Shown here: positions 1-64,000 of the stretch, one piece after another
How the letters are laid out: every line of letters starts with the position of its first letter
How positions within the stretch are numbered: position 1 is the stretch's first letter
NCBI GenBank assembly: GCA_903824045.1
Contig: CAIJVD010000037.1
Coordinates: 124,001 to 188,000 of the forward strand
Length of the DNA stretch: 64,000 nucleotides
Direction of reading: 5' to 3'
Origin: an uncultured Chlorobiaceae bacterium
GTDB lineage: Bacteria; Bacteroidota; Chlorobiia; Chlorobiales; Chlorobiaceae
Notes under the pieces: generated by a model
What the model was told of the DNA's origin: nothing
What the model saw: only the letters and a program-made list of their open reading frames with translations
Database searches by the model: none
Made by a program: the position numbers and the translations under genes

Positions 1-647
1 CCGACCTGCACTTCATCAGCGAACGCAGCGGGGAGTTCAACCTCATCAACGAAGGGGTTTCGGATGAAAAGGTTTTTTTTGCCGGCAACCTCGCCATCGA
101 CAGCCTTGTGCGGCTCATGGAGCAGGCCAACCGCCAGCCGGCAGCCGGAATAGAGGGCATCAAGCCGAAAAAGTATGCACTCCTTCTGCTCAACCCGATC
201 GGCAACTCGCTACCGGATCTTACCCTCCGGCTTGTGAAGGCACTCTCCGCCAGCATCCGGGTGGTTATGCCGCGCACTGGCGCAGCTGAACCTGCTCTCA
301 GCGACATCGAAGGGCTCACCATCATCGACCATCCCGGCCACGCAGCTCTGCTCACCCTGCTCAGGGACTCGGTCATGCTTCTGACCGATACCGAGGAGCT
401 TCAGTCTGAATCCACAGTCATGAGCGTGCCCTGCCTCACCATGATGAGCGCAACCTCGCGTCCCTCCACCATCGAAATCGGCACCAACGTGCTTGTCGGT
501 GACGATGAGGAGGAGATCATGACCGAGATCGAAGGCATTCTTAAGCCCGGCGACCACCAGCATGCCTCCCTCCGCTCCAAGATCCCCGAGAAATGGGACG
601 GTGCTGCAGCCTCCCGCATAGTAGCCGTCCTCGACCGCCTCCTCTGA
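1..647 (+). CDS. UDP-N-acetylglucosamine 2-epimerase-like protein, divergent, 5' partial
   Basis: The open frame enters from the left edge (first full codon at base 3) and ends at 647, giving about 214 C-terminal residues of a GT-B fold protein resembling WecB-type UDP-GlcNAc 2-epimerases. Family-like stretches are GNLAIDSL near the linker and the C-terminal pattern TDTEELQSES...SRPSTIEIGTNVLVG, which lines up with the family's TDSGGIQEEA...TERPE...GTNxLVG. Several normally invariant residues differ: the HRREN segment is replaced by NPIGN, and the Ser-Gly-Gly and Thr-Glu-Arg-Pro-Glu positions are altered. The fold is therefore likely, but ordinary epimerase activity is doubtful. The true start lies outside the window. 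Confidence 0.7.
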   Translation, partial: DLHFISERSGEFNLINEGVSDEKVFFAGNLAIDSLVRLMEQANRQPAAGIEGIKPKKYALLLLNPIGNSLPDLTLRLVKALSASIRVVMPRTGAAEPALSDIEGLTIIDHPGHAALLTLLRDSVMLLTDTEELQSESTVMSVPCLTMMSATSRPSTIEIGTNVLVGDDEEEIMTEIEGILKPGDHQHASLRSKIPEKWDGAAASRIVAVLDRLL

Positions 648-663
648 CCGTCCCCAAACATAT

Positions 664-697
664 TAGGGGTGAAATTCCCCCGGTCTACTCACCCCTA
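664..697. terminator. Inverted repeat between convergent genes, possible terminator
   Basis: A perfect 9-bp inverted repeat (TAGGGGTGA at 664-672 and TCACCCCTA at 689-697, 16-nt loop) lies between the stop codons of the two convergent neighbours. No long T-run follows on either strand, so terminator function is only probable. Confidence 0.4.
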
Positions 698-713
698 TTG
701 TTGCTCGCTGCTG

Positions 714-1559
714 TTAGTTGAGGGGCAGATCGAGAAAGAGTTCGCCATGCTGGTTGCAAATCCGGATGCGCCCGCACTCGAGCTCCGCCGTTCCTCCAGA
801 GAAGTCGGGATGTTCATGGCGGTTGACAAAAGCCGGCAATACCACGAAGTGGGTTCCGCCCTGCATCTGGTGGCCGCCGTAGTGGTAGTGGCCTGAGATG
901 CAGGCCTTGAGGGCGGGGGAGGAGGCGAGCAGTTCGGCAATCTCCGAGTGATTCCAGAGAAGCCCGTGTTTCTCGTCCGTGGTTTCCGGCAGGAGGGGGA
1001 AATGGCAGAGGGCAATCACCGGTTCTTCGGCCTGTTCAGCACGCAGAAGCACCTCTTTCAGCCAGGCTTTCTGACGCTCGCCCACCGCGCCGCAATAGTG
1101 GTGAATCTCCGGATGTGCGTGATAATATTCGATCATCTTGCGCTCTTCGGCCGTTTCCGGTTCCCGGAGAACCGAGACGTCCATGCCGTCAAGGACGATA
1201 AAGCGGAACCCCTTGATTGAAAAGCTGTAGTAGCTCTCCTTGATGCCAAGCTCAGCCATCAGCTTCTCTCTGGGCAGGGCGAGGCAGTGGTTGCCAATGA
1301 CATGGCGGATGGGGCCTGGATAGCTCTTGAGGATCGTGAGCGCCAGACGGAGCTCCTCAAGGTAATGGTTGCCAATGCCGCTGATCAGGTCGCCGAGCTG
1401 AAGGACAAAATCAACCTTTTTTGTGCGAAACCCTTCGATGAGTGCGCCGAGGTCAGCGGCAGAAGGGTTGGTTCCTGCCGCACCCTCTGGCTTGGTGGAG
1501 AGGTGGACATCGGTAACGATGCCGAAGCGAAGAGGGCGATTGCTGTCAATTTTGGGCAT
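714..1559 (-). CDS. Calcineurin-like metallophosphoesterase
   Basis: This 281-aa cytoplasmic protein has the metallophosphoesterase motif series in order: DVHLS near residue 17, GDLISG near 57, IGNHC near 90, CHFPL near 185 and GHYHYGGH near 222. These carry the two-metal site, although the residue after GNH is Cys instead of the usual Asp or Glu. The arrangement resembles ADP-ribose/CDP-alcohol diphosphatases and 3',5'-nucleotide phosphodiesterases. The substrate cannot be read from the sequence. The stop of prfB overlaps its start codon at 1559, so the two genes are probably co-transcribed. Confidence 0.8.
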   Translation of the reverse strand: MPKIDSNRPLRFGIVTDVHLSTKPEGAAGTNPSAADLGALIEGFRTKKVDFVLQLGDLISGIGNHYLEELRLALTILKSYPGPIRHVIGNHCLALPREKLMAELGIKESYYSFSIKGFRFIVLDGMDVSVLREPETAEERKMIEYYHAHPEIHHYCGAVGERQKAWLKEVLLRAEQAEEPVIALCHFPLLPETTDEKHGLLWNHSEIAELLASSPALKACISGHYHYGGHQMQGGTHFVVLPAFVNRHEHPDFSGGTAELECGRIRICNQHGELFLDLPLN

Positions 1560-2654
1560 CAGTCGCCAAACTCCGAGAGGTACTTTTCCATGAAATCGTC
1601 AAGGTCGCCGTCAAGGACGGTTTCAACATCGAACCGTTCGTAGTTTGTTCGATGATCCTTGATGCGCCGGTCGTCGAGCACATAGCTGCGGATCTGGCTT
1701 CCCCATTCGATCTTCTTTTTCTTTCCCTCGATTTCACGCTTCCGGGCCTCCTCTTCTTCGCGCTGGCGCTGGTAGAGCTGGGCCATCAGCATCTTCATGG
1801 CGCGCTCCCTGTTCTGGAACTGCGAACGCTCCTCCTGGCAGCCTACCACGATTCCTGAAGGGAGGTGCTTGATGCGCACAGCGGTTTCAACCTTGTTGAC
1901 GTTCTGGCCGCCCTTGCCACCGCTGCGGAAGGTCGAGAGTTCCAGATCCTCCTTGCGGACCTCGATCTCAACGTCGGGCGGAGCTTCGGGGTAGGTGAAA
2001 ACGCTGGCGAACGAGGTGTGCCGCCGGGCGTTGGAGTCGTAGGGCGAAACGCGCACGAGGCGGTGCACGCCGTTTTCAGCCTTGAGGTAGCCGTAGGCGT
2101 AAGGGCCTATAATTTCGAGCGTTGCGGTTTTGATGCCCGCAGAGTCTCCCTCCTGGTAGTCGTCGGTGTAAATCTTGAAGCCCTTTCGTTCAGCCCATCG
2201 CATGTACATCCGGTAGAGCATCTCCGCCCAGTCCTGGGCTTCGGTGCCCCCCGCTCCAGCGTGGATGGTGATCATGGCGTTGCCGGCGTCATCCTTGCCC
2301 GACAGCATGTTCTTGAACTCTATGGCCGCAATCTCCTGCTCTATGGCGGCGACGGCGTCGGTGAGCTCATCGCTGAACGACTCGTCCTCAAGCTCGGAGG
2401 CGATATCGAGTTCGTCCAGGCACTCTTTCTCCTTTGCGGCGAGCTTTTCATACCCCTCAACCCAGGACTTATGCTCGTTGAGCTCCTTGAGTGTTTTGTG
2501 GGCATCCTTCTGGTCATTCCAGAAAGCAGGGTCGGCGCTTATTTTTTCGAGGTCGTCAATCTTTTCCTTTCGTTGATCGACGTCAAAGATACCCCCGTAA
2601 CTGTTCCAGGCGACGGTGAATCTCCTGCAGTCGTTCTTTTTGTGGTTCGAACAT
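1559..2654 (-). CDS. prfB: Peptide chain release factor 2, expressed by programmed +1 frameshift
   Basis: RF2 recognises UGA and UAA stop codons and triggers peptide release. The main frame (1559-2584) encodes 341 residues with the GGQ catalytic loop ([18 protein letters not shown]) and the stop-codon recognition region around [16 protein letters not shown], where SPY stands in for the usual SPF. It has no plausible start of its own. A 23-codon zero frame starts at ATG 2654 ([20 protein letters not shown]), ends GGG-TAT-CTT-TGA at 2583-2585, and joins the main frame after a +1 slip, for a total of 364 residues, the normal length. The in-frame upstream extension to 2734 does not resemble RF2. 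Translation is thus expected to be autoregulated by RF2 level. Confidence 0.93.
2582..2596 (-). other. RF2 +1 programmed frameshift site
   Basis: On the minus strand the sequence reads GGGGG-TAT-CTT-TGA-C. The run of G is a Shine-Dalgarno-like element with three bases between it and the slippery CTT codon, followed by an in-frame TGA and a C. This is essentially the E. coli prfB recoding site (AGGGGG TAT CTT TGA C), with one base changed at the edge of the SD-like element. Confidence 0.92.
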
Positions 2655-2935
2655 AGTGATGATTGCTGATTTGCTTGTTTACCAATGTGCACTAAGAGGA
2701 TAAATTTTTTCCGGGGAAGTTCAAAGGGGGCCATTGTATATCTGCAATATCAAGGGACCGCTCAAATTAGACGACTATCTACGCAAAAAAGTAAAGGAGT
2801 TTTCCTATTTTCCAGTCTGTTAATAATAACAGGGGGCAGCACTGGAGCTGTTCGCGCCTGATTTTTCGGGCCGAACCGACCGGAGCAACTGCTTCACGCC
2901 CGGGACCCCCCGGCCACCAACCAGACATCCTGAAG

Positions 2936-4948
2936 ATGAACAATGCATTTCGCCGGGCTGTACCCTGCTTTGTCAGCCAAGAGTTTGATGGCCGCCAGAG
3001 GGTGGTTATAGAGCAACTTTCTCCAGAGCTTGACGGCGGGAAGTACCCCGCAAAAGGGGTGGAGGGCGAGCGCATTGCCGTTGAGGCGGACATCTTTGCC
3101 GATGGTGCTGATACGCTTCGGGCGGAGCTTTGCTTCCGGCCTCAGGGGATCGACGCATGGCGGCGCTCACCGATGGAGAGTATCGGCAATGACCGCTGGG
3201 CAGGCTCGTTTACTGTGGGCAAGCCGGGCCGCTATGAGTATACGGTTGAGGCATGGGTCGATCATTTCCGTACCTGGCAGAAAGGGCTTTCCAAAAAAAT
3301 AGAGGCAGCTCAGGAGGTGTCGCTCGACCTGCAGATTGGAGCGCTTCTTGTGGATGCCGCGGCCGACCGCGCCGCATCGGCAGACGGCCCGAAGCTCAAG
3401 GCGTTCGCTGAAAAAATGAGGGCGAAAGATAAACGCAAGGCGCCCCAGGCCGCGCTTGACCTGAAGCTCGGCGAGCTTATGGACCGGAGTCCGGATAAAA
3501 GCCATGCAGCCTGCTACGACAAGGTCCTCGCGCTTGTTGTGGAGCAGAAAAAGGCGGGATGCAGTGCCTGGTATGAATTTTTCCCCCGATCATGGGGCGC
3601 AAAGCCGGGCGAACATGGCAACTTTACCCAGTGCCGCCGTCTCCTGCCGCTCATCGCCGGCATGGGCTTCGACGTCATCTACCTTCCCCCGATTCACCCC
3701 ATCGGCACGACCAAGCGCAAAGGGCGGAACAACGCACTTGTAGCTGCACCGGGCGATCCCGGAAGCTGCTGGGCCATCGGAAGCCCGGAAGGCGGCCACA
3801 AGTCGGTCCACCCGGAACTCGGTTCTCTCAAGGATTTCGAGGGGTTTGTTGCCGAGGCCGAAGAGCAGGGCATTTCGGTTGCCCTCGATATCGCATTTCA
3901 GTGTTCGCCCGACCATCCCTATGTGCAGGAGCATCCGCAGTGGTTTAAATGGCGCCCCGATGGTACCGTGCAGTTCGCCGAAAACCCTCCGAAACGCTAT
4001 GAGGACATTCTTCCGATCGATTTCGAGTGCGCCGACTGGCAGAACCTCTGGATCGAGCTCCGCAGCATCTTCCTCTTCTGGATAGAGCGCGGTGTGAAGA
4101 TATTCCGCGTCGACAACCCCCACACCAAGGCATTTCCCTTCTGGGAGTGGGCGATCGCCTCGATCAGGGAGGAGTGCCCCGATGCGGTATTCCTTGCCGA
4201 AGCATTCACCCGCCCGAAACTGATGGCGCGCCTTGCCAAGGCCGGCTACAGCCAGTCATACAGCTACTTTACCTGGCGCAACACCCGTCTGGAGCTTCAG
4301 GCATACCTGACCGAACTGACCACCACGCCTCTCCGCCACTACATGCGTCCGAACTTCTGGCCGAATACCCCCGACATTCTCCATGAGGAGCTGCAGTCCG
4401 GCGACCGGGTGAAGTTCATCATCCGCATGGTTCTGGCAGCAACCCTCTCGGCCAACTACGGCATGTACGGTCCGGCCTACGAGCTCTGCGAACACCTCCC
4501 TGTCGGCGAAGGGAAGGAGGAGTACCTCGATAGCGAGAAGTACGAGATCAAGCAGTGGGAGCTCGACCGGCCCGGAAACATTCGCGCCGAGATCACCCGC
4601 ATCAACCGTATCCGGAAGGAGAATGCGGCACTGCAGCAGACCAACGACATCACCTTTGTGCGCATAGAGGCCGAGCAGGGCATGGAGTCCGACCATCTAT
4701 TGGGCTATGTCAAAAAGTCTGCCGATGGCAGCAATATCATTCTTGTTGTCGTCAATCTTGACCAGAGCGCTTCCCGAGGGGGCTGGCTCCGCTTCCCGCT
4801 TGAGCAGTTCGGCCTTCCGCACACTCATGCCTTCAGGGTTGAGGACCTTCTTGGCGAGAGAAGCTACGACTGGAACGGCGAGTGGAACTATGTTGAGATC
4901 AACCCTTATGCCATTCCGGCGCATGTGTTCAGGGTAACACTCTCCTGA
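2936..4948 (+). CDS. glgE: GlgE: alpha-1,4-glucan:maltose-1-phosphate maltosyltransferase
   Basis: GlgE transfers maltosyl units from alpha-maltose-1-phosphate to the non-reducing end of alpha-glucan. The 670-aa protein has the family's N-terminal segment (LSPELDGGKYPAKGVEGE near residue 25-42) followed by a GH13 barrel with IYLPPIHPIGTTKRKGRNN, DIAFQCSPDHPY and the catalytic blocks FRVDNPHTKAF (nucleophile Asp) and FLAEAFTRP (acid/base Glu). The segment with GSPEGGHKSVHPELGSLKDF is diagnostic of GlgE rather than other GH13 enzymes. The next gene, 57 bp downstream on the same strand, makes the maltose-1-phosphate, so the two are a functional pair and probably one operon. The start is the first in-frame ATG that keeps the family N-terminus; its ribosome-binding site is weak. 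Confidence 0.93.
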   Translation: MNNAFRRAVPCFVSQEFDGRQRVVIEQLSPELDGGKYPAKGVEGERIAVEADIFADGADTLRAELCFRPQGIDAWRRSPMESIGNDRWAGSFTVGKPGRYEYTVEAWVDHFRTWQKGLSKKIEAAQEVSLDLQIGALLVDAAADRAASADGPKLKAFAEKMRAKDKRKAPQAALDLKLGELMDRSPDKSHAACYDKVLALVVEQKKAGCSAWYEFFPRSWGAKPGEHGNFTQCRRLLPLIAGMGFDVIYLPPIHPIGTTKRKGRNNALVAAPGDPGSCWAIGSPEGGHKSVHPELGSLKDFEGFVAEAEEQGISVALDIAFQCSPDHPYVQEHPQWFKWRPDGTVQFAENPPKRYEDILPIDFECADWQNLWIELRSIFLFWIERGVKIFRVDNPHTKAFPFWEWAIASIREECPDAVFLAEAFTRPKLMARLAKAGYSQSYSYFTWRNTRLELQAYLTELTTTPLRHYMRPNFWPNTPDILHEELQSGDRVKFIIRMVLAATLSANYGMYGPAYELCEHLPVGEGKEEYLDSEKYEIKQWELDRPGNIRAEITRINRIRKENAALQQTNDITFVRIEAEQGMESDHLLGYVKKSADGSNIILVVVNLDQSASRGGWLRFPLEQFGLPHTHAFRVEDLLGERSYDWNGEWNYVEINPYAIPAHVFRVTLS

Positions 4949-5005
4949 CGACTTTGTTTATCATCTTGCAATCAATCATTATTTTTTCAGCCTAACGACA
5001 ATATC

Positions 5006-8308
<3,303 letters not shown>

Positions 8309-8328
8309 GAGCGTAACCTTCCAGCCAA

Positions 8329-8361
8329 GGGTCTGCCGTCAACCGGCAGGCCCTTTTTTTT
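8329..8361 (+). terminator. Intrinsic terminator after treS-mak
   Basis: A stem GGGTCTGCCG / CGGCAGGCCC with one G-T pair and a 5-nt loop is followed directly by eight T residues (8354-8361). It ends the glgE-treS unit just before the esterase start. Confidence 0.85.
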
Positions 8362-8378
8362 CGACATGCTTTCCCGTT

Positions 8379-9029
8379 ATGGAGTATCTGTTTCAGACGC
8401 CGATAACCGGCCGATACCTGCTGCATCCGCCCTCCCGCCCAGGTCCGGCACCGCTGCTTGTCGGGTTCCACGGTTACGGCCAGACGGCCGAGGAGGAGCT
8501 TGCCCTCCTTCGCGCCATTCCCGGCTCCGAGGAGTGGCTCTGCTGCTCCATTGAAGCGCTCCATGCCATCTACACTCCGAAAGGTGCTCCCGGCGCAAGC
8601 TGGATGACCAGCCGCTTCCGTGACCGGCGCATCGAAGAGAACCTTCGCTATGTCGACACGGTAATCAGTCGCGTCATGAGCGAGCAGGCCCTCACCGGTC
8701 AGATTGTGTTGCACGGCTTCTCACAGGGCGGGCTTATGGCATGGCGCTCAGCCCTGCTCGGGGCCTCTTCTCCCTGCGGGCTGATGCTGCTTGGCTGCGA
8801 CATCCCCGCCGAACTTCCTCTCTCAAACCGCATGAAGAGCGTGCATATCGCCCGGGGCAGCCGCGACCGTCTCTATACCCAAAACCGGTTTGACGGTGAC
8901 TGCTCGACGCTCCGCACGGCCGGAATCCCTTTTCAGCCAACCCTATTTACCGGCGGACACGCTGCGAACGAAGAGTACTTCGCTGCGGCGGGGGCATTTC
9001 TTTCGGAAGTTTCAGCACGTTCGTTGTGA
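8379..9029 (+). CDS. Alpha/beta hydrolase, phospholipase/carboxylesterase type
   Basis: A 216-aa single-domain alpha/beta hydrolase. It has an oxyanion-side HG motif (LVGFHGYGQTAEEE near residue 30), the nucleophile elbow GFSQGG near 112, and a C-terminal histidine in FTGGHAANEEY near 190. This set resembles the small carboxylesterase/YpfH group. No signal peptide is visible. It begins 18 bp after the upstream terminator, so it needs its own promoter and may be unrelated to the glucan genes. The substrate is unknown. Confidence 0.75.
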   Translation: MEYLFQTPITGRYLLHPPSRPGPAPLLVGFHGYGQTAEEELALLRAIPGSEEWLCCSIEALHAIYTPKGAPGASWMTSRFRDRRIEENLRYVDTVISRVMSEQALTGQIVLHGFSQGGLMAWRSALLGASSPCGLMLLGCDIPAELPLSNRMKSVHIARGSRDRLYTQNRFDGDCSTLRTAGIPFQPTLFTGGHAANEEYFAAAGAFLSEVSARSL

Positions 9030-9147
9030 ACGGTTGCGGGCGAAATGCTGTTAACCATTGTGAATTGTCCAGTTCGGACATTTTCCGTATTATATCGTTG
9101 CGTTGAAAAACTCGTCACACGGCCCCCCGGTTTACGAAGAGAGCGTT

Positions 9148-9199
9148 ATGATGCCGGGCATTGCTCCATTCAATGCTATGAGAGGGTGCCAAGCATCAT
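9148..9199. promoter_or_regulatory. Nested inverted repeats in the resB leader
   Basis: The 235-bp gap before resB holds an outer pair ATGATGC (9148-9154) / GCATCAT (9193-9199) enclosing an inner pair GCATTG (9158-9163) / CAATGC (9171-9176). In RNA this would form a two-tier hairpin about 70 nt ahead of the start codon. It matches no riboswitch class I know. A folded leader or an operator is equally possible. Confidence 0.3.
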
Positions 9200-9264
9200 C
9201 AGCAACCCGTAGCAGTGCGGTTTGAGGTGGGATTTCTTAATCAGATTCAATAGAGGTGTACAAT

Positions 9265-10500
9265 ATGGCCGCACTACGACGACGATTGTTTCAGTCACCC
9301 TGGGAGTTCAGGGAGTCCTTTATCTTTGCAGCGGCAGCGGTTCTTGCCGGCTTTCTCGTTGAGTATGCAACCGGCGGCACCGGCATTGTCAAGCCCCGCC
9401 TGCCCTACAACGCAGTCGTTCTCGCGCTCTTCGGCGTCTCGGTCATCAGCGCAGGTCTTGCCTTCAGGAACAGTGCCTTTGTAAAATGGCTTGGAGGTAT
9501 CCCGCTCGGTCTCGCCCTTATCTCCGCCATCTCCGTTCTTTCGCTGATCGGCGGTATTGTTCCCCAGGGTGAACCCGTGCCCGGCTCACTTGCCACCCTT
9601 TTGCGCATCAACCAGATCTTCTCAAGCTGGCCTTTTGCTGCAGCAGTTATCCTTTTTCTTGTCAATCTCGGCCTCAGCCTCTCATGGAAGCTTGTTCCCT
9701 TCAGCCTGAAGAACATCCAGTTCATCCTTTTTCACGCAGGGTTCTGGCTTGCGCTCTCCTGTGGTGTCATGGGCAGCTCCGACCTTCAGCGCTTGGTCGT
9801 CCCGATCGAAGTCGGCAAGGCAAACAATCTCGGCTATGTGATGGAGAGCGAAGTGCCTCAGAAACTCCCCTTTTCCGTCCATCTCCAGGAGTTCTCCCTT
9901 GAGGAGTATCCTCCGCAGCTGATGCTATTCGATCCGAAGAGCGACAAGCTCGTCGCCGAGAACTCGCAGGCTATCAATCAGGTTCGCAAAGGCGCAATCG
10001 CAACCTGGAAGGGTATTGAGGTTCAGGTGGTTGACTTTATGCCCTACGCCCTTCCGGGAAAAGACGGGATTCCCCGTCCGGCTGAACGTAACACGGGCAT
10101 AGCCTTTGCAAAAGTGAAGATTCTCAGCGGCAATGTCTTCCAGGAAGCCTGGCTCAGTACCGGCAGCCCCATGTTCAAGCCCTATGCGGTGGAACTTGGC
10201 GGACTTCTGCTCGGCATGGTTCCCGGCACACCAAAAGCCTTCCGCTCTGCCGTAACGATCCGTGACGAGAAGGGCGAGGAGACCAAAGCAACTCTTGCCG
10301 TCAATCATCCGGTTGACGTCAACGGCTGGAAGTTCTACCAGATGGGCTACGACGAAAAAGCCGGACGCTGGTCACAGCTTAGCCTTGTCGAAGTGATCCG
10401 CGACCCTTGGCTCCCGGCAGTATACCTTGGGCTCTTCATGATTATGGCAGGAAACCTACTCTTTTTCTGGAACGGCATTAAACAGCATGAGGCAGCATAA
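9265..10500 (+). CDS. resB: ResB-like cytochrome c biogenesis protein
   Basis: ResB (Ccs1) works with CcsA in system II cytochrome c maturation, keeping haem and apocytochrome reduced at the outer face of the cytoplasmic membrane. The 411-aa product has hydrophobic segments near residues 20-40, 50-70, 80-105 and 120-140, a large soluble domain with the ResB-like pattern FSVHLQEFSLEEYPPQ near 200 and VNGWKFYQMGYD near 355, and a final membrane helix before the C-terminus. I place the start at ATG 9265, preceded by AGAGGTG at good spacing, rather than at the in-frame GTG at 9256. Its stop overlaps the ccsA start by one base, showing translational coupling. Confidence 0.85.
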   Translation: MAALRRRLFQSPWEFRESFIFAAAAVLAGFLVEYATGGTGIVKPRLPYNAVVLALFGVSVISAGLAFRNSAFVKWLGGIPLGLALISAISVLSLIGGIVPQGEPVPGSLATLLRINQIFSSWPFAAAVILFLVNLGLSLSWKLVPFSLKNIQFILFHAGFWLALSCGVMGSSDLQRLVVPIEVGKANNLGYVMESEVPQKLPFSVHLQEFSLEEYPPQLMLFDPKSDKLVAENSQAINQVRKGAIATWKGIEVQVVDFMPYALPGKDGIPRPAERNTGIAFAKVKILSGNVFQEAWLSTGSPMFKPYAVELGGLLLGMVPGTPKAFRSAVTIRDEKGEETKATLAVNHPVDVNGWKFYQMGYDEKAGRWSQLSLVEVIRDPWLPAVYLGLFMIMAGNLLFFWNGIKQHEAA

Positions 10501-11300
10501 TGGTTATTGATTTCAACACGGCAGCCCTTGCGGCAATTGCCTTCTGGGCTGCGGGCATCGTTTTCGGCGTTGTTGCCCGCTGGCAGTCCTCTCTCAAGAT
10601 ATACTCAACCATCTGCTCGGTTACCGGATCGGCAATTATGGGAGTCTTCATTGCCATCTACTGGAGTTATCTGGGCCGTCCGCCGCTCAGGACGCTCGGT
10701 GAAACGAGGCTCTGGTATGCGGCGCTTATCCCGCTTGTCGGCTTTCTGGTAGAGTACCGCTGGAAGATCGACTGGCTGAAGTACTACTGCATGGTCTTTG
10801 CCGCATTCTTTCTCGGCATCAACCTGCAGCATCCCGATGTTTTCGACAAGGCGCTCATGCCGGCCCTTCAGAGTCCCTGGTTTGTGCCTCACGTTGTCGT
10901 CTACCTTGTCGGCTATGTGATGCTTGCCGCATCCTCGGTCGCCGCACTGCACAATGTCACCCTGCAGTTGCGCTCAAAACCGAATCTGACTGGCGAGTCC
11001 GTCGCGCACTACCTTGCGCTGCTCGGTTTTGTGCTGCTCACCTTCGGCCTCATCTTCGGAGCGCTCTGGGCCAAAGAGGCCTGGGGTCACTACTGGACAT
11101 GGGACCCCAAAGAGACCTGGGCATTCCTCTCATGGCTGGCCTATCTCGGCTACCTGCACGCCTTCCGCTACAAGATAGACAGCAAAAAGCTGCAGTGGTA
11201 CCTTGCCCTCTCCTTCATCGTACTGCTCATCTGCTGGTTTGGAGTCAACTACCTCCCCTCAGCCGCAAACAGTGTCCATAGCTACACCCGCCAGAGCTGA
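10500..11300 (+). CDS. ccsA: CcsA/CcsB-type cytochrome c biogenesis protein (haem handling)
   Basis: A 266-aa polytopic membrane protein with the tryptophan-rich haem-handling WWD signature, here WGHYWTWDPKETWAFLSW near residues 199-216, and conserved histidines in the flanking helices. It delivers haem to apocytochromes c in system II. The gene overlaps the resB stop codon by one base (TAATG), and the ResB and CcsA proteins form one complex. A bidirectional terminator follows. Confidence 0.9.
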   Translation: MVIDFNTAALAAIAFWAAGIVFGVVARWQSSLKIYSTICSVTGSAIMGVFIAIYWSYLGRPPLRTLGETRLWYAALIPLVGFLVEYRWKIDWLKYYCMVFAAFFLGINLQHPDVFDKALMPALQSPWFVPHVVVYLVGYVMLAASSVAALHNVTLQLRSKPNLTGESVAHYLALLGFVLLTFGLIFGALWAKEAWGHYWTWDPKETWAFLSWLAYLGYLHAFRYKIDSKKLQWYLALSFIVLLICWFGVNYLPSAANSVHSYTRQS

Positions 11301-11315
11301 TCGTCCTCTTTTCAG

Positions 11316-11350
11316 CACAAAGCCCCGCGACCTGCGGGGTTTTGTGTTTT
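11316..11350. terminator. Bidirectional intrinsic terminator between ccsA and mnmE
   Basis: The stem CACAAAGCCCCGC / GCGGGGTTTTGTG with loop GACCT is followed by T residues on the plus strand and flanked by A-rich sequence that gives T residues on the minus strand. It serves the convergent ccsA and mnmE genes. Confidence 0.8.
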
Positions 11351-11357
11351 ACCCTCT

Positions 11358-12785
11358 TTATTTTCCGATGCAGAAGCGGTCGAAAATCATGTTGAGGATC
11401 TCTTCGTTGACGACCTTGCCGGTGATTTGGCCGACGTAGTCGAGTGCGGAGCGGAGCTCGAAGGCGATGAGTTCGGTTTCGGCCTGGCGGGTGATGAGGG
11501 CCTGTGCATTTGCAACCGCATCGGAGGCGTTGCGGAGGGCTTCGTAGTGGCGGAGGCTGGTGACGAGCACGCTGGCTTCGTGGATCTTGTCGATCCCTTC
11601 GACGCGGCACTTCATGAGCTGCTTGAGGGCCTCAATACCATCCCCTTGTGATGCCGATATCGTGGAGATTTCGCATCCTGTTGCTTCCCGAAGATGGCGG
11701 ACCCGTTCTGCAACCTCAGTTGTGAGGTCGCTCTTGTTTGCGGCCACAATCAGACGGGCATTGCGGTACTCTTCATGGAACATGAGAATGTCGGGGATTT
11801 CAAGGGCGTAGCCCGGGAGGCTTATGTCGAGGAGATAGACGATAAGATCGGCTTCGGAGATCTTCTGGTAGCTGCGGCGGACCCCTTCGTGCTCGATCTC
11901 CTCCTCTGCATCGCGCAGGCCAGCGGTGTCGGTCAGGCGGAACATGGTTTTTTCGTAGATGAAGCACTCTTCGATGTAGTCACGGGTTGTGCCGGGCATG
12001 TGGCTGACAATGGCGCGCTCCTGGCCGAGCAGCGTGTTGAGCAGCGTGGATTTGCCGGCGTTCGGCTTTCCGGCTATCACGGTTGCGACCCCCTCTTTCA
12101 GCAGTCGGCCGTGCTGGTAGCTGTCGATAAGGCGCCGAAGCTCTTCCTGAAGCGCCGAGAGCTCTTGCTGAAGCTCGCTCCGGCTCTGAAACTCGACCTC
12201 ATCCTCGCTGAAGTCGAGTTCAAGTTCAAGGAGTGCGCATGAGCGGAGGAGCTGCTCGCGGAGGGCGTCGAGCCGCTGGGAGAGCTGTCCCTGCATCTGG
12301 GTCACTGCGGTCCGGAAGGCCGATTCGGTGCGGGCGTGGATCATCTCGCCGATCGCTTCGGCCTGCAGGAGGTCGATGCGCCCGTTCAGGAATGCCCGCC
12401 GGGTGAACTCTCCGGGTTCGGCAAGCCTGCAGCCGTTGTCGATGAGGGCCTTGAGGATGTGCTGGACCACTACCGGGCCGCCGTGGCAGCTGAACTCTAC
12501 CATGTCCTCCATGGTGAAGGAGTTCGGCGAGCGGAAAGCGAGCGCTACAACCTCGTCAATCAGTCCCTCCAGGTCGTGGATGGTGCCGAAATGGGCCGTG
12601 AACCCTTTGGCTAGGTCAAACCGGAATTCGGGGCTGTTTTTTTTTCGGAAGAGCTGCTGTGCGATCTTGAAGACTCCTTTCCCGCTGATACGGACAACGG
12701 CAAGAGCGCCAACGCCGACCGGGGTCGCGATGGCGGCAATCGGTTCAGAGGGTTGCGGGCTGGTGACGGGAGTGGTCATGAGCAT
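11358..12785 (-). CDS. mnmE: MnmE (TrmE) tRNA-modification GTPase
   Basis: MnmE with MnmG (not in this window) installs cmnm5/nm5 groups on wobble U34 of several tRNAs. The 475-aa protein has the N-terminal folate-binding domain, a helical domain, an inserted G domain with AGKPNAGKST (G1), PGTTRD (G2), DTAGLRD (G3) and NKSD (G4), and ends in the signature CIGK whose Cys is required for modification. Length is normal. The start at 12785 (MLMTTPV) could equally be the second ATG two codons later. A 99-bp gap separates it from the divergently transcribed mazG. Confidence 0.95.
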   Translation of the reverse strand: MLMTTPVTSPQPSEPIAAIATPVGVGALAVVRISGKGVFKIAQQLFRKKNSPEFRFDLAKGFTAHFGTIHDLEGLIDEVVALAFRSPNSFTMEDMVEFSCHGGPVVVQHILKALIDNGCRLAEPGEFTRRAFLNGRIDLLQAEAIGEMIHARTESAFRTAVTQMQGQLSQRLDALREQLLRSCALLELELDFSEDEVEFQSRSELQQELSALQEELRRLIDSYQHGRLLKEGVATVIAGKPNAGKSTLLNTLLGQERAIVSHMPGTTRDYIEECFIYEKTMFRLTDTAGLRDAEEEIEHEGVRRSYQKISEADLIVYLLDISLPGYALEIPDILMFHEEYRNARLIVAANKSDLTTEVAERVRHLREATGCEISTISASQGDGIEALKQLMKCRVEGIDKIHEASVLVTSLRHYEALRNASDAVANAQALITRQAETELIAFELRSALDYVGQITGKVVNEEILNMIFDRFCIGK

Positions 12786-12884
12786 TATTTCGGTTGGGCC
12801 ATAATGGTGACTTTTCAGGAAGTATAAGGAAAGAAATGGTAACTTTGCCCAGAAGTCGACCCGGAACGAAACCCCCGATGATTC

Positions 12885-13697
12885 ATGACTGAACAGCTAT
12901 CCAGAGAACAGGTGAAAGCCGATATTGTTGCCAACCGTGACCGGTCGCTCAGTGAGCAGTTCGATCGGGTGCTGAGCCTTGTGAAGGTGCTGCGGCAGGA
13001 GTGTCCATGGGACCGCAAGCAGACGCCCAGGTCGCTTGCCCATCTCCTGCTTGAGGAGAGTTATGAGTTGATAGATGCCATCGATCAGGAGGATGAGAGC
13101 GAGCTGAAGAAGGAGCTTGGAGACCTCTTTCTGCATCTCTGTTTTCAGGTGCAGCTTGCCGAGGAGCGGGAGTCATTCCGCTTTGCTGATGTCTTTGAGG
13201 CATTATGCTACAAGCTGGTGAACCGCCATCCGCATGTGTTTGCTGATACTGTGGCTGATACCGAGCAGGATGTGCTGAAAAACTGGGAGGCACTGAAGAT
13301 GACGGAGGGTCGTAAAAGCCTGCTCGACGGCGTGCCGAAGGCCATGTCGGAACTGCTGCGAGCCTACCGGGTGCAGAAAAAGGTTTCCGGCGTGGGATTC
13401 GACTGGCCGACCGACGAGGGGGTGCTCGAGAAGCTTGTTGAGGAGATCGAAGAGCTGAAGCATGCGAGCAGCAGGGATGAGCAGGAGGAGGAGTTTGGCG
13501 ACCTGCTCTTTACCATCGTCAACTACAGCCGCTTTATCGGCGCCAACCCCGAAGATGCTCTCCGCAAGGCCACCAACAAGTTCATGGGCCGCTTTCGGGC
13601 CATCGAGGAAAAGGTTCAGGAGTCGGGCCGAAGCTGGTCGGAGTTTAGTGCCGCAGAGCTCGACGGGCTCTGGCAGGAGGCCAAGGCGAAGCGATAA
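12885..13697 (+). CDS. mazG: MazG nucleoside triphosphate pyrophosphohydrolase
   Basis: MazG hydrolyses NTPs to NMP and pyrophosphate and helps clear non-canonical nucleotides. The 270-aa protein has the tandem MazG repeat: the first carries LLEESYELIDAI near residues 50-61 and KKELGDLFLHLCF near 75-87, the second EEFGDLLFTIVNYSRF near 205-220, with the Glu/Asp residues that bind Mg2+. CPWDRKQT near residue 40 is the usual N-terminal signature. It stands alone between divergent mnmE and the DUF3570 gene. Confidence 0.93.
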   Translation: MTEQLSREQVKADIVANRDRSLSEQFDRVLSLVKVLRQECPWDRKQTPRSLAHLLLEESYELIDAIDQEDESELKKELGDLFLHLCFQVQLAEERESFRFADVFEALCYKLVNRHPHVFADTVADTEQDVLKNWEALKMTEGRKSLLDGVPKAMSELLRAYRVQKKVSGVGFDWPTDEGVLEKLVEEIEELKHASSRDEQEEEFGDLLFTIVNYSRFIGANPEDALRKATNKFMGRFRAIEEKVQESGRSWSEFSAAELDGLWQEAKAKR

Positions 13698-13758
13698 AGA
13701 GCACCCCTGCATTTTTTCATCCCTTTTTAAGATTTGCTTAATACGCCTTTAACTCTTT

Positions 13759-13936
13759 ATGAGCTATCATGTAAACAGTTGGCCTTACGCAGAGCGTGAG
13801 GTTGTGTACTTTGATATGTTGATGAAGCAGACAATCAGGGGTTGAGGCGCAGGCAGGAAGCGCGTTACTCCCTGCGCTTTGTGATGCCTTATTATTTATG
13901 TACTTTTCGCTATGTGGCGACGAGCGCGGCTGCAAT
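13759..13936 (+). pseudogene. Possible decayed DUF4266-type small lipoprotein remnant
   Basis: The 249-bp gap before the DUF3570 gene holds a 28-codon ORF (13759-13845) containing PYAEREVVYFDMLM. In a second frame at 13898-13936 it holds MYFSLCGDERGCN. Both pieces loosely resemble ends of the small DUF4266 proteins (PYEREYLAxxxM at the start, a YxSxE stretch and a terminal GCN), and their separation of about 51 codons fits that family. DUF4266 genes commonly precede DUF3570 genes. The similarity is weak, the frame is broken, and chance resemblance is quite possible. Confidence 0.2.
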
Positions 13937-13946
13937 TTAACCCACA

Positions 13947-15179
13947 ATGAGATCCTCGTACCCCATGATATCGGTATCGAAAACCGCCTCGGCAACACTT
14001 GGTGCTGCACTCTGCACCGCCGCGATGTTCCTTCCATTGGTTGATTTTGCCTCTGCTGAAACCGCGCCCGAGCGGACGCTTGTGAGCATGAAGTATCTCA
14101 ATTATCAGGACAGCCAGTCTGGAGACACGGCTCTGACCGCCGGGATGAGCCGTGATCGCATTGCTGTCAACGCGCTCACTTTTTCAGCACTGGCGCCGAT
14201 TGCCGGCCAGTGGTCGATAGGCGCCTCGTTTATGGAGGATTCCGTCACGGGTGCCTCTCCGGCCTATCACTCTTCGGGCTTTCCTGCTCCGGCAAAGAAG
14301 GGGGTATCTGGCGCATCGGGGGAGTTGCGACATGCCGGAGATCTCAATCTGACGCGCTACTTTTCCCAGGGAAGCGTGAGCGGGGGGATCAGCTATTCAC
14401 AGGAGTCCGATTACATCTCTCGCGGCATCTCCCTTCAGGGTAGCCTTTCGACAGAGGACAAGAATACGACCCTGACGCTTGGCGGCAGTTTTGATGATGA
14501 CTCCATAAAACTCGATGCGCCAAACGTTGTTTCCTCCAAAAAACAGGTGGCGGATGAGAAAAAGCAGGTAACTGCCCTGCTCGGGGGCGTTACACAGGTG
14601 CTCACGAAGAGTGATATCGTTCAGTTCAATGTGGGGCACTCCAGAGGGCGGGGTTATTATACCGATCCCTACAAGGAGCCCGATATCAGACCGAGGGAGC
14701 GGAACAATACGACGCTGTCAGGCCGATGGAACCACCATTTGGAAGGCCCTGACGGGACCCTCCATCTCTCCTATCGCTACTATTCCGATACGTTTGGAAT
14801 TCGCGCCCATACGTTGGGAGCAGAGTATGTTCAGCCGCTGCGGCATGGCTGGACGGTCACGCCGCTCTTGAGGTTCTATTCGCAGAGCGAGGCCAACTTT
14901 TATGTTGCCGTCGGCGCTGCCGAAAAGGCCGTTGCGTCGACACCCACCCCCCCGCCGGTTGACGTACGCTATTATACCGAAGATCAGCGGCTTTCGGCTT
15001 TTGGGGCAGTAACTGCAGGTGTGAAGGTGAGCAAGCAGCTCGGCAGTGAGTGGCTGGCAGACGTCAGGCTCGAAAAGTATGAGCAGCGTGACGAGTGGAG
15101 TCTGAACGGAAAAGGTGATCCGGGTGTGGCAACGTTTCGTTTCCGAAGCATCCAGATCGGTCTCTCTCGCCAGTTCTGA
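13947..15179 (+). CDS. DUF3570 outer-membrane-like protein
   Basis: A 410-aa exported protein with a signal peptide over about residues 1-38 (Ala-rich core ending FASAE). The rest is rich in alternating polar and hydrophobic strands with many Tyr and Gly, and ends in the aromatic QIGLSRQF, typical of an outer-membrane beta barrel. The N-terminal mature region (VSMKYLNYQDSQSGD...RIAVNALTFS) is characteristic of DUF3570. In other bacteria DUF3570 genes sit beside ApbE, DUF4266 and thioredoxin-type genes; here ApbE and DsbD follow. Its function is unknown. Part of a secretion or electron-transfer maturation set is a reasonable guess. Confidence 0.78.
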   Translation: MRSSYPMISVSKTASATLGAALCTAAMFLPLVDFASAETAPERTLVSMKYLNYQDSQSGDTALTAGMSRDRIAVNALTFSALAPIAGQWSIGASFMEDSVTGASPAYHSSGFPAPAKKGVSGASGELRHAGDLNLTRYFSQGSVSGGISYSQESDYISRGISLQGSLSTEDKNTTLTLGGSFDDDSIKLDAPNVVSSKKQVADEKKQVTALLGGVTQVLTKSDIVQFNVGHSRGRGYYTDPYKEPDIRPRERNNTTLSGRWNHHLEGPDGTLHLSYRYYSDTFGIRAHTLGAEYVQPLRHGWTVTPLLRFYSQSEANFYVAVGAAEKAVASTPTPPPVDVRYYTEDQRLSAFGAVTAGVKVSKQLGSEWLADVRLEKYEQRDEWSLNGKGDPGVATFRFRSIQIGLSRQF

Positions 15180-15286
15180 TTGTCAGCTTCCATCAACCGG
15201 GGGTTCCCCAGGCGCTGTCGATGACGGTTTGCGCCCCGCCCCACTCTTCATCAGAATTTACCGTTAAGCATCCGGCTTGTCTGTCA

Positions 15287-16183
15287 ATGCAAATATTTCG
15301 TTTTGGATTTGAGGCCATGAGTTGTGGCTGTGAGATTGTCATAGCATCATCAGCTCAAAAAAAAATCGCGATGGATCTTGCGGCCCTTGCTATCGAGGAG
15401 GTTTCAAGGATTGAGCGGAAGTATTCGCGATATCTCAGAGAGAGTATCGTTTCCCGCATTAACGCTTCTGCAGGGGGCGGGGCTGTTGTGTGTGACGAGG
15501 AGACGCTCGCTCTGCTGCATTATGCCAACACGCTTTATAAAAACAGTGGCGGGGTGTTTGACGTCACCTCCGGAGTATTGCGCAAGGCGTGGGATTTCAA
15601 AGCCAGGCGACTGCCCGAACAGGATGAGCTTCTGCCGCTTCTTTCACTGATTGGATGGGATCGGGTGGAGCGCGATGGCGGAACTGTTCGACTGCCCGAG
15701 GAGGGCATGGAGATTGATTTCGGGGGAATCGGCAAAGAGTATGCCGCTGACCGTGCGGCCTTGATTCTCTATGCAAAAGGTGTCCGGCATGGATACGTCA
15801 GCCTTGCCGGGGATATCCGTGTCATTGGCCCCAAGCCCGACAACGCCCCATGGATTATCGGAATCCAGGATCCCCGGCATCGCGATCGTACGATTGCTTC
15901 AATACCGCTCTATGCCGGAGCGCTCGCTACAAGCGGTGATTATGAGCGGTTTTTCGATGCAGATGGCAAACGGTATTGCCATATCATTCATCCCGGGACA
16001 GGCTATCCTGTCTCCTTCTGGCGATCAGTTACGGTAGTGGCCCCTCTTGCTGCAACTGCGGGTAGCTACTCGACAATCGCAATGCTGAAGGAGAGCGAAG
16101 GAGTTGCTTTTCTGGATGAGGCCGGAGTGGGCTACCTGGCAGTGGACAGTCAGGGGGAGATCTTCCATAAACAGTGCGGATAG
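15287..16183 (+). CDS. apbE: FAD:protein FMN transferase (ApbE family)
   Basis: ApbE enzymes attach FMN from FAD covalently to Ser/Thr of target proteins in the presence of Mg2+. The 298-aa protein shows ApbE landmarks: FEAMSCGCEIVI at the N-terminus, SGGVFDVTSGVLRKAWDF, IDFGGIGKEYAADRAA, GYVSLAGDIRVIG, ALATSGDYERFF and HIIHPGTGYPV, the last with His where Asp is usual (HIIDPxTG). I start at the ATG at 15287, since the frame upstream to 15221 carries no recognisable sequence. No convincing signal peptide or lipobox precedes the domain, which is unusual for ApbE, so export is uncertain. It follows the DUF3570 gene by 107 bp. Confidence 0.87.
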   Translation: MQIFRFGFEAMSCGCEIVIASSAQKKIAMDLAALAIEEVSRIERKYSRYLRESIVSRINASAGGGAVVCDEETLALLHYANTLYKNSGGVFDVTSGVLRKAWDFKARRLPEQDELLPLLSLIGWDRVERDGGTVRLPEEGMEIDFGGIGKEYAADRAALILYAKGVRHGYVSLAGDIRVIGPKPDNAPWIIGIQDPRHRDRTIASIPLYAGALATSGDYERFFDADGKRYCHIIHPGTGYPVSFWRSVTVVAPLAATAGSYSTIAMLKESEGVAFLDEAGVGYLAVDSQGEIFHKQCG

Positions 16184-16225
16184 GGAACTGTTAGTTTTTT
16201 TTACATAACGATAACGATAACGACA

Positions 16226-18100
16226 ATGATTCATCTGTTTTTCAGGCGGGCGACGGCATCTCTTTTGGTGCTGCTGCTCTTTGTTCTGTGTGCCGTTAGC
16301 GTAAGTGCGGCCGAGTTTCTCGATCCCGATCAGGCGTTCAAGCTTCATGCTGCTCTTGGCAGTAACCGGACGGTCCAGCTCCACTGGCAGATCGCCAAAG
16401 GCTACAAGCTCTACCGCGACAAGGTCAAAATCAGTGTCGAAAGCGGAGATGCAAAGCTCAGGGTACCGGTACTCCCGAAAGGAGTTGTGATCACGGACCC
16501 TACGACAAACGAGCAGATTGCTATCTACCATGACGGGCTTTCGGTTGCTGTTCCTGTCCTGAAGGCAGGCGGGCCGTTTACACTGAAGGTTGAGTATCAG
16601 GGGTGTGCCGAGGATGGACTTTGCTATCCTCCAATTTCGAAGAGCATCAAGCTCGATCCATCAAGCCAGCCCGCGCCAGCAGCGGCAACAGCAAGTGCGC
16701 TCGAGAGTGGAAAGCCGGAGCCTCCCGCTGCTTCGCCCGCCACCCCGGCCGTCCCGGTCGCAAGCAGCTCGAAAGGGAGTGCCGCGGAGAGCGACATGAA
16801 TCTTGCCCAATCGGCTCTTTCCGGGGGAAGCCTCTGGAAAATCTCCCTGTTGTTTCTGGGTTTTGGACTTCTGCTCTCCTTTACGCCCTGTGTGCTGCCT
16901 ATGATTCCTATCCTTTCGTCGATTATTGTCGGTGAGGGTGATGTCACGCGTCGGCGCAGCTTTTTTATGGCGGTGGCATACTGCCTCGGCATGGCGCTGA
17001 TCTATACCTCGCTCGGTGTTGCTGCCGGACTTGCCGGTGAAGGTCTTGCTGGAGCATTGCAGAAACCATGGGTTCTGGCACTCTTCGCCTCACTTCTTTT
17101 CGTGCTCTCACTCTCGATGTTTGATGTCTACCAGCTTCAGATGCCGGCATCCCTGCAGAGCCGTCTCGGAAAGGTCTCCGGCGGTCAGAAGGGCGGAAGT
17201 TTCGTCGGTGTCTTTGTCATGGGTTCACTCTCGGCGCTTATTGTTGGCCCTTGTGTCGCCGCGCCGCTTGCCGGAACCCTGCTCTATATCAGCCAGACTC
17301 GTGACGTGGTGATTGGAGGGCTTGCGCTCTTCTCGATGGCCATGGGTATGAGTGTTCCCCTGCTGCTTGTCGGACTCTCTGCCGGCAGTCTTCTTCCCAA
17401 AGCGGGAGCATGGATGATCGCTGTCAAGTATGTGTTTGGTCTTCTCCTGATTGCCGTCGCGGTCTGGATGGTTTCGCCGGTGCTGCCTGCACCTGCCGTT
17501 CTCCTCGCCTGGGGTGCCTTTGCCATCCTCTGTGCGGTATTTCTCGGCATTTTTGACAAGGCGGCTGAAAAACTCTCGATTTCCGGCAAGTTTGCCAAAA
17601 CTTTCGGACTTGTGCTCTTTGCTTTCGGTGTTCTTGAGCTTATTGGTGCAGCTTCAGGAGGCAAAGACCCGCTTGAGCCGCTTGCAGGGCTTCACGCCTC
17701 ATCTGCGGCGGTTGGCGCAGGGGAGAAGGCGGCCGACAAGGTGTTTTTTACCCGCATCAAGAGTGAGGCAGACCTCGACAAGGCGCTTCAGTCGGCCACA
17801 AAGCCGGTCATGCTTGATTTCTATGCAGACTGGTGTGTTGCCTGCAAGGAGATGGACAAGTTCACCTTTCACGATCCTAAGGTCATGGGTCAGCTTGGCA
17901 ATCTGACGCTGCTTCAGGTGGACGTTTCAGCCAATAACGATGCCGATCGTGCACTGATGAAGCGTTTCGGCCTCTTCGGCCCTCCGGGTATCGTCTTCTT
18001 CGACAAGTCCGGCAAAGAGATTTCGGGCAGCAGGATTGTCGGTCTGCTTGAAGCAAAGGCTTTTTTTGACCATGTGGCCAAGCATGTGAAGGTTCCCTGA
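16226..18100 (+). CDS. dsbD: Thiol:disulfide interchange protein DsbD
   Basis: DsbD carries electrons from cytoplasmic thioredoxin across the membrane to periplasmic thiol proteins. The 624-aa protein has a signal peptide (residues 1-28), the periplasmic alpha domain with GCAEDGLCYPP near 130, a Pro/Ala-rich linker near 150-190, an eight-helix core with redox cysteines in TPCVLPM (near 220) and GPCVAAPL (near 341), and a C-terminal thioredoxin domain with WCVACK near 536. All expected cysteine pairs are present. It follows apbE by 42 bp on the same strand and its stop codon abuts the start of the next gene. Likely roles are cytochrome c assembly (ResB/CcsA nearby) and service to the upstream DUF3570/ApbE genes. 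Confidence 0.93.
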   Translation: MIHLFFRRATASLLVLLLFVLCAVSVSAAEFLDPDQAFKLHAALGSNRTVQLHWQIAKGYKLYRDKVKISVESGDAKLRVPVLPKGVVITDPTTNEQIAIYHDGLSVAVPVLKAGGPFTLKVEYQGCAEDGLCYPPISKSIKLDPSSQPAPAAATASALESGKPEPPAASPATPAVPVASSSKGSAAESDMNLAQSALSGGSLWKISLLFLGFGLLLSFTPCVLPMIPILSSIIVGEGDVTRRRSFFMAVAYCLGMALIYTSLGVAAGLAGEGLAGALQKPWVLALFASLLFVLSLSMFDVYQLQMPASLQSRLGKVSGGQKGGSFVGVFVMGSLSALIVGPCVAAPLAGTLLYISQTRDVVIGGLALFSMAMGMSVPLLLVGLSAGSLLPKAGAWMIAVKYVFGLLLIAVAVWMVSPVLPAPAVLLAWGAFAILCAVFLGIFDKAAEKLSISGKFAKTFGLVLFAFGVLELIGAASGGKDPLEPLAGLHASSAAVGAGEKAADKVFFTRIKSEADLDKALQSATKPVMLDFYADWCVACKEMDKFTFHDPKVMGQLGNLTLLQVDVSANNDADRALMKRFGLFGPPGIVFFDKSGKEISGSRIVGLLEAKAFFDHVAKHVKVP

Positions 18101-18823
18101 ATGAAGCTCATGTCCTTTTATACCCGGTTCGCTCCCTGTTACGAGCAGGCCTTTCCTTTCAGGCAGGAGGTCTACGCCTTTCTCAGGGAGCATGCCGGGG
18201 CCCCTGGTGGCACTGTGCTGGACGCGGGGTGCGGCCCCGGCCATTATTGCGGCCGGTTTCTTCAGGAGGGGTTCCGCGTTACCGGTATAGACCTCGACAG
18301 GGCGATGATTGATGGTGCCTCGGCGGCTTATCCAGGGGGAGCGTTTCACTGCATGGACATTACTGCCATAGACGCTCTCCGGGAGCAGTTCGGCCTCATA
18401 TACTCAATAGGCAATGTGCTTGCCCATCTTCCGCAAGAGAGCCTTGAAGGGTTTCTTTTGAGGGTTTATAAGGCTCTTGGGGAGGGAGGATGGTGGATTC
18501 TGCAGGTGGTTAACTGGGACTACCTGCTTGCCCTTGACGAGTATCAGTTTCCTGTTAAGTTCCTCTCGGGCGGAGAGGCGGAATTTCATCGCCGTTACAG
18601 CGCGATCTCTCCTGAGCGTGCGCTCTTCGAGGTCGAGCTGGTCTCGTCCGGCAAAACCATCTTCTGTGACCGCTCAACGCTCTATCCTGTTGTTTCAAGC
18701 CGATTCATGCAGCTGCACGAAGCCGCGGGTTTCTTCTGTGAAGGAGTCTATGGGGGGTTCGATCGTTCACCCTTCACTCCGCAACGGAACTCGGGTCTGG
18801 TGATGGTTTTCAGAAGGCGGTAG
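18101..18823 (+). CDS. Class I SAM-dependent methyltransferase
   Basis: A 240-aa Rossmann-fold methyltransferase with motif I VLDAGCGPGHYCGRFL near residue 38, the acidic residue after beta 2 in VTGIDLDRAMI near 62, and LIYSIGNVLAHLP near 100. The downstream GEGGWWILQVVNWDYL is like the Methyltransf_25/UbiE-type group. Nothing in the sequence identifies the acceptor. The ATG directly follows the dsbD stop codon (TGAATG), so it is translationally coupled to dsbD. Confidence 0.8.
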   Translation: MKLMSFYTRFAPCYEQAFPFRQEVYAFLREHAGAPGGTVLDAGCGPGHYCGRFLQEGFRVTGIDLDRAMIDGASAAYPGGAFHCMDITAIDALREQFGLIYSIGNVLAHLPQESLEGFLLRVYKALGEGGWWILQVVNWDYLLALDEYQFPVKFLSGGEAEFHRRYSAISPERALFEVELVSSGKTIFCDRSTLYPVVSSRFMQLHEAAGFFCEGVYGGFDRSPFTPQRNSGLVMVFRRR

Positions 18824-18830
18824 GGATCGC

Positions 18831-19370
18831 TCAGTCGTAGGCCTCTATGCGGACATTGGCGGTTCCATTGCCGTAAATGCCGATCTCTTTGGCCGCCGCT
18901 GGAGAGACATCTATAATCCTGCCTTTCATGTGCGGCCCGCGATCGTTGATGCGGACGACCACATTTTTGCCGTTATCAAGATTGATGACCCTGACTGCCG
19001 TGCCGAAAGGAAGGCTTCGGTGTGCGGCGGTATACTGGTTGCGATTGAATCGTTCGCCGCTTGCCGTTTTCCGTCCGTTGAGTCTTTTGTTGTAGTATGA
19101 CGCCTTGCCTTCAGCGACCAGGGAGTTTTCTGAGGAAGCTGGAGCGTTGCCGCCGGTTGATGCGGCCGGGTTTGCTGTGCTGTTTTCAGGCAGCCAGGAG
19201 ATTCCGGGTGTGGTCGGTGCCGAAAGATCGGCGGTTTCAGCAGCGTTGAGCATCGTTACGGACGGCACAAACGCGAGAAATCCCGCAAGGATCAAGGAGT
19301 ATAGTGCTCTTGAAGAGGCGCGTTTTCCGAGTCTCATACATGCAAAAGGATTGCCGGAGCGTTTTGTCAA
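18831..19370 (-). CDS. rlpA: RlpA-like protein (double-psi beta-barrel), copy 1
   Basis: A 179-aa exported protein with an N-terminal hydrophobic segment (about residues 24-42; the start could be the Met at residue 12) and a C-terminal RlpA barrel: [47 protein letters not shown] and [15 protein letters not shown], including the catalytic-type His and Asp residues. RlpA proteins bind or cleave denuded glycans at the septum or affect cell-wall turnover. There is no SPOR domain and no lipobox cysteine. It is convergent with the methyltransferase, 7 bp away, and its paralogue lies 212 bp upstream in the same orientation. Confidence 0.85.
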
Positions 19371-19582
19371 ACGTTGACTTTTTTCGGCCGCTTCCGGACG
19401 ATTTTTCTCACTCTACTGATTGTCTGCTCCAGCTCGCAGTGCCTAAGGGGAGGGCGTGTGTCCCGTGTTTGTCTGTCGGCGGAGATGGAGCGGTGCCTTC
19501 CGGCTTTAACATAGCGATGGCCAGTTCTCAGCTGGCCGTCACCTCAATGTACAATAAAAATCACTCAATCCATCGCTTCGCC

Positions 19583-20077
19583 TCAGCCTGCGGCAGATGC
19601 GGAGTGTTTGGTGCCGAGAGTTTCGATCTTAACCCTGGTGGTGCCAGTTTTCATGATGTCGAGCGCTTTGGCCGCACCGGCGGAAAGGTCTATGATTCTG
19701 CCCTTGATGAAAGGGCCGCGGTCATTGATGCGCACGACCACATCGCGTCCGTTTCGCAGGTTGGTTACCCGTACCCATGTGCCGAATGGCAGGGAGGGGT
19801 GTGCTGCGGTCAGGTGGTTCATATTGAATTTCTCGCCGTTCGCCGTGGTCTGGCCGTGGAAGTCACCGGCGTAAAAAGAGGCCTTGCCTTCACCGAGCAG
19901 AGTGCTCTTGATTGCCTTCGTCGACTCGGCAGCTTCGGCTGTGGTGTTGAACTGTACCGGGAAATATATGCCGGTAGTGATTGCGGAGAGTCCGATTATA
20001 ATCAGAATCGCAAGGGTCGGTATGGAAATAAACTTTTTTTCATGCGTCATAAGCTCTTGGTTTAAGCTAACTGTCAT
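19583..20077 (-). CDS. rlpA: RlpA-like protein (double-psi beta-barrel), copy 2
   Basis: A 164-aa exported protein with a membrane segment near residues 18-36 and a complete RlpA barrel: [50 protein letters not shown] and [15 protein letters not shown]. It is clearly paralogous to the gene at 18831-19370, with closely similar motif blocks. It lacks SPOR and lipobox. The long structured gap upstream (20078-20611) may carry its leader. The duplication suggests either dosage or two cell-envelope sites of action. Confidence 0.85.
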
Positions 20078-20225
20078 CCAGACAGAAATCGGGGAATAAT
20101 TAATCCGAGTGAATAAAAATTATGAAATCATTCATTCCCCATCCAGCTCCTAATATAAGAAAATTATATCCAGGAAAACAAGTTTTTCGATAGACCCTTT
20201 GTTTAAAGGCATTTCCGGCTGCCCG

Positions 20226-20300
20226 CCTCGCGACTATCAAGCGACGGAGACCATTCTTCGGGCCGCGAGGTAATGTGTCTTTTGCATTCCTGTCCTCCGT
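20226..20300 (-). promoter_or_regulatory. Interleaved inverted repeats (possible pseudoknotted leader of rlpA copy 2)
   Basis: CCTCGCG (20226-20232) pairs with CGCGAGG (20264-20270), and ACGGAG (20244-20249) pairs with CTCCGT (20295-20300). The two pairings interleave, which in RNA would make a pseudoknot or two alternative stems. Read on the minus strand the element lies about 150-220 nt upstream of the rlpA start, a leader position. It does not match a riboswitch consensus I can recall. Confidence 0.3.
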
Positions 20301-20312
20301 TTATCCGCTTAT

Positions 20313-20329
20313 TGTGAATAATATTCACA
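20313..20329. promoter_or_regulatory. 17-bp palindrome, CRP/FNR-like operator candidate
   Basis: TGTGAATA and TATTCACA flank a central A, giving a perfect 8-1-8 palindrome with TGTGA and TCACA outer halves spaced by seven bases. A CRP-type site has six. It could bind a CRP/FNR-family dimer controlling kup or rlpA, but no such regulator is encoded nearby. Confidence 0.3.
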
Positions 20330-20611
20330 TTTGCCGTTGATAACTTCCGTTATGTGGTTTTTTCGCCTCTTTTTCGGGGGCGGTCACATTGGGCGCTCTT
20401 CTTTGAATCATCAGCTATTATATATATTCATGGTGTGCAAGCGCAGGTCAAGCAATGCGATATCATCTTTATGCAAAAGAGCCGCCCCCACGTTTTTTAT
20501 TCTGATTTTGCTGATTGCAGCACCGCCTGCTGTTATTACCGGTCTCGATTGATATGCCTTTCCTGGCGGCGATTCGTTACCCTGCATCACTCTCACTACT
20601 GATAAACGCTT

Positions 20612-22525
20612 ATGTCAAATCATTCTGAAGAGGCCGGAACCGGGGCAAATTCTGGCCGCTCACCCCTCCGGCAACTTGCAGGGCTGTCGCTTGCGGCACT
20701 TGGCGTTGTTTTTGGTGATATAGGTACCAGTCCACTCTATGCAGTCCGTGAGTGTTTCCATGGTGATTTTGGCATTCCTGTTACCCAGGGAAATGTGCTC
20801 GGCGTTCTCTCCCTTCTTGTGTGGTCGCTTCTGATGATTGTTACGGTCAAATACCTGACCTTCATCATGAAGGCCGACAACGAGGGTGAGGGCGGCATCC
20901 TTGCGCTTACTGCACTCATTATTACCAACAGCCGGAAAAACGGCTCTGCTCGATGGTTTCTTGTCGGCATAGGCCTCTTCGGCGCGGCCCTGCTTTATGG
21001 AGATGGCATGATTACTCCGGCCATATCGGTGCTCAGTGCGGTAGAGGGGCTTCAGATTATTGCTCCGGCCTCAAAGGATTTGGTTATTCCTGTGACGATT
21101 GCGGTGCTTGCCGCACTTTTTTACTTTCAGCATCACGGCACCGCCCGTGTCGGAGCTCTCTTCGGCCCGATTATCTTTATATGGTTTGCTGTGATAGGTT
21201 TGCTTGGCCTGATTGAGATTATCCGCTACCCGCAGATCCTCCAGGCGATGCTTCCCTGGTATGGCATCTCTTTCCTTCTTGGCAATCACCTGCAGGGGTT
21301 TATGGTTCTTGGCGCGGTCTTTCTCTCCGTTACCGGCGCCGAGGCGCTCTATGCAGATATGGGTCATTTCGGCAAAACGCCCATCAGAATCACCTGGCTG
21401 ATTCTGGTACTTCCGGCATTGCTGCTGAACTATTTCGGCCAGGGGGCGCTGCTTCTGGCTTTTCCCCAGGAGTCGCATAACCCCTTTTATGCCCTCGTGC
21501 CATCGTGGGGCATGATTCCGATGGTGGTGCTTGCGACACTGGCCACCATCATCGCATCACAGGCGTTGATCACCGGAGTTTTTTCGCTTACCCAGCAGGC
21601 CATCCAGCTTGGCTACCTGCCGCGCCTTACCGTTACCCATACTTCGGAAAAGCATATTGGGCAGATATATGTCCCGGCAGCCAACTGGTCATTGATGATT
21701 TCGACCATCGGCCTGGTCGCCGGATTTGGTTCGTCGAGCCGTCTTGCAGCGGCCTACGGCGTTGCCGTAACGGCAACCATGCTCATCTCCACCATTCTCT
21801 TCTATTTTGTTGCCAGGGATCTCTGGAACTGGAACAGGGTCGGCCTCAATTTCATGATCGCCGTTTTCGCCATCATTGACCTCTCCTTTTTTGGGGCAAG
21901 CGCTTCCAAACTGCTTCATGGGGCCTGGTTCCCTCTTGTGATTGGTCTCGGTGCCTTTACCCTGATGCTTACCTGGAATCAGGGCAGAGCGCTTCTGCTC
22001 AAGCAGCTTAAGGACCGGACGCTGACGGTAGAAGAGTTTCTGCAAAGCATTGTCCTGCAGCAGCCTCAGCGGGTTAACGGTCAGGCGGTCTACCTGACGG
22101 CAAATCCGGATTTGATTCCGGTGGCCATGCTCCACAACCTTCGCCACAACAAGGTGCTGCACTCCGAAGTGGCATTTTTTCATTTCAGCACCGAGCGCAT
22201 CCCGAGGGTTCCGAACGGCCGCAAGGTCGAGGTTACCCGACTGGGCGACGGGTTATTCAAAGTGGTTGCCCGCTACGGCTTTCTTGAATATCCCAATATC
22301 CGCCAGGTCATCGCGCTTGCAAACCATCAGGGGCTACATTTCAAGCCTGAATCGATAAGCTTTTTCCTGAGTCGTGAGAAAATCGTCGCCGACATCCAGA
22401 CGAAAATGATGCATTGGAGAAAGAAGCTTTTTGCCCTTATGGCCCGCAATGCGCTCAGCGCGACGGCATACTATGATCTGCCTTCCGGACAGGTGATTGA
22501 GATCGGCCTTCTTGTCCAGATCTAA
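20612..22525 (+). CDS. kup: Kup family potassium uptake protein
   Basis: Kup is a K+/H+ symporter of the cytoplasmic membrane. The 637-aa protein has the family N-terminus LAALGVVFGDIGTSPLYAVREC near residues 28-49, GEGGILALTAL near 96, YGDGMITPAISVLSAVEG near 130, about twelve hydrophobic segments up to residue 450, and a soluble C-terminal domain of about 180 residues. Length is typical. It is followed after 74 bp by a TerC-family gene on the same strand. Confidence 0.93.
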   Translation: MSNHSEEAGTGANSGRSPLRQLAGLSLAALGVVFGDIGTSPLYAVRECFHGDFGIPVTQGNVLGVLSLLVWSLLMIVTVKYLTFIMKADNEGEGGILALTALIITNSRKNGSARWFLVGIGLFGAALLYGDGMITPAISVLSAVEGLQIIAPASKDLVIPVTIAVLAALFYFQHHGTARVGALFGPIIFIWFAVIGLLGLIEIIRYPQILQAMLPWYGISFLLGNHLQGFMVLGAVFLSVTGAEALYADMGHFGKTPIRITWLILVLPALLLNYFGQGALLLAFPQESHNPFYALVPSWGMIPMVVLATLATIIASQALITGVFSLTQQAIQLGYLPRLTVTHTSEKHIGQIYVPAANWSLMISTIGLVAGFGSSSRLAAAYGVAVTATMLISTILFYFVARDLWNWNRVGLNFMIAVFAIIDLSFFGASASKLLHGAWFPLVIGLGAFTLMLTWNQGRALLLKQLKDRTLTVEEFLQSIVLQQPQRVNGQAVYLTANPDLIPVAMLHNLRHNKVLHSEVAFFHFSTERIPRVPNGRKVEVTRLGDGLFKVVARYGFLEYPNIRQVIALANHQGLHFKPESISFFLSREKIVADIQTKMMHWRKKLFALMARNALSATAYYDLPSGQVIEIGLLVQI

Positions 22526-22599
22526 GCTCCCTTCAGCCGCCAGAAGTGCGGCTGTTTGGCCGGTGGTTATTTTAGCCCACAGCAACCGCGAGAAATGTG

Positions 22600-23367
22600 A
22601 TGCAGGATCTTGTTCGTGATATTGTAGTCAATCCCCTCCCGTCACTGCTTGTTATCGGCAATCTTGTTATCATCGAAAGCCTGCTTTCGGTAGACAACGC
22701 AGCGGTACTGGCCACGATGGTCATGGATCTGCCGGAGAAAAAGCGGTCGGCAGCACTGAAATACGGTATTCTCGGGGCCTACCTCTTCCGGGGGCTCTCT
22801 CTTTTTTTTGCCTCTTTTCTTGTTCAGGTCTGGTGGCTGAAGCCGCTGGGCGGATTTTACCTTATTTTTCTCTTCATGGAGTGGGTGAGAGGTCGCAAGA
22901 CCCCTGAGAAAAGTGATGACTATTTTGACAAGCAGCGGAACTGGCTGTACAGATTGACCTCGGGGACGCTTGGGACATTCTGGTCTACCGTACTGCTTAT
23001 TGAGGTTATGGACCTGGCTTTTTCAATAGACAACATTTTTGCCGCAGTGGCTTTCAGTGATAATATTGTGCTTGTCTGGACAGGGGTTTTCATTGGCATT
23101 CTGGCCATGCGGTTTGTTGCCGGGTGGTTTGTGCGGCTGATGGAGCTCTATCCGTTTCTTGAAACCGCAGCATTCATTGTTATCGGCCTGCTCGGCCTAA
23201 AGCTCTCCCTGTCACTTGCCGAACATTTTTACCCTGGGGCTCCTTTTGTTCGCTTCATTGAAGGCAGCGAGGCGCAGATGGTGACCTCTCTTGTTACGGT
23301 GGCTGTTTTTTTTATTCCCATGCTCACAAGCAGGCTTTTCAATTTTCCCGCCAGAGAGTCCTCCTGA
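22600..23367 (+). CDS. TerC family integral membrane protein
   Basis: A 255-aa membrane protein with about seven hydrophobic segments and the two TerC acidic signatures: ESLLSVDNAAVLATMV near residue 27 and IEVMDLAFSIDNIFAAVAF near 135, whose Asp residues lie in the membrane. TerC/Alx relatives export Mn2+ or support insertion of proteins at the membrane. The substrate is not evident here. I start at ATG 22600; an in-frame GTG lies one codon earlier. It is probably co-transcribed with kup. Confidence 0.85.
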   Translation: MQDLVRDIVVNPLPSLLVIGNLVIIESLLSVDNAAVLATMVMDLPEKKRSAALKYGILGAYLFRGLSLFFASFLVQVWWLKPLGGFYLIFLFMEWVRGRKTPEKSDDYFDKQRNWLYRLTSGTLGTFWSTVLLIEVMDLAFSIDNIFAAVAFSDNIVLVWTGVFIGILAMRFVAGWFVRLMELYPFLETAAFIVIGLLGLKLSLSLAEHFYPGAPFVRFIEGSEAQMVTSLVTVAVFFIPMLTSRLFNFPARESS

Positions 23368-23540
23368 ACTTGCTCCATATAGCGTAATATTTCGCGGTAT
23401 AGGTTTTTATATATATATTTAGCAACAAAATCGCACTGCGAATAGTTTTTGATTTTTCGCATCACTGTAGCGCTCCTGTTCCCCCCAGTCGAAGCCGTTC
23501 GTCGCTCTGTTTGAGGGTAAGTGGGCTGCAGTATATCCTG

Positions 23541-24224
23541 ATGGTTATGGTTTCGACTGATGAATTGCATTACCCCATGAGTGTTTCTTCCGGATTCAGT
23601 CAGAGGCTCAGGGAGTACATCCTGAAAAAACACGGATCGATCAACGCGTTTTGCAGGGCAACCGGGATAAAATATCCTGCGCAGATGACCCCTTACCTCA
23701 AGGGGAAATGCCTGCCGGGCAAAAAAATGCTTGAACGGCTGAGAGTTGACGGAGCTGATCTTCAGTGGCTGCTGTACGGGGTTTTGAACGGCCAGGCATC
23801 ACCGCCCCTCAGCAACACATTGATTATATCCAGATACAGGATGGATGTCGATAACCTGCTGCGTCAGGTTCGCCAGCATCTTGCCAAGATCGATGACGGG
23901 TCCAGAACTACCGTCGAGGCTTATGCAGTTATTGATCATGCCGGCCGCATTGTGGATCTGACCGGGTCTCTGGAGAAATTTCTCGGTTATGACAGTGGCG
24001 CTTTGTCGGAAATCATGCTGGAATCCATCATTCATTCAGATGATTTTCCGGTGCTCAGAGGAGCATTGCAGCAGCCTCGTTTTGATGATGATATCCTCTC
24101 CTTCAGCTCAAGATTCCTGATGGGTGACGGAGGGTATGTCAAGGCGGACTGGTCGCTTTACATAAAATGCATGCCCATGTCGGATCTTAATGAATATGCC
24201 CTTATTTTGAGGCGTTCAGGTTGA
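23541..24224 (+). CDS. HTH-PAS putative transcriptional regulator
   Basis: About 227 residues. The N-terminal part (SQRLREYILKKHGSINAFCR ... MTPYLKGKCLPGKKMLERL) looks like an XRE-type helix-turn-helix, and the C-terminal half (AVIDHAGRIVDLTGSLEKFLGYD ... SFSSRFLMGDGGYVKADWS) like a PAS_3-type fold. It is probably a small one-component sensor, with no obvious cofactor ligand and no effector domain. The start is unclear: ATG 23541 and ATG 23577 are both possible and neither has a good ribosome-binding site. Its target is unknown. Confidence 0.6.
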   Translation: MVMVSTDELHYPMSVSSGFSQRLREYILKKHGSINAFCRATGIKYPAQMTPYLKGKCLPGKKMLERLRVDGADLQWLLYGVLNGQASPPLSNTLIISRYRMDVDNLLRQVRQHLAKIDDGSRTTVEAYAVIDHAGRIVDLTGSLEKFLGYDSGALSEIMLESIIHSDDFPVLRGALQQPRFDDDILSFSSRFLMGDGGYVKADWSLYIKCMPMSDLNEYALILRRSG

Positions 24225-24291
24225 GAGCTCCCGGATCCCATTTTTTAGTATTCATTTAACATCCGGACATCTATCCGGAAAGGAGGTCGAG

Positions 24292-24585
24292 ATGAGACAG
24301 TTCAGGGTAGGCGAGTCGATTGTTTACCACAAGCCGAAGCGCTCTTTCAGTCCGGGGCCTCGTGCCAGACAGGTTTTTCCGCTCGAGCATGGAGAGGCTT
24401 ACCATTATGTGGTCGACAAGTTTTGGAAAATCATCAGAGTTAATGATGATGGAACGCTGGACGTCGTCACCCGCACAGGCAAGGAGCACCGCCTTTCAGT
24501 CACAGACCCGAACATCAGTAAAGCCCGTCTTCTGCAACATATCCTTTACCGCAAACGATTTCCGCGGCTGAGCCCGAAGAGGTAA
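24292..24585 (+). CDS. Conserved hypothetical protein, small and basic
   Basis: A 97-aa protein with a strong ribosome-binding site (AAAGGAGGT just before ATG 24292). The sequence is basic, with GESIVYHKPKRSFSPGPRAR at the start and DDGTLDVVTRTGKEHRL in the middle. The latter looks like a small beta-barrel (SH3-like) fold, and the ending LLQHILYRKRFPRL is likely helical. I recall similar unnamed proteins in planctomycetes and other phyla. No function can be given. There are no membrane segments or signal peptide. Confidence 0.7.
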   Translation: MRQFRVGESIVYHKPKRSFSPGPRARQVFPLEHGEAYHYVVDKFWKIIRVNDDGTLDVVTRTGKEHRLSVTDPNISKARLLQHILYRKRFPRLSPKR

Positions 24586-24586
24586 A

Positions 24587-24610
24587 GGTGCGCTCTTTTC
24601 TTTGCGCACC
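24587..24610. terminator. Hairpin between convergent small genes
   Basis: GGTGCGC (24587-24593) and GCGCACC (24604-24610) form a 7-bp stem with a 10-nt T-rich loop between two convergent genes. The following plus-strand sequence has only a weak T tract. Confidence 0.4.
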
Positions 24611-24618
24611 GGCCGTTC

Positions 24619-24849
24619 TTATTCCCCCTCACCGGCAGGTTCATTCCCCGTACGAAGGTAGTGGGCCTCACTCTCATACCAAAGCGGCTTTTCATGGCGA
24701 AGCATGCTGACGATCACCTGGAATTCGGCTGGATCGGTGAATGCATGGTTTTCGATGAGCTGGCTGGCTGAGTCGAACAGTGCGATCCTTCCGGTATGTT
24801 TATGGATATCCCACCGGCTGTAGTAGCTTGCCACAAGAATGTTTGCCAT
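24619..24849 (-). CDS. Hypothetical protein, 76 aa
   Basis: Starting at ATG 24849 behind a GAGAAAGAG ribosome-binding site, the frame gives MANILVASYYSRWDIHKHTG... with an acidic tail (NEPAGEGE). The pattern of short hydrophobic strands and one helix (DPAEFQVIVSMLRHEK) suggests a small folded cytoplasmic protein. I do not recognise the family. It lies 47 bp upstream of the stop of the next minus-strand frame's neighbour region, downstream of the pentapeptide-repeat gene in the same direction, so co-transcription with that gene is possible. Confidence 0.5.
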   Translation of the reverse strand: MANILVASYYSRWDIHKHTGRIALFDSASQLIENHAFTDPAEFQVIVSMLRHEKPLWYESEAHYLRTGNEPAGEGE

Positions 24850-24895
24850 CGTCTCTTTCTCCCGTTTTGGCTTCCGCATTATTTATATGCGGCCT

Positions 24896-26233
24896 TTATT
24901 GATGTTTTTCCTTCACGAATATTGCCCTTTTCAGCCTGCTCCAAGTCGCTGTTGCGTGCTCGCCTGACGGAGTGATGGTGAGAGGCGACAGGGTTGCATT
25001 GTTGAAGTTGGCATCCATGATGTTGGCATTTTTGAGGTTGGCCCCTTCGAGATTTGCCTCTTCCAGATCGGCATCGATCAGCGAGCTCCCTTCGAGGTTT
25101 GCGCCACTCAGGTTTGCGCCCGAAAGCGATGCTCCGTTAAGCAGGGCGTTTGAGAGATCTGCTCCGCTGAGATCTCCGCCTTTGATGAATGCGCGCTCAA
25201 GCTTTGCCCCCTGAAGCTTTGCGCCATGCATGTGAATGCTCTTCATATCGGCTTTGTGAAAATTGGCGTTGCCGAGCTCTGCGCCGGTCATGTCGGCATT
25301 ATCCAGCTCCGCGGTTTCAAAGTTTGCCCCCAAAAGAGTGCTTTCGGCGAGATTGACGCCCTTGAGTTGCGCGTTTTCAAGATTTTCAGTGTTGAAGGTG
25401 ACCTTCATCTCCGGATTTTTGGTTCTCATCCGGTTCCAGGACTCTACGTCCTCGATAGTGAGTGATGTCTTTTTTATTGTTTCGGTTACGGCGGCCGCTA
25501 CAGGGGCCCCGCCTCTTGGAGCAATCACCGGCTTTTTTTCCGAAACCTCCTCTGCTGCAGGCGTTTCATAGCTGAGAGGGGGGCTTTCCGGCTCACGCAC
25601 AAAGGTTGCATTGTGGCGTGTGCACCAGAGTTTCGATGCTCTCTCTCCGGAAGGGAGTATGGTGTTGCTGGACACCAAGGCCCCTTCGAAATCGGCGTTT
25701 TCGGCGAAAACTGCATCTTTGAGGTTTGCGCCGGTGAGGTTAGCCTGTTGGAGATTGGTTTCAAAGAGTATCGCGCCTGCCAGATTTGCGCGGCTCAGGT
25801 CGGTATCGTCCATGCGTGACCATCTGAGATTGGCATTTTTCAGGTTGGCCTCTCGCAGAATAGCTCCTTTCATGAAGGCGCCCTGGAGGTTTGCCTTGAC
25901 AAGGATGGCCGCCGAGAGGTCGCTCTCTTTCATATCGGCTTTTTTGAGAAAAGCCATTGTTAAATTGGCAGATTTCAACAGGGCGCGGTCAAGCTTTGCA
26001 CCACTGAGTTCGGCTCTTGAGAGCTGAGCCTTCTGCAAATCAGCTCCCGAAAGATCGGCGTCTTCAAGCCCGGCCTTGAAAAGATCGACTGGTTGAAGAG
26101 GGTTCGCTCGGCGCAGGGCATTCCACTCCTTGACGCTTCTTTTCAGCGTGCTCAACCGCTCAGGATCGTAGGCGGACGCACGGGAGGGTATTGCAAGGGC
26201 CATGAAGAGCAGGATTATTACCTTGTGTTTCAT
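24896..26233 (-). CDS. Exported pentapeptide-repeat protein with duplicated module
   Basis: A 445-aa protein with a signal peptide (residues 1-21, ending SRASA) and two blocks of A(D/N)LXX pentapeptide repeats forming right-handed quadrilateral beta helices. The two halves share the same layout: an entry segment (VKEWNALRRANP near 33; VESWNRMRTKNP near 250), about 100-125 residues of repeats, then an exit segment (LPSGERASKLW near 190; TPSGEHATATW near 420) ending in FVREP or FVKEK. A Pro/Ala linker joins them. The molecular role is unknown. An extracytoplasmic scaffold or binding surface is likely. A cysteine occurs in the first exit segment only. Confidence 0.82.
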   Translation of the reverse strand: MKHKVIILLFMALAIPSRASAYDPERLSTLKRSVKEWNALRRANPLQPVDLFKAGLEDADLSGADLQKAQLSRAELSGAKLDRALLKSANLTMAFLKKADMKESDLSAAILVKANLQGAFMKGAILREANLKNANLRWSRMDDTDLSRANLAGAILFETNLQQANLTGANLKDAVFAENADFEGALVSSNTILPSGERASKLWCTRHNATFVREPESPPLSYETPAAEEVSEKKPVIAPRGGAPVAAAVTETIKKTSLTIEDVESWNRMRTKNPEMKVTFNTENLENAQLKGVNLAESTLLGANFETAELDNADMTGAELGNANFHKADMKSIHMHGAKLQGAKLERAFIKGGDLSGADLSNALLNGASLSGANLSGANLEGSSLIDADLEEANLEGANLKNANIMDANFNNATLSPLTITPSGEHATATWSRLKRAIFVKEKHQ

Positions 26234-26414
26234 ATCGGGTTGTATCGACGATTACTTGAAGTCGCGGCGGCTTTCGTGGGGGGGGATTTCTCTAAGGGTA
26301 AAACTAATGAAATTAAGGCTGAGAAGAGAAACTTTCTTGCCTGGACGGGGGTTCTATTCTTTAATGCATTATTAATACATAAGTTGATTCAACTCTTTCA
26401 AGCGGCGAGATATC

Positions 26415-27113
26415 ATGAGTTCAGCAAGGTTATACGGCGGGAAAGTTCTTGTTGCAGGTGCAACCGGCAAGACCGGGCAGTGGGTTGTCAAGCGCCTTAT
26501 GCATTACGGTATACCGGTAAAGGTCTTTTCGAGAGAGAGGCATAAGGCTTTGCAGCTTTTCGGAAGCAGTGTGGAGTGTGCGACAGGCAGAATACAGAGC
26601 TCGGCTGAAGTAGCCAACGCGGTAAAGGGTTGTGATGCGGTTATCTGCGCGCTCGGCTCCAGCTCCTATTCCGGAGAGTCTTCGCCTGGTGAGGTCGATC
26701 GTGACGGAGTGAAGAGGCTTGTCGATGAAGCCTCCCGGGCTGGCGTGAGGCACTTCGGACTCGTGAGCTCCATGGCCGTCACCCGGTGGTATCATCCTCT
26801 CAATCTTTTTGCGGGGGTTCTTCTGAAAAAATGGGAAGCCGAAGAGCATTTGCGTGAGATCTTTTCAAGAGATGGCCGCTCCTACACCATTGTCAGGCCC
26901 GGAGGTCTGAAAGACGGCGAGCCGCTGCAGCATCGTCTGCATCTCGATATTGGCGACAAACTGTGGAGCGGGTGGATAAACCGTGCTGATGTTGCCGAGC
27001 TTCTTGTGCTTTCGTTATGGCTGGAAAGGGCTAAAAACAAGACTTTCGAAGTGATCAACGATGGCGACGAGCTGCAAACGGGTCTGGAACGCTATTATGA
27101 TGCGCTTGGCTGA
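26415..27113 (+). CDS. NAD(P)-binding atypical SDR (NmrA/BLVRB-like)
   Basis: A 232-aa protein with the N-terminal dinucleotide-binding motif VAGATGKTGQWVVKRL near residue 13, a GCDAVICALGSSSYSGE segment near 75, VSSMAVTRWYHPLN near 118 and TIVRPGGLKDGE near 157. The last replaces the classical YxxxK, as in atypical SDRs. Such proteins act as redox sensors or reductases. In phototrophs close relatives work near thylakoids or in pigment metabolism, but no function can be fixed here. The start at 26415 follows an AGCGGCGAGAT stretch. Confidence 0.75.
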   Translation: MSSARLYGGKVLVAGATGKTGQWVVKRLMHYGIPVKVFSRERHKALQLFGSSVECATGRIQSSAEVANAVKGCDAVICALGSSSYSGESSPGEVDRDGVKRLVDEASRAGVRHFGLVSSMAVTRWYHPLNLFAGVLLKKWEAEEHLREIFSRDGRSYTIVRPGGLKDGEPLQHRLHLDIGDKLWSGWINRADVAELLVLSLWLERAKNKTFEVINDGDELQTGLERYYDALG

Positions 27114-27182
27114 CCACTCTGCAGCAGGGACTGGGTGATTGCGGCTGGGGCTCAGGCTTTTTTCAGTGAACAGGCTCTTGCT

Positions 27183-27542
27183 CTACAGGTTTTCAATAGA
27201 TCGAAGGAGATCCTGGCCGCTGAAAGGCTTTTTTAGCGTCGTGTTTGCTCCCAGGGCATCTGCGAGCACGAGGTAGTTTTCAGGTCCCGCTTTTCCTCCG
27301 CCCGAGATCGCCAGGATTTTCATGAAGGGGTAGCGCTGTTTGACCTCGATAATCGTTTCAATCCCCTCTTTTTCAGGCATGATCAGGTCGGTTATGATCA
27401 GCGCAATCTCCTTATCTTCATACAGCATCCGCAGCCCTTCCTCGCCATTTTCTGCCTCTACGGCAGTGTGATTTCCCCTTTTAAGCGTTGTGCTGATGAA
27501 CTTTCTGACTGCCGCATCGTCGTCGATGACAAGTATTTTCAT
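27183..27542 (-). CDS. REC-only response regulator
   Basis: A 119-aa stand-alone receiver domain: acidic pocket LVIDDD near residue 7, phosphoacceptor Asp in LIITDLIMPEKEG near 53, Thr/Ser in ILAISGGG near 82 and Lys in TTLKKPF near 104. There is no output domain. Its ATG overlaps the TGA of the hybrid kinase (ATGA at 27539-27542), so it is translated with the kinase and is the likely phosphotransfer partner. It is very similar to the receiver at 30962-31375. Confidence 0.88.
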   Translation of the reverse strand: MKILVIDDDAAVRKFISTTLKRGNHTAVEAENGEEGLRMLYEDKEIALIITDLIMPEKEGIETIIEVKQRYPFMKILAISGGGKAGPENYLVLADALGANTTLKKPFSGQDLLRSIENL

Positions 27543-30500
27543 GGTGCAGAGTGGTTGACGTTATTGCTGGAAAGCACTTCGTTGATTGTGGCAGCCATGC
27601 TGGTGAGCTTGACCGGTTTTTTCAGGAATTTACTGATGCCGTAATGACTGAGGGGGAGGCTCTGCTCGATATCTTTTCCGTAGCCGGTCATCAGGATTAC
27701 CGGAAGCTGTGGCCTGCTTTTGTGCAGTTCTCCCGCAAGCTCGATGCCGGTCATTTCGGGCATGGTAAGGTCTGTAATGACGAGGTCGAACGCTTCGGGA
27801 TTGTTTTTGAAGAGTTCCAGCCCATGCAGAGCGGAGTTCGACGAGTGTACGGTAAAGCCGAGCCGGGTTATCATCATCTCCATCATACGGAGCGTTGATG
27901 GCTCGTCGTCGATCAGGAGTATTCTGCCTTTTCCTGCTTCCGGGGCTTTGGCTGCCGGAGTGAGGATCATATCTTCGTCGATGACAGGCAGGTAGACCAT
28001 GAAGGTGGAGCCCTCTTCCGGCCGGCTTTCAACGGCGATCTCCCCATTGAAGCTGGTAATGATGCCATGGACTACGGAAAGTCCGAGACCGGTACCCTTG
28101 TTGACGGTTTTTGTTGTAAAGAATGGCTCAAAGATGCGTTCTATTGTTGCATCATCCATTCCCGATCCTGTATCGGAGATGCCGAGCTCAAGAAAGTTCT
28201 GTTCCTCGAGATTTGGATGCAGCTTGCTTGCCCTGCTCTCCGGGTCTCGCTCCTGGAGGGTGATGGTCATGACCCCGCCGGAGCTTTCCATGGCCTGAAA
28301 TGCATTGGTGCAGAGGTTGACGATCACCTGATGAATTTGCGAGGGATCAGCAAGAATGTTTCTACAGCTGCTGTCGATCCGCTGTTCTATGGTTATCGTT
28401 GAGGGAATCGAAGGGCGGAGAAGCTTAAGGGCTTCACTGATAATTGCCTGGACGTTGACGATGATCGGAGCGTTCTCCTGTGATCGGCTGAAGGTCAGTA
28501 TCTGCGAAACAAGGTTTTGGGCCCGCTCGGCAGCAAGCATGATCTCATGGAAATAATCATGGAGCGGCTCCTCTTTGGCGAGGCTGGAGGTGCCCATTTC
28601 CGCATATCCGAGAATAGGCGTGAGAATGTTGTTGAAATCATGGGCGATTCCGCCGGCAAGGGTGCCGATAGTTTCGAGGCGTTGTGTTTTGCGCAGGTTC
28701 AATTCCAGGCTCTGTTTTGTCTCCTGGGCATTGACCCGCTCGGTAACGTCGAAGAGTATTCCGTCGATTCCAGTAAAGATGCCGTTTGGCGAAAACGTCG
28801 ATGTCTTGCGGTCTTCGAACCACTTGAACGATCCGTTTTTCATCGCAACTCGGAAGGTCAGGGCCTGAGAGCTTTTTTTCTTGTGAAGTTCCTGGTTTGA
28901 AGCCTGAACCGCGGCCCTGTCGTCAGGATGAATGATCTCTCCGGTTTCGAACAACGCTTTTTGGAATTCATCGCGGTTGTACTCATGCATGATACCGGCC
29001 ATCATCGAGAGCAGTACCGTCTTTCCGTGGCGGTCGGTGCGATAGACTGCGCCGGGAATATTATCAATCAGGGTCTTGAACTCTCTGACGATTCGCTCCT
29101 GCATTGCGCTGTTTCGCAAAGCCTCCTCTGCTGTTTTCAGTTCGGACAGGTCGACGACGATGCTCCGGATGCCCTGAAAAAGACCGTTTTGCATGATTGG
29201 AAGGCTGTAGAAGAGTGCGGGGAAACGCGCACCATCTTTTCTGACTGCGGTATATTCGTATCCTTTGGGGAGCCAGGTGCCGGCTTTCATAGCCTTTAGA
29301 TGGGCCCGGACTTTGTCGGCCTCCTCCGGAATACAGTACCGTATAAAGGAGCCCGTCGGCCCCTGTTCTTCACCGTCGGGGCCGAATACTTCGACTCCTT
29401 TTTGGTTTGAATAGGTGACCATGCCGCGGCTATCGGTTTCGAACAACGGAAGCGGCAGCAGTTCGGTGAGCTGGCGGAAACGTCGTTCGCTCTCCGTGAG
29501 CGCTTCGTCCGCTTTAATTCGTTCCGATATGTCGCGGCTGATGCCGAAGAGTGCCGGCTGGTTGTTCCAGAGTCCCCGGGTGATTTTGGTCTCAACGGGT
29601 ATGAGGGTTCCGCTGCTTGTGAGCAGTGGCACCCGGCATGCGTCGGCATTGCCGGCAATCATCCCTTCAATATTTCTTTTGGCCTCTTCCCGCAGCTCTT
29701 CAGGATGAAAAAACAGCACGTGCCGGCTGCGCAGGACATCGAGGGAGTAGCCAAGGCGGTTTCGTACAGTGGTATTGGTGTGAATGACCTTCCCGTCCAT
29801 GTCAACAATGAAGATGAAGTCATCAATGGTGTCGAAGAGCGATTCGAGGTTGTTTTTCGCTGCTGAAGTCTCCGCTTCCTTTCGGGCCTGCATGATGGCC
29901 GCGCCAATATGGGCTGTGATGCTTTCCAGCCCTTTTCTTGCAAATTCAGGCACTCTGGAAAGTGAGTGGGATGCTACATTCAGGCATGCGACGACCTCTC
30001 CCCTGCAGGTGACGGGAATGATGGCGATCGCCTGCAGATGTTCCGAGCGGACTATTTCTCGCTCCTCGATGCCGAGCATGGAGTAGTTGCTGTAGACCGG
30101 TTCGCCTTTCATGATCAGGCGGGCGTTGGGAGAGTCGAAGGGGTATGAAGCAGCATGAGTGATGAATGAGAGCGGCAGCCCCTTATGGAATTCAAGCGTG
30201 ATTGACGGTTCGTGCTGGTTGACCAGGTAGATCCCTCCGCAATCAAGATCCGAGACAACGATGGCTGCTTGAAGGCATATTTCCAGGGTTTCCTGGATAG
30301 AGGTTGAGCTGTTGAGTCTGATGGCCAACTCAAGTTCGGCCTGAATCAGGTGTTCAGCCGTTTTCCGCTGGAGCGCATTGGCGATAACGCCTCCGGCAAG
30401 CTTGAGTACCGAAATGGTTTCCTGTCGCCAGCTCCGTTCCTTCTGAACCGCATCGAATCCAATGTAGCCGAAAGGTTGGGTCCCATCGAAGAGCGGGATG

Positions 30501-30955
30501 ACGATCAGTGACTTGATGCTCTGGGCTTCGAGAATCTCTTTTTCGCGCCAGGCATCTTCCTCCATTTCCGAGATGCGGTGGATATGAATGATGCGGTTGC
30601 TCTTGATTCGCTCCATCCACCAGTGAAATTCATCGGTCGGAATGTTTTTTAGATGATCGATCTGTGGCTCGATGTTTTCAGCGCACCACTCGTGGGTGTT
30701 GCTCATCAAGCGGAGCCCGTCCTGGAACTGAAAAACATAGCTGCGGTCTGCGGCGACAAACTCGCCGATAAGTTGCAGCGTATGGCTGACCATGCTGTCG
30801 ATCTGGATGTATGGCAGATTGATGAACTGGTTGGCAAGTGTCGTCACCACTGACTCGAAAGAGCGTTGGGGGATCGGGGCAGATTCCGGTAACTCGTACG
30901 TGTCTCCAAGCTTCTGCTCGGAATCGTTCAGCAATGGTGAGGGGGCGGAGTTCAT
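27539..30955 (-). CDS. Hybrid sensor histidine kinase (GAF-GAF-PAS-PAS-PAS-HisKA-HATPase-REC)
   Basis: A 1138-aa soluble hybrid kinase. Two GAF-like domains cover about residues 50-200 and 205-360, three PAS domains about 370-490, 490-615 and 620-750, HisKA has its His in GGIAHDFNNILTPI near 767, HATPase has NLCTNAFQAM and GTGLGLSVVHGI near 890-960, and a C-terminal receiver has Asp in LVITDLTMPEM near 1060. No membrane segments were seen, so it should sense a cytoplasmic signal. It is sandwiched with tight spacing between two REC-only genes, forming a three-gene operon. The signal and the final output are unknown. Confidence 0.9.
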   Translation of the reverse strand: MNSAPSPLLNDSEQKLGDTYELPESAPIPQRSFESVVTTLANQFINLPYIQIDSMVSHTLQLIGEFVAADRSYVFQFQDGLRLMSNTHEWCAENIEPQIDHLKNIPTDEFHWWMERIKSNRIIHIHRISEMEEDAWREKEILEAQSIKSLIVIPLFDGTQPFGYIGFDAVQKERSWRQETISVLKLAGGVIANALQRKTAEHLIQAELELAIRLNSSTSIQETLEICLQAAIVVSDLDCGGIYLVNQHEPSITLEFHKGLPLSFITHAASYPFDSPNARLIMKGEPVYSNYSMLGIEEREIVRSEHLQAIAIIPVTCRGEVVACLNVASHSLSRVPEFARKGLESITAHIGAAIMQARKEAETSAAKNNLESLFDTIDDFIFIVDMDGKVIHTNTTVRNRLGYSLDVLRSRHVLFFHPEELREEAKRNIEGMIAGNADACRVPLLTSSGTLIPVETKITRGLWNNQPALFGISRDISERIKADEALTESERRFRQLTELLPLPLFETDSRGMVTYSNQKGVEVFGPDGEEQGPTGSFIRYCIPEEADKVRAHLKAMKAGTWLPKGYEYTAVRKDGARFPALFYSLPIMQNGLFQGIRSIVVDLSELKTAEEALRNSAMQERIVREFKTLIDNIPGAVYRTDRHGKTVLLSMMAGIMHEYNRDEFQKALFETGEIIHPDDRAAVQASNQELHKKKSSQALTFRVAMKNGSFKWFEDRKTSTFSPNGIFTGIDGILFDVTERVNAQETKQSLELNLRKTQRLETIGTLAGGIAHDFNNILTPILGYAEMGTSSLAKEEPLHDYFHEIMLAAERAQNLVSQILTFSRSQENAPIIVNVQAIISEALKLLRPSIPSTITIEQRIDSSCRNILADPSQIHQVIVNLCTNAFQAMESSGGVMTITLQERDPESRASKLHPNLEEQNFLELGISDTGSGMDDATIERIFEPFFTTKTVNKGTGLGLSVVHGIITSFNGEIAVESRPEEGSTFMVYLPVIDEDMILTPAAKAPEAGKGRILLIDDEPSTLRMMEMMITRLGFTVHSSNSALHGLELFKNNPEAFDLVITDLTMPEMTGIELAGELHKSRPQLPVILMTGYGKDIEQSLPLSHYGISKFLKKPVKLTSMAATINEVLSSNNVNHSAP

Positions 30956-30961
30956 GAGGTG

Positions 30962-31375
30962 TTACCCGTTCAGTCTTTCAAGAGCATTGAGCAGTTCCTT
31001 TTTCCCGAAGGGTTTTGGGAGCGTTGCATCAGCGCCCATGGTCCTGGCCAGATCAAGGTAGTCTTCGGGAATGCAGATTCCTCCGCCGGAGATCGCCAGA
31101 ATTTTAATCTCCGGGAACTCTTTGCTGATTTCACGGATGGTCTCTATGCCCTCTTTTTCAGGCATGAGCAGGTCGGTGATTACTATGTTTACGCGGCTTT
31201 TTTTCAGCTGCTTTATGCCCTCGTTTCCATTTCCCGCCTGCAGGATTTCGTGCCCTTCCCTGGTGAGGATCTCGCAGATCATCGTCCTGACGTCATTGTC
31301 GTCTTCGATGACGAGGATGCGGCATCTTTCGGCCAAGTTCGATTTGCTGCCGGTATGCGTGGAGTGTGGATCCAT
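30962..31375 (-). CDS. REC-only response regulator, first gene of the kinase operon
   Basis: A 137-aa protein with a short N-terminal tail and one receiver domain: CRILVIEDDNDVR near residue 18, phosphoacceptor in IVITDLLMPEKEG near 68, ILAISGGG near 97 and Lys in ATLPKPFGKKEL near 119. It lacks an output domain. It ends 6 bp before the start of the hybrid kinase, and both REC-only proteins share the MPEKEGIETI segment, pointing to duplication within the operon. Confidence 0.87.
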   Translation of the reverse strand: MDPHSTHTGSKSNLAERCRILVIEDDNDVRTMICEILTREGHEILQAGNGNEGIKQLKKSRVNIVITDLLMPEKEGIETIREISKEFPEIKILAISGGGICIPEDYLDLARTMGADATLPKPFGKKELLNALERLNG

Positions 31376-31525
31376 TGGGTGACGCCTGTTTGATTTTTGA
31401 CCCGGAGAATCGGTGTTTGCCCTGTTCGATGAGGCTTCGCCGTGGGGCCCAGTGCGGTCAGCAGAGAAGCCGTGATTCCATTGTCGGGTTGTATATCCAA
31501 GATAATGGTTTCGCCGATAATAATG

Positions 31526-32941
31526 CTATTGCTGATGCTCCTTTGGCTTTTTGAAGAGGCTCATGTCGATGAAGGTGGTGACCAGAATGTTGACCAGAAC
31601 CGACACCGTGATATACCAGGTCCAGGCAAGCCCGAAATGCTTGAGCACGAAAACTATGGCAAAGCTTGCAACAATTCCGGCGCTGAGGCTTGATGGGTGA
31701 AAGTTTCGGCTGCTTTTCGAGAGCAGAAAGAGCCCGAGAAGCCCGCCATAGGTGAAGGATGCGATTTCCAGTCCGACCATGATGATGGCCTTGTTGCTCT
31801 CGTCGAAGAGCAGGGCTATGATGATCAGAAGGATTGCCCATCCAAGGCTGATGAATCTCGACATGAGCAGCGACGGGCGGCCGCCGAGCAGGTCGTTGAC
31901 TGTTGATGAGGCCAGGGAGTTGATGGCCGAGCTGTGTGTGGACATCGCCGCCGAGAGCACCCCGGCGATGAGAAGCCCCTTGAGTCCCGCAGGAAGGTGG
32001 TTCACAATAAAGAAGGCGAATTCGCGGTCTTTTTCCATCGGGGCGCCGTGCATGAAGAGGTAGATCAGGGTTCCGGCCAGGAGAAAGACCGAGAACTGCA
32101 AGAGCACGAAGATGCCGCTGCCGATCATTGCCTTTCTTGCCGAACCGAGGTCCCTGCAGCCGAGCACCCGCTGCACCATCATGTAATCGACTCCGTGTGA
32201 GGAGAGCGAGAGCAGGACTCCTCCAAAAAAAGCGCCGAAAAAGGAGAGCGGGTTGGTGAGAATGTTTGTGTCTGTGCTGATGATGCGGAGTTTCTCGCTC
32301 CCGGCCAGAGATGCGATCACTTCGGGAATGCTCATGCCGGGGCTTTGCAGGATGAAGGCGATGGAGAGGATGCCGCCGATGAGATAGAGCCCGAACTGGA
32401 AGCTTTCGAGCCAGACCACAGCCTTGATGCCGCCCGAGAGGGTGTATATCAGCGTGACCATGCCGATAATCATGACCGAAAGCGGTAGCGACCAGCCGGT
32501 GACCACCTGCACGACCACCCCTGCGGCAAGAAACCTGATGGCGTCACCCAGAGTTCTGGTCACCAGAAAGATCACCGATGCAAACTTCTGCATCCCGCCT
32601 CCGAACCGGATGCCGATCACCTCATAGATCGAGCTTACTCCGTGCTTGAAGTAGAGCGGCAGCAGGATAAGGCTGACCAGTATCCTTCCGACAATATAGC
32701 CCAGCGGAAGCTGCAGAAAGGTCCAGTCGCCCCGGTAGGCAAGGCCCGGAACGCTGACGAAGGTCAGTACCGATGTTTCGGAGGCGACGATTGAGAGCAT
32801 GGCGACGACCCAGGGAAGCTTGTGTCCTCCAAGGAAATAGTCTCCGGAGCTTTTGTTGCCTTTCGCGTGCCAGAGCCCGAAAAGGGTATTGCCGGCAAGA
32901 AAGAGGATGATGATGGCAAGGTCGATGGGCTGCATGGTCAT
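31526..32941 (-). CDS. Sodium:solute symporter (SSS) family transporter
   Basis: A 471-aa polytopic protein of about thirteen membrane segments with SSS signatures: GGHKLPWVVAMLSIVASETS near residue 35-54 (the Na+-site region), YTLSGGIKAVVWLE near 145 and LIAGVLSAAMSTHSSAINSL near 310. The start at 32941 (MTMQPID) fits the family, while the open frame upstream overlaps the preceding gene. It lies 20 bp downstream of the NamZ-like gene in a set that also holds MurU- and AmgK-like enzymes. It may therefore import MurNAc or a related amino sugar with sodium. That substrate is inferred from context only. Confidence 0.85.
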   Translation of the reverse strand: MTMQPIDLAIIILFLAGNTLFGLWHAKGNKSSGDYFLGGHKLPWVVAMLSIVASETSVLTFVSVPGLAYRGDWTFLQLPLGYIVGRILVSLILLPLYFKHGVSSIYEVIGIRFGGGMQKFASVIFLVTRTLGDAIRFLAAGVVVQVVTGWSLPLSVMIIGMVTLIYTLSGGIKAVVWLESFQFGLYLIGGILSIAFILQSPGMSIPEVIASLAGSEKLRIISTDTNILTNPLSFFGAFFGGVLLSLSSHGVDYMMVQRVLGCRDLGSARKAMIGSGIFVLLQFSVFLLAGTLIYLFMHGAPMEKDREFAFFIVNHLPAGLKGLLIAGVLSAAMSTHSSAINSLASSTVNDLLGGRPSLLMSRFISLGWAILLIIIALLFDESNKAIIMVGLEIASFTYGGLLGLFLLSKSSRNFHPSSLSAGIVASFAIVFVLKHFGLAWTWYITVSVLVNILVTTFIDMSLFKKPKEHQQ

Positions 32942-32961
32942 GAACTGTTGGCTAAATGGTC

Positions 32962-34125
32962 TCAGTCGTAAAGGTGATAGGCCTGCTTGGTGACGCTGAA
33001 TTCGGCTTCGTCGCTCAGCCAGGAGGCCTGAATCTCCCCTGGATCGCATCCCTCAAGAATTGAAGTGCGTATGCGGCTGTTGCCTGCAAGCAGGTCGAAG
33101 GCCGGAATGGTGTCGTTGAATTCATAGACCCCCCGCAGGAATTGCAGTGAGCCGGGGTAGAGTTCATGGATGGCCGCCGTAAGGGCGACACCGGTAGCAA
33201 ATGAGCAGAAGCGGTCATGATCGGTGACCTGAAGCCAGATTCCGCCGACGACCTCTCCCTGGAACTTGTGAAATGTCGGACGGAACCATGTCGGCCGGAA
33301 GAGAATGCCCTCGAGCCCGTAGTGCCGGCATCGGTCAGCTACTGCATTCGGATCGATGAAAGGGGCTCCTGAAAGCTGGAAGGGGGTGGTTGAACCCCTC
33401 CCTTCGGAGATGTTTAGCCCCTCGAAGAGGCACATGCCCGGATAGACCTCGGCGACTGCAACCGTCGGCATGTTCGGAGAGGGCGGAATCCACGGGAGCC
33501 CGGTTTCGTCGAAGAGCATGGCGCGTCGCCACCCTTCCATACGGACGATGGTGAGCTTGAGATCGAGTTTTTTGAAGTCCCGGTAGAGCAGCGCCAGCTC
33601 TCCGGCAGTCATGGCATGGCGTACGGGGACAGGAAAAATGCCGACAAATGAGCGCAGTGCAGGCTCGAGCAGTGGTCCTTCGACAATTGAGCCGCCAAGC
33701 GGGTTGGGACGGTCGAGCACCATAATTTCAATGTCCATACCCGAAACCGCCTCCATGAAAAGGGCGAGGGTGTTGACATAGGTGTAGTAGCGTGACCCCA
33801 CATCCTGTATATCAAAGAGGATGATGTCGAGATTCTGGAGCATCGAAGGGTCGGGCAGGAGCGACTCGGCGGACGCGCCGTAGAGGCTTACCAGTTCGCA
33901 GCCGAGTTCCGGCTGGTAGTCCACCGCGATCTGGTCCTGCTCGGTGGCAAAGAGTCCGTGTTCCGGAGAGAAAATTCTTTTCAGCCGCACACCCCTCTCT
34001 TTCAGCAGACTCCAGGAGTATTGCAGCTCGGGGGTTACAGAGGTCTGATTGACGATCAAGCCTATGTTTTTTCCTCGAAGGGTTTCAGTGTTCCTGAGCA
34101 GGATATCCAGTCCTGTTGCTACCAT
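32962..34125 (-). CDS. NamZ-like exo-beta-N-acetylmuramidase (DUF1343, GH171)
   Basis: A 387-aa DUF1343 protein with family blocks NIGLIVNQTSVT near residue 20, IFSPEHGLFA near 50, LFDIQDVGSRYYTYV near 105, VLDRPNPLGG near 136 and NISEGRGSTTPFQLSGAPF near 238. Members of this family (NamZ) remove MurNAc from the non-reducing end of peptidoglycan fragments. Two features fit a cytoplasmic location: no signal peptide is visible, and it lies between a transporter gene and MurNAc-processing enzymes. It starts 15 bp after the MurU-like gene ends, in the same operon. Confidence 0.85.
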   Translation of the reverse strand: MVATGLDILLRNTETLRGKNIGLIVNQTSVTPELQYSWSLLKERGVRLKRIFSPEHGLFATEQDQIAVDYQPELGCELVSLYGASAESLLPDPSMLQNLDIILFDIQDVGSRYYTYVNTLALFMEAVSGMDIEIMVLDRPNPLGGSIVEGPLLEPALRSFVGIFPVPVRHAMTAGELALLYRDFKKLDLKLTIVRMEGWRRAMLFDETGLPWIPPSPNMPTVAVAEVYPGMCLFEGLNISEGRGSTTPFQLSGAPFIDPNAVADRCRHYGLEGILFRPTWFRPTFHKFQGEVVGGIWLQVTDHDRFCSFATGVALTAAIHELYPGSLQFLRGVYEFNDTIPAFDLLAGNSRIRTSILEGCDPGEIQASWLSDEAEFSVTKQAYHLYD

Positions 34126-34140
34126 GGTCTTTTGTCCTGT

Positions 34141-35085
34141 TTATTGTTCGACGCTTTCGAGCGATATTGTATTGAACGGGTCCACAACGCTATCGATGAG
34201 TGTACTGCCTTGAGGGATCTGTGTTCCTGGCAGGAGTACTGAGTTTCTGATGGTGCAGCCTGGCCCTATGCGGCATCCGCTTCCTATGACCGAGTGCTCG
34301 ATCTGCGAGTCCGAGCTGATATGGGCATCAGGGGAGAGAAGGTGCGGCGCCATGCCGATCGACTCCGTCATGGGCCCCGCCATAGCGGCAATCAACGATT
34401 TTCTGTCGAGGTTCGCCCCGAGGTAGGTCGCCATAGTTCCGATATCCATCCAGACCCCTTCATGGCGGTAGTAGCTCAATCCTCCGTTTTCGACAAGTCC
34501 GGTGAATCCGGTATCGACGATTCCTGAGAACTCCGGCTTCAGGAACCGGAAGATTTCCGGCGAGAGGACGGCTGTGCCGGTGTAGATGAATGAAGAGTGT
34601 AGGCCTGTTCCCCGCAGGTTCCGAAAGTCTTTTGCCTCCCCATCTTCGACGCCGATATGGCCGATGCGCCCTGCATCAGGGGTCTCAAAGAGCGTCAATG
34701 TGCCAGGTCTGCCCGATTGCCGGTGATGGCGTATAAGGGCGGCGAAGTCGATATCGGTAATAATATCGCTGTTGACGAGAAGAAAATCGCCATCGTCAAG
34801 GAGCTTTTCGCATTTTTTCAGCCCCCCGCCTGTTCCCAGAATGATCGGCTCTACCGAGAAGGTGATGTCCAGATCAGGCAGTTCTGCTGATTCAATATAT
34901 CGCTTTATTGCATCGGCGTGGTGGTGGGTGTTGCAGATGATCTGGCGGATCCCGGCCTGCTTAAGGAGTGAAAAGGTATAGAAAAGACAGGGGATGTTGC
35001 ATACCGGTACCAGCGGTTTCGGCGTGTGGTCTGTCAGGGGTCTCAGGCGGGTGCCGAAACCGGCAGCAAGAACGAATGCTTTCAT
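34141..35085 (-). CDS. murU: Sugar-1-phosphate nucleotidyltransferase, MurU type
   Basis: A 314-aa nucleotidyltransferase with the N-terminal signature VLAAGFGTRLRPLTDHTPKPL, FLLVNSDIITDIDF near residue 103 (metal-binding Asp) and a C-terminal left-handed beta-helix tail (DAHISSDSQIEHSVIGSGCRIGPGCTIRNS), which MurU proper lacks. MurU makes UDP-MurNAc from MurNAc-1-phosphate. The assignment rests on the next gene upstream, an AmgK-like sugar kinase overlapping by 4 bp. Alternatives are mannose- or glucose-1-phosphate specificity, and the extra helix tail leaves room for doubt. Confidence 0.72.
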   Translation of the reverse strand: MKAFVLAAGFGTRLRPLTDHTPKPLVPVCNIPCLFYTFSLLKQAGIRQIICNTHHHADAIKRYIESAELPDLDITFSVEPIILGTGGGLKKCEKLLDDGDFLLVNSDIITDIDFAALIRHHRQSGRPGTLTLFETPDAGRIGHIGVEDGEAKDFRNLRGTGLHSSFIYTGTAVLSPEIFRFLKPEFSGIVDTGFTGLVENGGLSYYRHEGVWMDIGTMATYLGANLDRKSLIAAMAGPMTESIGMAPHLLSPDAHISSDSQIEHSVIGSGCRIGPGCTIRNSVLLPGTQIPQGSTLIDSVVDPFNTISLESVEQ

Positions 35086-36092
35086 GGTGCGGTGGAAATT
35101 CTTTCAAGAATCGGCTGTAGCAGTGATCCGGCTTTTTTCAGCTCGCCCCGTGCCGTGATGTACTCCGGCAGGTAACGGAGTGTCGGGGCAATTGAGTGTT
35201 CGAATGCTCTGCTCTTACGTACCGTTGTCTGGTAAGAGAAGGTGCCGACGGCCTTGATGTTGCGCTGAAAGGCCATGATATCGAAATAAAAGAGGTATTC
35301 GTCATAGCTCATGCTGGTCAGGCTGTGGCCTCTTAGCGCCTGATAGTGTCGTGATTTAAGCTCATCAGAAAGCTCTTCGCCGAGGCTCACATAGGAGTCT
35401 TTAATGAGCGAGACGGCGTCATATTGTGGAAGGCCCATCCTTGCATCCTGAAAGTCTATGATTACCGGCCGGTCGCGGTGAATGAGGATGTTCCGTGAGT
35501 GGAAATCGCGATGGTTGAGCACAAAGTGCCGGGGCCGGACAAGAATTTCTGTCACGGCCTCAAATTCGCAGCGCAGGCTCAAAATTTTTTCGCTGTCCAA
35601 AACGCCGGCGAAGTAGCTGCCGAGCGCGTGCTCAATGAAGAAGTCGAACTCCATCATGAGCTTTTCCCTGTCAAAACTGAGAGAGAAGGGAATCTCGTTG
35701 TTTTTTCCGGTTATCGACTGGAGGCGGACGAGCAGATCAATAATCTCGCGGTACCTGTCAGGAATGCTGCTTTCCAGCGGGGAGCCAAACATGTTCTGGA
35801 GCAGTTGGTCTCCGCAGTCTTCGAGCAAGAGAAGCCCGTTTTCCGGTTCGACCGAAATGACGCGGGGGACTGCAATTCCATGGCGAAGAAGGAGCCTTTG
35901 CACCCTGAGAAAGGGATAGCTGTCGGCGCAGCCGGAATTGAATGCCGGATCATGGCAGACAACGAAGGCGCCTTCAGCGGTTCTGGCCCTGAAATACTGA
36001 CGAGTTGAGGCATCGCCCTGGATATTGGTGACGGTGAGGCTGCTTTGCTGGTCAGCCGCAAAGAGTGAGCTGATGGTTTCCCGGTCGGTCAT
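35082..36092 (-). CDS. amgK: AmgK-like anomeric amino-sugar kinase (aminoglycoside phosphotransferase fold)
   Basis: A 336-aa APH-fold kinase with an N-terminal lobe (GDASTRQYFRARTAEGAFVV near residue 26), the catalytic loop LNHRDFHSRNILI near 187 and the metal-binding VIIDFQDARMGLPQYD near 207. The DFQDA and DAVSLIKDSY pattern is typical of AmgK, which makes MurNAc/GlcNAc alpha-1-phosphate. Its stop codon overlaps the nucleotidyltransferase start (ATGA), as amgK-murU pairs often do. It is the first gene of the four-gene minus-strand set. Confidence 0.8.
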   Translation of the reverse strand: MTDRETISSLFAADQQSSLTVTNIQGDASTRQYFRARTAEGAFVVCHDPAFNSGCADSYPFLRVQRLLLRHGIAVPRVISVEPENGLLLLEDCGDQLLQNMFGSPLESSIPDRYREIIDLLVRLQSITGKNNEIPFSLSFDREKLMMEFDFFIEHALGSYFAGVLDSEKILSLRCEFEAVTEILVRPRHFVLNHRDFHSRNILIHRDRPVIIDFQDARMGLPQYDAVSLIKDSYVSLGEELSDELKSRHYQALRGHSLTSMSYDEYLFYFDIMAFQRNIKAVGTFSYQTTVRKSRAFEHSIAPTLRYLPEYITARGELKKAGSLLQPILERISTAP

Positions 36093-36164
36093 GCGGAATC
36101 GGTTAGGGGGCCCTCGGGGGCTTTTCTGGATAGTGTAAACATTGAGAATTCCTTCCCGGAAAGC

Positions 36165-36206
36165 AAAAAAAAAGCACCCTATGCCAACGCATAAGGTGCT
36201 TTTTTT
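36165..36206. terminator. Strong bidirectional terminator downstream of the chlorosome gene
   Basis: AAGCACCCTATGC (36172-36184) and GCATAAGGTGCTT (36189-36201) form a 13-bp stem with one mismatch and a CAAC loop, with A-rich and T-rich flanks on both sides. It closes the chlorosome gene and insulates the amgK operon that follows in the same direction. Confidence 0.88.
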
Positions 36207-36220
36207 GAAAAAGAGTCAGC

Positions 36221-36445
36221 TTACTTCTTGGGAGCGATAGCTGCAGAGACGCTCAGAAGGATCTGGTTGACAGCTCCGAATGCGTTTCCGACGAGGTCGG
36301 TAGCGGTCTTTCCAAGCGGCTCGATCAGGCCAGCAACTGTTTTGATGCTGCTGTTGAGCAACTCTACCTGCTGTGAAGCAAGTTTGCCAACAGTTTCCAC
36401 AAGGGTGTTGACTGCGCCCGTTACATCGTTTGTTCCGTTTGACAT
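36221..36445 (-). CDS. csmB: Chlorosome envelope protein, CsmB/CsmF type
   Basis: A 74-aa amphipathic, mostly helical protein starting MSNGTNDVTGAVNTLVETVG and containing LIEPLGKTATDLVGNAFG and an IAPKK tail. Length and motif pattern match the paralogous CsmB and CsmF proteins in the lipid envelope of the chlorosome, the light-harvesting organelle of green sulfur bacteria. I cannot separate CsmB from CsmF by memory. Downstream is a strong terminator and upstream an AT-rich 343-bp region, as expected for a highly expressed single-gene unit. This gene is the best taxonomic marker in the window. Confidence 0.8.
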   Translation of the reverse strand: MSNGTNDVTGAVNTLVETVGKLASQQVELLNSSIKTVAGLIEPLGKTATDLVGNAFGAVNQILLSVSAAIAPKK

Positions 36446-36788
36446 GGCGATTGGTATTTAGTGGTTATGAAAAAAAAGAGAAAAATTGGTTCCGTATTTA
36501 TAACGGATTTTTATCAAGTTAAGATATTTTACTCTTCATAACAAATGGAAAAAAAGGGGGCGCAATCTTTCGGGATTTGACGCGCGATCACGCTTAGGCA
36601 ATGACTGGAGAGGAACCCTGAGGCACGCTTGGAGTGTAGCATCGTGGCCCGGTTGATACGAGTTTTTTGAGCGTTGGCGCTTCCTGTTACGCGTTTTTAT
36701 GTCATATATTGCGGTGAGGTGCCGTTTGTTTCTCGCTGTAACGGTATTCGGAATCGTCCGTGAACCGAAACATTATTACGTGCCAACA
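36446..36788. other. 343-bp AT-rich divergent intergenic region
   Basis: The region separates the chlorosome gene (minus) from the flavodoxin-PCP_red gene (plus) and must contain both promoters. I see a run of A/T-rich sequence next to the chlorosome start and a short TCCGT...ACGGA inverted repeat near 36493-36510, but no gene and no recognisable RNA. Confidence 0.5.
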
Positions 36789-37421
36789 ATGAAAGCGGTT
36801 ATTCTGTACGATAGCAGGTCATCAGGCGGCTCAACAGATGCGCTGATTGACTCCATAGGGTTGAAGCTTGTTGAGGCCGGCGTCTATGTTGAAAAGGCCC
36901 GATGCAAGGCCACGGCCGACTATGGCTTTGTCCGGGATTTTGATATTGTCATTCTCGGTGCCCCCGTCTACTATTTCTTTGTCTCTTCGCAGCTTCTGGG
37001 AGCTTTCGTACAGAGCAACCTCAAGGCCGCTCTCAGGAAAAAGAAGATTGCACTTTTTCTGACGTGCGGCAGTCCTGATGCGATGGCTACGGTGCTTTAC
37101 CTGCCACAGCTGAAAGTCCATTTGATCCGAAACAGGATTCTGGCTGAGAAGATTTTTGCGCCGGGTGATATTGGTGATGAGGATGTTGTTGAGTCGTTTG
37201 TTGAAGAGATTATTTACGAGTATGGCAAAACCGGGCGACACAAAGTGGCGCCACTTTCCGCCAAGTGGACGAGCGAGGCCGAGGATTGGCTTCAGGCCAT
37301 GCCTTCGTTTCTCCAGGAAAAGTTCAGGGGGATGGCTGAGAATTATGCGGAAGAGATGGGATGTGATGAAATTACGCTCAACATGCTCATGGATGCTCGA
37401 AACAAGCTTGGAGGCACATGA
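36789..37421 (+). CDS. Flavodoxin-like domain fused to a PCP_red domain
   Basis: A 210-aa protein with two parts. Residues 1-145 resemble a flavodoxin-like Rossmann domain: MKAVILYDSRSSGGSTDALID places a phosphate-binding loop after beta 1, followed by DIVILGAPVYYF and KKIALFLTCGSP. Residues 150-205 (KWTSEAEDWLQAMPSFLQEK ... ITLNMLMDARNKLG) match the PCP_red domain, the small C-terminal domain of the protochlorophyllide reductase subunits BchB/ChlB and some other proteins of phototrophs. The start is the ATG at 36789, since the upstream 30 codons carry nothing recognisable. Its exact role is unknown; a redox step linked to pigment synthesis is plausible. Confidence 0.72.
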   Translation: MKAVILYDSRSSGGSTDALIDSIGLKLVEAGVYVEKARCKATADYGFVRDFDIVILGAPVYYFFVSSQLLGAFVQSNLKAALRKKKIALFLTCGSPDAMATVLYLPQLKVHLIRNRILAEKIFAPGDIGDEDVVESFVEEIIYEYGKTGRHKVAPLSAKWTSEAEDWLQAMPSFLQEKFRGMAENYAEEMGCDEITLNMLMDARNKLGGT

Positions 37422-37490
37422 TGCTATGCTTTCGGCTGCTTTCCTCGCCGGTCAGCTGGTCACTTGCTGGTTGCACCCGCCCCTTTCGCC

Positions 37491-37616
37491 TCATTCTGAC
37501 TTCCTGGAGGGAGCCCCTTTGCCGATAAACTTGTTGACAAGTATGACGATGACGACGCCTGTGAGGAAATAGATCGGCGGAGCAAAGAGGGAGGTGTAGT
37601 GTGCCAAGTCTTTCAT
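37491..37616 (-). CDS. Possible 41-aa single-span membrane protein
   Basis: A short frame inside the 378-bp gap begins ATG at 37616 and ends TGA at 37491. It reads MKDLAHYTSLFAPPIYFLTG... with one clean hydrophobic helix (about residues 10-29) and a positively charged tail with NKFIGKG, the arrangement of a small N-out or C-in membrane subunit. The ribosome-binding site is weak and I know no homologue. It is offered because the composition is unlike random sequence and the neighbours are phototrophy genes. Confidence 0.4.
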   Translation of the reverse strand: MKDLAHYTSLFAPPIYFLTGVVIVILVNKFIGKGAPSRKSE

Positions 37617-37799
37617 GATTGCTGGAAGGTCAATTTCGCCGGTTACTAATTACCGCTACCTTGCCTTTGCTAAGTGGTCTGGCGTTGAAAGGAGCACTCG
37701 CAGACTGCATGCATCGGCACCCTTGAGATTAAGAAATTTATATGGATTTTTCTGCTCCTTCAGGCAATATTTTCCGCAACCAATCAAACATCACCCATT

Positions 37800-38120
37800 A
37801 TGGCACAGGAAGAGAAAAAAAACGGTTTCTTTGCGCGCTTCAGGAAGCGCCCTGCAGTTGCCTCTGCACCTGCTGCTCCTCCGGTTAAAAGCGAAGTCGA
37901 GTCCCTCGCTCCATCTGTGGCCCCAAAGCCTGTTCTGCCGCCGCCCGCCGCCACCCTTGTGCCCGCAGAGCTGAGTGTGGATACAGTCGCAGCCATCGAT
38001 CAGTTCTGCAAGGCCATGCTCGAATTGACCAACTCTCAAATCAAGGTCATCGAGCTGGCGCTCACGACGCTTGCGGGTTCAATCGATAAAGCCGTAGCTC
38101 GGACGAAGGCTGAAAAATAA
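37800..38120 (+). CDS. CsmB-like small protein with Pro/Ala-rich N-terminus
   Basis: A 106-aa protein. Residues 1-20 are basic and aromatic (MAQEEKKNGFFARFRKRP), residues 20-58 are Ala/Pro-rich and probably disordered, and residues 60-106 form an amphipathic helix pair (VAAIDQFCKAMLELTNSQIK ... TLAGSIDKAV). The C-terminal part aligns by eye with the helical core of the chlorosome CsmB/F protein at 36221, sharing spaced Ala, Leu, Ser-Gln and Thr-x-Ala-Gly-x-Ile positions. It may be a chlorosome-associated or membrane-peripheral protein, but this is inference from similarity and position. Confidence 0.6.
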   Translation: MAQEEKKNGFFARFRKRPAVASAPAAPPVKSEVESLAPSVAPKPVLPPPAATLVPAELSVDTVAAIDQFCKAMLELTNSQIKVIELALTTLAGSIDKAVARTKAEK

Positions 38121-38337
38121 CATCCCGCTCAATCTTGGCATGCCCTGGAGAGCGTTTATTATGCTGCTTCAGGGCTGGTGGCCTGCCCGATATTTCAATT
38201 CAGCTGGCGAACAATCGCCAATAATCACTATTTTCCGCATTGAGTTTACCAGGCGCTCTCAGGAACTCTCAGTTGCGCACCCGTGTTTAAGACAACTCGG
38301 AAGCATCCCCACAGGCTCTCAATTTTTACGGTTTATC

Positions 38338-38958
38338 ATGGAAGTTGTCGGTAAAAGTAACGTGCATGTAGTTCTTGACTCATGCCTTCACGAGTCATCA
38401 ATCTATTTTGCCAATCACGAAAAGCTGCTCAAGTGCAACCCCTACTGCAGCAACGTGAGATATATCATGTCCCACGATATTTTTCAGTGGGTCTTTGAGG
38501 TCTCTGATCCGCGGGACAACCCGATCACTGCGATTTTTTTTGTTCGTCAGCATGAAGAGAGTTTTACGCTCGACGACAGTTTTGGCAGGACGGTTGCGGC
38601 CAAGGTGAAAAATGAAGAGCATCTCGATGGAAGGGGGAAGCGTATTCGCTGGGAGCCGGTTCATGAATATCCGGACTTTGAGAGCGAGTTGCCCAACACC
38701 TTTATTGGTCGGGCGAGTTCGGAAATCTGCCTGCTCCATCAGAAGGACAATCGCACTTCGGTCTATTTTGATACGGATATTACCCTTGACTTCACGCTCT
38801 CGTTTCCTCTGAACCTTATGCCGGAAGGCATTCTCAAGTTCATGACTGAGGCGATCATGTCACAGATCATGCAGAAGGCCACTGAGAGCATGCTCTGCCA
38901 GGTGCAGTCCGATATCTGCTGCTCTGCACCGGACGAGGATTCGGCCAAGAGCGCCTGA
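38338..38958 (+). CDS. DUF1997 family protein
   Basis: A 206-aa protein from ATG 38338; the open frame upstream to 38140 shows no domain. It has the DUF1997/SRPBCC-like pattern of long strands and a final helix: FQWVFEVSDPRDNPI, TLSFPLNLMPEGILKFMTEA and IMQKATESML. DUF1997 proteins occur mainly in cyanobacteria, plastids and green sulfur bacteria. A C-terminal Cys-rich tail (LCQVQSDICCSAPDE) could bind metal or form disulfides. The function is unknown, and lipid or pigment binding is typical for the fold. The 217-bp gap before it contains nothing I recognise. Confidence 0.68.
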   Translation: MEVVGKSNVHVVLDSCLHESSIYFANHEKLLKCNPYCSNVRYIMSHDIFQWVFEVSDPRDNPITAIFFVRQHEESFTLDDSFGRTVAAKVKNEEHLDGRGKRIRWEPVHEYPDFESELPNTFIGRASSEICLLHQKDNRTSVYFDTDITLDFTLSFPLNLMPEGILKFMTEAIMSQIMQKATESMLCQVQSDICCSAPDEDSAKSA

Positions 38959-39025
38959 CCCTTCCAGGGAGCGAGTCGTGCCTCGAACAAAATCCTTTGC
39001 ATTCTCCCTTTTTTTTGTTTTCTTT

Positions 39026-39048
39026 ATACCTATACGGGGTATAGGTAT
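39026..39048. promoter_or_regulatory. Perfect 10-3-10 palindrome, likely operator of the CsoR/CstR-family repressor
   Basis: ATACCTATAC and GTATAGGTAT flank GGG, ending 44 bp before the repressor ATG. CsoR and CstR tetramers bind G/C-centred, A/T-flanked palindromes of this kind that overlap their own promoters. The spacing and position fit autoregulation of the whole 39.1-45.3 kb operon. Confidence 0.8.
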
Positions 39049-39092
39049 TTCTCCGTTTTTATTTGATTCCCACAAGTTAACACGGAAATCCA

Positions 39093-39323
39093 ATGAAGGA
39101 TGTGATTCTCAGGCTCAAAAAGGTGGGTGGCCAGGTCGAAGGGCTGATCAGGATGATCGAGCGGGAGGAGGAGTGCGGCCAGATTATTACCCAGTTCCAG
39201 GCGGCGAAAGCTGCGCTCGACAACACCTTCTCGCTGGTGCTCCATCGCAATCTCAAGGAGTGCCTCAGCCATCGTGATGCGGACAGCGCTGAAAAGATTT
39301 TAAAACTCATCTCCAAACAGTAA
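39093..39323 (+). CDS. CsoR/FrmR-family repressor with CstR-like Cys-Asn-Cys positions
   Basis: A 76-aa all-helical DUF156 repressor, starting MKDVILRLKKVGGQVEGLIR. The family's sensing positions are Cys28 and Cys57, 29 residues apart as in CsoR and CstR. The position four before the second Cys, His in the copper sensor CsoR, is Asn53 here, within NLKEC. S. aureus CstR, a persulfide sensor, has NLIEC at this place. I therefore favour a per/polysulfide or thiol-reactive sensor over a Cu(I) sensor, with His51 as the only possible alternative ligand. Its stop codon abuts the ATG of the next gene (TAAATG), and a palindromic operator lies upstream. Confidence 0.82.
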   Translation: MKDVILRLKKVGGQVEGLIRMIEREEECGQIITQFQAAKAALDNTFSLVLHRNLKECLSHRDADSAEKILKLISKQ

Positions 39324-40655
39324 ATGACCATGAAGGTTTACAAGGCGTTTATCGGCTGTTGTCTTGCGGGTGCTCTCGGAGCTCCTTTGCAGGCTATAGG
39401 CGGCGAAAAAATAGTGAAGCTCTCTCTCTCCGAGGCCATTTCGATGGCGCGTGAAAACAACTATACCCTCAAGGCCGCCCGCAGCAGGGTTGAGCAGGCG
39501 GAGGCTCGGGTGGTGCAGAGCCGCCAGTCCTACCTGCCGAAGGTGACGTTTTCGGAGACCTTCCTGGTCACCAACGATCCCGGTGCTGCGCTGGTCTTCA
39601 AGCTGCAGCAGAAGACGCTTGTGGATTCGGATTTTATGGCTGCAAAGATGACCAATCCCGATCTGATCAACGATTTTAATACCTCTCTTCAGGTTATGCA
39701 GCCGATTTTCAATGCCGATGCTTCGGCAGGCAGAAAGATGGCAGTGACGGCCAAAAAGGCCAGCGAGTACATGGCGATGAGAACCGAGGAGGGCATCGCT
39801 CTGCAGGTGAGCAAGGTCTATTACGGGCTCATTCTGGCCGCCAAAAATATCGAAGCGGTCGATCAGTCGATCAGAACCATGCAGGGCCACAGCAATGATG
39901 CGGCAAAGGCCTACAGAGCGGGCATACTGACAAAATCCGACAAGCTCTCGACCGAGGTGAGGCTTTCAGAGCTTCAGGAGCAGAAGCTCATGCTGCAGGA
40001 CGAGATCCGCAATGCAACCGACGCGCTCAAGGTGATGCTTCGTCTCGACGGGGCAGTGAGTATTGTTCCGACCGGCGAACTCTCGGTTGAGAGTGTTCTG
40101 CCGGGAGGCGAGAGTGCCACTGTTTCCGAGAACAGGGCGGATCTCAAGGCGCTTGAAACCTGGCGTGATGTTGCTCTCAACCAGGAGGAGATGGTGAAAG
40201 CCTCAAGGCTTCCCCGCCTGAACGCATTTGCCCAGAGCAACCTGCACAGCGCAACTGTTCTTAACGGCGGTTCGAGCTGGACGGTAGGATTGAACATGCA
40301 GTGGAACATCTATGACGGAATGGCCACAGCCGGCCGGATTCAGGAGGCCAGGGCCCAGGAGCAGGAGGCGATGTACGGCTACGAAGCGGCAAAGAGCGGA
40401 AGTATGGCTGAGGCAGAAAAAGCGCTCAGGTCGCTGAAGACTGCAAGGACAAGGATTGCCGGTGCCCAGAAGTCGCTTGAGGAGGCCAGGGTGAGTCTCG
40501 ATTTTATCGGTGAACAGTTCAGAACGGGAATGGCTATGACCTTTGAGCTTCTGATGAGGGAGCAGGCATACACCTATTCGAAAATGAGGCTCAACCAGGC
40601 AAAATATGATTATTGCGTGGCCAGGAGCGAGCTCTCATTCTATCGCGGCAACTGA
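39324..40655 (+). CDS. TolC-family outer membrane efflux protein
   Basis: A 443-aa protein with a signal peptide (about residues 1-24, ending LQAIGG) and two OEP repeats. The helical hairpin signature appears as LSEAISMARENNYTLKAARSRVEQAEARV near residue 33 (shown across the motif) and again in AEKALRSLKTARTRIAG near 355, with the strand segments FSETFLVTNDPG and WTVGLNMQWNIYDGMATAG. It is the outer-membrane duct of the tripartite pump formed with the adaptor and RND permease encoded downstream. It is translationally adjacent to the repressor gene. Confidence 0.88.
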   Translation: MTMKVYKAFIGCCLAGALGAPLQAIGGEKIVKLSLSEAISMARENNYTLKAARSRVEQAEARVVQSRQSYLPKVTFSETFLVTNDPGAALVFKLQQKTLVDSDFMAAKMTNPDLINDFNTSLQVMQPIFNADASAGRKMAVTAKKASEYMAMRTEEGIALQVSKVYYGLILAAKNIEAVDQSIRTMQGHSNDAAKAYRAGILTKSDKLSTEVRLSELQEQKLMLQDEIRNATDALKVMLRLDGAVSIVPTGELSVESVLPGGESATVSENRADLKALETWRDVALNQEEMVKASRLPRLNAFAQSNLHSATVLNGGSSWTVGLNMQWNIYDGMATAGRIQEARAQEQEAMYGYEAAKSGSMAEAEKALRSLKTARTRIAGAQKSLEEARVSLDFIGEQFRTGMAMTFELLMREQAYTYSKMRLNQAKYDYCVARSELSFYRGN

Positions 40656-40696
40656 GGGGCTTGTAAATAATAAGCGTTAATCAATCTGATCGTGTA

Positions 40697-41113
40697 ATGC
40701 ATTTAAGAAATAAACTTTTTCTGCTCCCGGCCCTGCTTCCCCTGTTTTTCACAGGGTGCGGCCCTCACGAGCCGCTCCCTGCAAAGTCAGGAAGCCCTGT
40801 GTCGACGGTTGCCGTTGAGAGCATCGTTCCTGTTCGTTCGTCCGGACATGCTCCGGCAGCAGAGGAACTCCTGGTGCCGAAGTCGGCGATTTTCATGAAA
40901 GGTGATCTTGAGGGTGTTCTGGTTGTCGGTGCCGGCGACCTGATTTCAGTGCGATGGATCAGGACTGGTCGGTCGTTGAATGGTGACCGGGTTGTTCTCG
41001 GTGGTCTTGAAAAGGGTGAACTCGTGGTAGGGAAATACAGTGCCGCGATTAATGAAGGAGTAACCGTAAAAAAGAGTCCGCGTGTGACAGAGGAGAAGAA
41101 TACTAATGAATGA
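40697..41113 (+). CDS. Very short periplasmic adaptor-like lipoprotein (mini membrane fusion protein)
   Basis: A 138-aa lipoprotein: hydrophobic N-terminus and lipobox LPLFFTGC with Cys21, then about 100 residues. The segment LVPKSAIFMKGDLEGVLVV ... WIRTGRSLNGDRVVLGGLEKGELVV (near 58-115) matches the membrane-proximal domain of RND membrane fusion proteins. The lipoyl domain, the alpha-helical hairpin and most of the beta-barrel domain of a normal 350-400-aa adaptor are absent. The DNA around it is intact, and the gene overlaps the RND start by 8 bp, so this looks like a genuine short form, not a recent truncation. Confidence 0.75.
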   Translation: MHLRNKLFLLPALLPLFFTGCGPHEPLPAKSGSPVSTVAVESIVPVRSSGHAPAAEELLVPKSAIFMKGDLEGVLVVGAGDLISVRWIRTGRSLNGDRVVLGGLEKGELVVGKYSAAINEGVTVKKSPRVTEEKNTNE

Positions 41114-44100
41114 AGGAATTGCAGGTAAACTCGCCAAACAGTTTATCAATTCAAAGATCACGCCGCTCCTGATGATGGCGGCGCTGCTTGTCGGCATCAT
41201 GGCGACGTTCATGACTCCCAGAGAGGAGGAGCCGCAGATCGTTGTGCCAATGGTCGATATCTATATCCCGTTGCCCGGAGCGACTCCCGCTGAAATAGAG
41301 GCTCGTGTCGCAAAGCCGGTCGAGCGCACCCTGACCGAGATTCCCGGAGTCGATTATGTCTACTCCACTGCCATGCCGGATGTTGCGCTGGTAACCGTCC
41401 GCTACAAGGTCGGCGAGGATGCGGAGAAGAGCATGGTGAAGCTCTGGTCGACCCTCATGAAGAATATGGACAAGATGCCGCAGGGCGCCGGGTTTCCATT
41501 CATGAAGAAGGTCTCCATTGACGATGTGCCGGTGCTCAACCTTACCTTCTGGAGCAAGGATAAAGACCCCTACCAGATCCGCCAGACTGCCACGCAGGTT
41601 GCTGACGAGCTGAAAAAGGTCAAGAATATCGGCGATGTTGAAATCAAGGGTGGACAGCGCCGCCAGGTACGCATCATGCTCGACAAGGCGAAACTCCAGC
41701 ACTTCAATGTAAGTCCGCTGCAGATTGCCCGGCAGATTCAGCAGACCAACAGCCAGATGACCTCGGGCGATTTCAGGCAGGTGAACCAGGAGATCGTTGT
41801 TCGCACAGGAAAGTTCCTTGAAAACGCGGCCGACGTATCCAATATCGTTGTCGGTATCTATGGTGCCTCTCCGGTCTACCTCCGTGACGTTGCCTCAATA
41901 GTTGACGGGCCTGAAGAGGTTAACAACTACAGCTTCTTCGGCTTTGCCGCTGCAGCTCCGAAGGGATCCCCCTCGGGCGAGTATCCGGCGGTGACGCTGA
42001 CGGTTGCCAAGCGCAAGGGTGGCGACGCTTCGGTGCTGGCCGGGAAGGTGATGGAGAAGGTTGAGACCATGAAGAAGAGCATTATCCCTGCGGATATTAC
42101 GGTCAGCGAAACCAGGAATTACGGCGCTACCGCATCCGAAAAGGTTTTCACCCTTCTCGAGCATCTGCTTATGGCCGTCGTGGCCGTAACGGTTGTTGTC
42201 GGATTCTTTCTTGGCTGGAGGGGCTCTCTTGTGGTGCTGGCGTCGGTGCCGATCACCTTTGCCCTCACCCTTCTGATCTACTACCTGCTTGATTATTCGC
42301 TCAACAGGGTCACCCTTTTCGCTCTGATCTTTGTGACCGGTATTGTTGTCGATGACTCGATCATCATAGCCGAGAACATTCACCGGCACTTTGCCATGAA
42401 GCGGCAGCCGAAGCTGCAGGCGGCCATTACGGCCATCAGCGAGGTGGGCAACCCGACCATTCTGGCAACCTTTACCGTTATCGCGGCTGTGCTGCCGATG
42501 GTCTTCGTCTCCGGTCTGATGGGCCCATACATGAGCCCGATGCCTATTGGCGCTTCGCTGGCCATGATATTCTCGTTGCTTGTTGCCCTTATTGCAACCC
42601 CCTGGCTCTCCTTCCGTCTTCTGAAGAGTGGTGATGACGGCCATCATGAAGAGTACGATATTACCAAGAGCGGCTACTACAAGCTGTTCAACACCGTTCT
42701 TACCCCCTTCATCGACAGCAGCTTCAAGAGATGGATGGCCTTCGGTGTGGTCGGTCTCATGCTTGCCGGTGCCATTGCCATGGTGCCCTTGAAGGCTGTG
42801 CAGATGAAGATGCTGCCGTTCGACAACAAGAACGAGTTCCAGGTTATTCTTGACATGCCGGAAGGTACCTCGCTGGAGCAGACCTCAAGAGTTGCCAAGG
42901 AGATTTCCGGTTACCTGAAAAGTGTTCCGGAGGTTCAGAGCTATCAGTACTATGCGGGCGTCAATGCGCCGATCAACTTTAACGGCCTTGTGCGTCACTA
43001 CTACCTGCGTCAGAAGGCCAACATGGCCGACATCCAGGTGAACCTTGTTCACAAGGGTGAGCGCAAGGCGCAGAGCCATGATATCGCCAAGCGGGTCAGG
43101 GCTGGTGTGCAGGAGATTGCCAGGCGCTACAATGGCAATGCCAAGATCGTTGAAATTCCTCCGGGACCTCCGGTGCTCTCTACGCTTGTCGCCGAGATTT
43201 ACGGTCCTTCACAGTCGGAGCAGATCGCGCTGGCAAAGCAGGTGAAGCAGGTGTTTGAGTCTACTCCCGGCGTTGTCGATGTCGACTGGATGGTCGAAGA
43301 GGACCAGAAGGTCTACAATCTCGTGGTCAACAAAGAGCGTGCGGCTGCCCGCGGCGTCAGCGCCGAGCAGATCGCCCAGACGCTCCGCATGTCGATCGCA
43401 GGCATGGATGTCGGCCTTCTCCATACCGAAAACGGCCATGACCCGGTCACCATTCAGGTGCGCCTGCCGCAGTCCGCAAGAAGCTCCCGCCAGGATCTCT
43501 CCGGGATCTTTGTCCAGTCTCAGGGAATGGGAAGCCTGACCTCCCGCCTTCGTGCCGGCCAGATGATTCCCCTTTCTGAACTGGTGAGGGTTGAGGAGAA
43601 GGTTCAGGACAAGAGCATTTTCCACAAGGATTTGCAGCGGGTGGTATACGTGACTGCCGATGTTGCCGGAGCGACAGAGAGCCCGGTATATGCCATGCTC
43701 GACATGGACAAGAAAATCCAGAAGCTCAAGGTTCCCGGCGGCTACTCGGTCAATCCGCTCTACACGGCAAATCCTGCGAACGAGGAGAAGCTCGCCATGA
43801 AGTGGGATGGTGAGTGGCAGATCACCTTCGAGGTGTTCAGGGATCTTGGTACAGCTTTTGCCGTTGTTCTGGTGATCATCTATCTGCTCATTATCGGCTG
43901 GTTCCAGTCGTTCAAGACCCCGCTGATCATGATGATCGCCATTCCGCTCAGCCTTGTCGGCATCATTCCCGGCCACTGGTTGCACGGCGCGTTCTTTACC
44001 GCAACCAGCATGATCGGCATGATCGCCCTTGCCGGCATCATGGTGCGAAACTCGGTGCTGCTCATCGACTTCATCCAGATCCGCAGGGCGGAGGGCGCCG

Positions 44101-44315
44101 GGCTCAAGCAGGCCGTCATCGAGTCGGCCGCAGTCCGCACACGCCCGATTATCCTGACCTCAGGGGCGGTCGTCATTGGCTCTGTGGTAATGCTTTTCGA
44201 CCCGATCTTCCAGGGTCTGGCGATCTCGCTGATCTGGGGCGGTGTGCTCTCAACCATCCTGACGCTTGTGGTGGTGCCGCTTGTTTACTATATGGCCGAA
44301 AAGAAATCCAATTAA
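41106..44315 (+). CDS. RND efflux permease (AcrB/MdtB-like, HAE class)
   Basis: A 1069-aa inner-membrane pump with twelve expected membrane segments and two large periplasmic loops. The first segment is followed by PREEEPQIVVPMVDI, and the proton relay carries GIVVDDSIIIAENIH near residue 415, with the second-half match GIMVRNSVLLIDFIQ near 980. It exports a substrate to the TolC partner using proton motive force. The DD pair and overall length match hydrophobe/amphiphile pumps rather than the heavy-metal CzcA class. The actual cargo is unknown. The start overlaps the adaptor gene by 8 bp. Confidence 0.92.
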   Translation: MNEGIAGKLAKQFINSKITPLLMMAALLVGIMATFMTPREEEPQIVVPMVDIYIPLPGATPAEIEARVAKPVERTLTEIPGVDYVYSTAMPDVALVTVRYKVGEDAEKSMVKLWSTLMKNMDKMPQGAGFPFMKKVSIDDVPVLNLTFWSKDKDPYQIRQTATQVADELKKVKNIGDVEIKGGQRRQVRIMLDKAKLQHFNVSPLQIARQIQQTNSQMTSGDFRQVNQEIVVRTGKFLENAADVSNIVVGIYGASPVYLRDVASIVDGPEEVNNYSFFGFAAAAPKGSPSGEYPAVTLTVAKRKGGDASVLAGKVMEKVETMKKSIIPADITVSETRNYGATASEKVFTLLEHLLMAVVAVTVVVGFFLGWRGSLVVLASVPITFALTLLIYYLLDYSLNRVTLFALIFVTGIVVDDSIIIAENIHRHFAMKRQPKLQAAITAISEVGNPTILATFTVIAAVLPMVFVSGLMGPYMSPMPIGASLAMIFSLLVALIATPWLSFRLLKSGDDGHHEEYDITKSGYYKLFNTVLTPFIDSSFKRWMAFGVVGLMLAGAIAMVPLKAVQMKMLPFDNKNEFQVILDMPEGTSLEQTSRVAKEISGYLKSVPEVQSYQYYAGVNAPINFNGLVRHYYLRQKANMADIQVNLVHKGERKAQSHDIAKRVRAGVQEIARRYNGNAKIVEIPPGPPVLSTLVAEIYGPSQSEQIALAKQVKQVFESTPGVVDVDWMVEEDQKVYNLVVNKERAAARGVSAEQIAQTLRMSIAGMDVGLLHTENGHDPVTIQVRLPQSARSSRQDLSGIFVQSQGMGSLTSRLRAGQMIPLSELVRVEEKVQDKSIFHKDLQRVVYVTADVAGATESPVYAMLDMDKKIQKLKVPGGYSVNPLYTANPANEEKLAMKWDGEWQITFEVFRDLGTAFAVVLVIIYLLIIGWFQSFKTPLIMMIAIPLSLVGIIPGHWLHGAFFTATSMIGMIALAGIMVRNSVLLIDFIQIRRAEGAGLKQAVIESAAVRTRPIILTSGAVVIGSVVMLFDPIFQGLAISLIWGGVLSTILTLVVVPLVYYMAEKKSN

Positions 44316-44336
44316 TTTTCCAGAGGAGCAGATGCG

Positions 44337-44645
44337 ATGAAATTTCTTGCTATCATGGGACATGAGGAGACGCGCCCGAAAGTGCGCGCTCTTTTCAAAG
44401 AGCATCAGGTGATGATGTTCAGCAGTTTTGACATCATGGGGTGTAACTGCGAAAAAAAAGGTGCCGAGCCTCAGGCCTGGTTTCCTGCGGTCGAGATGCC
44501 CGGAGCCTATTCAACGCTCTGTTTCGCCATTCTCGACGATGACAGGGCGGAGGTAATCATGCGTGAACTGGAGAGGAACCCTATTGCTGTTGACAAGGAG
44601 TTTCCGGCAAGGGCGTTTCTGATGAATGTGGAAAAAACAGCCTGA
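44337..44645 (+). CDS. Small PII-like/ferredoxin-like-fold protein of the RND operon
   Basis: A 102-aa protein behind a good GAGGAG ribosome-binding site. The predicted order is strand (MKFLAIMGHE), helix (RPKVRALFKEHQ), strand (VMMFSSFDIMG), a Cys-rich loop GCNCEKK, strand (YSTLCFAILDDD), helix (RAEVIMRELERN) and strand (RAFLMNVEK). This beta-alpha-beta-beta-alpha-beta order is that of PII-like and CutA-like trimers. The CxC in the loop could bind metal or be persulfidated. I recognise no named family. It is transcribed between the pump and the MBL gene and could regulate or modulate the pump. Confidence 0.65.
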   Translation: MKFLAIMGHEETRPKVRALFKEHQVMMFSSFDIMGCNCEKKGAEPQAWFPAVEMPGAYSTLCFAILDDDRAEVIMRELERNPIAVDKEFPARAFLMNVEKTA

Positions 44646-44661
44646 AAACAGGAGGGGGGCG

Positions 44662-45303
44662 ATGAAGGTCCAGCAGTTCAGTACGGGGGGCGACAGGAAC
44701 TTCGCCTACCTTGTCGCCGATGAAGTGTCTGCTGAAGCGCTCGTCATCGACCCCTCCTACAATCCAGCCGTGATCGTTCGTTTTGCGGCCGATCACGGTT
44801 TTGTTATACGCTATGTTTTCTCGACCCACTCGCACCCTGACCACACTAACGGCAACGACGCCATCGCCCGAATGACCGGCCTTGTGCCCCTGCTCTATGG
44901 TGACAGTTGTTCCCGCACAGGGATAAGGGTTCAGGATGGTGCGCACTTTCCTCTCGGCTCGCTCCAGGCAACCATTATCCACACCCCCGGTCACACTCCG
45001 GACTCCATCTGTATTCTCTGCGGTGAGGCGCTCTTTACCGGCGACACCCTTTTTACGGGAAAGGTTGGCGGTACCCGCACCGAGAGAGAGTCTATCGAGG
45101 AGTACAACTCCCTTCACCTTCGCCTCATGGCGCTTCCCGATGAGACAAAAGTCTATCCCGGACACGATTACGGTAGCTCTTCAAGCTCCTCAATCGGTCG
45201 TGAGCGCAGAACAAATCCCTTTCTTCTTCAGCCGGATATCGCGGCATTTCTCTCCCTGAAGCTGAACTGGGCGGAGTACAAAAAACAGCACGGTATTGCA
45301 TGA
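44662..45303 (+). CDS. MBL-fold hydrolase, glyoxalase II / persulfide dioxygenase-like
   Basis: A 213-aa metallo-beta-lactamase-fold enzyme with THSHPDHTNG near residue 54 (HxHxDH), TPGHTPDSI near 111, LFTGDTLF near 130 and VYPGHDYG near 168. The stretch after it, IGRERRTNPFL, is of the kind found in persulfide dioxygenases (ETHE1) and some glyoxalase II enzymes. The start at 44662 has an excellent GGAGGGGGG ribosome-binding site. As last gene of the CstR-like operon it could oxidise or hydrolyse a thiol or persulfide conjugate such as glutathione-like persulfide. Which of these it does is not decided by the sequence. Confidence 0.82.
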   Translation: MKVQQFSTGGDRNFAYLVADEVSAEALVIDPSYNPAVIVRFAADHGFVIRYVFSTHSHPDHTNGNDAIARMTGLVPLLYGDSCSRTGIRVQDGAHFPLGSLQATIIHTPGHTPDSICILCGEALFTGDTLFTGKVGGTRTERESIEEYNSLHLRLMALPDETKVYPGHDYGSSSSSSIGRERRTNPFLLQPDIAAFLSLKLNWAEYKKQHGIA

Positions 45304-45485
45304 TTTTGCTCTTCAACCGGCCAATAGTTGTGATTATCACGGGTTTTTTTATACATTGATTACTTTCGCCAGCCTTCGGGTAATTTTCGGCACTCCCGCC
45401 TTTTATTGCATTCGGTCTTAAAAGATCTGCCCCTGGGTTCTCTTTCGGCGGGGCACTCTCTGTTTCATTAATCTTAAGTAACCTG

Positions 45486-45938
45486 ATGACTATGGATCAG
45501 CTCATTACATTGCGCACGTTGCCGGTATCGGCCCTTATGCAGAAGGAATTTCATATGATCAAGGGAAGCTGTACGGTTGCCGAAGCTTTGCAGATCATGA
45601 AAAGGAACAATGAGAGCGGCCTGCTTGTCGAGCCTCGCAACGAGGACGACTGTTACGGTATCGTTACCGAAAAGGATATTCTCGAAAAAGTTATCGATCC
45701 GGGTGAGGATGTGCATCGCGACCCCTGGAATACCCCCGTTTTTCAGATCATGAGCAAGCCGATCATCAGCGTCAACCCCAGTCTCAGGATCAAATATGCC
45801 CTTCGTCTGATGAAGAGAACCAATATCAGGCGTCTTACCATCATGGAGAGCAACAAGGTTATCGGTGTGCTCAACATGACCGACGTGCTTCACGCAGTAG
45901 AGGAACTCCCTGTGCATGACGATCATGTGGCACTGTAG
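45486..45938 (+). CDS. CBS-domain pair protein
   Basis: A 150-aa stand-alone pair of CBS domains: residues 10-75 ([33 protein letters not shown]) and 80-140 ([37 protein letters not shown]). Such proteins bind adenine nucleotides and act as energy-status modules. It lies 129 bp upstream of the fumarate reductase operon. A regulatory link is possible, but the sequence does not show one. Confidence 0.85.
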
Positions 45939-46067
45939 CAGCAGGCCCCTGTTTCGCTGTTTTCCTCGGATACTACCATAAAGACTACTTTAACGGCCGG
46001 GCGCTCTTGCGCCCTGTCATTTAATCAGTGAGGCTTTTTTGCGGCTTCATCAAGGAGATTTGAGCAT

Positions 46068-47771
46068 ATGAAACCATTTGATATCGTTATCGTTGGCGGC
46101 GGTGGAGCCGGTCTCTATGCAGCCATGGAGGCAATGAAGACCAACCCGGCACTCAATATTGCCGTGCTCTCGAAGGTTTATCCTAACCGTTCGCACACCT
46201 CCGCAGCACAGGGCGGCGCCAATGCGGCTCTTGCCAACAAGGCGAAGGACGATACGGTTGAGATGCATATTTTCGATACCATCAAGGGCAGCGACTACCT
46301 GGCTGACCAGGATGCGGTCGAGGTTCTCTGTGGCGAAGCCCCGAAGATTATCCGTGAGCTTGAAAACATGGGAACACCCTGGTCGCGTCTCGAAGACAAT
46401 ACCATTGCCCAGCGTCCTTTCGGCGGAGCAGGCCGTCCGAGGTGCTGCTACTGTGCCGACAAGACGGGCCACACCATTCTGCAGACCCTCTATGAACAGT
46501 GCCTGAAGAAAGGAGTGATCTTCTTCAACGAATATTTTGTCTTGAACCTCTCTGTTCACGGGAGCAGGTCGCGCGGCCTGATTGCCATGAACATGAAGAC
46601 CGGAAAGGTTGAGGCATTTGCAGCCCGCACCGTTATTTTCGCAACGGGCGGCTATGCAAAGATGTACTGGAACCGCTCGAGCAATGCCGCCGGCAATACC
46701 GGCGACGGACAGGCCATCGCCTTCAGGGCGGGCATACCGCTCAAGGATATGGAGTTTGTCCAGTTTCATCCGACCGGGCTCAGAAAGAGCGGTCTGCTTG
46801 TTACCGAGGGTGCCAGAGGTGAAGGCGGCTACCTGATCAACAAGGACGGCGAGCGATTCATGTCACGCTATGCGCCAGAGAAAATGGAGCTTGGCCCCAG
46901 GGATCTGGTATCCCGTTCGCTTGAAACGGAAATTCTGCAGGGCAGGGGATTTGATAGTCCCGCGGGTAAATACCTTCATCTTGACCTCACTCATCTGGGC
47001 GCAGATCTCATCAAGTCCCGCCTTCCACAGATCCGCGAGATGACGATGAACTTCGAGGGTGTTGATCCGATTGAGGAGCCTATTCCCGTCAGGCCGACCG
47101 CCCACTACTCTATGGGAGGAATCGATACCGACAACTTCGGCCGCACCGTTATCGACGGTGTCTATGCTGCCGGTGAGTGCGCATGTGTTTCGGTGCATGG
47201 AGCAAATCGGCTCGGAGGCAATTCGCTGCTCGACATTCTTGTATTTGGCCGAATCGCTGGCCATACGGCGGCTCAGGAGGCCGGCCGGTTCGAACCGGGT
47301 GCAATTTCCGAGGATGAAGTTAATCAGCAGCTTGAGGAGATCCGCAGTGGCATGCATGCCTCCGGTCACTATGAGCGGTATGGTGCGCTTCGTGAGGAGC
47401 TTGGTCAGACGCTTGCACTCAATGTCGGCATCTACAGGGAGGCAACCCAGCTCAAGCAGGGCATTGCGGATGTCGCTGAGTTGAGGGAGCGCTTCAAGAA
47501 GGTACGTGTTTCCGATTCCAGCGATGTATTCAATACCAACCTGTTGCAGGTGCTCGAACTTAAAAATATGCTGGATCTTGCAGGAAGCGTCGCTATGGGC
47601 GCCCTTGCCAGGGAGGAGAGCCGCGGGTCGCATACCAGGACCGATTTTCCTACGAGGGACGACAGCAAATGGCACAAGCACACCCTGGCAACCCTTGTTG
47701 ACGGCCATATCATCCTTGGTGAAAAGCCTGTCACGATGGGCCGCCATGAACTCCAGGAAAGAACTTATTAA
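46068..47771 (+). CDS. sdhA: Fumarate reductase/succinate dehydrogenase flavoprotein subunit
   Basis: A 567-aa FAD subunit with the N-terminal dinucleotide-binding loop IVGGGGAGLYAA, the histidine for covalent FAD in RSHTSAAQGG near residue 43, the substrate site VQFHPTGL near 228 and HGANRLGGNSLLD near 372. It interconverts succinate and fumarate; in green sulfur bacteria the reductive TCA cycle uses it as fumarate reductase. A good ribosome-binding site (AAGGAG) precedes the ATG. It is followed by the iron-sulfur subunit after 11 bp and the CCG-domain subunit after that. Confidence 0.93.
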   Translation: MKPFDIVIVGGGGAGLYAAMEAMKTNPALNIAVLSKVYPNRSHTSAAQGGANAALANKAKDDTVEMHIFDTIKGSDYLADQDAVEVLCGEAPKIIRELENMGTPWSRLEDNTIAQRPFGGAGRPRCCYCADKTGHTILQTLYEQCLKKGVIFFNEYFVLNLSVHGSRSRGLIAMNMKTGKVEAFAARTVIFATGGYAKMYWNRSSNAAGNTGDGQAIAFRAGIPLKDMEFVQFHPTGLRKSGLLVTEGARGEGGYLINKDGERFMSRYAPEKMELGPRDLVSRSLETEILQGRGFDSPAGKYLHLDLTHLGADLIKSRLPQIREMTMNFEGVDPIEEPIPVRPTAHYSMGGIDTDNFGRTVIDGVYAAGECACVSVHGANRLGGNSLLDILVFGRIAGHTAAQEAGRFEPGAISEDEVNQQLEEIRSGMHASGHYERYGALREELGQTLALNVGIYREATQLKQGIADVAELRERFKKVRVSDSSDVFNTNLLQVLELKNMLDLAGSVAMGALAREESRGSHTRTDFPTRDDSKWHKHTLATLVDGHIILGEKPVTMGRHELQERTY

Positions 47772-47782
47772 TCATTCTGCTT

Positions 47783-48817
47783 ATGACGGTGTCTACAGAT
47801 CATCATAACGAGGCGAAAAGAGACGTAACCTTCAGGGTTTTCCGTTTTAATCCGCAGGTCGACAGCAAACCCTACTTCGACGATTATACCATCCCTGTGG
47901 AGAGAGGTATCACCGTTCTCAGGGCGTTGAACTACATCAAGGAGCATGTCGATGCCTCGGTCAGCTACCGGGCGTTCTGCCAGGCAGGAATCTGCGGATC
48001 CTGCGGCATGAGGGTCAACGGCATCTCCATGCTTGCCTGTACCACACAGGTATGGGAGGTGCTCGAAAAATCCCGTGAGCCGGGCATCATCAAGGTCGAG
48101 CCGCTGCGCAACCTGCCGCTTGTCAAGGATCTTATCGTTGATATGGATCCTCTTGTCGGCAAGATGACCCACTACTCCAACTGGGTTGATTCGACCATGC
48201 CGGAAGAGGAGATGGGCAAAAAGGAGTTTCTCATCTCTGAAGAGGAGTTTCTCAAATATGACAAGGCCACAGACTGTATTCTCTGCGCATCCTGCGTCTC
48301 GGAGTGCAGCATTCTGCGTGCAAACAAGGAGTATGTCTCCCCTGCAGTGCTGCTCAAATCATACCGCATGAATGTCGACAGCCGTGACGGCAGCCATGAT
48401 GTGCGCCTTGCCGAACTGGTCAAAGATCATGGCGTATGGGACTGCACCCACTGCTACCGTTGCCAGGAGACCTGCGTCAAAAGCATTCCGATCATGGACG
48501 CCATCCACGGCATCCGTGAGGACGCGATCGAAAAGAGGGGTGTGAAGGATACCAGCGGCGCCAAGCATGCCGAAGCCTTCATGGACGACATCGCAAAGAA
48601 GGGCAAGCTTGTCGAGGCGACCCTGCCTTTCCGTACCAACGGTGTCTTCTGGACACTCCAGAACCTTCTTCCGATGGCTGTCAAGATGATCATGAAGCGC
48701 AGGACCCCGCCGCCGCCGCCTATGGTAAAGCCCTCTAAAGGTATCAAGGTGTTCAGGTCGATGTTCAGGGAGATGAGTGAGCACGTGAAGCAGGATCATC
48801 AATCTCATAACAAATAA
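47783..48817 (+). CDS. sdhB: Fumarate reductase/succinate dehydrogenase iron-sulfur subunit
   Basis: A 344-aa FeS subunit with a plant-type [2Fe-2S] binding region (FCQAGICGSCGMRVNG near residue 65) and two further cysteine clusters, CILCASCVSEC near 165 and CTHCYRCQETCVKS near 220. The C-terminal tail beyond about residue 280 is longer than in classic SdhB (normally about 240 aa) and includes TPPPPPMVKP. Electrons pass from the flavoprotein through it to the partner subunit encoded next, 14 bp downstream. Confidence 0.93.
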   Translation: MTVSTDHHNEAKRDVTFRVFRFNPQVDSKPYFDDYTIPVERGITVLRALNYIKEHVDASVSYRAFCQAGICGSCGMRVNGISMLACTTQVWEVLEKSREPGIIKVEPLRNLPLVKDLIVDMDPLVGKMTHYSNWVDSTMPEEEMGKKEFLISEEEFLKYDKATDCILCASCVSECSILRANKEYVSPAVLLKSYRMNVDSRDGSHDVRLAELVKDHGVWDCTHCYRCQETCVKSIPIMDAIHGIREDAIEKRGVKDTSGAKHAEAFMDDIAKKGKLVEATLPFRTNGVFWTLQNLLPMAVKMIMKRRTPPPPPMVKPSKGIKVFRSMFREMSEHVKQDHQSHNK

Positions 48818-48831
48818 TCAAGGGACCTCCG

Positions 48832-49680
48832 ATGAAGCGATACGCATATTACCTGAGCTGCATCAACGAGTCGATGACCAAAGAGGTTGATCGCTCGATA
48901 GATCTCTGGCAGAATGATCTCGGAATTGAGCTGGTCAAGCTGCATGAAAGCACTTGTTGCGGCGGCAGCAACCTCGACTATGTCAGCCCCAAGCACTTTG
49001 CGCTGGTCAACGCTCGCAACATTGCGCTTGCCGAGAAGCTTGGTCTGGACCTTGTTGTCTCCTGCAATACCTGCCTCATGACGATGCGTACGGCAAAGCA
49101 GAAACTTGATGAGTCGCCGGAGCTTCGCCAGGAAGTTAACGACATTCTGAAGCAAGAGGGCCTTGAATACAAAGGAACCTCCCAGGTGCGCCACATTCTC
49201 TGGGTGCTGGTCGATGACGTTGGTCTCGATGCCATTCGCGAGAAGGTGAAGGTCCCGCTGAAAGATTACAGGATTGCCCCCTTCTACGGCTGCCATATTC
49301 TCAGACCCTCAAAGGTTCTTGGCAGGGACAACCCGCTGGAGCCAACCTCGCTTGATCAGCTGATTGAGGCGCTCGGCGGAAAAACCATTCCCTACGAGCA
49401 TAAAAACCGCTGTTGCGGATTCCATACGCTGCTGGTTGCCGAAGAGGAATCGCTCAATGTTGCCGGAGAGGCGCTCGAAGAGGCGATACGCCTGAAGGCC
49501 GATTTCATTGTGACGCCCTGCCCGCTCTGCCACACGGTGCTGGACGGATATCAGGCAAAGGCTCTCAAGCAGGCGAGCATCAAGAGCTCGATTCCGGTCT
49601 TTCATATTTCAGAAATGGTCGGTCTTGCGCTTGGATACACCGCGAAGCAGCTCGGCATCAAACGCCATATCGTCAGCTGA
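48832..49680 (+). CDS. sdhE: CCG-domain (HdrB-like) subunit of type E succinate:quinone oxidoreductase
   Basis: A 282-aa soluble protein with two cysteine-rich CCG domains. The first holds STCCGGSNLDY near residue 40 and VVSCNTCLMT near 79; the second has YGCHILRPSK near 152, NRCCGFHT near 196 and PCPLCHT near 227. It resembles the B subunit of heterodisulfide reductase and the third subunit of type E succinate dehydrogenases. It replaces the haem-bearing membrane anchors, and no membrane helix is present, so attachment to the membrane must be peripheral. It follows sdhB by 14 bp in the same operon. Confidence 0.9.
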   Translation: MKRYAYYLSCINESMTKEVDRSIDLWQNDLGIELVKLHESTCCGGSNLDYVSPKHFALVNARNIALAEKLGLDLVVSCNTCLMTMRTAKQKLDESPELRQEVNDILKQEGLEYKGTSQVRHILWVLVDDVGLDAIREKVKVPLKDYRIAPFYGCHILRPSKVLGRDNPLEPTSLDQLIEALGGKTIPYEHKNRCCGFHTLLVAEEESLNVAGEALEEAIRLKADFIVTPCPLCHTVLDGYQAKALKQASIKSSIPVFHISEMVGLALGYTAKQLGIKRHIVS

Positions 49681-49834
49681 TCGTAGCCGCATGCAGCTTC
49701 TTCTTCCTTGAGGTTTTTTTAAAGGGTAAAAAATCGTAAATTTGCTCCTTTACAGCGCTCCCGTCCGGGATGAAAGTGCCGGACCTGTTGACAGGCATAG
49801 TTCGTTTTGTTAACCCACCAAATTATTGCATTGC

Positions 49835-50890
49835 ATGCTCAAAAATGATCTTTTTCTCCGGGCTTTGAAGCGTCAGCCATGTTCCAGAACACCGATCTGG
49901 GTAATGCGTCAGGCTGGGCGTTATTTGCCGGAGTACCGGGCGGTAAGGGAAAAAACAGATTTCTTGACATTATGTAAAACCCCGGAACTGGCTACCGAAG
50001 TCACCATTCAGCCAGTTGAGCTCATGGGCGTGGATGCGGCGATCATTTTCTCCGATATCCTTGTCGTCAACGAAGCCATGGGCATGAACGTCGAGATCAT
50101 CGAGACCAAGGGCATCAAGCTGACCCCCCCAATCCGTTCGCAGGCCGACATCGACAAGCTGATCGATCCCGATATCGACGAGAAGCTCGGCTACGTGATG
50201 GACGCCCTCCGCATGACCAAGAGGGAGCTCGACAACCGCGTACCGCTCATCGGTTTCTCCGGTGCAGCCTGGACACTCTTCACCTACGCGGTAGAAGGCG
50301 GCGGTTCAAAGAACTATGCTTTTGCCAAGAAGATGATGTACCGTGAGCCGAAGATGGCCCATCAGCTTCTCCAGAAGATCACCAACTGCATCAGTGCCTA
50401 CATCATCAAGCAGGTCGAGGCCGGCGCAGACGCCATCCAGATTTTTGACTCTTGGGCAAGCGCCCTCTCCGAGGACGACTACCGCGAGTTCGCACTCCCC
50501 TACATCAAGCAGAACGTTGCCGCAGTGAAGGCAAAATATCCCGACACTCCGGTCATCGTCTTCTCCAAGGACTGCAACACCATCCTCAAGGATATCGCCG
50601 ATACCGGCTGTGACGCCATGGGCCTCGGCTGGGGCATCGATATCGGAAAGGCCCGTACCGAACTCAACGACCGCGTCTGCCTTCAGGGCAACCTCGATCC
50701 CACGGTTCTCTACGGCACGCACGACAAGATCAAGTCGGAAGCCGCCAAGATTCTCAAATCTTTCGGCAAGCACACCGCCCAGTCCGGCCACGTCTTCAAC
50801 CTTGGTCACGGCATCCTGCCCGATATGGACCCCGAGAACCTGAAGTGCCTCGTCGAATTCGTCAAGGAAGAGAGCGCCAAGTACCACTAA
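49835..50890 (+). CDS. hemE: Uroporphyrinogen decarboxylase
   Basis: HemE removes the four acetate carboxyls of uroporphyrinogen III to give coproporphyrinogen III, a step shared by haem and bacteriochlorophyll synthesis. The 351-aa protein has the N-terminal signature TPIWVMRQAGRYLPEYR near residue 20, DAAIIFSDILV near 70 and GLGWGIDI near 265. The frame could extend 3 codons to a TTG, but ATG 49835 (MLKNDLFLRAL) fits the family. An intrinsic terminator follows 25 bp after the stop. Pigment demand is high in this organism, so strong expression is expected. Confidence 0.95.
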   Translation: MLKNDLFLRALKRQPCSRTPIWVMRQAGRYLPEYRAVREKTDFLTLCKTPELATEVTIQPVELMGVDAAIIFSDILVVNEAMGMNVEIIETKGIKLTPPIRSQADIDKLIDPDIDEKLGYVMDALRMTKRELDNRVPLIGFSGAAWTLFTYAVEGGGSKNYAFAKKMMYREPKMAHQLLQKITNCISAYIIKQVEAGADAIQIFDSWASALSEDDYREFALPYIKQNVAAVKAKYPDTPVIVFSKDCNTILKDIADTGCDAMGLGWGIDIGKARTELNDRVCLQGNLDPTVLYGTHDKIKSEAAKILKSFGKHTAQSGHVFNLGHGILPDMDPENLKCLVEFVKEESAKYH

Positions 50891-50915
50891 GCGCTTTCCT
50901 CTTTAGCCGTTACTC

Positions 50916-50953
50916 AACTCCGCCCGTGTTCATCATGAGGCGGAGTTTTTTTT
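50916..50953 (+). terminator. Intrinsic terminator after hemE
   Basis: AACTCCGCC (50916-50924) and GGCGGAGTT (50939-50947) form a 9-bp stem with a 14-nt loop, followed by a T-run to 50953. Confidence 0.85.
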
Positions 50954-51005
50954 GTGCGCATTGTTGCCTCAAGAACCCGAAAAGCTTCGGGATCGCCGGT
51001 TCACA

Positions 51006-51236
51006 TCATGTCTGTTGCTTTCGGAGTCGGTCTGAGAGCCATACCTTGATGACAGACTGGCGCGATACGCCGAGCCGGGTTGCCTCTTTGTCCAGCGACT
51101 CGATCATCCAGATGGGAAAATCTACGTTCACCCTTTTGTGCTGTTGATTGATCCTTCTGGCTTTTTTCAGGTCAAGGCATTGAGTGACATCCTCGTCCCC
51201 GTTGTCAAAAAGTTTGTCGAACTCCTGTGCTTTCAT
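51006..51236 (-). CDS. brnA: BrnA-family antitoxin
   Basis: A 76-aa protein from ATG 51236, preceded by a strong AGGAGG ribosome-binding site. The C-terminal half (RVNVDFPIWMIESLDKEATR followed by GVSRQSVIKVWLSDRLR) is a ribbon-helix-helix DNA-binding domain of the BrnA type, and the N-terminal part would clamp the toxin. It is the second gene of the pair, overlapping the end of the toxin gene by 32 bp. It probably represses its own promoter. Confidence 0.85.
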   Translation of the reverse strand: MKAQEFDKLFDNGDEDVTQCLDLKKARRINQQHKRVNVDFPIWMIESLDKEATRLGVSRQSVIKVWLSDRLRKQQT

Positions 51237-51486
51237 AGATTGCCTCCTCTTCCATCCGTGATCTCCGGACAGAAATAATTCTAATAGTTTCGCTTCTGCA
51301 AGTAATAACTTCTGACCGGTATTTATCGGCGATTTTGCCGACAATCATAAATCTTGGCTCTCCAACTGTTCTTGCGGGAATTTCGAGGAGAGAGTCATCG
51401 GCCAGTATTGCTTGTGCCTCGACAAAGTCGATGCCATGCTTTTCCTTGTTCTGGCGACTTTTTTCCGGATCAAACTCAAAATACAT
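51205..51486 (-). CDS. brnT: BrnT-family ribonuclease toxin
   Basis: A 93-aa protein of the BrnT fold (RelE-like RNase): FEFDPEKSRQNKEKHGIDF near residue 3, IVGKIADKYRSEVITCRSE near 48 and IRIISVRRSRMEEEAIYE near 68. The conserved Lys, His, Arg and Glu residues of the family are all present. Toxin-first order is typical of brnTA. A set of repeated operator-like sequences lies just upstream of its ATG. Confidence 0.87.
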   Translation of the reverse strand: MYFEFDPEKSRQNKEKHGIDFVEAQAILADDSLLEIPARTVGEPRFMIVGKIADKYRSEVITCRSETIRIISVRRSRMEEEAIYESTGVRQTF

Positions 51487-51488
51487 GG

Positions 51489-51523
51489 TATAACTATGAT
51501 GTTATAACTATGCCATAATTATG
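51489..51523 (-). promoter_or_regulatory. Repeated operator-like elements upstream of brnT
   Basis: TATAACTATG occurs twice (51489-51498 and 51503-51512, 14 bp apart), followed by the self-complementary CATAATTATG (51514-51523). This AT-rich array directly upstream of the toxin start is well placed for binding by the BrnA ribbon-helix-helix dimer and promoter overlap. Confidence 0.6.
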
Positions 51524-51540
51524 CCGAATCAAGCTGAAAA

Positions 51541-51609
51541 GAAAAAATCCGCCGGTGAATGCATTCTCCAGACTGGAGATTCTGTCGGTAGGGGCGGGTT
51601 TGGTTTTTT
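51541..51609. terminator. Possible bidirectional terminator between the brnTA promoter and gmhA
   Basis: AAATCCGCC (51545-51553) pairs with GGCGGGTTT (51593-51601), enclosing a further hairpin TCTCCAG-A-CTGGAGA (51565-51579). T residues flank both ends (TTTTTT at 51604-51609; A-run at 51542-51547). No plus-strand gene precedes it, so it may be a relic or an insulator. Confidence 0.4.
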
Positions 51610-51656
51610 CATTATATTGCCTCAACAGATAGTTTTATGATGACAACGCCGTTGAT

Positions 51657-52292
51657 ATGACGAGAGAGTGCAGGTGTTCCGGCGCCATGACGGACCGAAC
51701 AGGCTACGATGCGCTGGTGCTTGAGAGCATGCTCTACAGTGCGCGCCTGAAGGAGCGGGTCGCGCAGGAGAACAGCGCGGTTATTGTGGCCATGGCAGAG
51801 CTGATCGCCGGGGCTTTCAGGGAGGGCGGCAAGCTGCTGCTTTGCGGCAATGGAGGCAGTGCTGCCGATGCCCAGCACCTTGCCGCCGAGCTTACCATTC
51901 GTTACCGGAGCAGTGTTGATCGTCCCGCGCTTCCGGCCATCGCGCTTTCCACCGACACGTCGGCGCTTACGGCAGGTGCGAATGACTTGGGGTATGACGC
52001 AGTGTTTGCCCGGCTTGTCGAGGCCTACGGCAGGGAGGGGGATATTCTCCTCGGCCTCTCGACCAGCGGCAACAGCCGAAGCGTTATCAACGCCATGGAG
52101 AGGGCGAAGCGCACGGGAATGAGTACCATCGCTCTTCTCGGCAGTGACGGAGGGCTTATGAAGGGGATGGCGGATATTGAGGTTATCGTTCCCCATACCG
52201 GCGCGGCCGACCGCGTGCAGGAGTGTCACATTACGATAGGCCATGTCATTATCGATCTTGTCGAGCGGATACTCGGGTACTGTCGCTCATAG
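51657..52292 (+). CDS. gmhA: Phosphoheptose isomerase (SIS domain, GmhA)
   Basis: GmhA converts sedoheptulose-7-phosphate to D-glycero-D-manno-heptose-7-phosphate for the lipopolysaccharide core. The 211-aa protein has the SIS fold with [20 protein letters not shown] near residue 62, [18 protein letters not shown] near 98, [12 protein letters not shown] near 131 and the C-terminal [13 protein letters not shown] containing catalytic-type Glu and His residues. The start is either 51657 or the ATG 30 bp later; neither has a strong ribosome-binding site. It lies just upstream of ribH. Confidence 0.9.
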
Positions 52293-52315
52293 AAATAACT
52301 AAAACGATCAATCCC

Positions 52316-52783
52316 ATGCAGATTAAACAGATAGAAGGCACTCTGAGTGCAAAAGACGGCAGGTTTGCGATTGTGGTCTCACGCTTCAACGATTTTATCG
52401 GCCAGAAACTTGTTGAGGGCGCAGTGGACTGCATCCGGCGCCATGGCGGGGCCGACGAAAATATCGCCATCTACCGCTGCCCCGGCGCTTTTGAGCTTCC
52501 CATGGTCGCCAAGAAAGCTGCCCAGACAGGGAAGTATGACGCTGTTATTACCCTTGGAGTTATTATCAGGGGATCCACACCGCATTTCGACGTCATTGCA
52601 GCTGAAGCTACAAAAGGCATTGCGCAGGCATCGCTCGATACTGGCATACCGGTTTCATTCGGAGTTCTGACCACGGAGAATCTTGAGCAGGCAATTGAAC
52701 GCGCAGGCACGAAAGCCGGCAACAAGGGGTTCGATGCAGCGATGACCGCCATCGAGATGGTCAGTCTCTACAAGCAGATTTGA
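52316..52783 (+). CDS. ribH: 6,7-dimethyl-8-ribityllumazine synthase
   Basis: RibH condenses 5-amino-6-ribitylaminouracil with 3,4-dihydroxy-2-butanone-4-phosphate, the penultimate step of riboflavin synthesis. The 155-aa protein shows [14 protein letters not shown] near residue 21, [10 protein letters not shown] near 57, [15 protein letters not shown] near 83 (catalytic His) and [17 protein letters not shown] near 113. The start is ATG 52316, 23 bp after the gmhA stop, and the length is right for the family. A long palindrome lies immediately after its stop codon. Confidence 0.95.
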
Positions 52784-52788
52784 GCAGC

Positions 52789-52850
52789 TGGGGTCAGGTC
52801 TTGTATTTTGACATTTTTTGGGAAATGTCAAAATACAAGACCTGACCCCA
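52789..52850. repeat. REP/RAYT-type extragenic palindrome (28-bp arms, 6-nt loop)
   Basis: Two perfect 28-bp arms (beginning TGGGGTCAGGTCTTG at 52789 and ending CAAGACCTGACCCCA at 52850) flank the loop TTTGGG. The element sits exactly between the convergent stop codons of ribH and plsC. The GGGGTCAGGTCTTG core resembles the palindromes that I recall being dispersed in many phyla and mobilised by Y1 (RAYT-type) transposases. It could also act as a bidirectional terminator. I see only this copy in the window, and no transposase. Confidence 0.8.
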
Positions 52851-52855
52851 AGTGT

Positions 52856-53563
52856 TTAGAAGCGGTAGCGCTCGAGGTTGCCGCCGATCACTTCCTCGGA
52901 GGCGGCCATGAGCGCTTCGACGTTTTCGAATGAGGAGGGCAGGAGCGGTTTGCCGATGATGATCCTGATCTTGCCTTTGTTGATCTTGAGGCTTTTTTTA
53001 GGGGTGATAAGGTTGCTGCCGATAATGGTGACCGGCAGGAGCGGAGCTCCGCCTCTCTGCGCAACAAGAAAAGCGCCCCTCTTGAAGGGGAGCATTTCTC
53101 CAGTTGCGGAGCGCGTTCCTTCCGGGAAGATATGGACGGAGCGACCGCTTTTGAGTACCTGCGTTGCCTCAAGCAGACTTTTCAGAGCCTCCCGGCTCTG
53201 ACCCCGCTTGATCATCACATAACCGCCCTGCTTCATGGCCCATCCGAATACCGGTATTTTTCCAAGCTCCTCTTTTGCGACAAACCTCAGGTTGAGATCC
53301 ATCGTGCCGAGCATGAGGGGGATATCGGCCATCCCTGCATGGTTGCTGATGACCAGGTAGTGCTGACTGGAGCTGTAATTTTCGCGGCCGATCACCTCTA
53401 TTGAGATGCCGAAAAGCTTTGCGCTCAACCGGCCCCACCATGCGGCGAGTCCGTGAAAAAGGTCGCCTGAGGGATCAAAGAGGTTGATGACAAGGAAGAT
53501 TGACATCGACACAAACATGATCGGCACCAGGACGAGAAAAAAGAGGAGTGTTCTATAGTTCAT
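52856..53563 (-). CDS. plsC: 1-acyl-sn-glycerol-3-phosphate acyltransferase
   Basis: PlsC adds the second acyl chain to lysophosphatidic acid in phospholipid synthesis. The 235-aa membrane-bound protein has an N-terminal hydrophobic segment (residues 5-30) and the acyltransferase motifs NHAGMAD near 77 (NHx4D), GYVMIKRG near 115, FPEGTRS near 147 and PLLPVTIIGSN near 177. It is followed in the same direction, upstream on the strand, by thrC with 17 bp between, so co-transcription with the threonine genes is likely. Confidence 0.9.
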   Translation of the reverse strand: MNYRTLLFFLVLVPIMFVSMSIFLVINLFDPSGDLFHGLAAWWGRLSAKLFGISIEVIGRENYSSSQHYLVISNHAGMADIPLMLGTMDLNLRFVAKEELGKIPVFGWAMKQGGYVMIKRGQSREALKSLLEATQVLKSGRSVHIFPEGTRSATGEMLPFKRGAFLVAQRGGAPLLPVTIIGSNLITPKKSLKINKGKIRIIIGKPLLPSSFENVEALMAASEEVIGGNLERYRF

Positions 53564-53580
53564 CCGGTGCGTCTCCAGCG

Positions 53581-54897
53581 TTAGTTGTCAAGTTCTTTAA
53601 GAAAAGTGGCGAGATCGTCGTACGCCGGGCTGATTGCTACGGCGTTTTTCTGTTTTTCGAGTACAGCCAGAAGTCTTGCAGGAATCTCGACCTCTTTGTG
53701 CAGGGCAGCCCTGACTGTTTCAAGGAATTTTGCAGGATGGGCGGTCGAGAGGACGACGCCGGGCATTTCGGGATGATGTCCTGAACGCCGGTGCAGTTCG
53801 AGCGCACGCCAGGCCACGGCGGTATGAGGATCAAGAATATAGCCAAAGCGATTGTAGACTGCCTGGATGGTTTCGGTTGTCTCGCTGTCGGAAACAGCAA
53901 TGCCGGTAATATCGCCCGCCATGGCGCGGTGGTCGTTGCCATAGAAATACCTCAGGCGCGCAAAGTTGCTCGGATTGCCAACATCCATCGCCGTCGACAG
54001 GGTCGTTACGGTCGGATGGGGGTCGTAGCGGCCGTCGTCGAGATAGCGGGTCACGCTGTCATTGGCGTTCGATGCGGCTATGAAGTGGCCTATAGGAAAT
54101 CCCATCTTCCGCGCGAGCAAGCCGGCGGTGATGTTTCCGTAGTTGCCACTCGGTACGGAGAAGATCGGGTTGCCGATGCCGTCGCGCTCCTTGAGCTTCA
54201 GGGCTGCCCATGCGTAGTAGAACGACTGGGGGATGAGTCTGGAGATGTTGATGGAGTTGGCCGATGTCAGTGTCAGGCGGCTCTTGAGTTCCGGGTCGAC
54301 GAATGCCTGCTTGACCATGCGCTGGCAGTCATCGAAATCTCCCTTGACTTCGAGGGCATGAACGTTTGCTCCCGCGGTGGTGAGCTGCTGTTCCTGGAGG
54401 CGGCTGACCTTTCCCGAGGGGTAGAGCAAGACGACCCGCGTGTTGGGAATTCCCTGAAATCCATAAGCCACGGCGCTGCCGGTATCTCCGGAGGTTGCAA
54501 CGAGCACGGTGATGAGGCGGTCGTCTTCGGCGGCAAAATAGCCGGTCAGGCGGGCAAGAAAGCGTGCGCCATAGTCCTTGAATGCCAGTGTCGGACCGCA
54601 GAAGAGCTCCTCGATAAACGTGCTTCCGTCCATCTCCACAAGCGGAGTGTCGAAGCCGTAGCACTCTTCGATCATCTCATCCAGCCGCGCGGGAGAGATC
54701 TCGCCGCCGGTGAACTTCTTTGCGATGGCAAAGGCGATGTTATTGAAGCTTGCGCCCTCGAGAAGGGAGATCTCCGGCTCTGAGAAACGGGGTATTTCGG
54801 AGGGGACGTAGAGCCCGCCGTCTGGAGCCAACCCTTCGAGCGTGGCTTTTTTTATGGAGACCGGCGTTGAGGATTTATTGGTGCTGAAGTAGATCAT
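53581..54897 (-). CDS. thrC: Threonine synthase
   Basis: ThrC converts O-phosphohomoserine to threonine with PLP. The 438-aa protein is of the longer class, with the PLP lysine in CGPTLAFKDYGARF near residue 107, VATSGDTGSAVAYG near 132, VLLYPSGKVSRLQEQQL near 155 and SVPSGNYGNITAGLL near 240 for phosphate binding. It lies between plsC and thrB on the minus strand. The first and third genes of the pathway (thrB, thrC) are adjacent here, and thrA is elsewhere in the window. Confidence 0.94.
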   Translation of the reverse strand: MIYFSTNKSSTPVSIKKATLEGLAPDGGLYVPSEIPRFSEPEISLLEGASFNNIAFAIAKKFTGGEISPARLDEMIEECYGFDTPLVEMDGSTFIEELFCGPTLAFKDYGARFLARLTGYFAAEDDRLITVLVATSGDTGSAVAYGFQGIPNTRVVLLYPSGKVSRLQEQQLTTAGANVHALEVKGDFDDCQRMVKQAFVDPELKSRLTLTSANSINISRLIPQSFYYAWAALKLKERDGIGNPIFSVPSGNYGNITAGLLARKMGFPIGHFIAASNANDSVTRYLDDGRYDPHPTVTTLSTAMDVGNPSNFARLRYFYGNDHRAMAGDITGIAVSDSETTETIQAVYNRFGYILDPHTAVAWRALELHRRSGHHPEMPGVVLSTAHPAKFLETVRAALHKEVEIPARLLAVLEKQKNAVAISPAYDDLATFLKELDN

Positions 54898-54913
54898 GAC
54901 TGGTGATGGTGTG

Positions 54914-55876
54914 TTACAGTATTCTTGCCCCTTCTCTGCAGATCGGCGATACCCACATGTCCGATTCCAAGGCGGCCTTCGAGTGAAGAAAGGCCTCTTT
55001 CATGGCGAGACCTACCTTAAGAGCGGTTTTCTCGGAGGAGGAGAATGCGAAAAGTGATGGCCCCGATCCGGCGATGCTGCACCCAAGGGCGCCAGAATCA
55101 ATTGCAGCCTGCTTGACCTCAAAGAACCCTGGTATCAGCGGTGCACGTTTCGGTTCGGCAACAACATCGACCAACGATCTTCCGATCAGGTCATAATCAG
55201 AGGTGAGAAGGCCGGTGATAAGAGCGCCCACATTTCCCCATTGCTGCGTCGCCGCCTTGAGCGGTATGCTTGCCGGCAGCACCGAGCGCGCAAAAGAGGT
55301 GCGAAGTTCGGTATGCGGGTGAACCAGTGAGCAGTAGAGGTGTTCGGGTGAAGGGATGATGATCAGGTCAAGAGGGGTATAACTCCGGATAAGGACGAAA
55401 TTTCCGAGCAGGGCAGGAGCTGCGTTATCGGCATGGGCAGAGCCGCAGGCGACACGCTCTCCTTCGATGGCAAAGTGGACAAGCTCCATTTTCGAACAGG
55501 GGCGGCCCATCAGTTCGTTTGCCGCAACAAGGGCAGCCGCCGCACTGGCCGCACTGCTGCCCATTCCGCTGCTGAGGGGGAGGTGCTTTCTGAGCTCAAG
55601 GGAGATATGACCCTCGAAGTCAATTTTTTTCTGCGTCCTGATATATTCGAGAAATTTCAGGACGACAAAGCTCGAGGTGTTCTTTTTGGGATCGAGCGGA
55701 AGGGCTCCGCCGTCACCGGTAATGGCTGTAATGGAGACCGGAGATCCGGGGAGCTTTTCATCAGAGAGGGTAAGGATCACCTCATCACCCGGCTCGGTGA
55801 TGGCGAAACCCAGAACATCAAAACCACAGGCAACATTTCCTACGGTTGCCGATGCGAATCCTTTGACAGTTTTCAT
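54914..55876 (-). CDS. thrB: Homoserine kinase
   Basis: ThrB phosphorylates homoserine, giving the substrate of ThrC, whose gene starts 16 bp downstream. The 320-aa GHMP kinase begins at ATG 55876 (MKTVKGFASATVGNVACGFD), the family-typical N-terminus; the open frame farther upstream to 55975 is not conserved. The ATP-binding glycine-rich loop is PLSSGMGSSAASAAAALVAA near residue 96, with the C-terminal GSGPSLFAFSS near 265. An intergenic region of 308 bp separates it from the divergent atpA. Confidence 0.93.
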   Translation of the reverse strand: MKTVKGFASATVGNVACGFDVLGFAITEPGDEVILTLSDEKLPGSPVSITAITGDGGALPLDPKKNTSSFVVLKFLEYIRTQKKIDFEGHISLELRKHLPLSSGMGSSAASAAAALVAANELMGRPCSKMELVHFAIEGERVACGSAHADNAAPALLGNFVLIRSYTPLDLIIIPSPEHLYCSLVHPHTELRTSFARSVLPASIPLKAATQQWGNVGALITGLLTSDYDLIGRSLVDVVAEPKRAPLIPGFFEVKQAAIDSGALGCSIAGSGPSLFAFSSSEKTALKVGLAMKEAFLHSKAALESDMWVSPICREGARIL

Positions 55877-56184
55877 GCTGTTTACGGCGAACAAAATTCC
55901 TCTATAGGTAATCACTCTGTTTCTGCGGCGACTCGTTCTCCTCGCCTCCCAACTCAGTCGGGACCAAGCAGTCAATACGTGATTGAACTCCTGAGTGCGA
56001 CTACATTTCGGTCATCACCTGACGAAGCTATTCAAATGAGAGAAAGGAATTTGAATAACTAAAAGCTTTTCGCTAAATTCGAGTTTTAAGCCTTTTGGAA
56101 TGGCAGGACTCCGAGTCAGATTTTTCAAAAGAAGGTAAGCAGAATCTTTCTCTTTTCTTAACAAATAACCAAGCGGAATAAGAT
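55877..56184. other. 308-bp divergent promoter region between thrB and atpA
   Basis: No ORF of interest or RNA gene is visible. The part next to atpA is AT-rich (TTTTGGAATGG and TCTTTCTCTTTTCTTAAC) and contains an AACCAAGCGGAATAAGAT leader before the ATG with only a weak Shine-Dalgarno sequence, which is unusual for a highly expressed gene. No operator-like palindrome stood out. Confidence 0.5.
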
Positions 56185-57765
56185 ATGTCTACAACAGTCA
56201 GGCCTGATGAGGTTTCATCCATACTTCGCAAGCAGCTTGCCGGATTTGAGTCTGAAGCGGAAGTTTATGATGTAGGGACAGTGCTGCAGGTTGGTGACGG
56301 TATTGCACGCGTCTACGGTTTATCGAAGGTGGCTGCCGGTGAACTTCTCGAGTTTCCCAACAATGTGATGGGAATGGCTCTGAACCTTGAGGAGGATAAC
56401 GTCGGTGCGGTGTTGTTCGGTGAGTCGACGCTCGTCAAAGAGGGCGATACTGTTAAAAGAACCAGCATTCTTGCATCCATCCCGGTCGGTGAGGCTATGC
56501 TCGGCAGGGTCATCGATCCTCTCGGAGAGCCGATCGACGGCAAGGGCTCCATTGAGACCAAGATTCGTCTGCCTCTCGAACGCAGGGCTCCTGGTGTCAT
56601 CTACCGCAAGTCAGTTCATCAGCCGCTGCAGACAGGTCTGAAGGCAATCGATTCCATGATTCCGATTGGCCGCGGTCAGCGCGAGCTTATCATTGGTGAC
56701 CGTCAGACAGGCAAGACCGCTGTTGCCATCGACACCATCATCAACCAGAAAGGAAAGGGCGTTTTCTGTATCTATGTTGCCATCGGTCTGAAAGGCTCGA
56801 CGGTCGCCCAGGTTGTCAATACCCTTGAGAAGCACGGAGCAATGGAGTACACTACGGTCATCTCCGCAACCGCTTCCGATCCCGCACCGCTTCAGTTTAT
56901 CGCTCCGTTCGCAGGGGCAACTCTCGGAGAGTATTTTCGTGATACAGGCCGCCATGCGCTTGTTGTTTATGATGATCTTTCCAAGCAGGCTGTTGCCTAT
57001 CGTCAGCTCTCCCTCCTCCTTCGCCGTCCGCCGGGACGTGAGGCATATCCGGGTGATGTTTTTTACTTACACTCCCGTCTGCTTGAGAGAGCCGCAAAAA
57101 TCACAGATGACATCGAGGTCGCTCGCAAGATGAACGATCTTCCTGATGCCCTGAAGCCAATCGTCAAGGGCGGCGGAAGCCTTACCGCGCTGCCGGTTAT
57201 TGAAACACAGGCCGGTGACGTCTCTGCATATATTCCAACCAACGTGATCTCCATCACTGACGGCCAGATCTTCCTTGAGTCGAACCTCTTCAACTCCGGT
57301 CAGAGACCTGCTATCAACGTCGGTATCTCGGTTTCCCGCGTTGGCGGCGCCGCCCAGATCAAGGCGATGAAAAAGGTTGCCGGTACGCTGCGTCTCGATC
57401 TTGCTCAGTTCCGTGAACTCGAGGCCTTCTCGAAATTCGGTTCCGATCTCGACAAGACCACCAAAGCACAGCTCGATCGCGGTGCAAGGCTTGTCGAAAT
57501 CCTCAAGCAGGGCCAGTATATCCCGATGCCGGTTGAAAAACAGGTTGCCATTATCTTCCTTGGAACTCAGGGTCTTCTTGATTCTGTGGACTTGCGTTTC
57601 ATCCGCAGGTTTGAGGAGGAGTTCCTTGCTGCGCTTGAGCTCAAGCACAGCGATATCCTCAATACCATCGCCGAGAGCGGTGCGCTTGAGGCTGATACCG
57701 CAGGCAAGCTCAAGGATGTCGCACTGAAGTTTGTAGCGGCCTTCAAGGAAAAAAACAAGGCGTAA
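56185..57765 (+). CDS. atpA: F1Fo ATP synthase alpha subunit
   Basis: AtpA is the non-catalytic nucleotide-binding subunit of F1. The 526-aa protein has the P-loop [14 protein letters not shown] near residue 172, the DELSD-like [15 protein letters not shown] near 266 and the signature [14 protein letters not shown] near 373. Both length and motifs are standard. It is followed after 37 bp by atpG, but delta, beta and the Fo genes are not adjacent, so the ATP synthase genes are split in this genome, as known for green sulfur bacteria. Confidence 0.96.
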
Positions 57766-57802
57766 GAGGTTTTTCAGCAATTCCATAACACTCCCGTTAT
57801 AC

Positions 57803-58678
57803 ATGGCTACATTAAAGGATATACGTGTACGAATCAAAGGGGTAAAGTCTACGCAGCAGGTCACCAAGGCGATGAAGATGGTGGCTGCCGCAAAGCTGAG
57901 AAGGGCGCAGGACCGGGCTGTCATGGCCCGGCCCTATGCCGCGAAGCTGAAGGAGATGCTCGGTTCCCTTTCAACAAAGGTGGATACCTCCCTCAACCCG
58001 CTTCTTTCCGGCCGCGCTCAGGTCGGCAAGATTCTGGTGATTCTTATCACTTCGGACAGGGGGCTTTGCGGAGCGTTCAATACCAACATCATCAAGCTTG
58101 CCGCAAAGACTATCCATGAGGACTACGGCGATGTCTACAGCAAGGGCGGCGTGAGCATGATATGCGCCGGTACCAGGGGTCTTGATTTCTTCAGGAAGAG
58201 AGACTACAGTATCACCAAAGGGTATCCCGCAGTTTTCCAGAATCTTGATTTCAGCATCGCAAGAGAAATTGCCGACACCGCGTCTGGCATGTTTCTTCGC
58301 GGCGAGGTTGACCGGGTGATCGTGGTATACAACGAGTTCAAATCGGTGCTCGCTCCGAACCTCAAGGCGGAGGTGCTTCTTCCTATCGAGCCGGAAACGT
58401 CGGGCAAGGAGGGTGGCAGCGACTATATTTATGATCCGTCACCCGCGGCTATTGTCGACGTGCTGGTTCCCCGACACCTCAATACCCAGGTATGGAGGAT
58501 GCTTCTCGAGTCAAATGCAGCGGAGCATGCCGCCCGTATGGCAGCGATGGACTCTGCAACCGAGAACGCTACGGATCTTCTTCGCACACTCAACATCAGC
58601 TACAACAGGGCAAGGCAGGCTGCAATCACTACTGAGCTCAGTGAGATTGTTGCCGGCGCCGAGGCACTGAGCAACTGA
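57803..58678 (+). CDS. atpG: F1Fo ATP synthase gamma subunit
   Basis: AtpG is the rotating central stalk. The 291-aa protein has the conserved N-terminal helix [35 protein letters not shown] near residue 74, and the C-terminal helix [20 protein letters not shown] near 233. It is co-transcribed with atpA and ends in a strong intrinsic terminator 29 bp after its stop. Confidence 0.96.
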
Positions 58679-58707
58679 CAGCAGTGGCTCAGGACACTCT
58701 TGAACAG

Positions 58708-58737
58708 AAGCGCCCTTTTTTGGGCGCTTTTTTTTTT
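58708..58737 (+). terminator. Strong intrinsic terminator after atpG
   Basis: AAGCGCCC (58708-58715) and GGGCGCTT (58722-58729) form an 8-bp stem with a TTTTTT loop and a following run of T. It closes the atpAG unit before thrA. Confidence 0.92.
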
Positions 58738-58852
58738 GAGCATAGTTGCCACGATAAGGGGAGTGTGGGTTGTGCGGCTCAGAGGGAAATGATTTATATT
58801 CAATGAGCTTGGGCGAATGTAATTCAATCACTATTCATTTTTCAATCAGGGT

Positions 58853-61324
58853 ATGAGCGGGAGCATGAGGATATACAAGTTTGGAGGCAGTTCACTCGGC
58901 TCTGCGGAGCGTATAAGGAGTGTGGCCGGGATCATTGCCGAGGGAGTGACGCAGGGGAAGATAATCGTTGTGGTTTCAGCCATTCACCGGGTAACCGATC
59001 TGCTTCTCGAAACGGTCACCAGGGCCTCTCACGGAGATGGCTCCTACCGCGCTATCCTCGAAGAGATCGAAAACCTTCATCTCAATATCTCAAGAGAGCT
59101 GTTTTCGGGCGTTGTTCTTGACAAGGTTGCCAGTGCTATACGTTCGGAGCTCTCCGAACTCAACGATATTGTTCATGGTGTTTTTCTGCTCAAGGAGCTC
59201 TCGGAAAAGAGTCAGGCACTGGTGCTGGGCTTTGGCGAACTACTCTCAGCCCGACTGGTGAGCGCCTATCTTCATGGCCGTAATATCGCATCCTCTCTGC
59301 TTGATGCCCGTCGTCTTATCGTTACCGATGCCAATTATATCGATGCCAAGGTGGAGAGTCGCGCCACAGAACTCCAGATAAAAAAACACCTTGACTCTTT
59401 TGACGGTGTGCCTGTCGTGACCGGATTCATTGCAGCTGCCCCTGACGGCACGGCGACGACCCTGGGCCGAGGCGGTTCTGACTATACGGCCTCAATTCTC
59501 GGTGCGGCTCTCGGTGCCGATGAAATTGTTATCTGGACCGATGTTGACGGCTTCTTCAGCGCCGACCCAAAGCGCGTGCGTGATGCCCGCGTTCTCCCCT
59601 TTATCAGCTACAATGAAGCCATGGAGCTCTCTCATGCGGGAGCAAGGGTGCTCCACCCTCTTGCCGTTCAGCCGGCGATGAAGGCCGCCATTGCGCTGAT
59701 CATCCGAAACTCCTTCAACCCTTCTGCGGAGGGGACAAGAATCGCCGCCGCAACCGAGGATGGAGAGCGAGTCGCAACGCCGGTAACCGGGCTGACCTCG
59801 ATCAACAGGGTTGTGCTGCTGAACATGTCGGGCAGCGGCATGGTCGGCGTTCCGGGCATCGCCTCAAGGCTTTTCAGCTGCCTTGCCCGTCACAGGATAA
59901 ACATCATTTTTATATCGCAGGCCTCTTCCGAGCAGTCGATCACTCTTGCCATCAATCCGGATCAGTCTCTAAAAGCCAAAAAAATTCTTGAGGAGGAGTT
60001 TCGTTCGGAGATTGCCTCCCGCCAGATCGATCCGCTGGCTATCCGCAGTGACCTTGCCATGATTGCCGTGGTGGGCAACAACATGTCGGGCCACCCTGGT
60101 GTCTCGGCTCAGCTCTTTGAGACGCTCGGCAAGAACGGGATCAACGTCATTGCCGTCGCGCAGGGTGCCAACGAGATGAATATCTCACTGGTCATCGACA
60201 GTCATGATGAGGACAAGGCGCTCAACTGTATCCATGAATCATTCTTCCTTTCCCAGCGCAAGGTTCATCTTTTCATTGCCGGAACAGGCACGATTGCCAA
60301 AAGCCTGATTGGCCAGATAGCGGCCCATCGCCGGAACCTGCAGCAGGAAAAAGACCTTGATCTGGTTGTGTGCGGCATGGCTAACACCGGCAGTATCGCC
60401 CTTGACGATAACGGCATCGACCTCGAACACTGGAAGGATGCCCTGAAGCCGAGAAGTGCGCAGCATGGCATCGAAGGGTATCTGAAGCAGATAAGGGCGA
60501 TGAACCTGCACAATACCATTTTTGTCGATTGCACCGCCAGCGCCCAGGTTGCCGAGATCTATCCTGACCTGCTGGAAGCGAACATCTCTCTGGTGACCGC
60601 CAACAAGCTTGGCATGGCAGGATCATGGCCGCTCTACAAGAGAATACGAGATGCGCAGCGCAAGAGCAACGCCCGTTTTCTCTACGAAACCAATGTCGGG
60701 GCGGGACTGCCGATCATCAACACACTGAACGACCTGAAAAACAGCGGAGACAAAATTATCAGTATCGAGGGTGTGCTCTCCGGAACCCTGAGCTTTATTT
60801 TCAACGAACTTCGCAAAGGCGGGCGCTTCAGCGAGATTGTCCGCCGGGCCCGTGAGGCTGGCTACACCGAGCCCGATCCGAGGGATGACCTCTCCGGAGC
60901 CGATTTCGCCAGAAAGTTTCTCATTCTCGGCAGGGAGCTCGGTTACAAGCTTGACTATTCGGATGTGCTCTGCGAGAGCCTTGTGCCCGAGGAGCTTCAG
61001 GGCGAGATGGCCGTGGCGGATTTTCTCGACCGGTTGTCGCAGGTGGACGACTGGTATGCCGGGGAGGTTGAGCGTGCTGCCCTGGAGGGGATGACGATCG
61101 CCTTTGCCGGAGAGATCAGGGATGGAAAAGCGAGCATCGGCGTGAAGCGGGTGCCTCTCGCCAGCCCCATAGCAGGGCTCAGCGGATCTGAAAACATGGT
61201 TGTCTTTACGACCGACCGTTACAGCACAACTCCTCTTGTTGTTCGCGGGCCAGGCGCTGGCGGAGAGGTTACGGCGGGTGGTGTTTTCGCCGACATTCTG
61301 CGCATTGCCAGTTATCTGGTCTGA
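58853..61324 (+). CDS. thrA: Bifunctional aspartokinase/homoserine dehydrogenase (ThrA)
   Basis: ThrA phosphorylates aspartate and, at its other end, reduces aspartate semialdehyde to homoserine. The 823-aa protein has aspartokinase signatures IYKFGGSSLGSAERIRSVAG near residue 6 and GRGGSDYTASILGAALGADE near 204, ACT regulatory repeats about 310-465 (VVLLNMSGSGMVGVPGIASR and the second repeat near 400), and homoserine dehydrogenase from about 470 (LFIAGTGTIAKSL and KLGMAGSWPLYKRI). The pathway continues with ThrB and ThrC, encoded 3-5 kb upstream on the other strand. The start at 58853 could also be the ATG 12 bp later. Confidence 0.95.
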   Translation: MSGSMRIYKFGGSSLGSAERIRSVAGIIAEGVTQGKIIVVVSAIHRVTDLLLETVTRASHGDGSYRAILEEIENLHLNISRELFSGVVLDKVASAIRSELSELNDIVHGVFLLKELSEKSQALVLGFGELLSARLVSAYLHGRNIASSLLDARRLIVTDANYIDAKVESRATELQIKKHLDSFDGVPVVTGFIAAAPDGTATTLGRGGSDYTASILGAALGADEIVIWTDVDGFFSADPKRVRDARVLPFISYNEAMELSHAGARVLHPLAVQPAMKAAIALIIRNSFNPSAEGTRIAAATEDGERVATPVTGLTSINRVVLLNMSGSGMVGVPGIASRLFSCLARHRINIIFISQASSEQSITLAINPDQSLKAKKILEEEFRSEIASRQIDPLAIRSDLAMIAVVGNNMSGHPGVSAQLFETLGKNGINVIAVAQGANEMNISLVIDSHDEDKALNCIHESFFLSQRKVHLFIAGTGTIAKSLIGQIAAHRRNLQQEKDLDLVVCGMANTGSIALDDNGIDLEHWKDALKPRSAQHGIEGYLKQIRAMNLHNTIFVDCTASAQVAEIYPDLLEANISLVTANKLGMAGSWPLYKRIRDAQRKSNARFLYETNVGAGLPIINTLNDLKNSGDKIISIEGVLSGTLSFIFNELRKGGRFSEIVRRAREAGYTEPDPRDDLSGADFARKFLILGRELGYKLDYSDVLCESLVPEELQGEMAVADFLDRLSQVDDWYAGEVERAALEGMTIAFAGEIRDGKASIGVKRVPLASPIAGLSGSENMVVFTTDRYSTTPLVVRGPGAGGEVTAGGVFADILRIASYLV

Positions 61325-61331
61325 GGGCGCC

Positions 61332-62591
61332 ATGCTGCGAGCTGAAATTGTCTCTGTCGGTGACGAGCTGCTCAAGGGGCTGCGTATCAACACCAATGCC
61401 GCTTTTATGGCCTCGGCGCTTGCTGGCATCGGCATTCCGGTCGATCGTATCGTGACCTGTTCGGATATTGACGCCGATATGGCTGCAGTCTTTTCCGAGT
61501 CGCTCCAGCGGGCGGATATTGTTTTGGTGACAGGAGGGCTCGGCCCCACCGGGGACGACCGTACCCTAAGCTCTGTGCAGAGGCTTCTCGGAAGAGGGCT
61601 TGAGCTGAACCGGGAGTCCTACCTGAATCTCGAGGAGCGCATGACGCGGCTTGGTCGGGAGATCTCCCCTGCACTTCACGGGCAGGCAATGGTGATTGAG
61701 GGGTCGCGTGTCATGGTAAACACAAAAGGGACAGCGGCCGGGATGATCATCGACTGCGGCGAGCCGTTCCGGAACCACCATCTGGTGCTTATGCCGGGCG
61801 TTCCGTCGGAAATGAAGGCAATGATGGAGCTCGACGTTATCCCCTTCTTTGCCAGGCACTCAACCTCGTTTATCCAACATACCCCGGTGAAAACCTTCGG
61901 TATTGGCGAGTCAACCCTTTCAGAGATGATCGCTGAAATCGAGGGAACTCTTCCGGATGGAACAACCCTGGCCTATCTCCCTCACGCGGCAGGAGTCAAC
62001 CTGACAATCAGTACCATCGGAAGCACCGATGAAGAGGTCGAGCGGCAGAACAGCGCCGTTGTCGAAGCGATCCTTCAAAGGGCCGGCCAATTCGTCTATG
62101 CTACGGGTGAGACAACCCTTGAGGCGGCTCTCGGCGAGCGCCTCGGTCGTAGAGGGCTGAAGGTGGCCGTGGCCGAATCCTGCACCGGGGGGCTGGTGGC
62201 CAGCAGGCTGACCGATGTTCCGGGCGCATCAGCATGGTTTCTACAGGGGTTTGTCGTGTACAGCAACCAGGCAAAAGAGCGCGCACTTGGCGTTCCCGGG
62301 GCGCTCATCGAACGCTGGGGCGCGGTGAGCGAAGAGGTTGCAAGGGCAATGGCCTCCGGCGCTCTTGAGCGGAGCGGAGCGGATCTTGCGGTTGCTACCA
62401 CCGGCATCGCCGGCCCCTCGGGAGGAACCGCCGAAAAACCTGTCGGCACGCTCTGCCTGGCGATTGCCGAAAAAAACAGTGGCGAGGTTCGATCGAAAAT
62501 GCTTCGGATGCACGGCGATCGTGAGCTCAACAAGCTGCGCTTTAGCGAGGCTGCGCTTCGTGAGCTATGGGAGGCGCTCCCTTCGCGGTAA
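61332..62591 (+). CDS. cinA: CinA: nicotinamide-nucleotide amidase/ADP-ribose hydrolase
   Basis: CinA has an N-terminal MoCF-type domain (ADP-ribose pyrophosphatase activity in some members) and a C-terminal NMN amidohydrolase domain. The 419-aa protein shows VSVGDELLKGLRINTNAAFM near residue 6, VTGGLGPTGDDRTL near 68, VMPGVPSEMKAMM near 160, and the C-terminal VAESCTGGLVASRLTDVPG near 282 with nucleophile Ser. The ATG 61332 begins 7 bp after the thrA stop, so translation may be coupled. The product probably recycles NMN. Confidence 0.93.
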   Translation: MLRAEIVSVGDELLKGLRINTNAAFMASALAGIGIPVDRIVTCSDIDADMAAVFSESLQRADIVLVTGGLGPTGDDRTLSSVQRLLGRGLELNRESYLNLEERMTRLGREISPALHGQAMVIEGSRVMVNTKGTAAGMIIDCGEPFRNHHLVLMPGVPSEMKAMMELDVIPFFARHSTSFIQHTPVKTFGIGESTLSEMIAEIEGTLPDGTTLAYLPHAAGVNLTISTIGSTDEEVERQNSAVVEAILQRAGQFVYATGETTLEAALGERLGRRGLKVAVAESCTGGLVASRLTDVPGASAWFLQGFVVYSNQAKERALGVPGALIERWGAVSEEVARAMASGALERSGADLAVATTGIAGPSGGTAEKPVGTLCLAIAEKNSGEVRSKMLRMHGDRELNKLRFSEAALRELWEALPSR

Positions 62592-62722
62592 GGGCCTCCG
62601 GCCAGTAAAAATTTCTTCGAATTTTGTTGAGAAAAGACTCTCTTTTATCGATACCTTGAGCTACAGTCGACCGCAAAAACCATCCCTTTTTTCAGAAAAG
62701 AAAACCCTTCCCGAGACCGCGT

Positions 62723-64000
62723 ATGGCGAGCATTGCAAGATTACCTGATATTGTTGCCAACAAGATCTCTGCCGGCGAAGTTGTCCAGCGTCCCGCATCG
62801 GTCGTCAAGGAGCTGCTGGAGAACTCCATTGATGCCGGCGCTGACCGCATTGCCGTAACGATAAAGGACGCGGGCAAGGAGCTGATTCGCATTGTCGATA
62901 ATGGTGCAGGGATGAACCGGGCGGATGCCCTGCTCTCGGTCGAGCGTTTTGCCACAAGCAAGATCACCAGTGTCGACGATCTGGACACCCTGGGGAGTCT
63001 GGGTTTCAGGGGAGAAGCTCTTGCAAGCATCTCCTCAGTATCGCATTTTGAGCTCAGGACAAGGCGTGCCGAAGCGGCGCTCGCCCTGAGGTTTCGCTAT
63101 GAGGGCGGGGTTCTGGCCGAGGAGTCGGAGGTGCAGGGCGAGCAGGGGACGACGATCAGCGTCCGGAACCTCTTCTACAATGTTCCGGCCCGCCGCAAGT
63201 TTCTCAAAAGCAACGCTACCGAGTATCAGCATGTTTTTGAGGTTGTCAAGTCCTTTGTTCTTGCCTACCCGGAGATAGAGTGGCGGATGCTGAACGATGA
63301 CGAGGAGCTTTTTCATTTCAGGACTCCGGATATGGCGGAACGTCTCAACCTTTTCTATGGAGATGATTTTGCATCGAGCATGATCGAGCTCTCCGAACAG
63401 AATGACTACCTCTCAATTACCGGTTTTCTCGGCAGGCCGGCCATGCAGAAGCGAAGAAAGCTCGATCAGTATTTTTTTATCAACCGCAGGGTGATACAGA
63501 ACAGGATGCTCTCCCAGGCTGTTCAGCAGGCTTACGGAGAGCTGCTCGTCGAACGCCAGACGCCCTTTGTACTGCTCTTTCTCAGCATCGACCCCTCCCG
63601 CGTGGATGTCAACGTGCATCCCGCCAAGCTTGAGGTACGCTTCGACGATGAGCGCAGTGTGCGCAACATGTTCTACCCCGTTGTGAAGCGCGCAATCCAG
63701 CTCCACGATTTCTCTCCCGATCTGGCCCCGGCCGCCATAGGCTCATCACCTTCCGGCGAGCACTCCTTCAGGAGGCTCTCCTTTCAGGATATTCCCGGCC
63801 CATCCATCACTACAGGGGAACTCTACCGTCACTACAGGGAGGGCACTCAGCACGAGCCGCCGCCTCTGCGCCGCTCAACCCTGCAGGAGAGCGACATGTT
63901 TGCAGGGCCTATCCATGATTCCGGCAGAGTTCGTGAAGGTGATGCGGCGCTCGGGTCGCTCTTCCCCTCTCCGCTGCTCCCTGATGAGGCAACCCCGCTG
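62723..64000 (+). CDS. mutL: DNA mismatch repair protein MutL, 3' partial
   Basis: The frame begins at ATG 62723 and runs off the right edge, giving 426 residues. It has the MutL N-terminal GHKL ATPase motifs in order: ELLENSIDAGA near residue 34, DNGAGM near 60, GFRGEALASI near 94 and the ST-rich region later, then the transducer segment QYFFINRRVIQNRMLSQAV near 252 with NVHPAKLEVRF near 300. MutL links MutS to the endonuclease in mismatch repair. The end, including any C-terminal endonuclease motif, is outside the window. Confidence 0.96.
   Translation, partial: MASIARLPDIVANKISAGEVVQRPASVVKELLENSIDAGADRIAVTIKDAGKELIRIVDNGAGMNRADALLSVERFATSKITSVDDLDTLGSLGFRGEALASISSVSHFELRTRRAEAALALRFRYEGGVLAEESEVQGEQGTTISVRNLFYNVPARRKFLKSNATEYQHVFEVVKSFVLAYPEIEWRMLNDDEELFHFRTPDMAERLNLFYGDDFASSMIELSEQNDYLSITGFLGRPAMQKRRKLDQYFFINRRVIQNRMLSQAVQQAYGELLVERQTPFVLLFLSIDPSRVDVNVHPAKLEVRFDDERSVRNMFYPVVKRAIQLHDFSPDLAPAAIGSSPSGEHSFRRLSFQDIPGPSITTGELYRHYREGTQHEPPPLRRSTLQESDMFAGPIHDSGRVREGDAALGSLFPSPLLPDEATPL

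Follow-up and report, generated by a model that had tools for sequence, protein, structure and literature searches.

A CstR-like repressor and its conserved operator precede an RND efflux operon, a probable reactive-sulfur response of Chlorobiaceae

Introduction

Six genes lie head to tail at positions 39093-45303 of a 64-kb stretch of Chlorobiaceae DNA (the window), and they raise the question of what a small CsoR-family repressor controls when the genes behind it encode an RND efflux pump. A preliminary description of this DNA had listed a repressor, a TolC channel, a short adaptor, an RND permease, a PII-like protein and an MBL-fold enzyme. We found each of these parts in its place (Table 1), and searches with Pfam and NCBIfam confirmed the families as CsoR-family, OEP, ACR_tran and Lactamase_B, with a C-terminal RND_mfp match in the adaptor. 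The host genome, which we assign to Chlorobium from the relatives found, measures 2.09 Mb, is 99.96% complete and encodes a single CsoR-family protein.

Table 1. Features of the operon and its control region, in window coordinates.
Feature	Position	Strand	Evidence
Repressor operator ATACCTATACGGGGTATAGGTAT, predicted 23-bp palindrome	39026..39048	.	Conserved upstream of repressor genes; matrix score
CstR-like CsoR/DUF156-family repressor, 76 aa, C28/N53/C57	39093..39323	+	PF02583; nearest PDB; residues; tree
TolC-family outer-membrane channel, 443 aa	39324..40655	+	PF02321
Minimal RND adaptor, 138 aa: lipobox Cys and membrane-proximal domain only	40697..41113	+	RND_mfp; AcrA segments; fold match
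RND permease, 1069 aa	41106..44315	+	PF00873, 532.9 bits
PII-like protein, 102 aa, invariant C36, C38, C62	44337..44645	+	Alignment; AlphaFold model
Putative MBL-fold hydrolase, glyoxalase II type, 213 aa, without GRTDFQ motif	44662..45303	+	Pfam; PDB ranking; motif; tree

Results

The gene order of the operon is kept in dozens of Chlorobium and Chlorobaculum loci, where the CBS-domain gene and the succinate dehydrogenase flavoprotein gene found 3' of the operon here are usual as well. Relatives at the level of the order carry genes for TolC, a full-length adaptor, the RND pump and the PII-like protein, without the repressor and without the MBL gene; the short adaptor and the CstR-like control therefore look like a Chlorobiaceae innovation.

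Two observations concern the surroundings of such loci. At what we take to be the ancestral site in one genome (locus L002, 592-1728; G007, contig C45), a repressor copy adjoins a PII-like fragment and an MBL gene, and the full operon with SQR genes sits on a different contig, which looks like a relocation that left a remnant. In the window itself, positions 36699-37421 encode a protein that fuses a flavodoxin-like domain to a PCP_red domain, a domain that is otherwise terminal in protochlorophyllide reductase subunit B.

The repressor matches PF02583 at 71.7 bits (cut-off 22.8), which places it in the CsoR/DUF156 fold family. The residues on which the preliminary description had built its assignment (Cys28, Asn53, Cys57 and an NLKEC stretch) are all present. 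Cys28 and Cys57 are invariant across 40 relatives and align with Staphylococcus CstR, the pair being equivalent to Cys31/Cys60 of the S. aureus protein; position 53 in the relatives is mostly Asn, in some Ser or Asp, and never His. We aligned the repressor with CsoR, CstR, FrmR and RcnR references, as had been suggested, and found His at the position aligned with 53 in CsoR, InrS, FrmR, RcnR and a homologue adjoining a metal ATPase gene, and Asn in the annotated Staphylococcus CstR, the 7mq1 chain and two plasmid homologues near TusA/DsrE or rhodanese genes. The repressor thus departs from the Cys-His-Cys Cu(I) ligand set of CsoR at position 53 and from the FrmR/RcnR pattern (His53, non-Cys57) at both positions, and its N53/C57 pattern sides with CstR. 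The nearest solved structures, by sequence and by profile, are 7mq1, 7mq2 and 7mq3; their PDB label is 'csoR', and a review names 7MQ2 as CstR (PMC9774590). In the tree the repressor falls on the CstR side with support of 87/85, a moderate value in view of the protein's small size.

Upstream of the repressor gene lies a predicted operator, ATACCTATACGGGGTATAGGTAT, with perfect 10-bp arms around a 3-bp GGG spacer. Scored with a matrix derived from Chlorobiaceae operators, it reaches 40.7 bits, and the next unrelated site in the 64 kb reaches 2.9. The operator precedes the repressor gene in nearly every Chlorobiaceae relative, mostly by 50 to 90 bases, and its ATACC-N5-GGGTAT core also occurs in the cstA-cstR intergenic region of Staphylococcus. 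A pattern search allowing up to 2 mismatches returned this single site in the host genome, and a sigma-70 promoter scan at the operator returned nothing.

The same pattern search across 26 genomes revealed extra operator copies in many congeners, while the reversed control pattern gave almost none. These further copies mostly stand immediately 5' of one single-domain rhodanese gene: a strong operator lies within 250 bases upstream in 20 of 24 distinct rhodanese upstream regions, and those 20 score 31.8-40.6 bits against a random-window median of -15. In several genomes the rhodanese gene diverges from the repressor gene, with one operator common to both. Altogether, 872 kb of scanned sequence held 52 strong sites, and every one whose neighbours we examined precedes a repressor, rhodanese or cytochrome c gene; the loci were collected via the PII-like gene or the operator itself, so that these frequencies are biased. 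The C. ferrooxidans group takes the association further. Its operon has no MBL gene and runs on into SQR genes, the order in strain DSM 13031 being rhodanese, operator, repressor-TolC-adaptor-RND-PII, OsmC-like, SQR-like, SQR; the 484-aa SQR of C. ferrooxidans matches solved SQRs at 1e-35. A CstR-type regulon joining a sulfurtransferase to sulfide-oxidation genes is therefore found in the relatives and is absent from the present genome. Since sulfur-handling enzymes of the relatives stand under the same DNA switch, the operon is probably a reactive-sulfur response. Together, the residues, the CstR structures, the conserved operator and the links to rhodanese and SQR make the repressor half of this reading well supported, and the proposal that the repressor is CstR-like rather than CsoR-like is borne out by residues, nearest structures and tree and, independently, by the regulon.

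Some relatives vary this arrangement. Tandem double repressor copies occur in several genomes (locus L007, 1501-2120; L034, L036, L042 and L043), and in L007, L023, L036 and L042 the operator is degenerate at the first copy and strong at the second. At two loci (L112, 3310-3762; L044, 7722-8125) the operator adjoins a gene for a small c-type cytochrome, a possible third member of the regulon; OsmC-like and SQR-like genes lie alongside in L112.

The preliminary description had taken the host for a sulfide-oxidising organism, and here our searches failed to secure the claim. DsrA is absent from the genome (80 bits against a cut-off of 393, with nine congeners above 500), and FCSD, a Chlorobium-type SQR and the rhodanese of the regulon were not found in it; other SQR types were searched with one further query. 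These gaps count against a reading in terms of sulfur. The genome may belong to a non-sulfur-oxidising Chlorobium. Much of its machinery for sulfide oxidation seems to be gone, yet it keeps the operon, and a role in protection therefore fits better than one in energy metabolism.

The RND permease is 76-89% identical across the family. Its closest plasmid-borne homologues, found in Bacteroidota, cyanobacteria and Proteobacteria, share 39-53% identity with it, and in 7 of 11 annotated plasmid loci the pump gene adjoins SQR-like, rhodanese or ArsR genes; the four loci without such neighbours are from Flammeovirga, Vibrio (only a DUF2892 gene), Polaromonas and Shinella. None of four distant RND controls has neighbours of these kinds. 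One ArsR gene from a plasmid locus scored 97.5 bits against the BigR model, under the cut-off of 155, and a search of the plasmids for the PII-like gene gave no match. RND pumps have already been noted beside ArsR-type sulfane-sulfur repressors (PMC12423496). In Azospira, both Bar-seq and high expression during H2S oxidation point to an RND-SQR operon, and its deletion left the rate of H2S oxidation unchanged (PMC5358917), so that a pump of this kind would serve tolerance and not oxidation.

The PII-like protein gave no Pfam P-II match above threshold. Its AlphaFold model (pLDDT 79) is consistent with a PII fold, the top PDB matches in Foldseek being mostly GlnK/PII at a TM of about 0.6. The invariant C36-x-C38 and C62 mark a family that has no Pfam entry and whose homologues also neighbour RND pumps in further families of Bacteroidota.

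These features bear on a metal reading of the locus, according to which the repressor would sense Cu(I) or another soft metal, the RND pump would export metal, and the PII-like protein would be a CutA1/PII-NG-type modulator that uses its Cys36-x-Cys38 and Cys62 thiols. CsoR is the archetype of the repressor family, soft-metal and sulfide chemistry interact, and the cysteines of the PII-like protein are invariant; moreover, PII-type proteins adjoin RND pumps known for metal export too, PII-NG proteins clustering with CzcABC pumps, for instance in Geobacter (PMC7726332). Against this, His is found at position 53 in none of the relatives, and multidrug RND models fit the pump much better (441 bits) than CusA/CzcA does (278 bits). 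The operon genes include neither a copper ATPase nor a chaperone, as had been claimed before, and the co-regulated genes are those for rhodanese and SQR. We therefore regard metal efflux as rather unlikely.

The adaptor is unusually short. It keeps a lipobox cysteine and matches RND_mfp at positions 251-320 of 322, and two of its segments align to AcrA 11-52 and 302-384; since only these two align, the region between them, with barrel, lipoyl domain and hairpin, is missing. Its model matches the fold of the MexA/AcrA membrane-proximal domain, the one domain left of the full tripartite-adaptor set (hairpin, lipoyl, barrel and membrane-proximal). A frameshifted adaptor was rejected as an explanation: the short form is intact family-wide and under selection. 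From the sequences, the shortening is a real, conserved reduction. One could still suppose that the pump is decaying, leaving the adaptor as a vestige and the genes for repressor, PII-like protein and MBL enzyme as the only ones that matter, because the adaptor lacks domains that order-level relatives have and evolves faster than the pump. This is very improbable: over 30 relatives have an intact short adaptor of 124-143 aa, its median pairwise dN/dS is about 0.35, and the RND permease is conserved at the identities given above. A pump with a hairpin-less adaptor may be unable to bridge to TolC. The genome has further adaptors of full length, and help from them in trans is therefore possible.

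The last gene had been described as glyoxalase II/ETHE1-like. The overall similarity stands: the protein has all seven metal ligands (HHDHHDH), which do not discriminate, and the PDB ranking favours persulfide dioxygenases. Beyond that, the ETHE1 likeness did not hold. GRTDFQ follows the metal-bridging Asp in four solved chains of dioxygenase type (4ysb, 9rhq, 8zbd and 4chl), and GGT stands in its place in all Chlorobiaceae rows compared; in the tree the protein groups with glyoxalase II (support 85/82, a weak grouping). The missing motif and this placement speak against a persulfide dioxygenase. Such a dioxygenase needs O2, which the strict anaerobes of the Chlorobiaceae seldom meet. Against curated GloB the protein scores 105 bits (cut-off 200.8) over positions 9-169 of 248, and the C-terminal helical domain of GloB is absent. 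It is thus a putative glyoxalase II-like hydrolase.

That assignment also suits a general thiol-stress or electrophile operon, in which a dithiol repressor would sense disulfide stress or electrophiles, drugs or lipophilic conjugates of thiols would be the pump's cargo, and the hydrolase would handle glyoxal-type thioesters. The nearest solved RND pumps are of the multidrug type, and the sulfide-oxidation genes tested for are missing from the genome. We nonetheless judge this reading unlikely, for the regulon of the relatives comprises rhodanese and SQR rather than aldehyde or drug genes, homologues of the pump in other bacteria lie near SQR and rhodanese genes, and FrmR differs from the repressor at position 53 and at the second cysteine.

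Discussion

Our results favour a sulfane-sulfur-responsive, CstR-type repressor that governs a pump operon for the removal of reactive sulfur. We propose that the product of the gene at 39093 binds the operator and so would silence its own operon, and that the DNA would be released once a persulfide or polysulfide, as reactive sulfane sulfur, links Cys28 to the Cys57 of a second subunit. Induction would then supply the RND pump, the TolC channel and the minimal adaptor; the PII-like protein may tune the pump; and pump and glyoxalase II-like hydrolase would rid the cell of reactive sulfur species or of adducts that these form. The same repressor would also control the rhodanese in many relatives, one group of which has SQR genes within the operon. 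We consider this explanation as a whole reasonably likely, with greater confidence in the repressor taken alone and less in the cargo of the pump. A CsoR-like sulfur regulator of Thermus, TTHA1953, showed no response to NaHS (PMC10318464), which counts against it.

A bolder version would see the pump as devoted to the export of sulfane sulfur or polysulfide from green sulfur bacteria, with a membrane-proximal-only adaptor and with gating by the thiol-bearing PII-like protein. To our knowledge, the export route of extracellular sulfur globules is unsettled; in SQR-bearing relatives, such a pump would take polysulfide through the outer membrane and thereby help to form the globules. We offer this as a speculation that we think improbable.

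Control of the CstR type, known from the cst operons of Gram-positive bacteria, would with this locus reach a family of Gram-negative phototrophs, where its output would be an RND pump. The locus also provides a concrete candidate for the handling or export of reactive sulfur in green sulfur bacteria. In addition, an adaptor that lacks hairpin, lipoyl and barrel domains and is nonetheless conserved calls into question the usual docking model of RND-TolC systems. With rhodanese, repressor-pump operon and SQR adjacent to one another, C. ferrooxidans DSM 13031 is a named strain in which the reading as a reactive-sulfur response can be tested.

The preliminary description knew of no system of this exact make-up, and a literature search joining persulfide, 'RND efflux' and CsoR found no paper. 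Because RND pumps beside ArsR-type repressors (PMC12423496) and an RND-SQR operon (PMC5358917) are on record, the claim of novelty has to be narrowed. In the sulfane-sulfur regulons of BigR, SqrR and sHdrR (PMC12423496) and in the plasmid loci, an RND pump, homologous to ours in the latter, likewise lies near rhodanese and SQR-like genes; these loci differ in their ArsR-family sensor, in adaptors mostly annotated at normal length and in having no annotated PII-like neighbour. The Azospira suillum genes Dsui_3440-3443 (PMC5358917), which we liken by description and not by sequence, also unite an RND pump and SQR in one operon, with high expression under H2S oxidation. PII-NG with CzcABC (PMC7726332) shares the PII-type gene within an RND operon; there, however, the pump is a metal pump, whereas the PII-like protein here has conserved cysteines of its own and no Pfam P-II match. 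BesA of Borrelia is likewise an RND adaptor without the alpha-hairpin, but it keeps the lipoyl and barrel domains, both of which are missing here as well (PMC3807786).

Closest in control are the cst operons of Staphylococcus (CstR, CstA, CstB, SQR, TauE), which share with the Chlorobiaceae a CsoR-family repressor with C/N/C residues, a regulon of sulfurtransferase and SQR, and the ATACC-N5-GGGTAT operator core. Here, in contrast, the CstB-type dioxygenase is absent, the host is a phototrophic anaerobe, a PII-like protein is present, and transport falls to an RND-TolC pump in place of TauE. What is left of the claim is narrower: the operon is a new variant among CstR-type reactive-sulfur regulons.
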